From: Campylobacterales bacterium
GTDB lineage: Bacteria > Campylobacterota > Campylobacteria > Campylobacterales > JALSKU01
Reading direction: 5' to 3'
Length of the DNA: 32,087 bases
Assembly: GCA_027065125.1 (NCBI GenBank)
Contig: JAMOOV010000161.1
Span: 1-32,087 of the forward strand
In this document: one piece after another, positions 1 to 32,087 of the stretch
Layout of the letters: every line of letters starts with the position of its first letter
How positions within the stretch are numbered: the first letter of the stretch is position 1
The notes under the pieces: model-generated
What the model saw: only the letters and a program-made list of their open reading frames with translations
The model's database searches: none
Told to the model about the DNA's origin: nothing
Translations under genes and position numbers: made by a program

Positions 1-7
1 AAAAAGG

Positions 8-94
8 TGGTACCTGGGGCCGGACTCGAACCGGCACGGTATCGCTACCACCAGATTTTGAGTCTGGCGTGTCTACCAGTTTCACCACCCAGGC
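8..94 (-). tRNA. tRNA-Leu (anticodon CAA)
   Basis: Read on the minus strand this is an 87-nt class II tRNA. The acceptor stem GCCTGGG pairs with CCCAGGT and is followed by discriminator A and an encoded CCA. The anticodon stem CCAGA/TCTGG encloses loop CTCAAAA, giving anticodon CAA for UUG codons. The long variable arm (GGTA/TACC around GCGA) and the T arm GCCGG-TTCGAGT-CCGGC are both intact. The 3' end is followed by CCTTTTT. It lies downstream of hup on the same strand, separated by a strong hairpin. Confidence 0.97.
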
Positions 95-133
95 ATATAT
101 ACCAAAAAACTAAAATAAAATCTTATAATTTTA

Positions 134-170
134 TTGCTTAAAAACTTGTTAAAAACAAGTTTTTAAGCAA
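134..170 (-). terminator. 17-bp perfect hairpin between hup and tRNA-Leu
   Basis: The arm TTGCTTAAAAACTTGTT (134-150) is exactly complementary to 154-170 with a 3-nt loop. It begins 9 bp beyond the hup stop codon, as expected for a terminator of hup. However, no run of T follows it on the minus strand, so it may instead stabilise the hup 3' end or separate hup from the tRNA during processing. Confidence 0.5.
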
Positions 171-178
171 ATTTGGGA

Positions 179-457
179 TTATTTTTTAGCTACTGCTTCT
201 TTAAGCTTCTTGCCTACTTTAAATTTAACTGCAGTTGTAGCAGGAACATCAACAACTTTATCAGTTCCGGGAACTCTGGCAGTTCTTGCAGCTCTTTTTG
301 AAGTAGAGAATGTACCAAAGCCTATGAAACTTACACTTTTTTCAGCAGTTAATGCTTCAGTTAAAGTTTCCAATATTGCATCAAGTGCAGCATTAGTATC
401 CTTTTTTGATAATCCTGCCTTTTCGGCAACTGTTTGAATAAATTCAGCTTTTTTCAT
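179..457 (-). CDS. hup: HU-family histone-like DNA-binding protein
   Basis: This 92-residue protein has the full length of HU, a dimeric nucleoid protein that bends and compacts DNA. The core GFGTF motif is present near residues 46-50. The arm that inserts into the minor groove follows, with Arg-Val-Pro-Gly-Thr carrying the conserved intercalating proline. The C-terminus VKFKVGKKLKEAV matches the family helix. The start is the ATG at 455-457, because AAAGGA lies 7-8 nt upstream. A TTG two codons earlier is in frame but badly spaced. It has its own promoter (490-518) and is divergent from flgL. HU versus IHF subunit cannot be confused here, as the spacing of the arm and the RxP motif are HU-like. 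Confidence 0.96.
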   Translation of the reverse strand: MKKAEFIQTVAEKAGLSKKDTNAALDAILETLTEALTAEKSVSFIGFGTFSTSKRAARTARVPGTDKVVDVPATTAVKFKVGKKLKEAVAKK

Positions 458-489
458 TAGCAATCCTTTGGAAAAATATATTTGAATAG

Positions 490-518
490 ATTGTACAGTT
501 TTTTTTCAAAAAAGACAA
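490..518 (-). promoter_or_regulatory. Probable sigma-70 promoter of hup
   Basis: On the minus strand TTGTCT (513-518) and TACAAT (490-495, preceded by TG) are separated by about 17 bp. This puts the start of transcription roughly 25 nt before the hup ribosome-binding site. The spacer contains A and T tracts, common in promoters of this phylum. Confidence 0.55.
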
Positions 519-602
519 TAATTTTTTTAAAAAAATTAAAAAAAAATAGCAAAAAGTCGATTTTTTAGCATATAGGTAAACAAAAAGTATCCATTTTGTG
601 CT

Positions 603-620
603 TGGGAATTAAAATTGCTT
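603..620 (+). promoter_or_regulatory. Sigma-54 (RpoN) promoter of flgL
   Basis: The sequence TGGGAATTAAAATTGCTT places GG (605-606) exactly 10 bp before GC (617-618), the invariant -24/-12 spacing. The -12 element is TTGCTT, typical of Campylobacter and Helicobacter flagellar promoters. Transcription would start near 630, just ahead of the ribosome-binding site at 641-646. In this phylum middle flagellar genes, including hook-associated ones, are RpoN/FlgR dependent, so the match fits the gene it precedes. Confidence 0.8.
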
Positions 621-651
621 GTAAAACAATGTCAATATAAAAAGGAAAAAT

Positions 652-2604
652 ATGAGAATAACAAACCAATTATTATATAGTAATTTTGCAAGAAATTATC
701 AAAGAAGTGGTAACGAACTCAATAAATTAAGTGCTCAAATATCTTCAGGTAAAAAAATACAAGACAGTTTTGAAGATAGTTCTGTTTATATTGATGATAC
801 AAGGTTGGAATATGAAAAAACAACTTTATCACAGATAAAAGATAGTTCTCAAAGTGCACAAGAATTTGCAAATAATTCAGATAGTACACTAAATGAATTT
901 ACTGATGCTTTGTTGCAATTTAAAACAAAGCTTATTCAGGCTGCTAGTGGAATAAATAGTCCGACTAATTTAAATGCGATAGCTAATGATCTTGAGGCGA
1001 TAAAACAAAATTTGATAGATTTGGCTAATACTTCTATAAAAGGACAATTTATTTTTAGCGGTACGGCATTTTCAACAAAGCCTATAGATGCAGAGGGAAA
1101 TTATCACGGCAATGATAAAGAGATAAGAGCAACTACGGGAGCTGAGTCTTCGTTGCCTTATAATATAGACGGGAATTCTCTCTTTTTGGGAACTGACGGT
1201 GATTATAAAAAGATGGTTTCCACCAATGTTAAGCTATACTCAAATAATGAAGATCAAGCTATACTCAAAGGTAGTGATAACATAAAAGATTTGATGGAAA
1301 ATAATGGTACAAAAAATACGGCAGATAATAATACTGCATATTTTTATATTCAAGCTAAAAATAGTGACGGGAGTTCTTTTAAAAAGAAGATAGATATAGA
1401 TACATCAGAGAGTGTAGACACTCTTCTTGGCAAGATACAAGATAGTTTTTCTCCAAGCGATAGTGTAAATGTTGCACTAAATGACTATGGTCAAATAGAG
1501 ATAACAGATAAAACGAATGGAAACAAATCGTTGGATTTTAGTATGATTGGTGCGATTGACGGCAATGCGGGTACGGATGATATTGATGATTTTAATAGCG
1601 ATGTAAATGTTGTATCTTTTGTTAAGAGTAACTATTTGTCCTCGCCCGATGCGGCAAACGAGGATGTCTCTTTTGATAGAAATTATTTTGCAGTTGACGG
1701 AGATAGTTTAACTTCAAATGTTTCTCAAATAGATAAAACGACAAATAGTTATGCAACTTCAAAAACAAAACTTGTTGATGGATCTGGGTTGTCTACTCTG
1801 GATGGAGAAACTCTTTCTTTAAGACTTGATGATATTGATGGAACAACTCACAATGATATTAAAATAGATTTTAAATCTGATGGATCAACTTTTTCAGTTG
1901 GTAGTGATACATACGATATTTACGATGCTGAAGGAAATAAAACAGATTGTGATAATATGACTTATAAACAACTATGTGATGTTGTTTCAATGGTTACCTC
2001 AAACCATCTTCCTGTAACAAATGATAAAGATGGTTATGATAATGCTGTCGAAACTGCAAGATATGCTGTAGATGTATCCCTTGATTATAAAGGTAAACTG
2101 CAAATAAAAGATAAACTTAATGCCTCTACAAAAATAAAATTTTCCATGTATGACAGCTCCAGTGATGATTTTGGCTCTGAAAATGGTAATTCTTTATCCT
2201 TTATGTCTAACAATGCTATAACTATAGATGAGCCGAGTGTTGATTTTTTTAAAGATTTGGATCAAATGATAAAAGCTGTTAGAGAAGGAAAATTTTCTAT
2301 GGATGATTCTTCTGAGGGAGATTCAAGAAATATTGGTATAGAAAATTCTATAAGAAGACTTGACCATTTAAGTGATCATGTGGAAAAGGAGCATGCTAAG
2401 ATAGGATCTTTGTCTAAAGCACTTGATACATCATACCAAAGGAGTGATCTTTTATCTATACAAGTGCAAACTCTGCAGTCCCAAGTAGCCGATGTTGATA
2501 TAGGTGAAGCTTTGGCAAAATATAATCAAATAAGCATCAGCTATCAAGCAATGTTGTCAACGATAGCAAAAGTTAATTCAATGTCTTTATTAAATTATAT
2601 GTGA
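652..2604 (+). CDS. flgL: Flagellar hook-filament junction protein FlgL (HAP3)
   Basis: This 650-residue protein has flagellin-type ends: the N-terminus starts MRITNQLLYSNFARNYQRS with a long helical region to about residue 140, including the FIFSGT motif. The C-terminal helix ends in a Ser-Met-Ser-Leu-Leu-Asn-Tyr-Met stretch. Such ends form the coiled-coil D0/D1 domains that polymerise in the axial structure. FlgL links the hook to the filament and is exported by the flagellar type III apparatus, so no cleaved signal is expected. The large Asp/Ser/Asn-rich middle (about 150-550) is the surface-exposed insert that makes Campylobacterota FlgL roughly twice the length of the enterobacterial protein. 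The start is supported by AAAGGA 5 nt upstream and by the sigma-54 promoter. ftsK follows after 27-33 nt with no terminator. Confidence 0.93.
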   Translation: MRITNQLLYSNFARNYQRSGNELNKLSAQISSGKKIQDSFEDSSVYIDDTRLEYEKTTLSQIKDSSQSAQEFANNSDSTLNEFTDALLQFKTKLIQAASGINSPTNLNAIANDLEAIKQNLIDLANTSIKGQFIFSGTAFSTKPIDAEGNYHGNDKEIRATTGAESSLPYNIDGNSLFLGTDGDYKKMVSTNVKLYSNNEDQAILKGSDNIKDLMENNGTKNTADNNTAYFYIQAKNSDGSSFKKKIDIDTSESVDTLLGKIQDSFSPSDSVNVALNDYGQIEITDKTNGNKSLDFSMIGAIDGNAGTDDIDDFNSDVNVVSFVKSNYLSSPDAANEDVSFDRNYFAVDGDSLTSNVSQIDKTTNSYATSKTKLVDGSGLSTLDGETLSLRLDDIDGTTHNDIKIDFKSDGSTFSVGSDTYDIYDAEGNKTDCDNMTYKQLCDVVSMVTSNHLPVTNDKDGYDNAVETARYAVDVSLDYKGKLQIKDKLNASTKIKFSMYDSSSDDFGSENGNSLSFMSNNAITIDEPSVDFFKDLDQMIKAVREGKFSMDDSSEGDSRNIGIENSIRRLDHLSDHVEKEHAKIGSLSKALDTSYQRSDLLSIQVQTLQSQVADVDIGEALAKYNQISISYQAMLSTIAKVNSMSLLNYM

Positions 2605-2625
2605 TATAATATAGCTATAATTTTT

Positions 2626-2640
2626 AAAGGATTGATTATA
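2626..2640 (+). promoter_or_regulatory. Ribosome-binding site and ambiguous start of ftsK
   Basis: AAAGGA (2626-2631) is directly followed by TTG (2632), leaving no spacer, so TTG is an unlikely start. The in-frame ATA at 2638 has ideal 6-nt spacing and would give Met-Val-Lys-Glu-Ile-Leu, matching the length of FtsK N-termini I recall from this group. The next in-frame TTG (2668) has no usable Shine-Dalgarno sequence. Confidence 0.5.
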
Positions 2641-4740
2641 GTTAAAGAGATATTATTTATACTGTTTTTGGGTATTGCACTATTTTTTGGACTTTCAACG
2701 GCTTTGCTTGATGCTTCAACAGTTGGGAAAATCGGTCATATCATAGGTTTGTATAATAGAGAGTATTTTGGATATATATCTTTTATATATCCATTTTTGC
2801 TTATTGTGCCAGCATACTATTTTTATAGATATACTTTTAAAATTGATAGAAAAATAGAAATTACTCTATCTGTCATCCTACTGTTTTTTGTCTTATTGAT
2901 GTTTCAAGCCGTAGTAGTAGAGGGCAAGATGGACGGATATATAGGTAGCTATATAGATAATTTTATCTCTAATTTTGTAGGACTTGGCGGTCTTTGGATT
3001 TTTATAGTAATGAGTTTTTTGCTATCTATGGTAATACTTTTAAATGCCTCTTTGGGGGAAGTTTTTAGGATATTTGTAATTGATAGATTTATGGAAAATA
3101 AAGATAAAAAACAGAATAAAAAAACTACCATTACTCATAAAAAGAGTAGCATTAAGAAACAAGATAAACCACAAGAAAACTCTTCCGAAGAGAAACAAGA
3201 AATAAAATTGGAAGATAAAAAGCAAGAGATAGCGATAGAAGATGAAAAGCAAAAAAGTAATGTTACAATACTTAGTGAAGTAGAAGAAAATAAAAAACTT
3301 TTGCAAATGATAGATACAAGCGAAGATAGTGAAAAACCAAAAAATTTTAAACTTCCTCCAACCTCTTTTTTAGAGTCACCACCCAAAAAACACAATATGG
3401 TAAATGAGGCTGAGATAGATAAAAAGATAAAAGATTTACTCAGTAAATTATCCAAATTTAAGATAGAAGGAGATGTAGTAAGAACTTATACCGGTCCGGT
3501 AGTAACGACTTTTGAGTTTAAGCCCGCACCTCATGTGAAAGTATCTAAGATATTGACATTGCAAGATGATCTCGCTATGGCTTTAAAGGCTAAAACTATC
3601 AGGATACAAGCACCGATACCGGGAAAAGATGTGGTTGGTATAGAGATACCCAATAAACATATAGATACGATATATCTAAGAGATATCATAGAGTCTAATC
3701 TCTTTCAAAAATCATCTTCTCCTTTGACTTTGGCACTCGGTAAAGATATAGTTGGCAATCCCTTCTTGACCGATCTAAAAAAACTTCCCCATCTTTTGAT
3801 AGCAGGAACTACCGGAAGTGGTAAAAGTGTAGGTATAAATGCTATGATACTGTCACTTTTATATAAAAATTCACCCGACAATTTAAAGCTTATCATGATT
3901 GATCCCAAAATGCTTGAATTTTCTATATTTAATGATATTCCTCATCTATTAACACCTGTTATCACTGAGTCGAAAAAGGCTATCATAGCACTTGCCAATA
4001 CGGTTGCGGAGATGGAGAAAAGATATAAAATAATGAGTAAAACCAGAACAAAAAATATAGAGGGATATAACGAAAAAGCGAAAAAAGAGGGTTTGGATAC
4101 TTTTCCCTATATCGTAGTGGTTATAGACGAGTTGGCTGACCTTATGATGACAAGTGGAAAAGAGGTGGAGTTTTATATAGCAAGATTGGCACAAATGGCA
4201 AGAGCTAGTGGTATACATCTCATAGTAGCTACTCAAAGACCGTCTGTTGATGTTGTCACCGGACTTATAAAAGCAAATTTGCCATCAAGGATAAGTTTTA
4301 AAGTAGGTCAAAAGATAGATAGTAAAATCATACTAGATACTATGGGTGCAGAGTCTCTTTTGGGCAGAGGAGATATGCTGTTTACTCCTCCGGGTGTAAC
4401 GGGACTTATAAGACTTCATGCACCATATACGACGGAAAGTGATATCGAAAAAATAGTAGAATTTTTAAAATCACAAAGAGAAGTTGAGTATGATGAGAGT
4501 TTTTTAAGAGAGAGTTTAAACGGTTCATCCTCATCGTCCGAGGGTGAATTGGATGAGGAATTTGATGAACTGTACGAAAATGCAAAAAATGTCGTTTTAA
4601 CTGATAGAAAATGCTCCATAAGTTATATACAGAGAAAATTACAAATAGGCTACAACAGAGCAGCAAGGATAGTGGAACAACTTGAAACCATGGGTGTGCT
4701 TTCTGCTCCAAATTCTAAAGGACAAAGAGAAATATTGTAA
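2632..4740 (+). CDS. ftsK: DNA translocase FtsK
   Basis: This membrane-anchored ATPase of the FtsK/SpoIIIE family pumps DNA at the division septum and helps resolve chromosome dimers. From the N-terminus: four hydrophobic segments within residues 1-145; a short, highly charged Lys/Glu linker (about 155-250); the alpha/beta motor with Walker A GTTGSGKS (about 392-399) and Walker B IVVVIDELADLM (Asp about 499); the ATQRPSVDVVTG stretch; then a C-terminal winged-helix gamma domain (about 640-702), the part that in the family recognises oriented KOPS-type DNA. At 702 residues it is short, as in Campylobacter, because the linker is short. It is probably co-transcribed with flgL, a pairing I recall from Campylobacter. 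The start codon is uncertain: TTG at 2632 is the first conventional candidate, ATA at 2638 fits better. Confidence 0.95.
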   Translation: MIIVKEILFILFLGIALFFGLSTALLDASTVGKIGHIIGLYNREYFGYISFIYPFLLIVPAYYFYRYTFKIDRKIEITLSVILLFFVLLMFQAVVVEGKMDGYIGSYIDNFISNFVGLGGLWIFIVMSFLLSMVILLNASLGEVFRIFVIDRFMENKDKKQNKKTTITHKKSSIKKQDKPQENSSEEKQEIKLEDKKQEIAIEDEKQKSNVTILSEVEENKKLLQMIDTSEDSEKPKNFKLPPTSFLESPPKKHNMVNEAEIDKKIKDLLSKLSKFKIEGDVVRTYTGPVVTTFEFKPAPHVKVSKILTLQDDLAMALKAKTIRIQAPIPGKDVVGIEIPNKHIDTIYLRDIIESNLFQKSSSPLTLALGKDIVGNPFLTDLKKLPHLLIAGTTGSGKSVGINAMILSLLYKNSPDNLKLIMIDPKMLEFSIFNDIPHLLTPVITESKKAIIALANTVAEMEKRYKIMSKTRTKNIEGYNEKAKKEGLDTFPYIVVVIDELADLMMTSGKEVEFYIARLAQMARASGIHLIVATQRPSVDVVTGLIKANLPSRISFKVGQKIDSKIILDTMGAESLLGRGDMLFTPPGVTGLIRLHAPYTTESDIEKIVEFLKSQREVEYDESFLRESLNGSSSSSEGELDEEFDELYENAKNVVLTDRKCSISYIQRKLQIGYNRAARIVEQLETMGVLSAPNSKGQREIL

Positions 4741-4800
4741 CAAAGATATTGTAAATTTCGATTTTTATCTCAAATTTCTCCAAAATCAGATATATTTTGA

Positions 4801-4806
4801 TAAAAT
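4801..4806 (+). promoter_or_regulatory. Candidate -10 element for acnB
   Basis: TAAAAT preceded by TTTGA lies 29 nt before the acnB start codon and just ahead of the AAAGGAG ribosome-binding site. No good -35 hexamer is seen, which is usual for sigma-70 promoters in Campylobacterota. The 94-bp gap after ftsK and the dedicated terminator after acnB support a single-gene unit. Confidence 0.4.
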
Positions 4807-4834
4807 ACATTAATTATATATCAAAGGAGATTTT

Positions 4835-7411
4835 ATGAGTATAATAGAAGAGTACAAAGCTCACACAAAAGAGAGGGTGGCTCTTGGTGTGCCGCCGTTG
4901 CCATTAACTGCAAAACAGACTGCTGAACTGGTAGAGTTGTTGAAACTTGATGATATACCTGAAGAGAAGTATCTTTTAGATTTATTTAAAAACCATATAA
5001 GTCCTGGTGTCGATGATGCTGCTTATGTTAAAGCAGCTTTTTTAAATGCTATTATAGTCGGAGATGCTCATTCAAAAGCTATAGATAAAGTTGATGCTGT
5101 AAAGTTGCTAGGAAGAATGCTTGGCGGATACAATGTCGCACCTATGGTTGAAGCACTAAAGAGTGAAGATGTTACAGTTGCCCAAGAGGCTTGCGATCAG
5201 TTAAAAGATACACTTTTAGTGTATGATTCATTTAATGATGTCAAGGATTTGATGGATGAGGGAAACAGCTTTGCTAAAGAGCTTGTAGAGTCTTGGGCAA
5301 ATGCCGAGTGGTTTACAAAAAGAAAATCACTTCCAAAAGAGATAAAATTGACTGTTTTTAGAGTGCCGGGAGAGACAAATACTGATGATTTAAGTCCTGC
5401 AAGTGAAGCTTTTACAAGAAGTGATATACCTCTTCATGCAAATTCTATGCTTGTAGCAAAAATGGACAATCCAATAGAAACTATAAAAGAGTTGAAGAAA
5501 AAAGGAAACCCGATAGCTTATGTAGGTGATGTTGTGGGTACCGGAAGCTCAAGAAAATCAGCTATAAACTCAGTACAATGGCATATCGGAGAGGAGATAC
5601 CGGGAGTTCCAAACAAAAAAACCGGAGGAGTTATCATAGGCTCCATAATAGCTCCTATATTTTTCAATACTGCAGAAGATAGCGGTGCATTTCCCATAGA
5701 AGCTGATGTTCAAAAGCTTGAGATGGGTGATGAGATAGTTGTAAAACCATATGAGGGAAAGATATATAAAAATGGTGAAGTCGTAAGTGAATTTGAGATA
5801 AAGCCAAACACTTTGCCGGATGAGATAAAAGCTGGTGGCAGGATACCTCTTATCATAGGTAGAAACTTGACTGCAAAGGCAAGAGAAGCTTTAAAAATGG
5901 GTGAAGATAAGATATTTGAAAGACCTATTCAGCCTGAGGGCGATGGTAGCGGATATACTCTTGCTCAAAAAATGATAGGTAAAGCTTGTGGTATGGAGGG
6001 TGTGAAGCCCGGTATGTACTGTGAGCCTATAGCTACTACCGTGGGTAGTCAAGACACCACCGGAGCTATGACCAGAGATGAGATAAAAGAGTTGGCGGCT
6101 TTGAGTTTTGGTGCTGATTTTGTGATGCAGAGTTTTTGCCATACTGCAGCATATCCAAAGCCTGCAGATATAAAGCTACATCACACTCTACCCGACTTTT
6201 TTATCAAAAGAGGCGGAGTTGCTTTGAAGCCGGGTGATGGTGTTATTCACTCATGGCTCAATAGATTTTGTTTGCCGGATACCTTGGGGACAGGTGGCGA
6301 TTCTCATACTAGATTTCCTATCGGCATTAGTTTTCCTGCGGGTAGTGGACTTGTGGCTTTTGCGGCAGTTGCCGGAAGCATGCCTCTAAATGTACCTGAG
6401 TCTGTACTTGTAAGATTTAAAGGTGAAATGCAACCGGGAATTACTTTGAGAGATATGGTAAATGCTATACCTTATTTTGCTATCAAAAAAGGTATGCTAA
6501 CTGTTCCTAAAAAGGGTAAGATAAATGAATTTGCCGGTAAAATTTTAGAGATAGAAGGACTTGAAAACTTAAAAGTTGAACAAGCCTTTGAATTAAGTGA
6601 TGCATCTACTGAAAGAAGCACTGCAGCTTGTGTTGTAAACCTAAATAAAGAGCCGGTTATCGAGTATCTTGAGTCAAATATAGCCATGATAGAAGCCATG
6701 ATAGAAAACGGATATGAAGATGCAAGAACTTTAAAAAGAAGAGCTGATAAGATGAGAGAGTGGATAGCCAATCCTACTCTTTTAAGAGCTGATAAAGATG
6801 CAAAATATAGTGCTATACTTGAAATAGATATGAATGAAGTTACAGAGCCGATACTGGCTTGTCCAAACGATCCCGACGATGTTGCCACTTTAAGTGAGAT
6901 ATTAAGCGACAGCAATAGACCAAACGGTAAGATAGATGAAGTATTTGTTGGAAGCTGTATGACAAATATAGGTCTTTTTAGAGCTTTGGGAGAAGTTTTA
7001 AAAGACGAGGGTGCAGTACCTACAAGACTATGGGTAACTCCACCTACCAAGATGGATAAGAAAACACTTGTAGAAGAGGGTTACTACTCCATATTTGGAA
7101 CGGCCGGAGCTAGGACGGAGATACCGGGATGCTCTTTGTGTATGGGAAACCAAGCAAGAGTTGCTGATAATGCAATAGTATTTTCAACAAGTACGAGAAA
7201 CTTTGACAATAGAATGGGAAAAGGTGCACAAGTCTATCTAGGCTCATCAGAACTTGCTGCTGTTACGGCACTTCTTGGAAGACTTCCGACAAAAGAGGAG
7301 TATCTTGAGATAGTACCTAAGAAGATCACACCGGAAGTTAGAGACAGGATATATAAATATCTTGATTTTAGCAAGTTGAGCAAAGAGGAAGTAAAAGAGA
7401 TGCTTGGATGA
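4835..7411 (+). CDS. acnB: Aconitate hydratase B
   Basis: AcnB interconverts citrate and isocitrate using a [4Fe-4S] cluster in the cytoplasm; many AcnB enzymes also act on 2-methylisocitrate. The protein is 858 residues against about 865 in E. coli. It shows the AcnB-type order: an N-terminal HEAT-like domain (about 1-160), the swivel domain ([20 protein letters not shown] near 235-254), then the catalytic domains. These hold [17 protein letters not shown] and [13 protein letters not shown]. Cluster ligands are visible as Cys708 (VGSCMTN) and Cys766/Cys769 (CSLCMGN), matching Cys710/769/772 of E. coli. The start has AAAGGAG 7 nt upstream. It stands apart from the icd-mdh-fum-suc block, with its own promoter and terminator. 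Apo-AcnB is an iron-responsive mRNA-binding protein in E. coli; whether that holds here is unknown. Confidence 0.97.
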
Positions 7412-7414
7412 CAT

Positions 7415-7440
7415 AAAAGGCGGATTTTCCGCCTTTTATA
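7415..7440 (+). terminator. Intrinsic terminator after acnB
   Basis: The stem AAAAGGCGGA (7415-7424) pairs with TCCGCCTTTT (7428-7437) around a TTT loop, starting 3 nt after the acnB stop. The GC core with flanking A and T runs makes it a typical Rho-independent terminator that could work in both directions. Confidence 0.85.
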
Positions 7441-7487
7441 AATTTATACAAATGCTTTGTTTGTGGATTATGAGCTTTGCTTTAGTG

Positions 7488-7504
7488 AGGGGAATTTTCA
7501 GGTG
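7488..7504 (+). promoter_or_regulatory. Ribosome-binding site favouring a GTG start for the helicase
   Basis: AGGGGA (7488-7493) sits 8 nt before GTG at 7502. The earlier in-frame TTG at 7457 has only T- and A-rich sequence upstream. The GTG leaves 16 residues before the Walker A loop, a normal lead for this type of helicase. Confidence 0.55.
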
Positions 7505-8770
7505 AGAGATAAAATTTTAAAACTTTTGAAAAAAAATCATGTATTTCTTACAGGCGGTGCCGGGGTAGGAAAAAGTTATCTATCAAGAGAGATTATCAAA
7601 GAGTACAAAAAAAATTCGAAAGAAGTTGTTATACTTGGGAGTACCGGCATAAGTGCCGTTGGTATAGGCGGACAAACCGTGCATAGTTTTTTTGGATTTG
7701 GGATATGTAGCAATATAGATGAGCTTGTTGTTCAAGATAGGAAAAATAGACAAAAGATAAAAGAGATAAAAAAGATACTCCAAAGTTGTGATTTGATAGT
7801 TATAGACGAGATAAGTATGATAAGTGCGAATCTTCTTGATATGATAAGATATAGGGTTGAAAACTCCTCATTTGAGGGTTCTTTTCTGTTTGTTGGAGAT
7901 TTTTTTCAGTTACCTCCTATAGTTCAAAGAGACAATTCTCTTTTGGGCGGTGGGGTTTATGCATTTGAAAGTGTGGCATGGGAAGTTTTTGACCCTGTTA
8001 AGGTAGAGCTTTTTGAAATGAAAAGAACAAAAGATAAAAGATTTTTTCAAATGCTTGGAAGGATAAGAGTGGGAGAGTTGGATAGTGAAGTGTTGGAATA
8101 TCTTATAAATCTATGTAAAAATAGTTTTATTTTAGAGAGCGAGCCGACATTTTTGTATGGTAGAAATTTTGAAGCCAATGAAACAAATATAAAAAAACTT
8201 TCAAAACATCCTCAAAAAGAGGTATCTGTAAAAGCAAAATTGGATTTGCACAAAAAAAGAGTCTCTAAAAATAGAGTACAAAGTTGGATAAACTCTTTGC
8301 CTGTAGAGGAGGAGTTGAGATTGAAGGTGGGAGTGCCTATACTGTTTACATCGAATAGATGGGGAAAGTTTGCAAACGGAGAAAGAGGAGTGCTAAAAGA
8401 GATAGGTGATGATTATCTCATAGTTGAAAAAAATGGAAGAGAAATCAGAGTGCAAAAGCAAGATTTTGACTTGATAGAGTATAAAGCCGATGATAACGAA
8501 GGCATAAAAGAAGTTTCTTTGGCTACCGTGAGCCAATATCCTCTAAAACTTGCCTATGCTATTACGATACATAAATCTCAAGGTATGAGTATAGAAAATC
8601 TTGTCTGCAATATAGATCGTATATTTACAAAAAGTCAATTTTATGTAGCGATAGGTAGAGCAATAGAACCGAAAAAACTATATATCCAACACAATAAACC
8701 AAATATTCAAAATCATTTTAAAAATATCATAAAAAGTGATGAAAGAGTAAAAACATTTTACGGACTTTAG
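7502..8770 (+). CDS. Pif1/RecD-like superfamily 1 DNA helicase
   Basis: With the GTG start this is a 423-residue ATPase of the Pif1/RecD2 type (SF1B, 5'-3'), predicted to unwind DNA or DNA-RNA structures in the cytoplasm. Visible motifs in order: Walker A FLTGGAGVGKS (residues 15-25), motif Ia GSTGISAVGIGGQTVHSFFG, Walker B LIVIDEISM (Asp102-Glu103), motif III VGDFFQLPP, a late SH3-like stretch (GVPILFTSNRWGKFANGERG), motif V AYAITIHKSQGMS, and motif VI-like YVAIGRA. That set is complete, so the enzyme is probably active. There is no Cas4-like or other nuclease domain, which keeps it apart from large Pif1 fusions. It lies alone between the acnB terminator and a convergent gene with only 3 nt between the stops. 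Its cellular role is not evident from context. A longer TTG start at 7457 cannot be excluded. Confidence 0.88.
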   Translation: MRDKILKLLKKNHVFLTGGAGVGKSYLSREIIKEYKKNSKEVVILGSTGISAVGIGGQTVHSFFGFGICSNIDELVVQDRKNRQKIKEIKKILQSCDLIVIDEISMISANLLDMIRYRVENSSFEGSFLFVGDFFQLPPIVQRDNSLLGGGVYAFESVAWEVFDPVKVELFEMKRTKDKRFFQMLGRIRVGELDSEVLEYLINLCKNSFILESEPTFLYGRNFEANETNIKKLSKHPQKEVSVKAKLDLHKKRVSKNRVQSWINSLPVEEELRLKVGVPILFTSNRWGKFANGERGVLKEIGDDYLIVEKNGREIRVQKQDFDLIEYKADDNEGIKEVSLATVSQYPLKLAYAITIHKSQGMSIENLVCNIDRIFTKSQFYVAIGRAIEPKKLYIQHNKPNIQNHFKNIIKSDERVKTFYGL

Positions 8771-8773
8771 TCG

Positions 8774-9286
8774 TTACTTTTTTCGTATAACGGTTTGATA
8801 TATTTTTTTATCTTCGCTAAAAGAAGTTACTTCATATCCTTGTTTTTCAAACTCTTCTATAAGAGGCTCAGGTCTAAAGTCGGATATGATTTTTAGAGTT
8901 TCGCCCTTATTTAATTTTTTCAATAGCTTATGTGCTTCAGCAAGAGGGTTTTTATTTTTGTCAAGAATTTCGTTGGCATTGAGTGTAAAAGTCGGTTTTT
9001 CATCCGCCCAAGAAGGTCTGTTTTCATCTATGGTTGTATTTGTTTTATCTTTCGTTTCTATCGGCTCTTGTCCCACCGCCGTTCTTAGTTTATTTAAGAG
9101 ATCATAAGCATCCATGCCTCCTATGATGGCGGCCTGTTTGACTGTTGCAAGTTTGGCGAGTGTTCTTCTTAGGATAGGGTTGTTTAGCTTTTTAAATTTA
9201 GGATTTATGGAGATGAGTATATCTTTCATCCCTTTATAATCGTTTAAAAGTTCCGCAATCGTTGTATCCATCTTTATCTCTTTCAA
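8774..9286 (-). CDS. DUF1858 / DUF2249-type two-domain protein
   Basis: This 170-residue cytoplasmic protein appears to have two parts. Residues about 6-70 (DTTIAELLNDYKGMKDILIS onward, with NPILRRTLAKLATVKQAAIIGGM) resemble DUF1858, a helical domain often found with redox or hybrid-cluster proteins. Residues about 100-168 (NANEILDKNKNPLAEAHKLL, then a two-strand end GYEVTSFSEDKKIYQTVIRK) resemble the TusA-like fold of DUF2249. No cysteine is present, so TusA-type sulfur carriage is unlikely. The start is TTG at 9284-9286, supported by AAAGGGG 5 nt upstream; ATG at 9269-9271 with a weaker AAAGAG is the alternative. It is divergent from the molybdate operon across 136 bp. Family names are from memory of consensus sequence; the function is unknown. 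Confidence 0.72.
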   Translation of the reverse strand: MKEIKMDTTIAELLNDYKGMKDILISINPKFKKLNNPILRRTLAKLATVKQAAIIGGMDAYDLLNKLRTAVGQEPIETKDKTNTTIDENRPSWADEKPTFTLNANEILDKNKNPLAEAHKLLKKLNKGETLKIISDFRPEPLIEEFEKQGYEVTSFSEDKKIYQTVIRKK

Positions 9287-9354
9287 AATAACCCCTTTAA
9301 CTAAAAGATTTTGTAAATATATAATATCTTTGCTTAAATAAGAGTAAAATTATC

Positions 9355-9382
9355 TTGTTAAGAAAAAATTTATCAATATAAT
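9355..9382 (+). promoter_or_regulatory. Promoter of the modE-modC operon
   Basis: TTGTTA (9355-9360) and a perfect TATAAT (9377-9382) are separated by 16 bp. Transcription would begin near 9389, immediately before the ModE box. This is the only clear -35/-10 pair in the 136 bp upstream of modE. Confidence 0.6.
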
Positions 9383-9392
9383 TGTACTATTT

Positions 9393-9416
9393 CGTTATAT
9401 ATTTTAGTATATAAGG
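9393..9416 (+). promoter_or_regulatory. ModE-type operator
   Basis: CGTTATATA-N6-TATATAAGG is an inverted repeat with a single departure from perfect symmetry (AAGG where AACG would match). It closely fits the CGnTATATA-N6-TATATAnCG pattern known for molybdate-bound ModE. It lies just after the predicted transcription start, and its right arm contains the AAGG ribosome-binding site of modE. Bound repressor would therefore block both promoter clearance and, in any transcript, the translation start region. It indicates autoregulation of the whole mod operon. Confidence 0.75.
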
Positions 9417-9422
9417 CTTTTT

Positions 9423-10178
9423 ATGGAATATAGTAATATTTTAGACTTTCATTCTCCAAATATTTTAGACAAAAAAATAGCCCTTTTGGAGGCAATAAAA
9501 AAGCATGGCTCTATATCCAAAGCGGCAAAAGCTTTGCCTATAAGCTATAAAGTGGCATGGGAGATAGTCGATAGCTTAAACAATCTCTCAAAAGAGCCTA
9601 TAGTCTCTAAAGCCGTAGGAGGGAGCGGGGGCGGAGGTACGATACTCACAAGATACGGCGAAAAGCTTTTGGGGGATTATTATATTTTAAAAAAAGAGTA
9701 TGAGAGATTTTTAAATACCATATCGCAAATCGACGATATAGCCGCCATAAAAAAATTAGCCCTTAGGATAAGTGCAAGAAATCAACTTTTCGGAAAAATT
9801 GTCGAGATAAGAAAAGATAGAGTTAGTGCGGATGTGGATTTTGAGTTAAAAAGCGGAGTGATTTTAAGATCAAATATAACTCTTGATGCCTTAAATGAGC
9901 TTGATATCGATATCGATGATGAGATAGTCGGTATCATAAAAGCTTCATCCATACTTATATCTACATCTAAAGACTTTAAGAGAAACATCAATGTTTTCGA
10001 GGGTCATATAGAGGATTTGGAAATCGGAAAGATAAATGCAAATGTTAAACTTCAGATAAACAATATAGACAAGATTTGGCTTACTTGCAAAAGCCCTCTT
10101 GTGGATGAACTTGATCTGAGTATTGGGAAAAAGGTTTTTATATTTATAAGACCGAAAAATATACTTATAGGAAAGTAA
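9423..10178 (+). CDS. modE: Molybdate-responsive transcriptional regulator ModE
   Basis: This 251-residue regulator has the ModE layout. An N-terminal winged helix (about 15-115) carries the LysR-like recognition sequence HGSISKAAKALPISYKVAWE and the glycine-rich wing VGGSGGGGTILTRYG. Two Mop/TOBE domains follow (about 117-182 and 186-251), beginning ISARNQLFGKIVEI and FEGHIEDLEIGKINANVKLQ; these bind molybdate in the family. The start ATG has AAGG 6 nt upstream, inside the operator. It is the first gene of a tightly packed operon: modA begins 1 nt after its stop. Full-length ModE with both Mop domains implies a true molybdate sensor rather than a DNA-binding-only paralogue. A 12-bp repeat AATATTTTAGAC at 9435 and 9459 encodes two NILD copies near the N-terminus. 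Confidence 0.93.
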   Translation: MEYSNILDFHSPNILDKKIALLEAIKKHGSISKAAKALPISYKVAWEIVDSLNNLSKEPIVSKAVGGSGGGGTILTRYGEKLLGDYYILKKEYERFLNTISQIDDIAAIKKLALRISARNQLFGKIVEIRKDRVSADVDFELKSGVILRSNITLDALNELDIDIDDEIVGIIKASSILISTSKDFKRNINVFEGHIEDLEIGKINANVKLQINNIDKIWLTCKSPLVDELDLSIGKKVFIFIRPKNILIGK

Positions 10179-10179
10179 C

Positions 10180-10917
10180 ATGAGAAGTGTATTGATTTTT
10201 TTAGTTATATCAGGCTGGATATTTGCTTCTACCATAAAAGTAGCCGTGGCAACAAATGTCAGTTATGCTATGCCGGAGCTTATAAAAGCTTTCAATCAAA
10301 CAAATCCCGATATAAAGGTACAAGTTTTGCTCGGCAGTAGCGGAAAATTGACCGCTCAGGTGCGAGAGGGAGCTCCTTTTGAGCTGTTTATGTCGGCAAA
10401 TATGAAATACCCCGATGCTTTGTATAAAGAGGGTTTTGCCGTTGCTAAGCCTATGGTATATGCAAAAGGTGCATTGGCTTTGTTAAGTAGTAAAAATAGA
10501 GACTTTTCGAAAGGTATCATGCTTTTAAACGATAGTGCCATAAAAAAGATAGCCATAGCCAATCCTAAAACCGCTCCTTATGGTAAAGCGGCAGTTGATT
10601 CTATGAAAAAAGCGGGTATCTATAAGGAGCTAAAAGATAAGTTTGTGTATGCTCAAACCGCTTCTCAAGCGGTAGTTTATGCTATCATAGCCGCCGATAT
10701 AGGTTTTGTGGCAAAATCATCTCTTTATAGCAAGAAAATGAAAAGATATAAAAAAGGTAGAAATTGGATCGAGATCGATAGCTCTTTATATTTGCCTATA
10801 AAGCAGGGGGTGGTATTGCTAAAAAACTACACCAAAGATAGTAAAAAATTTTATGATTTTATACTCAGTGATAGAGCCAAAAATATTTTTAAAAAGTTTG
10901 GATATAGAGTACAATGA
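10180..10917 (+). CDS. modA: Molybdate ABC transporter, periplasmic binding protein ModA
   Basis: This 245-residue secreted protein begins with a signal peptide (RSVLIFLVISGWIFAS) and continues into the mature start IKVAVATNVSYAMPELIKAF typical of ModA. Oxyanion-contact regions are visible: the Ser-rich GSSGKLTAQVREGAPFELF segment (about residues 46-64), the AVDSMKKAG helix, and YAQTASQAVVYAIIAADIGF. It captures molybdate or tungstate in the periplasm for ModB/ModC. The start is 1 nt after the modE stop with AGGAAA upstream, implying translational coupling. Its stop overlaps the next start (ATGA). Specificity for molybdate over tungstate cannot be read from the sequence, but the ModE box favours molybdate. 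Confidence 0.93.
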   Translation: MRSVLIFLVISGWIFASTIKVAVATNVSYAMPELIKAFNQTNPDIKVQVLLGSSGKLTAQVREGAPFELFMSANMKYPDALYKEGFAVAKPMVYAKGALALLSSKNRDFSKGIMLLNDSAIKKIAIANPKTAPYGKAAVDSMKKAGIYKELKDKFVYAQTASQAVVYAIIAADIGFVAKSSLYSKKMKRYKKGRNWIEIDSSLYLPIKQGVVLLKNYTKDSKKFYDFILSDRAKNIFKKFGYRVQ

Positions 10918-11306
10918 ATATACTAAAAGCAGTAGTTTCAAAGATAAATGGAGGGAACGGTTTGCATGTGATAGAGTTTGACTATCATAGTAAAAAACTC
11001 TATATGATGGGTTTGGAGTTGCCCTCCATTTCGGTTGGAAGCGAAGTGTTGTTGAGTGTCAAACCGACTCACTTATCATTGACAAAAGGATCGATCGAAA
11101 ATATCAGTATGAGCAACATTGTAAAAGTCAGAGTAAAAGAGGTACAAAACGGAAAGATACTTAGTAAAATAGTGCTTGACAACGGTTTTGACGAGTTTGA
11201 AAGCATTGTAACTTTATCATCTTCATTGAGAATGAAACTAAAAAAAGATGATGAAGTTTTGATGCTTATAAATGCGAGTGAGCTTTTTATCAAAGAGGTT
11301 TTGTGA
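10914..11306 (+). CDS. Stand-alone TOBE (Mop-like) domain protein of the mod operon
   Basis: This 130-residue cytoplasmic protein has two TOBE/Mop-like halves: about 1-60 ([39 protein letters not shown]) and about 66-130 ([40 protein letters not shown]). Such domains bind molybdate or tungstate in molbindins and in the tails of ModE and ModC. The start codon overlaps the modA stop as ATGA, and its own stop overlaps the modB start, so it is made together with the transporter. A similar protein sits between modA and modB in Campylobacter jejuni, as I recall it. Likely roles are cytoplasmic molybdate storage or handing metal to ModC; this is inference. Confidence 0.83.
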
Positions 11307-11998
11307 TGTTTGAAATATTATCGCATATCAATTTTACTCCGTTTTTGCTCTCTTTCAAACTTGCATTCGTAACAACCGTGATACTTTTTGTCGTTTGTTT
11401 GCCCTATGCATGGCATCTATCTCAAACCAAATCCGCCTTTAAGCCCGTTTTAGAAGCTTTTAGTGCTTTACCTATCGTATTGCCTCCTTCTGTTTTGGGA
11501 TTTTATATACTTTATGCACTCTCGTACAATTCTCCTATCGGAGCATTTTTTGATAAATATTTCGGTGTGAAGTTGGTTTTTGATTTTCCCGGACTTGTAG
11601 TGGCAAGCTCATTGTACTCGTTTCCCTTTATGTTACAACCTTTGCAAAACGGTTTTGAAGGGTTGGATAGGAATATACTTGAAGCCTCTTATATAGGCGG
11701 AAAAAGTAAACTCGAGACGATGTTTAAGGTGGTTTTGCCAAATATTAAAACCTCTATCCTTACAGCTGTTGTGATAACATTTGCCCATACAGTAGGAGAG
11801 TTTGGAGTGGTTTTGATGGTCGGAGGAAGTATCCCCGGAAAAACCAAAGTGGCATCTGTCGCCATATATGAAATGGTGGAGGAGATGGACTATCTCTCCG
11901 CTCATGTATATAGTGCCATCATGGTGGCTATCAGTTTTGCCGTTTTACTTAGTGTCTATCTGTTCAATAGAAAAAATGCTATAAAAGTGGGGCGATAA
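11306..11998 (+). CDS. modB: Molybdate ABC transporter permease ModB
   Basis: This 230-residue inner-membrane protein has about five to six hydrophobic segments spread over its length. It carries the EAA loop in the form [20 protein letters not shown], where the coupling helix contacts ModC. The downstream segment [20 protein letters not shown] is characteristic of ModB/CysT-type permeases. ATG at 11306 is preferred over the GTG three bases earlier, because GAGG lies 7 nt before ATG but only 4 before GTG. The TGATG junction with the previous gene indicates coupled translation. ModC begins 3 nt after its stop. Confidence 0.93.
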
Positions 11999-12001
11999 CA
12001 G

Positions 12002-12850
12002 ATGATAGAGATAGATATTTTTAAAGAGTTAAAAGGTGTCAATAGGGATATAAATCTAAAGATAAATTTAGAGGTGAAAAGTGCTACTTTTATATCCGTT
12101 ACAGGAGAGAGCGGGGGAGGTAAGACAACATTTTTAAGGATACTTTCCGGACTCGAAAAGGCAAAAGGAAAGATAGTTGTGGACGGAAAGATATGGCTTG
12201 ATAAAAACTTTGTTTTACCTCCTCAAAAAAGGGGGGTGGGATTTGTTTTTCAAGACTATGCTCTTTTCCCGAATATGACAGTTTTGCAAAATCTACTCTA
12301 TATAAACGACGATAAAAAAAGAGCTGAACATCTTTTGGATATCGTGCATCTTCAAGAGTATAAAGATAGATATCCATCCACTTTAAGCGGAGGACAAAAG
12401 CAGAGAACCGCACTAATAAGAGCCTTTATGAATAAGCCGAAGATTATCCTTATGGATGAGCCTCTATCCGCACTTGATCCCGTGATGAGGGCAAAGTTAC
12501 AACAAGATATTTTAGTTTTAAAAAGTGAATTTGATGCTACGGTTTTTATGGTAAGCCACGATCCAAGCGAGATATATAAACTTTCAAACTATGTGATGGT
12601 TATAAAAGAGGGAAAGATGCTCTCGTTCGGAAAGCCTAAAGATGTGCTTTTAAAAACAAGCGGTTCTCAAAAACTCTCTTTTGAGGGAGAGCTTTTGGAT
12701 CTTGTTAAAAAAGATGTCATATATGTCGCCATTATAGCAATAGGACAGCAGATAGTGGAGGTGGTTCTAAGCGAAAATGAAACAAAAGATTTAAAAATAG
12801 GCTCAAAAGTAAGAGTTAGCACCAAAGCATTTACACCGATAGTGAGCTAG
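12002..12850 (+). CDS. modC: Molybdate ABC transporter ATP-binding protein ModC
   Basis: This 282-residue ABC ATPase drives ModB. Walker A is GESGGGKT (residues 35-42), the Q-loop lies in GFVFQDYALFP, the signature is LSGGQKQR (128-135), Walker B is IILMDEP with Asp152-Glu153, and the switch histidine is in MVSHDPSEI. After about residue 225 a short TOBE-like tail follows (FEGELLDLVKKDVIYVAIIA to VRVSTKAFTPI), which in ModC proteins can bind molybdate and slow the transporter. At 282 residues it is shorter than the 350-residue enterobacterial form because it has one small tail domain. It is the last gene of the operon; the next gene converges on it with 15 bp between the stops, and no clear terminator hairpin is visible there. 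Confidence 0.93.
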   Translation: MIEIDIFKELKGVNRDINLKINLEVKSATFISVTGESGGGKTTFLRILSGLEKAKGKIVVDGKIWLDKNFVLPPQKRGVGFVFQDYALFPNMTVLQNLLYINDDKKRAEHLLDIVHLQEYKDRYPSTLSGGQKQRTALIRAFMNKPKIILMDEPLSALDPVMRAKLQQDILVLKSEFDATVFMVSHDPSEIYKLSNYVMVIKEGKMLSFGKPKDVLLKTSGSQKLSFEGELLDLVKKDVIYVAIIAIGQQIVEVVLSENETKDLKIGSKVRVSTKAFTPIVS

Positions 12851-12865
12851 AGTTTTCTAAATTTA

Positions 12866-15508
12866 CTATTTGGTACATTTGTCTTTATATTTTTCTATAT
12901 CCATACCATATTTTTTAAATATTTTTAGCAAGTCCAGCCTATCTTTTTCTTTTAATTTGCAATAAAATTTTTTCTCCTCTTTATTTAGAATTTTTGCTCC
13001 GTGTTCAAGCAGTATTTTAACATTGTCAAATTTTAGATTGAAAAGAGCTATATTTAACGGATATACTTTGAGTATTTGCATATCGGCAATTTTATTGATA
13101 TATCTTTTTGCTTCTGTTTTTAGTATCAATTTTAATATATCAGGATTGGAGTTTGATGCAATCAAAAGAGCATTGTTATTATCCCTGTTTTCGTATAGTG
13201 TATCGGCACCGTGCTCTATCAGGGCTTTTGTTATTTGATAGTTTTGATTGTAAATCGCTATAAATAAAAGCGAAAAGCCTTTTCCCCATTTTTTTGAGAA
13301 TTGATTTGGATTTGCCCCGTTTTTTAGTGTCGATAAAGCCTCATCGGTATCATTATTGTCAACGGCTTCGACGAGAGTTGTGTTACAATCTTGAGAAATC
13401 TTTGCAAAAGCCTCTTCTCTTTTTGGATTTTTCAGATAGCATTGTATACCTATATCTTTATACTTTTCATATAATGCTTTTGCTTTTGTGAGATTTGTAT
13501 CAAGATAGTAGCAAAGTTGTAAATTTTTTGATAAATCTTTTATATCTTTTTCTTTGATAAGAGAGGTGTTGTCACTTTTTAAGGCCATATATAAAGCCGA
13601 GAGCTTATCGATATTTAAAAGTACTTTTAAAGTTTTTTTGCAAGATGGATTGTTTTTGGCTCTACCATTTTTTATGGCTATCTTGCACTCTGCGATACTC
13701 TTTTGAGCTTTGGTTTTCGGAGTTATGAAGTATTTGAAATATTTAGAATTTTTTATGTAGGATATGGGGTAGTACTTGCCATACAATTTATACTCTTTAT
13801 ACTTTTGTAGATATTTTATAGTCGTTTTATCGGCATTTAAAAGGAGTTTAACAAGGGTTTTGTCGTCCGGCTTATAGCCAAGTTTTAAACATATGGTGCT
13901 ATTTTGTTTATTTGAGTGTGAGCATTGCTCCGAAAAAAGCTCTTTAAAGGTTTGAATGAACTTATTATAATATTTTGAGTGTTCTAATATATCGTTTAAA
14001 TCTTTATCTGTGATGTCGCATTTGTCGATAACTCTTTTTTTATAAAGCTCTTTAACTATATCGATCCTGCCTTTTTTTATAAGCGATACCAATATACCAA
14101 GATTTGCCTCTTTTACATATGGCAAAATCTTATCTTCGAGATTTTGTTTTATCGCATAGTAAAAGCCGATTTTTCCTACAGATTTTGTGTATCTTAAAAG
14201 TTTATCAAGATATTTGGGGTTATAAATGAGCGATAGAGTTACTGGCGATATTTCGTTTAATGAGCCTTTTTGATTGATTTTGAAAACTCTATCCCACCTT
14301 TTATAGCTATCTAATTTTAGAGGTCTGTTTTTTAAAATAGCATAGTGCAAGGCATTCCATCCGCTAATATATCCGCCGTTTTTTAAAAGTATCTCAACCG
14401 CTTTTTTATCTTTTTTGATGATTGCTAAAAACAAAGGAGTGATCTCTTTGAAAGGTAAAGAGGTATCAATATCGTAGCGGTTTTTGGTAAAGTTCCAAAA
14501 GTGATCTTTTGTATAGTTATCCAACTCTTTATAGTTTTTGCTTGAGAGAAGATCAAAAACTTTAGTCTCATTGCCATCTTTTATCTCATTTGAGTATAGT
14601 TTATAAAACTTTTTGCCCCAATATGTATCGTGCAGATCATCTATATTTTTGGCATGTTTATAGGTAATGCTGTAGTTTACTATGTCGATATGGTGCTGTT
14701 TTGCCAAGTTTAGCATATATTTTGCCAAATCCGGTCTATCTATCTTGGCGATAAGATATAAAAAGTGAACCGGATAGTCAAGATAGTACGGCTCTTTTAG
14801 ATAGTCAATATGGCTTTTTAGTATATCTTTGCCTTTTTGGTCTTTTTTGAGTAAAAAGTATAGAAATATCTTTTGTTTATCGTTTAGGTAATATTTAAAG
14901 AGTATATTGCTTAGTTTTTTTTCGATAGGTTTTTTTCTTTTTGCATCTCTTGCAAAATTTCTGATAAATAAAAAAGTGGAGTATCTATTGCCTGCAAATT
15001 CACTTTTTGCCGAGTTTTCTTTTAAGATTTTTATGGTTTTGATGATATTTTGCTCTATCTTATTTTTGTATGCTTCAAAAGTTTTTTTATCGGCATTGGT
15101 TGTAGTCTGCTTGGCATATTCCTCGTAAAAAATAAAAGGATAGTTTTGATTTATCCCCGCTAAAACCATACCAAGAGAGTTTATGCCTCTTTCGTTCGTA
15201 TCGTTAGGGTCAATTTTATCTATCAAAAAATTGACAAACTCGGGTTTGGCCAAAAAACTCGCAAACATCAAAAGATTGTCGCCTCTCTCATCCGTGCTAT
15301 TGAAATCAAAATGTAATTTTTGTGCTTTTTTAAGGATATCAAGCCTATCGAACTTTATAGCAAGACTTAGGAGTTTGAAGCTATCTTTAGACTTGATAAT
15401 GGAGTCGATTTTGGAGGAGTTGGAGTCTATAAATCCTTTTAACTCTTTGATGCCGCATGAATACAAAGATACAATAAATATAAAAGATAAAAGAGCGATC
15501 TTTTTCAT
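12866..15508 (-). CDS. Large ankyrin-repeat lipoprotein
   Basis: This 880-residue, Lys-rich protein starts with a lipoprotein signal peptide: KKIALLSFIFIVSLYS then Cys18. The lipobox LYSC is slightly atypical at -2, and Gly at +2 gives no inner-membrane retention signal, so outer-membrane anchoring is likely. Ankyrin-type repeats are recognisable near the N-terminus (DERGDNLLMFASFLAKPEFV), in the middle (EITPLFLAIIKKDKKAVEIL, WNALHYAILKNRP) and at the C-terminus (GFSLLFIAIYNQNYQITKAL, YPLNIALFNLKFDNVKILLE). Between them the helices are degenerate. A repeated motif, KTLVKLLLNADKTTIKYL and KTLKVLLNIDKLSALYM, suggests internal duplication. The start has AGAGGA 8 nt upstream. No enzymatic domain is seen; the role is presumably protein binding at the envelope. 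It has no functional link to the convergent mod operon. Confidence 0.82.
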   Translation of the reverse strand: MKKIALLSFIFIVSLYSCGIKELKGFIDSNSSKIDSIIKSKDSFKLLSLAIKFDRLDILKKAQKLHFDFNSTDERGDNLLMFASFLAKPEFVNFLIDKIDPNDTNERGINSLGMVLAGINQNYPFIFYEEYAKQTTTNADKKTFEAYKNKIEQNIIKTIKILKENSAKSEFAGNRYSTFLFIRNFARDAKRKKPIEKKLSNILFKYYLNDKQKIFLYFLLKKDQKGKDILKSHIDYLKEPYYLDYPVHFLYLIAKIDRPDLAKYMLNLAKQHHIDIVNYSITYKHAKNIDDLHDTYWGKKFYKLYSNEIKDGNETKVFDLLSSKNYKELDNYTKDHFWNFTKNRYDIDTSLPFKEITPLFLAIIKKDKKAVEILLKNGGYISGWNALHYAILKNRPLKLDSYKRWDRVFKINQKGSLNEISPVTLSLIYNPKYLDKLLRYTKSVGKIGFYYAIKQNLEDKILPYVKEANLGILVSLIKKGRIDIVKELYKKRVIDKCDITDKDLNDILEHSKYYNKFIQTFKELFSEQCSHSNKQNSTICLKLGYKPDDKTLVKLLLNADKTTIKYLQKYKEYKLYGKYYPISYIKNSKYFKYFITPKTKAQKSIAECKIAIKNGRAKNNPSCKKTLKVLLNIDKLSALYMALKSDNTSLIKEKDIKDLSKNLQLCYYLDTNLTKAKALYEKYKDIGIQCYLKNPKREEAFAKISQDCNTTLVEAVDNNDTDEALSTLKNGANPNQFSKKWGKGFSLLFIAIYNQNYQITKALIEHGADTLYENRDNNNALLIASNSNPDILKLILKTEAKRYINKIADMQILKVYPLNIALFNLKFDNVKILLEHGAKILNKEEKKFYCKLKEKDRLDLLKIFKKYGMDIEKYKDKCTK

Positions 15509-15523
15509 ATCTTAGTCCTCTAT

Positions 15524-15616
15524 TTAAAAATGATAGGGTATATAAAGAGCTAAATCCTGCCAAAACCATAGCAAAGTGGCGGTTGATAACATGATAAGAA
15601 TAAACAGCCATACTCC
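15524..15616 (-). other. Short hydrophobic open stretch, no confident gene
   Basis: Together with the next entry this accounts for the roughly 300 bp between the ankyrin gene and uppP. The frame of the truncated gene at 15617 continues past its stop into GVWLFILIMLSTATLLWFWQ and ends at TAA (15524-15526). The only ATG in it (15590-15592) would give a 22-residue peptide without a convincing ribosome-binding site. It could be a remnant of a membrane protein or chance coding in AT-rich DNA. Confidence 0.25.
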
Positions 15617-15769
15617 TTAATGACAGGAAAAAGCACAGGTACTATAGTTCGCTTTTATGAGTTTGTCTATAACCTTTTTTTTAAGCTCGGTCGGTATCCA
15701 CTCTTTGATGCTTTGAAAGCCATCTCTGAGGCAGACTTCTACTATATTTGCTTTTTTGGGTAATTGCAT
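15617..15769 (-). pseudogene. Truncated HMG-CoA-lyase-like gene (N-terminal 50 codons)
   Basis: The frame encodes 50 residues beginning MQLPKKANIVEVCLRDGFQS and continuing IKEWIPTELKKKVIDKLIKA. This aligns by eye with the start of hydroxymethylglutaryl-CoA lyase-type aldolases, whose pattern is PKKVxIxEVGPRDGLQNE, then IPTxxKIxLIxxLxxAGL. The RDG motif, which supplies the catalytic Arg and a metal-binding Asp, is present, but the usual EVGPRDG reads EVCLRDG. The family is about 300 residues; here the frame ends at TAA shortly after the first helix, and no continuation is visible in any frame before the ankyrin gene. It has an intact AAGGA 7 nt before the ATG and follows uppP by 45 nt on the same strand. 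It is most likely a deletion remnant; a short expressed peptide is possible. Confidence 0.55.
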
Positions 15770-15814
15770 AAAGATATCCTTGAAAAAAAGTTACAAGATA
15801 ATTCTACTAAAATT

Positions 15815-16579
15815 TCAAAATAGTATCAATAGTATAATGCCAAAAATTATCCTATATACTCCGAAACTTACGAAAGTAAATCTATTTAAAAAGGATAAAA
15901 AGAGTTTCATGGTCAAAAATGCCACTATAAACGATATGATAAATCCGACGATCAAGGTCATAAGATTTTGAGAGGAAAATTCGTGATAATGTTTCAAAAG
16001 ATCATATCCGCTAACCGTTAGCATAACGGGAAATGCAAGTAAAAAGCTAAATTCGGCACTACATTTTCTACTAAGTCCGCTAAGAAGTCCGCCCACTATC
16101 GTAGAACCCGCTCTACTGGTGCCGGGAATAAGTGCGAATATCTGAGCAAGTCCGATATAAAGAGCCTGTTTGTAGTTTACCTTTTCGATATCTTTTGTGT
16201 GATGCTCTTTCTTTTTGTAAAATTTCTCTATGATTAGAAATATAAGACCGCCTACGATAAACATAACAGCCACCACTTTGACCGAAAAAAGAGCTTTTAT
16301 CTGATGTCTAAATATAAAACCAACTATCGCAAGCGGCAGGTATGCTAAAATGATCTTTTTCCAAAGTTCTATCTTTTTGAAAGTGAATTTATCTTTATAA
16401 AGAGCCAATACCGCTAAAATGGCGGCAAGCTGGATGATCACTTCAAAAGCTTTTATCTCACTACTTTGAGGAAGCCCCATAAATTTACTTGCAACTATCA
16501 TGTGTCCGGTGGACGAGATAGGTAAAAACTCCGTAAAACCCTCTATGATACCGAGAATTATTGATTGAAATATATCCAT
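15815..16579 (-). CDS. uppP: Undecaprenyl-diphosphatase UppP (BacA)
   Basis: This 254-residue integral membrane phosphatase converts undecaprenyl diphosphate to the monophosphate, recycling the lipid carrier for peptidoglycan and other envelope glycans; overproduction is known to give bacitracin resistance. Both signature regions are intact: [14 protein letters not shown] (residues 13-26, with Glu17 and His26) and PGTSRAGST (152-160, with the key Arg156). About eight hydrophobic segments are visible. The length is slightly below the 265-275 typical of the family. It starts 2 nt after the stop of the NifX-like gene upstream on the same strand, so the two are co-translated. No clear terminator follows. 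Confidence 0.96.
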
Positions 16580-16581
16580 TA

Positions 16582-16881
16582 TTATTCTTTGGTTTTTAAA
16601 AATTCTATAATTGCTTCTTCGACTGTTGAGATTTTACTTGATGGAGTAAATATTTTTAAACGGTTTGATGCTACACCATCTCCTGTAATAATATTTCTAA
16701 TCAAAGTTTTTTTGAAAAAGTCTATCAAATCAGCTTTGTTTTTCGTGTTAAATGATGGGGATTTTCTTGAGCCATATTGATTGGTTAATGTATCATAAAT
16801 GATGAGGTATTCACACTTTTCAAAATCTCTGCAAAATTCTGAACTTATCCATTTTCCTTTTGATGTTATGGCGATTTTCAT
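16582..16881 (-). CDS. NifX/NifB-like (dinitrogenase Fe-Mo cofactor family) small protein
   Basis: This 99-residue protein begins [20 protein letters not shown] and continues [13 protein letters not shown], which resembles the start of the NifX/NifB C-terminal/NafY fold (MKIAIxSxGxxVSxHFGRxxYFxIYD). A later [16 protein letters not shown] segment corresponds to the region where the family usually has GxGxxAxxxLxxxGI. In nitrogen fixers such domains bind iron-molybdenum cofactor precursors, but many non-fixers have small members of unknown role. The family's cofactor-binding His in the first motif is not obvious here. It directly precedes uppP (2-nt gap), a pairing without an evident functional reason. 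No nif genes are in the window. Confidence 0.7.
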
Positions 16882-16932
16882 TTTATTCCTTGTAAAAAAA
16901 TCAATTTTATCGAAAAATAGCTTTAAAATAGG

Positions 16933-16938
16933 TATAAT
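16933..16938 (+). promoter_or_regulatory. -10 element for the FliL-like gene
   Basis: A perfect TATAAT preceded by AGG lies 33 nt before the start codon at 16971, and AAAGGA follows near 16960. No convincing -35 is present. It sits in the 89-bp gap between divergent genes. Confidence 0.5.
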
Positions 16939-16970
16939 CTCATAAATAGGATTAAACCCAAAGGATAGTT

Positions 16971-17357
16971 ATGAAGAGATTTTTTATAGTATTGTTTTTC
17001 CCGTTATTATTATCTGCTCAAATGTTAAATGTTAATAACTTTACCACTGATCTATTTTCAAAGATAGACAAATCTCCAAAAGAGATAAAGTTATCATTGA
17101 TGATAGAGGGTAGATATGTTAAAAATGAAAATTATAAAATCATTGATGCTTTAAATATAACTATAGGTAGTTTTTATGTAGAAGATTTGCTTACTTCAAA
17201 AGGAAAAGAGGCACTAAAAAAATTATTGATAAACTATGCGGCAAAAAAATATAGTGTTGATATAGATGATGTGTATATTCAAAAATTGATGATAAATCAA
17301 AATCCATCTACGAATGATATAGTGTCTGCTTTAAAGAAAGAAGGGTGCTGTAAATAA
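16971..17357 (+). CDS. FliL-like exported protein
   Basis: This 128-residue protein starts with a signal sequence (KRFFIVLFFPLLLSA, then Gln17). The rest resembles the periplasmic domain of FliL, the stomatin-like protein that surrounds the flagellar stator: a strand region (KLSLMIEGRYVKNENYKIID), a helix ending in YVEDLLTSKGKEALKKLL, and a last strand DVYIQKLMI, as in FliL's EDLxTxEGKExLRxEL then VxxVYFTEFVV. True FliL keeps an uncleaved N-terminal membrane anchor; here the leader is short and could be cleaved or act as the anchor. The C-terminus ends GCCK, a cysteine pair of unknown meaning. It is not near other flagellar motor genes. It converges on dadA with no bases between the two stop codons, and the hairpin at 17341-17368 covers both ends. 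Confidence 0.65.
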   Translation: MKRFFIVLFFPLLLSAQMLNVNNFTTDLFSKIDKSPKEIKLSLMIEGRYVKNENYKIIDALNITIGSFYVEDLLTSKGKEALKKLLINYAAKKYSVDIDDVYIQKLMINQNPSTNDIVSALKKEGCCK

Positions 17358-17368
17358 TCAGCACCCTT
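17341..17368. terminator. Bidirectional hairpin over two convergent stop codons
   Basis: AAGGGTGCTG (17341-17350) pairs perfectly with CAGCACCCTT (17359-17368) around an 8-nt loop. The loop holds the whole stop codon of the FliL-like gene and the first base of the dadA stop. The T content after it is moderate on the minus strand (CTTTCTTT) and poor on the plus strand. It is the only strong dyad at the junction, so it probably ends or stabilises both messages. Confidence 0.65.
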
Positions 17369-18587
17369 GATAAAATCCTGAAAACAGAAGTACATCATCA
17401 CTCTTTTTGTTTTCAAGGTTTTTGTCTATAAGATCGCAAACTATATCTCCTATAGCAGGAGCAAAGGTGATGCCAAGCCACCCCATACCGTTTGCATGTA
17501 TGATATTGTTATACTTTTCATCTCTGCCAAAAAGCGGGATGTCATTAGGAGTCAATGGTCTAAAACCTGTCCAATACCTTATCTCTTTCATCTCAAAATC
17601 AACAATATATGGTCTTAAAGTATTTAAAATAGACTCAAATCTCTCCATTTTATAATTGTAGTCATAATTGCCAAGTTCCAATTTGCTTGTGATTCTGACA
17701 CTCTCTTTTCTTGGTATAAATCCCAAAAATTGATCTATAAACAAAACGGCGGTCTTTGGTTTTAAGTCTTTATCCATCTTAAAGGTCATACTGTAGCCTT
17801 TAGCAGGAGTGAGCATCATGTCTAAACCGGTTTTTCTTGATAAAGACACATTGCTTCCGGTAGAAATGATAAAATTATCGGCTTCAAATTCCTCATTTTT
17901 GCTATAAGCTTTTACGGCTTTGTTATCTTTGTATTCTAAGTTTATAATCTCGGTATTTAAAATGAACTCAACACCTTTTTCCTTAAGAAGTTTGACTAAA
18001 TTTTTCATAAGAAGTTCAGGGTCAAGATGGGCATTCCTGTTTAAAAAGATAGAACCTACTACTTTTTCATTTACACAAGGTATCATATCTTTTGTTTTTT
18101 CATAATTCCAAACTTCTCTGTGAGGGTTGTTTTTACACAAAACAGTTTCTTTTTCAAAAGACTCTTCATTTGTATAAGCCATAGCAACTCCGCTATGATG
18201 AAAGTCAAATTCAAACTCTTTTGCCATTTCTATGTAGTGCTGCATTGTTATTTCACCATATTTTTCAAAAAGAGCGAGAGTTCTTTTGACTCTTTGAGGA
18301 TTGGCATTTTTGGCAAATAGATATAGCCATTTGATAATCTTTGTGGATAAAGAATCTATCATAAGCGGGCTTTTTCCTTTTAGCATTAGTTTTAAAGTAC
18401 CTGCTATGATACCCGGTCTTGAAAGCGGAAGTTCATCAAATGGAGAGACAAGCCCCGCATTTCCGAAAGAGGCACTATCGCTAATATCACCTTTATCTAT
18501 GACAGTAACTTGATAACCCTTTTTTGTTAGCATATAAGCACTCATAAGTCCAATTATTCCGCCACCTACAACTATAATTTTGCTCAT
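17358..18587 (-). CDS. dadA: D-amino-acid dehydrogenase-type FAD oxidoreductase (DadA-like)
   Basis: This 409-residue flavoprotein of the DAO family begins KIIVVGGGIIGLMSAYML, the dinucleotide-binding GxGxxG (residues 8-13) followed by the acidic strand end VTVIDKG. The segment SASFGNAGLVSPFDELPLSR is the DadA-specific N-terminal signature (SxANAGxxSP). Near the C-terminus YWTGFRPLTPNDIPLFGR and HANGMGWLGITFAPAIG match the FAD-binding end of DadA. The reaction is oxidative deamination of D-amino acids, such as D-alanine from peptidoglycan, to 2-oxoacids with electrons to the quinone pool. It starts 9 nt after the lolA stop, with AGGA 7 nt before ATG, so it is the second gene of a lolA-dadA unit. 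A related glycine/sarcosine oxidase activity is the main alternative. Confidence 0.85.
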   Translation of the reverse strand: MSKIIVVGGGIIGLMSAYMLTKKGYQVTVIDKGDISDSASFGNAGLVSPFDELPLSRPGIIAGTLKLMLKGKSPLMIDSLSTKIIKWLYLFAKNANPQRVKRTLALFEKYGEITMQHYIEMAKEFEFDFHHSGVAMAYTNEESFEKETVLCKNNPHREVWNYEKTKDMIPCVNEKVVGSIFLNRNAHLDPELLMKNLVKLLKEKGVEFILNTEIINLEYKDNKAVKAYSKNEEFEADNFIISTGSNVSLSRKTGLDMMLTPAKGYSMTFKMDKDLKPKTAVLFIDQFLGFIPRKESVRITSKLELGNYDYNYKMERFESILNTLRPYIVDFEMKEIRYWTGFRPLTPNDIPLFGRDEKYNNIIHANGMGWLGITFAPAIGDIVCDLIDKNLENKKSDDVLLFSGFYQGC

Positions 18588-18596
18588 TGTTTTTTC

Positions 18597-19115
18597 CTAA
18601 TTATTTTGTAAAATATCATAATCTTCCGGTATAGTGTAATGAAAGATTTTATCATCAAGGATGAGGTTTGTTTCTTGATTGTAAAATTTTATCTCCACAC
18701 TATTTCCCACTTTGTCTTTATATGTTATTTTATTTATTTTATCATCTTTTGTAAAAATTTTATATGTATTGTTGCAACATGAAGCTATATATATCCCATT
18801 TTCTTTTTTTGCAGATTTTAATATATTTAAAATTTTTGGAAGTTTTTCTAACTTTGAAAATATGACTTGTTCGAGTTCCGGCTCTATAATGATAACTTTT
18901 TTATTTAAAAAGTATAGAAATTTTTTAATGGGTTTTTTGTATATCCAAAGTGCTTTACTGTTTGATATAGCATAAAATTTTCCACTATAACTTATAGTTT
19001 GATTCTCTTCATTGGTTATATTTTGTATAAAATCGGTTTTGATAGAGTGGATATCAGCTATACTACCAGCAAAAATTGATACGACAATGGTAAAAAATAG
19101 TAAAATTTTTTTCAA
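18597..19115 (-). CDS. lolA: Outer-membrane lipoprotein carrier protein LolA
   Basis: This 172-residue secreted chaperone takes outer-membrane lipoproteins from the LolC/E-LolD complex and carries them across the periplasm. The start is TTG at 19113-19115, because a perfect AAAGGAG lies 5 nt upstream; the resulting leader MKKILLFFTIVVSIFAGS is a normal signal peptide. An upstream GTG adds 10 residues without a ribosome-binding site. The mature protein shows the LolA pattern: IHSIKTDFIQNIT, ISYSGKFYAISNSKALWIYK, then KKVIIIEPELEQVIFSKLE. Sequence conservation outside these strands is low, as usual in Campylobacterota. It is divergent from secA, with lolC/E after secA, so two parts of the lipoprotein sorting path are neighbours. 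Confidence 0.85.
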   Translation of the reverse strand: MKKILLFFTIVVSIFAGSIADIHSIKTDFIQNITNEENQTISYSGKFYAISNSKALWIYKKPIKKFLYFLNKKVIIIEPELEQVIFSKLEKLPKILNILKSAKKENGIYIASCCNNTYKIFTKDDKINKITYKDKVGNSVEIKFYNQETNLILDDKIFHYTIPEDYDILQNN

Positions 19116-19127
19116 AAATACTCCTTT
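19113..19127 (-). promoter_or_regulatory. Ribosome-binding site that fixes a TTG start for lolA
   Basis: On the minus strand AAAGGAG (19121-19127) is followed by TATTT and then TTG (19113-19115). This is the best Shine-Dalgarno sequence near the gene and places the signal peptide at the exact N-terminus. Confidence 0.75.
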
Positions 19128-19225
19128 AAGAGTGAAATCTATCACATAAAACTTAAAAATAAGATAAAAATTTAAATAATTGCTACTATTTTTTTGGATT
19201 TATAAAATCAAAATTAAAAATATGT

Positions 19226-19231
19226 TATACT
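19226..19231 (+). promoter_or_regulatory. Candidate -10 element for secA
   Basis: TATACT preceded by TATGT lies 31 nt before the secA ATG in the 146-bp divergent gap with lolA. There is no recognisable -35. The ribosome-binding site AAAAAGG (19245-19251) is 10 nt from the start codon, longer than usual. Confidence 0.4.
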
Positions 19232-19261
19232 CTCCCAATTTTGTAAAAAGGTTAAAATGAT

Positions 19262-21904
19262 ATGGTTTCAGGAGTGTTTAAAAAGATATTCGGAACAAAA
19301 AATGATAGAGAAGTAAAAAGATATGCAAAGAGAGTGGAAAAGGTTAATGTCTTAGAAAAAAAGTATGAAAAATTGAGTGATGAAGAGCTTAAAAATGCCT
19401 ATCTTGAACTTAAAAAAGAGGTAAAAGAGGGTAAAAAGAGTCTTGATGATGTTTTGTATGACTCTTTTGCTATAACAAGAGAAGTTTCAAAAAGAACGAT
19501 AGGTTTAAGGCATTTTGATGTGCAGATGATCGGTGGTTTCGTTCTTCATGAAGGTAGGATTGCAGAGATGAAGACTGGAGAGGGTAAAACACTTGTTGCA
19601 ACACTACCGATAGTTTTGAATGCTATGCTTGACAAGGGTGTTCATCTTGTAACGGTAAATGACTATCTTGCCAAAAGAGATGCTAATGATATGAGTCCGA
19701 TATATAACTTTCTCGGACTTAAAGTTGGAGTTTTGACAGCCGAATTGGAAGATGATGCTAAAAGAAAAGAGCAGTATGATGCCGATGTAACATACGGTAC
19801 AAATAATGAGTTCGGATTTGACTACCTAAGAGACAACATGAAGTATTCACTTGAGGAGAAAGTTCAAAGAGAGTATCATTTTGCTATCGTGGATGAGGTG
19901 GACTCTATCTTGATAGATGAGGCAAGAACCCCTCTTATCATCAGTGGTCCGACTGACAAAACACTCGACAATTATAAAAAAGCCGATGCTATAGCAGTGC
20001 AATTAAAAAGAGCTATAAAACTTAATGAAAAAGGTGAAATAGATCCGGAAAGTGGCGATTTTATTGTTGATGAAAAAAACAGAACCATAACAATAACCGA
20101 AAAAGGTATCCAAAAAGCTGAAGAATTGTTTGGTATAGACAATATGTACAGCCTTGAAAATGCTATCCTTTCTCATCATCTTGATCAAGCTTTAAAAGCA
20201 AGAAATCTTTTTGAAAAAGATGTGGATTATGTCGTAAAAGATGGCGAAATCATTATTGTCGATGAATTTACAGGAAGACTTAGTGAAGGCAGGAGATTTA
20301 GCGAAGGACTTCATCAAGCTCTTGAAGCAAAAGAGAATGTCAAGATCCAAGAAGAGTCTCAAACTCTTGCGGATATTACTTTCCAAAACTACTTTAGACT
20401 TTATGAAAAGCTTGCAGGTATGACAGGAACCGCTCAAACGGAAGCTACGGAATTTTCTCAGATATACGGACTTGATGTTATATCCATACCTACTAATGTC
20501 CCTGTTATTAGAAAAGATATGAATGATCTTATATATAAAACCGAAAGAGAGAAATTTCAAGCGGCAATCAATACTATAAAAAAATTACATAAAAAAGGAC
20601 AGCCCGTACTTGTAGGTACTGCATCCATAGAAAAAAGTGAAGTTTTGCATGAGCTTTTGAAAAATGAGAAGATACCTCACTCTGTACTAAATGCCAAGCA
20701 TCATGAGCAAGAGGCTCAAATCATAAAAGATGCGGGTAAAAAGGGTATGGTTACCATAGCTACCAATATGGCCGGTCGTGGTGTCGATATAAAACTTGAT
20801 GATGAGGTTAAAAAGCTTGGCGGTCTGTTTATCATGGGTACCGAAAGGCATGAAAGCAGAAGGATAGACAATCAGCTAAGAGGAAGAAGCGGAAGACAAG
20901 GAGATCCGGGAGCTAGTCAATTTTATCTTAGTCTTGAAGATAATTTATTGAGAATTTTCGGTAGCGATAAGATAAAAACTATTATGGAGAGATTGGGTAT
21001 AGAGGAGGGCGAGTTTATAGAGTCTAAAATGGTAACAAGAGCCGTTGAAAATGCTCAAAAAAAGGTTGAAAATCTACATTTTGAGGCAAGAAAAAATCTT
21101 CTTGAATATGATGATGTGGCAAATGAACAGAGAAAGACAATATATAACTTTAGAAACAACCTTTTGGATCCGAATTATGATATAGGTAAAAAACTTGATG
21201 AGATAAGAGAAGAGTTTGTTGATTCGATTTTATTTAAAGCCGGTATTTTTGAAAGCGGTGTTAAAGAGGATTATGATCTTGAAAAAGCAGTTTCTTTAAT
21301 AAAAGAGGAAATCAATGAAGATATAGATGTGAAAGAGTTGAAAGATTTGGATTATCAATCTCTTGTTGAAAAGATATGTACTATTTTAAAAGATAGATAT
21401 GAAAAAAAGATGTCTGTTGTAGATGAAAAACAGAGAAACGAGATAGAAAGAGTGCTTTACCTTCAAATTCTTGATAATGCCTGGAGAGAACATCTCTATC
21501 AAATGGATATACTAAAAACAGGTATAGGGCTTAGAGGATACAACCAAAAAGATCCTTTGGTAGAGTACAAAAAAGAGAGTTACAATCTATTTTTAGAATT
21601 AGTTGATAGAATTAAATTTGAAAGTATCAAAACCCTTCATTTGGTGCAGTTAAGAGATGAAGAGGAAGAGAGAGAGCGAGAGAGGATGCAGCAGATATTG
21701 AACGAAATGCAACTCTCAAATGAAGATATAGAACTTTTGCATGAAAGCACTCTTGAACCGGAAGAGGTACATAATGAGCCTATAAGAGCAGAGAAAAAGA
21801 TACCGAGAAATGCTCCATGTCCTTGTGGTAGCGGCAAAAAATATAAAAATTGTTGCGGTAAAAGCGGTCCTAAAAAAGGGATACTTGCCAGCGAACAGGC
21901 TTAG
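19262..21904 (+). CDS. secA: Preprotein translocase ATPase SecA
   Basis: SecA drives secretory proteins through SecYEG. At 880 residues it is full length. Walker A is GEGKT (residues 106-110) in [14 protein letters not shown]; the DEAD-type Walker B is [17 protein letters not shown] (Asp211-Glu212); motif VI-like [15 protein letters not shown] confirms the second motor domain. The C-terminal zinc finger [13 protein letters not shown] (Cys853, 855, 864, 865) binds SecB or ribosomes in homologues. The N-terminus [14 protein letters not shown] is typical of the family. The next gene, lolC/E, begins within about 15 nt of the stop with no terminator, so the two are co-transcribed. Confidence 0.98.
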
Positions 21905-21919
21905 AAGGATAGAGCTATA
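21905..21919 (+). promoter_or_regulatory. Ribosome-binding site pointing to an ATA start for lolC/E
   Basis: AAGGA (21905-21909), which begins right after the secA stop, is 7 nt before ATA (21917-21919). A second ATA follows directly. No ATG, GTG or TTG occurs in frame between the secA stop and TTG at 21950, and that TTG has no ribosome-binding site and would remove conserved residues. Confidence 0.5.
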
Positions 21920-23110
21920 ATACTTTCATCATATCTTGTTAAAAAGTATTTGAGATTTGATAAAACTCAACCGTTTATAACGGTAAGTGCTGTTTTAGCT
22001 TTTGTTGGGGTTATGGTGGGGGTTATGGTTTTGATAGTCGCTATGGCTATCATGAACGGTTTTGATAAAAACTTTGAGGATAAGCTTTTTACTATGAATT
22101 ATCCTCTTAGTATCTACCCTAAGACTTATAAAAATATAGATGAAAATCTACTCTTAAAGTTGAGAAAAAAGTTTCCGGATTTGAAATTTAGTCCGTATAT
22201 AAACTCTCAAACTATCATAAAAAGAGGAGAGAAGCTTGAAGGTGGTATGCTTTTTGGTGTAAATTTTAAAGATGAATCAAAAATAAACTCCATAGTTAGA
22301 AAAGCGGTTAAAAATCGAAATATAAAAAGATTTGAAGTAGTTGTCGGAAAAGGTATCAAAGATATGTTTTTTTTGCAAAATGGAGAAAAGATAACTTTGA
22401 TATTTACAAAAAATGCTCCTGCGGGATTTTCATTGATACCTACGATGAAAAGATTTAGAGTTGTGGGGAGTTTCAACTCCGGTCTTATAGCTTATGATAA
22501 GGTGTATATGTATGCCACATTGGACTCTTTGCAAAAGATTTTGCATTTTGCTCTAAATGAGTTTAGCGGTATTCACATATACTCTAAAAATCCTCAAGCA
22601 GATATAAAAAAGATACAAAAATTTTTGCCTGATTATGCCGGAGTTATAGGGTGGTGGCAACAAAACGGTAACTTTTTTGCAGCACTTGCTTTGGAAAAGA
22701 GATCTCTTTTTGTAGTTTTGATGTTGATTATACTAATAGCCTCTTTAAATATCATAAGTTCTTTGCTTATGATAGTGATGAACAGGAGAAAAGAAATAGC
22801 ACTTTTGCTCTCTTTGGGAGCTACAAAAAAAGAGATAAGAGATACATTTTTTCGTCTTGGAATGGTGATAGGAGGAAGCGGTATAATTGTAGGGGTTGTT
22901 CTCGGTCTTGTGATAATGTATCTTCTTGGTTCTTTTGATATTATCTCTTTGCCTGCAGATGTTTACGGAATGAGCAAATTGCCTATAGATTTATCGTTGA
23001 GAGATTTTGTTTTAATAATTATCGGTGCAGTGGCTATAGTAGCTTTTTCATCCTATTATCCGTCAAAACAAATCAGCAAGATAGATATCCTTTCTACTTT
23101 GAGGGACTAA
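21917..23110 (+). CDS. lolC: Lipoprotein-releasing system permease LolC/LolE
   Basis: This inner-membrane protein extracts mature lipoproteins and passes them to LolA, powered by the LolD ATPase, which is not in the window. Read from ATA at 21917 it has 397 residues; from the conventional TTG at 21950, 386. The longer form restores SSYLVKKYLRFDKTQPFITV, the N-terminal signature of the family before the first membrane segment. MacB/FtsX topology is clear: one membrane helix (AVLAFVGVMVGVMVLIVAMA), a periplasmic domain of about 200 residues starting NGFDKNFEDKLFTMNYP, then three C-terminal helices with the LLSLGATKKEIRDTFFRLG coupling segment. Campylobacterota usually have a single LolC/E-type permease, so C versus E is not separable. 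Its 3' end overlaps the convergent AsmA-like gene by 17 bp. Confidence 0.9.
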   Translation: MILSSYLVKKYLRFDKTQPFITVSAVLAFVGVMVGVMVLIVAMAIMNGFDKNFEDKLFTMNYPLSIYPKTYKNIDENLLLKLRKKFPDLKFSPYINSQTIIKRGEKLEGGMLFGVNFKDESKINSIVRKAVKNRNIKRFEVVVGKGIKDMFFLQNGEKITLIFTKNAPAGFSLIPTMKRFRVVGSFNSGLIAYDKVYMYATLDSLQKILHFALNEFSGIHIYSKNPQADIKKIQKFLPDYAGVIGWWQQNGNFFAALALEKRSLFVVLMLIILIASLNIISSLLMIVMNRRKEIALLLSLGATKKEIRDTFFRLGMVIGGSGIIVGVVLGLVIMYLLGSFDIISLPADVYGMSKLPIDLSLRDFVLIIIGAVAIVAFSSYYPSKQISKIDILSTLRD

Positions 23111-25577
23111 ATATCCTAAAAGGTGTCTTTATAATTCTAAAGATGATATTAAATGGAGATTTAATAGCACTTTCGGCAAAGTCTGTTTTTATGACAGGAT
23201 TGTCAAAACTGCCGAATATTTTAGCTTTTGAAGTAAATTTACCATTTTTGCCAAGAAGTATATAGCCAAGGAACGGTAAAGAGTTGATAGTTTTGCCCAA
23301 TTTTTTTAGTATTGTTACCTTGAAAGTTAAATTTAGTTTTTTATTTTTTAAATTGATATATCCATTGCCTACGAGGGTTGAAAAATTATTTTTAAGAATG
23401 ATATTTTTGAGAGTTAAAATATTTTTTGTATAATAAAAGTCAAATTTACCGCTATTTATCTTAAAGTTTTCTCCTCCTTTTTTAATGCTTTTTATAACAC
23501 TATTTGCTATATCACATTTACCTTGAAAAATATCATTTTTTTCTTTTATATTAAATCTAAAAGTTCCTCCGTGAAATAAGTTGTGGTTGATTAGTTTGTT
23601 TAAATATTGTGAAGTTATAAAATTGGTATTTATATTTACTGTATTTGCATCTTTTGAATAAAAAATATGGTTATTTTTATAGATTGATGAAAAGATTATT
23701 TTATCTCTGTTTGTAAAAAATGAGAATTGATTCGTCGGTATAGACAATCCTTCTTGAAGATAAACAGTTGAATTATATGCTCTTAAAATCAAGGATTTAC
23801 TTGAATTTGTATCCATATTTGTTTTATTTGCTAAATTAAATGATATATCTTTTGTATAAATATCAATTCTTTTTGTGATATTTAATTCCATATTGTTATC
23901 TTTTGTTTTGGCAAATATACCGTTTTTGTTAATTTTTGCCACTATATTAAACTCTTTTATGGGCTTCTTTTGTGATAAAAGTATATTTTGATTATGTTTG
24001 ATATTTGCCGATAAGTTAAATGATTTAAAATGTTTTGTGTAGATATTTATATTGCCGTTGTCTATAGTATATCTTTTTAGCATAGGAGAGATGGGATATA
24101 TTTTTTTTAAATTATTAAAAATAAAACTGCTGTTTTTACCCCAAAATTTCATATTTGCATCCAATGAAGGAAGTGAAATAGTACCTTTTTTGAAATTTAT
24201 TTTGATTTTATCTTCTATATTTTTTGCATCCAATAAAAATTTATTTTTATATTTTACAGATAGCTTATTTATATCAATATTTCCTCTATATACTCTTTTT
24301 TTAGCATTAAATACTCCGGTAGTATTGATGTCAAATATATTTTGATAGGATAAATTACTATTTTTTATCGTTATTATATTGTTGTGTAAAAAGACATTTG
24401 CATATCTTGTTTTAAATTTTATATTATTGAAAAGTAAGATGGAGTTTTTTGTGACAAAGTGTCCTTTTGCATCTATGCTAAACGGAACGAATGGTATAGT
24501 CAATTTCAAATCAGCCGATGTCTTTGAAGCTTTTTGAGATAATGGCAGGGTTATATCAAATGCTTTTAAGATTTTTTTTACTTTATTGTCTATATAGTGT
24601 TTTGCTTTTATGTTTATCTCTATATATGCACCTTTTGTTAGTAGATTTGTTATCTTTACACTTGAATTTGTTAAATTTATATCTTCATAAGATGGCTCTG
24701 TAAGTCCAAAAATCAGAGAATCATTTTTTAAGCTAACAGTTATCTTTTTTATTTTTACTTTAGGCAGATTTTTATGAAATTCAACTTTTGCATTTTCAAC
24801 TACAGCTTCTCCTCTTATCTGTTTTGGATAAAACTCTCCCGTTTTGATGTTTATTTTGCCAAATAGATACTTGAGATCATATTTTTGTGCTACTATATAC
24901 TTATATATCCAATTTGAAATAATTTTATTTATATAAATTTTTTCATTTAAATAGTCCATAAAAGGTGCTATATTGTTCGATTTGATACCATAAAGGTAGT
25001 ATTGGAGGATATTTTTATCAAGGGTAAGTTTTGCTTTTCCGTTTATATTGTGAGTAAAAAATGTACCATCATATTCATATTGTTTATCTGTAAGATTTAC
25101 TTTTAAATACCCTATAAACGAAGCTCTATACGGTTTAATGTAAAGCTTTTTAATATCGGCTATAATAAAATTTTTGTTTGATAAAGATATATTTGACAGA
25201 AGATATATTTGGTCTGTTTCTAAAAAGAATAGATTTTTTTTATATCTTAATGATAATATATCATTTTCATATTGGATTTTCTTTATATCCAATTCACTAA
25301 AGAGAATATTAAAGTATTTTAAATAATTTTTGATAGACAGTAGTTGGCTTTTAGTGTCTGTTTTGGAATAATTTTTTTTGATTTTTAAATAGTCGATTTT
25401 TACAATGAGTTTTTTATCTAATTTTATGTATAATTTGTGAATATCGGCTTTAGGTAAAATTAGAGAGTTAATCGTGATGCCATGTAAAAGTAAAAAATAG
25501 ATTATTAAGATAAGTGATATGATAAAAATAAACAAATATGATATTTTAGCAATAGTTTTAGATGCTATCTTTATCAT
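23094..25577 (-). CDS. AsmA/YhdP-like envelope protein (DUF3971 type)
   Basis: This 827-residue protein has one N-terminal membrane segment (SYLFIFIISLILIIYFLLLH, about residues 13-32) and then a very long, strand-rich periplasmic part full of alternating Lys/Ile/Asn. Its C-terminal portion (LVGNGYINLKNKKLNLTFKV, LPFLGYILLGKNGKFTSKAK, then IFGSFDNPVIKTDF) matches the AsmA-like C-terminal domain, as in YhdP/TamB-type bridges that move phospholipids between the two membranes. The start ATG has AGGGA 7 nt upstream; no better internal start exists. It overlaps mltG head to head by 59 bp and lolC/E tail to tail by 17 bp. Lipid transport is inferred from the family only. Confidence 0.8.
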   Translation of the reverse strand: MIKIASKTIAKISYLFIFIISLILIIYFLLLHGITINSLILPKADIHKLYIKLDKKLIVKIDYLKIKKNYSKTDTKSQLLSIKNYLKYFNILFSELDIKKIQYENDILSLRYKKNLFFLETDQIYLLSNISLSNKNFIIADIKKLYIKPYRASFIGYLKVNLTDKQYEYDGTFFTHNINGKAKLTLDKNILQYYLYGIKSNNIAPFMDYLNEKIYINKIISNWIYKYIVAQKYDLKYLFGKINIKTGEFYPKQIRGEAVVENAKVEFHKNLPKVKIKKITVSLKNDSLIFGLTEPSYEDINLTNSSVKITNLLTKGAYIEINIKAKHYIDNKVKKILKAFDITLPLSQKASKTSADLKLTIPFVPFSIDAKGHFVTKNSILLFNNIKFKTRYANVFLHNNIITIKNSNLSYQNIFDINTTGVFNAKKRVYRGNIDINKLSVKYKNKFLLDAKNIEDKIKINFKKGTISLPSLDANMKFWGKNSSFIFNNLKKIYPISPMLKRYTIDNGNINIYTKHFKSFNLSANIKHNQNILLSQKKPIKEFNIVAKINKNGIFAKTKDNNMELNITKRIDIYTKDISFNLANKTNMDTNSSKSLILRAYNSTVYLQEGLSIPTNQFSFFTNRDKIIFSSIYKNNHIFYSKDANTVNINTNFITSQYLNKLINHNLFHGGTFRFNIKEKNDIFQGKCDIANSVIKSIKKGGENFKINSGKFDFYYTKNILTLKNIILKNNFSTLVGNGYINLKNKKLNLTFKVTILKKLGKTINSLPFLGYILLGKNGKFTSKAKIFGSFDNPVIKTDFAESAIKSPFNIIFRIIKTPFRIFSPSK

Positions 25578-26457
25578 TGCTGTATCCCTGCTTTTTTATT
25601 TATCAAAAGAGATAAAAACTTCTAAAGTTGTTTATATTCCTTCCGGTTCAATCAATCAAATTATAACATATCTTGAACAAAGAAACTTTGAAGTTTCAAG
25701 ATTAGATAGCTTTTTAATAAGATTTTTCGGTTCACCTCAATCGGGCTGGATAAATATAGGTAAAATAAGACTTTCAAAAGGTGATTTTTTATATAGAGTT
25801 ACACATTCGAAAGCCCCTCTTATTAGTATCGAGTTGATTCCCGGAGAGACTAAAGAGATATTTTTTCGAGAACTTTCCAAAAGATTAAATTTATCAGTAA
25901 AAAAACTTGAAAAATCTTATGATAATTTAACCGACATAAAAGATGGAGTGATTTTGCCAAATACTTACAAAGTACCAATGGGTATCAGCGAAAGACATTT
26001 GATGCTTTATCTTGCAAGAGGTTCTTTGAAAAAGCATAAACTTTTATCTGAAAAAATTTTTGGAAATTATGATAAAAAAAAATGGTTTGGCTACATTTCT
26101 ATGGCATCAATCATACAAAAAGAGGCTGCATCCAAGGCTGATATGTCCGATATTTCAGCAGTTATTCATAATCGTTTAAAAAAAGGTATGAAGTTGCAGA
26201 TGGACGGAAGTTTGATGTACGGATTGTATTCACATAGCAAAATAACTGCAAAAAGGATAAGGGAGGATAACTCCGAATACAATACATACAAGATAAAAGG
26301 CATACCCAAGGACCCGCTTTGCAGTGTCAGCCTTGAGGCTATAAAAGCGGCCATATTCCCATCAAAGAAAAAATATTTATATTTTGTAAAAGGAAAAGGA
26401 AAAAAACATTTATATTCAAATAGCTATAAAAGACATTTAAAAAATATAAGAAGATAA
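25519..26457 (+). CDS. mltG: Endolytic transglycosylase MltG (YceG-like)
   Basis: This 312-residue inner-membrane protein cleaves nascent glycan strands and sets peptidoglycan chain length. It has an N-terminal anchor (ILAIVLDAIFIIAVSLLFYL, about residues 9-28), a LysM-like part (SGSINQIITYLEQRNF), and the YceG catalytic domain: GVILPNTYKVPMG, then ASIIQKEAASKADMSDISAV, HNRLKKGMKLQMDGSLMYG, and the late GIPKDPLCSVSLEAIKAAIF and YLYFVKGKGKKHLYS. The catalytic motif normally reads ExE (IVEKE in E. coli); here it is Gln200-Lys-Glu202. No internal ATG, GTG or TTG exists before the end of the membrane segment, so the start at 25519 and its overlap with the divergent gene appear real. The ribosome-binding site (AAGATAAG) is weak. 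Confidence 0.92.
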   Translation: MIKINKYDILAIVLDAIFIIAVSLLFYLSKEIKTSKVVYIPSGSINQIITYLEQRNFEVSRLDSFLIRFFGSPQSGWINIGKIRLSKGDFLYRVTHSKAPLISIELIPGETKEIFFRELSKRLNLSVKKLEKSYDNLTDIKDGVILPNTYKVPMGISERHLMLYLARGSLKKHKLLSEKIFGNYDKKKWFGYISMASIIQKEAASKADMSDISAVIHNRLKKGMKLQMDGSLMYGLYSHSKITAKRIREDNSEYNTYKIKGIPKDPLCSVSLEAIKAAIFPSKKKYLYFVKGKGKKHLYSNSYKRHLKNIRR

Positions 26458-26534
26458 TATGTTACAAAAAGTTACAAGAAAATCTTTAATAAAATAGTAA
26501 TTGTGTAGTTAGGTAACATAAAGACTTTTTTTTT
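26458..26534 (+). terminator. Possible terminator region after mltG
   Basis: TATGTTAC (26458-26465) and GTAACATA (26513-26520) form an 8-bp inverted repeat with a 47-nt loop, followed by AAGAC and a run of nine T (26526-26534). The wide loop makes a classical hairpin uncertain, but the T run directly after the second arm is suggestive. Confidence 0.3.
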
Positions 26535-26584
26535 ACATAATTGAGACCAATTAAAATTATTTTATGTTTACTATTATATACTTA

Positions 26585-26590
26585 TATAAT
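26585..26590 (+). promoter_or_regulatory. Candidate -10 element for icd
   Basis: A perfect TATAAT lies 22 nt before the ATG and just before the AAAAGGA ribosome-binding site (26599-26605). A second, less perfect AT-rich -10 (TATTATATAC) overlaps upstream. The 155-bp gap after mltG must hold the promoter of the icd-mdh-fum-suc block. Confidence 0.4.
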
Positions 26591-26612
26591 ATTTTTTTAA
26601 AAGGATTTGGCA

Positions 26613-28823
26613 ATGGGACAAACAATCGTTTATACTAAGATAGATGAGGCACCGGCACTTGCAACATACTCACTTTTTCCTATATTGGAAAAGTTTATCG
26701 GAAGTACCGGGGTAAATATAGAGCAAAGAGATATCTCTCTTGCCGGTCGTGTGATAGCAACATTTAGTGATATACTACCGGAAGATCAAAGACAACCAGA
26801 TGAGTTGGCATATCTTGGTGATTTGGTGCAGAAGCCCGAAGCGAATATCATAAAACTACCAAATATATCAGCATCAATTCCTCAGTTAAAAGCTTGTATA
26901 GCCGAACTTCAAGAGCAAGGATATAAGCTTCCGGATTTCCCGGAAAATCCACAAACAGATGAAGAGAAAGCCATAAGAGAAAAGTATGCTACATGTCTTG
27001 GTAGTGCGGTAAATCCTGTTTTAAGAGAAGGAAATAGTGATAGAAGAGCTGCAAAAGTTGTAAAAGAGTATGCAAAAAAGCATCCCCACAGACTTAAACC
27101 TTTCGATAAAAATTGTAAAGCAAAAGTTGCATATATGGGAAAAGATGACTTTTATGACAATGAACAATCAGTCATAACAGATAAAGCGGGTAAAGTTACC
27201 ATAGAACTTAACGGAAAAGTTTTAAAAGAGTTAAATGATGTTGAAAAAGATGAAGTTTTATCGTCATCTTTTATGAGTGCAAAGAGTTTATCTGCCTTTT
27301 TAGATGAAACTATAGATGAAGCTAAAAAAGATGATTTGTTGTGGTCTATTCACTTGAAGGCTACCATGATGAAAGTGAGTGATCCTGTTATTTTCGGATA
27401 TGCGGTTAGAGAGTTTTATAAAGATGTATTTGATAAATTTGCCAAAGAGTTTGAAGAGATAGGTATCAATCAAGACCTTGGCATGGGTGACCTTGAAAAT
27501 AAGATAAAAAAACTTCATAGAGAAAAGCAAGAGGAGATAGTTAATGCTATAAATGAAGAGTATGCAAAAAGACCAAATATTGCTATGGTCGATAGCGATA
27601 AAGGTATAACAAATCTTCACTTCTCAAATGACATCATCATTGATGCCTCTTTACCTCCTGTTATCAGAGAGGGTGGAAAAATGTGGAACAAAGATGGAGC
27701 TTTGCAAGAGACACTTGCTGTTATACCGGATAGATGTTATGCGACAATGTATGAAGAGATACTTGAAGATGCAAAGAAAAATGGACAGTTTAATGTAACC
27801 ACTATGGGACATGTTAGCAATGTCGGACTTATGGCTAAAAAAGCTGAAGAGTACGGTTCTCATCCGACTACTTTCAAACCTGAAGAGGATGGGGTTATGG
27901 AAGTAAAGGATGAAGAAGGTAATGTTCTAATGAGCCACCAAGTGCAAAAAGGTGATATTTGGAGACTTTACAGAGCTAAAGATGTAGCTATAAAAGATTG
28001 GATTAGATTGGCTCATGAGAGAGCGAGTTTGACAGGGCTTCCTGCGGTATTCTGGCTCGATAGCTTTAGGGCTCATGATGCAAATATTATTAAAAAAGTG
28101 GTTCAGTATCTACCTGAGTATATCGCCCAAAAGGATATAGAGTATCATATAATGGCTCCTAAACAGGCTATGAGATTTACTCTAAAAAGGGTCAGAAAAG
28201 GGCTTGATACCATAAGTGTTACCGGAAATATCTTAAGAGATTATTTGACAGATCTTTTCCCTATACTTGAGCTTGGAACAAGTGCTAAAATGATGTCTAT
28301 CGTTCCTTTACTTGCCGGTGGAGGATTGTTTGAAACCGGTGCGGGAGGATCGGCTCCTAAGCATGTTGAGCAGTTTTTGAACGAGGGTCACTTAAGATGG
28401 GATAGCTTGGGTGAATTCTTAGCACTTGCCGAATCTCTTAGAATGCTTTCTCAAAAAGGAGCCGGAGAAAAGGTAAAAGTTATGAATGATGCTCTTGATA
28501 AAGCAAATGCGGCATATCTTGACAATGACAAATCTCCGGGAAGAAAAGCAGGACAACCAGACAATAAAGCCAGCCACTTTTATCTTGCAATGTATTGGGC
28601 TGAAGCTTTGGCAAATCAAGATGAAGATAAAGAGTTAGCTGATAAATTTGCTCCTGTAGCAAAAGCTTTAAAAGAGAATGAAGATAAGATAATGGAGGAG
28701 TTTTTGAGTGTTGAGGGTAAAGCTCAAGATATAGGCGGATACTATCATGCTGATGATAAAAAAGCTCAAAATGCTATGAGACCAAGTCAAACTCTAAATA
28801 ATATAATAGACTCTATAGGCTAA
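26613..28823 (+). CDS. icd: Isocitrate dehydrogenase (NADP+), monomeric type
   Basis: This 736-residue enzyme belongs to the monomeric IDH-II class, about twice the size of the dimeric E. coli enzyme and unrelated in length. It oxidises isocitrate to 2-oxoglutarate and CO2 with NADP+, or runs in reverse for carboxylation in the reductive TCA cycle. Family landmarks: TKIDEAPALATYSLFPILEK at the start, PNISASIPQLKACIAELQEQG, the substrate loop CLGSAVNPVLREGNSDRRA, DSDKGITNLHFSNDIIIDAS, TMGHVSNVGLMAKKAEEYGS, and AGGGLFETGAGGSAPKHVEQ. The ATG at 26613 is used because AAAAGGA is 7 nt upstream; an in-frame TTG at 26607 is too close. It heads the block icd-mdh-fumA-fumB-sucC. A terminator hairpin overlaps its last codons. 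Confidence 0.96.
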   Translation: MGQTIVYTKIDEAPALATYSLFPILEKFIGSTGVNIEQRDISLAGRVIATFSDILPEDQRQPDELAYLGDLVQKPEANIIKLPNISASIPQLKACIAELQEQGYKLPDFPENPQTDEEKAIREKYATCLGSAVNPVLREGNSDRRAAKVVKEYAKKHPHRLKPFDKNCKAKVAYMGKDDFYDNEQSVITDKAGKVTIELNGKVLKELNDVEKDEVLSSSFMSAKSLSAFLDETIDEAKKDDLLWSIHLKATMMKVSDPVIFGYAVREFYKDVFDKFAKEFEEIGINQDLGMGDLENKIKKLHREKQEEIVNAINEEYAKRPNIAMVDSDKGITNLHFSNDIIIDASLPPVIREGGKMWNKDGALQETLAVIPDRCYATMYEEILEDAKKNGQFNVTTMGHVSNVGLMAKKAEEYGSHPTTFKPEEDGVMEVKDEEGNVLMSHQVQKGDIWRLYRAKDVAIKDWIRLAHERASLTGLPAVFWLDSFRAHDANIIKKVVQYLPEYIAQKDIEYHIMAPKQAMRFTLKRVRKGLDTISVTGNILRDYLTDLFPILELGTSAKMMSIVPLLAGGGLFETGAGGSAPKHVEQFLNEGHLRWDSLGEFLALAESLRMLSQKGAGEKVKVMNDALDKANAAYLDNDKSPGRKAGQPDNKASHFYLAMYWAEALANQDEDKELADKFAPVAKALKENEDKIMEEFLSVEGKAQDIGGYYHADDKKAQNAMRPSQTLNNIIDSIG

Positions 28824-28842
28824 TCCATACTATAGAGTTTTT
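28810..28842 (+). terminator. Intrinsic terminator overlapping the icd stop codon
   Basis: ACTCTATAG (28810-28818) pairs with CTATAGAGT (28830-28838) around an 11-nt loop that contains the icd TAA stop. The stem is followed by T at 28838-28842. Partial termination here would let icd be made in excess over mdh and the genes beyond. Confidence 0.6.
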
Positions 28843-28844
28843 GT

Positions 28845-28876
28845 GATACAATTGATAAATATTTATCAATTGTATC
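28845..28876. repeat. 32-bp perfect palindrome upstream of mdh
   Basis: GATACAATTGATAAAT is followed immediately by its exact reverse complement. It lies 2 bp after the T run of the icd terminator and 22 bp before the mdh start. No T run follows it on either strand. It may be an operator for a dimeric regulator, or an mRNA hairpin shielding the 5' end of the mdh message. Confidence 0.85.
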
Positions 28877-28898
28877 AATTAAGTCATGAAGGATATAA

Positions 28899-29849
28899 GT
28901 GGAAAGACAGAGTAAAGTTACAATAATCGGTGCAGGAAATGTGGGTGCCACGGTAGGCTACTCTTTAGCAATGCACGGCACTTGTCATAAGTTGATTCTT
29001 GTGGATAGAGATACCGACAGAGCAAAAGGAAAAGCTCTTGATATGTCTCAGGCTGCAGCGGCAACAAGAAGTCATACTATCGTAGAAGCAGCACAAAGTT
29101 ATAAGGATATAGAAGATAGCGAAGTTGTAGTTATCACGGCAGGTTTTCCAAGACTTCCGGGTATGAGTAGAGAAGATTTACTTATGAAAAATGCCGAAAT
29201 AACGAAAGAGGTTATCTTAAAAGTTAGAGAATATGCACCAAAAGCAATAGTTATAATGGTTTCAAATCCATTAGATACGATGACTTATGTCGCCTTAAAA
29301 GTGGGTAAATATCCAACAAACCAAGTGCTTGGAATGGCAGGTATCTTGGATAGTGCCAGAATGGCACATTTTATATATGAAAAACTCGGTTTCGGAGCAG
29401 GACAGATAAGAGCTACTACGATGGGAGGTCATGGGGATTATATGGTTCCTTTGCAAAGATACTCTACTGTTGCGGGTATTCCTTTGACGGATCTTTTAAA
29501 AGCGGAAGAGATTGATGAGATAGTTGAGAGAACAAAGCATGGTGGGGCTGAAATAGTCGGCTACCTTAAGACGGGTTCAGCATACTATGCTCCAGCAAAA
29601 TCAACTGCTCTTATGATAAATGCCATATTAAATGATTCAAAACAGATATATCCTTGTGCAGTTTATCTTGACGGAGAGTATGGATACAGTGATATAGTGA
29701 ATGGAGTTCCTGTAACACTTGGTAAAAATGGTGCAGAGGATGTGATTGAGATAAGTTTAAATCACTGTGAAAGAGAGCAATTTAGAAAAAGTATAGAATC
29801 TGTAAAAGTTTTAATTGATATTTTAAAAGAGAAGAGATTTTTAGACTAA
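28899..29849 (+). CDS. mdh: Malate dehydrogenase
   Basis: This 316-residue NAD-dependent enzyme interconverts malate and oxaloacetate. It is of the LDH-like MDH type. The nucleotide-binding motif is GAGNVG (residues 11-16); the substrate loop GFPRLPGMSREDLL carries Arg where lactate dehydrogenases have Gln, which fixes malate specificity; NPLDTMTYV and GGHGDYMVP with the catalytic His178 follow. The start is GTG at 28899 with AAGGA 5 nt upstream. It lies 75 bp after icd, behind a terminator and a 32-bp palindrome, so it may have its own control. fumA follows after 35 bp. Confidence 0.96.
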   Translation: MERQSKVTIIGAGNVGATVGYSLAMHGTCHKLILVDRDTDRAKGKALDMSQAAAATRSHTIVEAAQSYKDIEDSEVVVITAGFPRLPGMSREDLLMKNAEITKEVILKVREYAPKAIVIMVSNPLDTMTYVALKVGKYPTNQVLGMAGILDSARMAHFIYEKLGFGAGQIRATTMGGHGDYMVPLQRYSTVAGIPLTDLLKAEEIDEIVERTKHGGAEIVGYLKTGSAYYAPAKSTALMINAILNDSKQIYPCAVYLDGEYGYSDIVNGVPVTLGKNGAEDVIEISLNHCEREQFRKSIESVKVLIDILKEKRFLD

Positions 29850-29884
29850 AATCTATATAAATACTCGGATAAGGAGATGATTTT

Positions 29885-30739
29885 ATGAGTAGAGAAGTTG
29901 AATTTAACGATATAGTTAAAAGTATTAAAAATATGATTATTCATACTGCTTACAATTTACCAAAAGATGCATTGGATGCACTAAATAAAGCTTATGAAGA
30001 GGAAAAAAGCCCCGTATGCAAAGAAGTTTTAAAACAAATTCTTGAAAATGCAAGGATTGCAAGAACTGAAGATAGACCTTTGTGTCAGGATACCGGACTT
30101 GCAGTATTTTTTGTAAAAGTGGGAGAAGATTTTAAAGTTAAGGGCGGTACGATAAAAGATGCCATAAATCAAGGAACGGAAGAGGGATATAAAGAGGGTT
30201 ACCTAAGAGCTTCTACCTGTGATTGTTTTACAAGAGAAAATTTAAAAGATAAGATCGGTTACAATTTACCTGCGGTTATCCACTTTGATCTTGTGGAGGG
30301 AGATAAACTTGAGATAGAGTATGCTGCAAAAGGCGGCGGAAGCGAAAATGTCAGTCGTGCTACCGTTTTGGCTCCAGCTCAAGGAAAACCCGGTATTTTG
30401 AAATTTGTAAAAGAGGTTATCTCAAATGCCGGACCAAACCCTTGTCCTCCTATCATTGTGGGAGTTGGTATAGGTGGAACTTTTGAAAAAGCCGTCATAT
30501 CGAGCAAACATGCACTCTTTAGGGAAGCCGGTACAAAAAATGAAGATTCTGAATTAAATGAATTTGAAGAAGAGATACTTGAAGAGTTAAATAAACTTGG
30601 TATCGGTGCTATGGGAATGGGTGGGACTAAAACGGTTCTTGCTGTACATATAGAAAGACAACCTTGTCATATAGCCTCACTTCCGGTAAGTGTAAATGTT
30701 CAGTGTCATAGTTCAAGACACTCTCATATAGTTTTATAA
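29885..30739 (+). CDS. fumA: Class I fumarate hydratase, alpha subunit
   Basis: This 284-residue subunit is the catalytic half of an oxygen-sensitive [4Fe-4S] fumarase that interconverts fumarate and malate. Candidate cluster ligands are visible as Cys67 (RPLCQDTG), Cys112/Cys114 (STCDCFTREN) and Cys187 (GPNPCPP). The KGGGSENVSR and MGMGGTKTVLAVHIE segments are typical of the family. In enterobacteria the class I enzyme is one fused chain; the split alpha/beta form is usual in anaerobes and Campylobacterota. A related two-subunit L-tartrate dehydratase is the alternative, but the position between mdh and sucC argues for fumarase. The ribosome-binding site AAGGAG is strong. The beta-subunit gene begins 9 nt after the stop. 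Confidence 0.93.
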   Translation: MSREVEFNDIVKSIKNMIIHTAYNLPKDALDALNKAYEEEKSPVCKEVLKQILENARIARTEDRPLCQDTGLAVFFVKVGEDFKVKGGTIKDAINQGTEEGYKEGYLRASTCDCFTRENLKDKIGYNLPAVIHFDLVEGDKLEIEYAAKGGGSENVSRATVLAPAQGKPGILKFVKEVISNAGPNPCPPIIVGVGIGGTFEKAVISSKHALFREAGTKNEDSELNEFEEEILEELNKLGIGAMGMGGTKTVLAVHIERQPCHIASLPVSVNVQCHSSRHSHIVL

Positions 30740-30748
30740 GGATTGAAA

Positions 30749-31309
30749 ATGAGTAAAACATACCATTTGACAATGCCTCTAAGTGATGAGGATGTTGTCC
30801 AATTAAAAGCTGGAGATATAGTTTATCTAACGGGTATTATGTTTACTGCAAGAGATGCAGCACATAAGAAACTTGTTGATTTGATAGATGAGGGTAAAGA
30901 GTTACCTTTTGATTTGAAGGGTAGTGTTATATACTTTGTAGGGCCTACTCCTCCTAAGCCGGGTGATCCTATAGGAAGTGCGGGACCTACTACGAGCTAC
31001 AGAATGGATGCCTACTCCCCCATACTTATAAAACATGGTCAAAAAGGAATGATAGGGAAAGGCAAAAGAAATCAAGAGGTAAAAGATGCTTGCAAAAAGT
31101 ATAAAGCTGTCTATTTTGGAGCTACCGGAGGTGCGGGAGCTTTGATAGGAAAGACTATAAAAAGTGCCGAAGTTATAGCATATCCCGAGCTTGGACCTGA
31201 AGCTATAAGAAAACTTGAAGTGGAAGATTTTCCGGTAACTGTTATAAATGATACTTACGGAAATGATTTATATGATATGGGTAGATCTCAATATGAAGTT
31301 AAAGATTGA
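30749..31309 (+). CDS. fumB: Class I fumarate hydratase, beta subunit
   Basis: This 186-residue subunit completes the active site of the two-part fumarase. It shows the swivelling-domain pattern: LKAGDIVYLTGIMFTARDAA, YFVGPTPPKPGDPIGSAGPT, YSPILIKHGQKGMIGKG, and YFGATGGAGALIGKTIKSAE. The start is ATG at 30749, 6 nt after AAGGA; a TTG at 30743 directly abuts the Shine-Dalgarno sequence and is unlikely. It is co-transcribed with the alpha subunit and with sucC, which begins 30 nt downstream. The symbol follows position and convention in this group; it is not the E. coli fumB, which is a full-length enzyme. Confidence 0.92.
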   Translation: MSKTYHLTMPLSDEDVVQLKAGDIVYLTGIMFTARDAAHKKLVDLIDEGKELPFDLKGSVIYFVGPTPPKPGDPIGSAGPTTSYRMDAYSPILIKHGQKGMIGKGKRNQEVKDACKKYKAVYFGATGGAGALIGKTIKSAEVIAYPELGPEAIRKLEVEDFPVTVINDTYGNDLYDMGRSQYEVKD

Positions 31310-31339
31310 AAAGTAAACTATAAGAAAGGAGGATAGGTT

Positions 31340-32087
31340 TTGAATATACATGAATATCAAGCTAAAGAAATTTTTAGAAAATACGGAGTACCCACACCGA
31401 GAGGTAAAGTGGCTACTACCGTTGATGAAGCGGTAGAAAACGCCAAAGAACTCGGCGGTAATATTTGGGTTGTTAAAGCTCAAATACATGCCGGAGGTAG
31501 AGGTCTTGGAGGAGGAGTTAAACTTGCTAAGAGTCTTGATGAAGTTAGAGAATTGGCGGGTGAAATACTCGGAATGACTCTTGTAACTCATCAAACCGGA
31601 CCTGAGGGTAAGCTTGTACAAAAAGTTTATATAGAAGAGGGTGCGGATATCGAGAGTGAATTTTATCTCGGTATGGTTCTTGATAGAGCAAAAGAGATGC
31701 CCGTTATGATGGCAAGTACCGAAGGTGGTATGGAGATAGAGAAAGTTGCAGCTGAAACTCCCGAAAAGATTATAAAAGTTGCTATAGATCCAAGCATCGG
31801 TTTTCAAGGATTTCACGGCAGGGAGCTTGCTTTTGGACTTGGGCTTCCAAAAGAGCAAATTGGTAAATTTATAAAATTTGCAAGCACTCTTTATAAAGTC
31901 TATATGGAAAATGATGTTGAACTTATAGAGATAAATCCACTTGTAAGAACCGGTGAGGGTAATTTTATAGCACTTGATGCCAAGATAGGATTTGACGATA
32001 ATGCTCTTTATAGACATCCTGATATAGAAGCTATGAGAGATCTTAGTGAAGAGGTTCCGACTGAAACTGAAGCTAAGAAATATGGTC
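31340..32087 (+). CDS. sucC: Succinyl-CoA synthetase, beta subunit (partial, runs off the window)
   Basis: The first 249 codons of the ADP-forming succinyl-CoA ligase beta subunit are present; the family is about 388 residues. The enzyme links succinyl-CoA, succinate and ATP in the TCA cycle. The sequence begins [20 protein letters not shown], the standard start of SucC, followed by the ATP-grasp segment [19 protein letters not shown] (His50-Ala-Gly-Gly-Arg-Gly). Further on [14 protein letters not shown] and [14 protein letters not shown] supply the Mg-ATP side of the fold. The start is TTG at 31340 with an excellent AAGGAGG 7 nt upstream. It follows fumB by 30 nt with no terminator. The alpha subunit sucD should lie just beyond the window. 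Confidence 0.96.

Follow-up and report, generated by a model that had tools for sequence, protein, structure and literature searches.

The locus considered here raises the question of where translation begins in a gene without a canonical start codon at its expected 5' end. The gene encodes a lolC/E-type lipoprotein-releasing permease and follows secA in the window, the 32,087-nt stretch of DNA that was analysed. The original prediction placed its start at an ATA codon, and ATA 21917 emerges from our analysis as the most probable start, supported by conservation among relatives. The sequence bears out what was said of the region: the frame holds no ATG, GTG or TTG between the secA stop and TTG 21950, and AAGGA lies 7 nt before ATA 21917. 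Read in frame after the secA TAG (21902-21904, with 12 nt between it and the proposed start), the codons are AAG GAT AGA GCT ATA ATA CTT TCA TCA TAT CTT GTT AAA AAG TAT TTG(21950), within an open reading frame listed as 21905-23110. A second ATA at 21920 adjoins the first, and the choice of 21917 rests on alignment. The peptide encoded before TTG 21950, proposed to fit the N-terminus of the family, does so, with LSSYLVKKYLRFDK aligning with many homologues from their residue 1. RNA folding prediction at the start shows no unusual weakness of structure (z-score 0.55). The features concerned, together with those of a second gene of the same layout, are collected in Table 1.

Table 1. Features of the window that bear on the proposed AUA starts.
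Feature	Position	Strand	Basis
AAAGGA Shine-Dalgarno of ftsK	2626..2631	+	Sequence; AAAGGA in 9/9 genus genomes
Proposed start codon of ftsK (ATA), 6 nt after AAAGGA	2638..2640	+	ATA in 9/9 genus genomes
ftsK coding region, 700 aa	2638..4740	+	Pfam FtsK_SpoIIIE, FtsK_alpha, FtsK_gamma
secA coding region	19262..21904	+	ORF list; C-terminal motif and stop of SecA found in six genus genomes
AAGGA Shine-Dalgarno, adjoins secA stop	21905..21909	+	Sequence; in 5/6 genus genomes, the exception being the TTG-start genome
ATA, proposed lolC/E start codon	21917..21919	+	ATA/ATC in 5/6 genus genomes; onset of protein-level constraint just after
lolC/E-type lipoprotein-releasing permease coding region, 397 aa	21917..23110	+	TIGR02212; Pfam FtsX, MacB_PCD
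TTG, first canonical start codon in lolC/E frame; rejected as start	21950..21952	+	CTT/CTA in 2/6 genus genomes

The Pfam matches of the LolC/E protein are above their cut-offs, and its match to NCBIfam TIGR02212 is near full-length (E=5.7e-74) with 249.5 bits, below the cut-off of 362.45. A match of this kind, nearly full-length yet below the cut-off, may mean that the lineage uses a divergent permease (window 21917-23110).

Comparison within the genus carries most of the argument for lolC/E. Nine genomes were searched, seven had a match and six had a readable 5' end, namely the window's own genome (G000), G001, G002, G003, G004 and G008; the genus genomes are draft assemblies, and five matching named records (L011-L015), which are metagenome-assembled, hold the same five congener sequences and were left out of the counts. 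Two codons before a conserved CTY lies ATA in G000, G002, G004 and G008 and ATC in G001, in each of these five genomes 6-7 nt after AAGGA. The sixth, G003, is without AAGGA and has a TTG two codons upstream of that position, so this gene does not strictly require AUA. Among differing codons in the 15 pairs of genomes, themselves not independent comparisons, the nine codons before TTG 21950 gave 47 synonymous and 13 non-synonymous differences, and the 27 codons from TTG 21950 onward gave 182 versus 63; in the four codons that precede the nine (two upstream, the start and one after it), the count was 6 synonymous versus 44 non-synonymous. By this comparison, the nine codons evolve like coding sequence and the stretch is judged to be translated. 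Outside the genus, we examined 75 homologues (the best 80 of 227 minus five from the genus), and every one of them carries a canonical codon within a span from 12 codons before the start place to 3 codons after it: ATG in 45, failing that TTG in 29, and failing that GTG in one.

The original prediction also held that lolC/E was the second gene in the window with an AAGGA-N6/7-ATA layout. It left the first case unnamed, and the gene meant is almost certainly ftsK, which has the matching layout in the form AAAGGA-N6-ATA (2626-2640). A TTG at 2632 abuts the Shine-Dalgarno sequence of ftsK, and this codon varies among the genus genomes. The AAAGGA-N6-ATA arrangement is invariant in all nine, with variation in the two intervening codons. 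At the level of the order, probably Campylobacterales to judge by named relatives, a search of 119 genomes drawn from a larger group gave 112 with an ftsK match, and starts were read in 74 genomes: 70 of the 112 (five from the genus, 25 others and 40 hand-picked for a located N-terminus) and four further genus genomes. These starts were called by eye, in the knowledge of the ATH pattern, before being string-checked against the DNA. They comprise ATT in 32 genomes, ATA in 15, ATC in seven, TTG in 12, GTG in seven and ATG in one, giving an ATH start in 54 of the 74, with one ATT (L190) that could be GTG instead. The spacing between the Shine-Dalgarno sequence and ATH is 6 nt in 41 of the 54 and 7 nt in 11, and a few of the starts read have a weak Shine-Dalgarno sequence. 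The ftsK match of one relative (G116, C1:889181-890656, minus strand) contains one internal TGA.

On this comparative evidence, lolC/E, and ftsK with it, very probably begin translation at AUA. A gene finder limited to ATG, GTG and TTG would choose TTG 21950, the first canonical start in the lolC/E frame, and the conserved stretch upstream would then be untranslated or a relic. We consider such a start very unlikely, since it would lie without an AAGGA-type Shine-Dalgarno sequence, at a codon that is no start codon in two of the six genus genomes (CTT in G008 and CTA in G003), and would remove LSSYLVKKY, which aligns with homologues; the coding-like evolution of the nine preceding codons also argues against it. 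No separate start would be needed if readthrough of the SecA stop codon, or a frameshift, produced a SecA-LolC/E fusion, and secA and lolC/E do share one frame in G000, G002, G003 and G004. The frames differ, however, in G001 and G008, a second in-frame TAA stands directly before the ATA in G002 and G004, and ftsK, which lies 33 nt behind its upstream gene, also shows the AUA layout, all of which leave a fusion scarcely credible. It might also be supposed that the true codon is ATG and that ATA is an assembly artefact. The window's genome is a 209-contig draft, and one further candidate described below, an AsmA-like gene, has ATA in this genome only. Such an error is nonetheless highly improbable, as ATA or ATC occupies the lolC/E and ftsK positions in other genomes as well, and ftsK starts of the ATT or ATC type occur in single-contig genomes such as G099 and G065. 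A base-call error at 21917-21922, which had been named as grounds for abandoning the ATA start, is contradicted for lolC/E by the ATA and ATC of its congeners.

A different kind of explanation makes AUA a normal start, either because the lineage reads it as methionine or because its initiator tRNA or IF3 is altered. The presence of several AUA-start candidates in one genome speaks for it, and it had been suggested that IF3 (infC) and the initiator tRNA might carry unusual residues; nothing unusual appeared in either at the level examined. Anticodons were read in the 38 tRNA genes found except C180 and a Leu gene (C31). Three of those read are CAU, one of them in a tRNA of initiator type: its first pair is mismatched and its anticodon stem has three G-C pairs, which we take to be the normal initiator features. 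No UAU occurs among the anticodons read, in a set from which unassembled tRNAs may be missing. IF3, compared as a whole alignment, aligns with a solved IF3 over residues 4-172 of 173. Internal ATA codons of lolC/E align with Ile in 54% of aligned cells and with Met in 3.8% across the 75 homologues, and those of ftsK align with Ile in 69% across 25 homologues, with Met outside the six commonest residues; judged from these alignments, internal ATA means Ile. Together with the lack of a clear in-frame AUH excess after Shine-Dalgarno sequences, considered below, these observations make a changed code or changed machinery very unlikely, and AUA initiation at individual genes remains our preferred reading.

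Two further observations were made on the same components. The infC gene of the genus has an apparent TTG start in all seven genomes read, and the DNA just upstream of that TTG, TGGAGTTATCTTTTGAGTAA, is identical or nearly so in these seven (L100-L106). This conserved leader exceeds what a plain Shine-Dalgarno sequence would need and is possibly a regulatory site. A tRNA-Leu(CAA) gene lies at the window edge (8-94, minus strand).

The original prediction went on to propose a lineage-wide tolerance of AUA starts and a scan for further cases. Our sample of the window's own genome covered 584,346 bp (29%), window included, with 449 open reading frames of at least 150 aa. A filter retained frames that have AUH with a Shine-Dalgarno sequence and lack a canonical codon among their first eight. 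Ten frames passed, four of which were judged real: lolC/E and the newly found era, AsmA-like and TsaB-like genes. The other six were dropped by judgement as having a downstream ATG with a Shine-Dalgarno sequence or as fragments or shadow ORFs. The filter missed ftsK, which was added as a fifth, giving five of 449 (about 1%), two of which, lolC/E and ftsK, lie in the window and had given rise to the search. Judgement also removed two of five filtered candidates in G004 and one of two in G008, whose samples were partly chosen to hold the contigs with lolC/E and ftsK, a bias in favour of these two genes.

The three additional genes differ in how widely the ATA is shared. Era of the window's own genome has an in-frame stop three codons before the ATA, and its next canonical codon lies inside the GTPase core. 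The candidate era start is ATA in G000 (after GGGGA rather than AAGGA) and in G002 and G004 (AAAGGA-N6), and the other six of the nine genus genomes have ATG, GTG or TTG near the start place. The AsmA-like gene has ATA in G000 alone, with ATG at the same codon in seven of eight congeners and one codon later in the eighth; an ATA so confined may reflect a base error or a change private to this genome. In the TsaB-like gene, ATA is present in all eight genus genomes with a match (nine searched). This small gene has a sub-threshold match to TsaB (E=0.0016, 18.5 bits versus 69.3) and no Pfam match. In the window's own genome (L170:16258-16726, minus strand), its ATA overlaps the stop of the upstream ORF as ATAA, a parallel to the common ATGA, and in the matched genus genomes (L378-L385) ATA followed by AAA is kept in 8/8.

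Two genomes from outside the genus served as controls, with 400 kb sampled from each. In G065 (291 ORFs), three ORFs were listed and two kept as likely, MnmE (ATA) and ThrE (ATT); in G064 (311 ORFs), ten were listed and none kept. The two likely cases in G065 suggest that the trait is not special to the window's genus. In the MnmE gene (L352:5226-6570, minus strand), an in-frame stop lies three codons before the ATA, the first canonical codon comes 51 codons in, and ATA and the upstream stop overlap as ATAG. The ThrE-family exporter (L346:1460-2264, plus strand) may start at ATT.

Counts over the genome temper the broader claim. In 522 ORFs of at least 100 aa from the own-genome sample, codons after a Shine-Dalgarno match of at least 5 bases fell in frame, at +1 and at +2 as follows: ATG 165/8/3, GTG 23/6/0 and TTG 33/9/6, and for AUH, ATA 27/24/5, ATT 11/10/13 and ATC 6/4/3. 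The two control frames differ between themselves, which makes the test coarse, and AUH shows no clear in-frame excess over out-of-frame occurrences in this 584-kb sample. The rarity of the candidates, taken with the lack of a clear genome-wide excess, argues against a general AUA tolerance. What stands of the proposal is that more candidates exist in this genome and its relatives and that an ATH start of ftsK extends through most of the genomes read; the general tolerance is unsupported. Genome-wide, AAAGGA-N6-ATA occurs 80 times versus 44 for the reversed control; the motif by itself is weak evidence, and the strength of the case lies in conservation.

Several other searches were less productive. 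The raw motif scan examined 79 sites, and a strict filter left three, only the AsmA-like gene being convincing; this filter drops ftsK because of TTG 2632 and therefore undercounts. A first-pass AUH list (215,986 bp, 192 ORFs) gave 18 sites, most of which are ordinary starts in which ATA or ATT immediately precedes ATG or TTG. In a list of 13 own-genome candidate sites, a MoaA-like match (L238) was judged to be an internal Ile, and the remainder, apart from the genes named in this account, were judged internal or weak. An all-against-all ORF comparison for startless genes was swamped by opposite-strand shadow ORFs and was treated as a lead only.

Start position and conservation are shown by genome comparison; initiator tRNA use, low output, coupling and IF3 sensitivity are inferred, the low output and the IF3 control from E. 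coli infC and pcnB, S. aureus ccpN and Streptomyces sigR. The AAGGA Shine-Dalgarno sequence would position the 30S subunit with AUA in the P site. There, the usual initiator tRNA with its CAU anticodon would pair with two of the three AUA bases, leaving a mismatch at the third, and insert formyl-methionine. At lolC/E, ribosomes that end secA just upstream probably help through coupling, and in several of the genes the nearby end of an upstream gene probably aids AUA initiation beside Shine-Dalgarno pairing. The distance from the upstream ORF end to the start is 12 nt for lolC/E, 33 nt for ftsK and 1 nt for the AsmA-like gene, and for era it is 15 nt in G004 and 58 nt in G000. IF3 should discriminate against AUA, so one would expect low output that changes in the opposite direction to IF3 activity.

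There are precedents for starts of this type. The infC (IF3) and pcnB genes of E. coli are described as having AUU start codons, and infC as a case of weak initiation discriminated by IF3, in passages of PMC9410913 and PMC5472188. In lolC/E and ftsK an AUH codon likewise stands in place of AUG; unlike the E. coli cases, the genes are others, the codon here is AUA or AUC, infC of the genus apparently starts at TTG, and control by IF3 is proposed by analogy. For S. aureus, PMC13009471 gives AUA starts for infC, ccpN and citZ, with AUA reporter output about 10% of that of AUG, rising in rich medium to as much as 30% for ccpN, and with the ccpN AUA start conserved between S. aureus and B. subtilis. 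These starts resemble ours in placing AUA after a Shine-Dalgarno sequence; that source describes ribosome profiling, plus reporters for ccpN and citZ, as their basis, whereas ours come from genome comparison, and unlike them, the AUH start of ftsK spans most sampled genomes of an order. The sigR gene of Streptomyces, with a GTC start and IF3-mediated repression described as experimentally tested in the relevant passage of PMC5472188, is a further non-canonical start, which differs from the present ones in codon, gene and phylum and in that ours are proposed from genomes compared with one another. Among titles and abstract openings, with few subscription papers covered, neither ftsK nor lolC/E was reported with an AUH start, and the main text of a C. 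jejuni start-site profiling paper, as far as it was available to us, makes no mention of ftsK (PMC11955535). The metagene analysis in that paper took annotated ATG, TTG and GTG starts as its basis.

By analogy with E. coli infC and pcnB and S. aureus ccpN, the starts described here are probably weak ones discriminated by IF3. As judged from the sequences, the device is of a known kind and is found here in new genes. One practical consequence is that gene finders restricted to ATG, GTG and TTG will assign such genes a wrong start, usually one that is too late. We regard ftsK as the most interesting part, with a weak start kept in most of the genomes read from an order. The prevalence of AUH there, together with ATG in one of the 74, suggests that weak initiation of this division protein is favoured by selection. 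More tentatively, and in our view doubtfully, the weak start of ftsK through most of the order and the lineage-varying starts of lolC/E, era, the tsaB-like gene and mnmE could, by the same analogy, form a translational regulon controlled by IF3. If so, the AUAA and AUAG stop-start overlaps in some members would suit termination-reinitiation, and the regulon would tie cell division, lipoprotein sorting and ribosome and tRNA maturation to the supply of an initiation factor.
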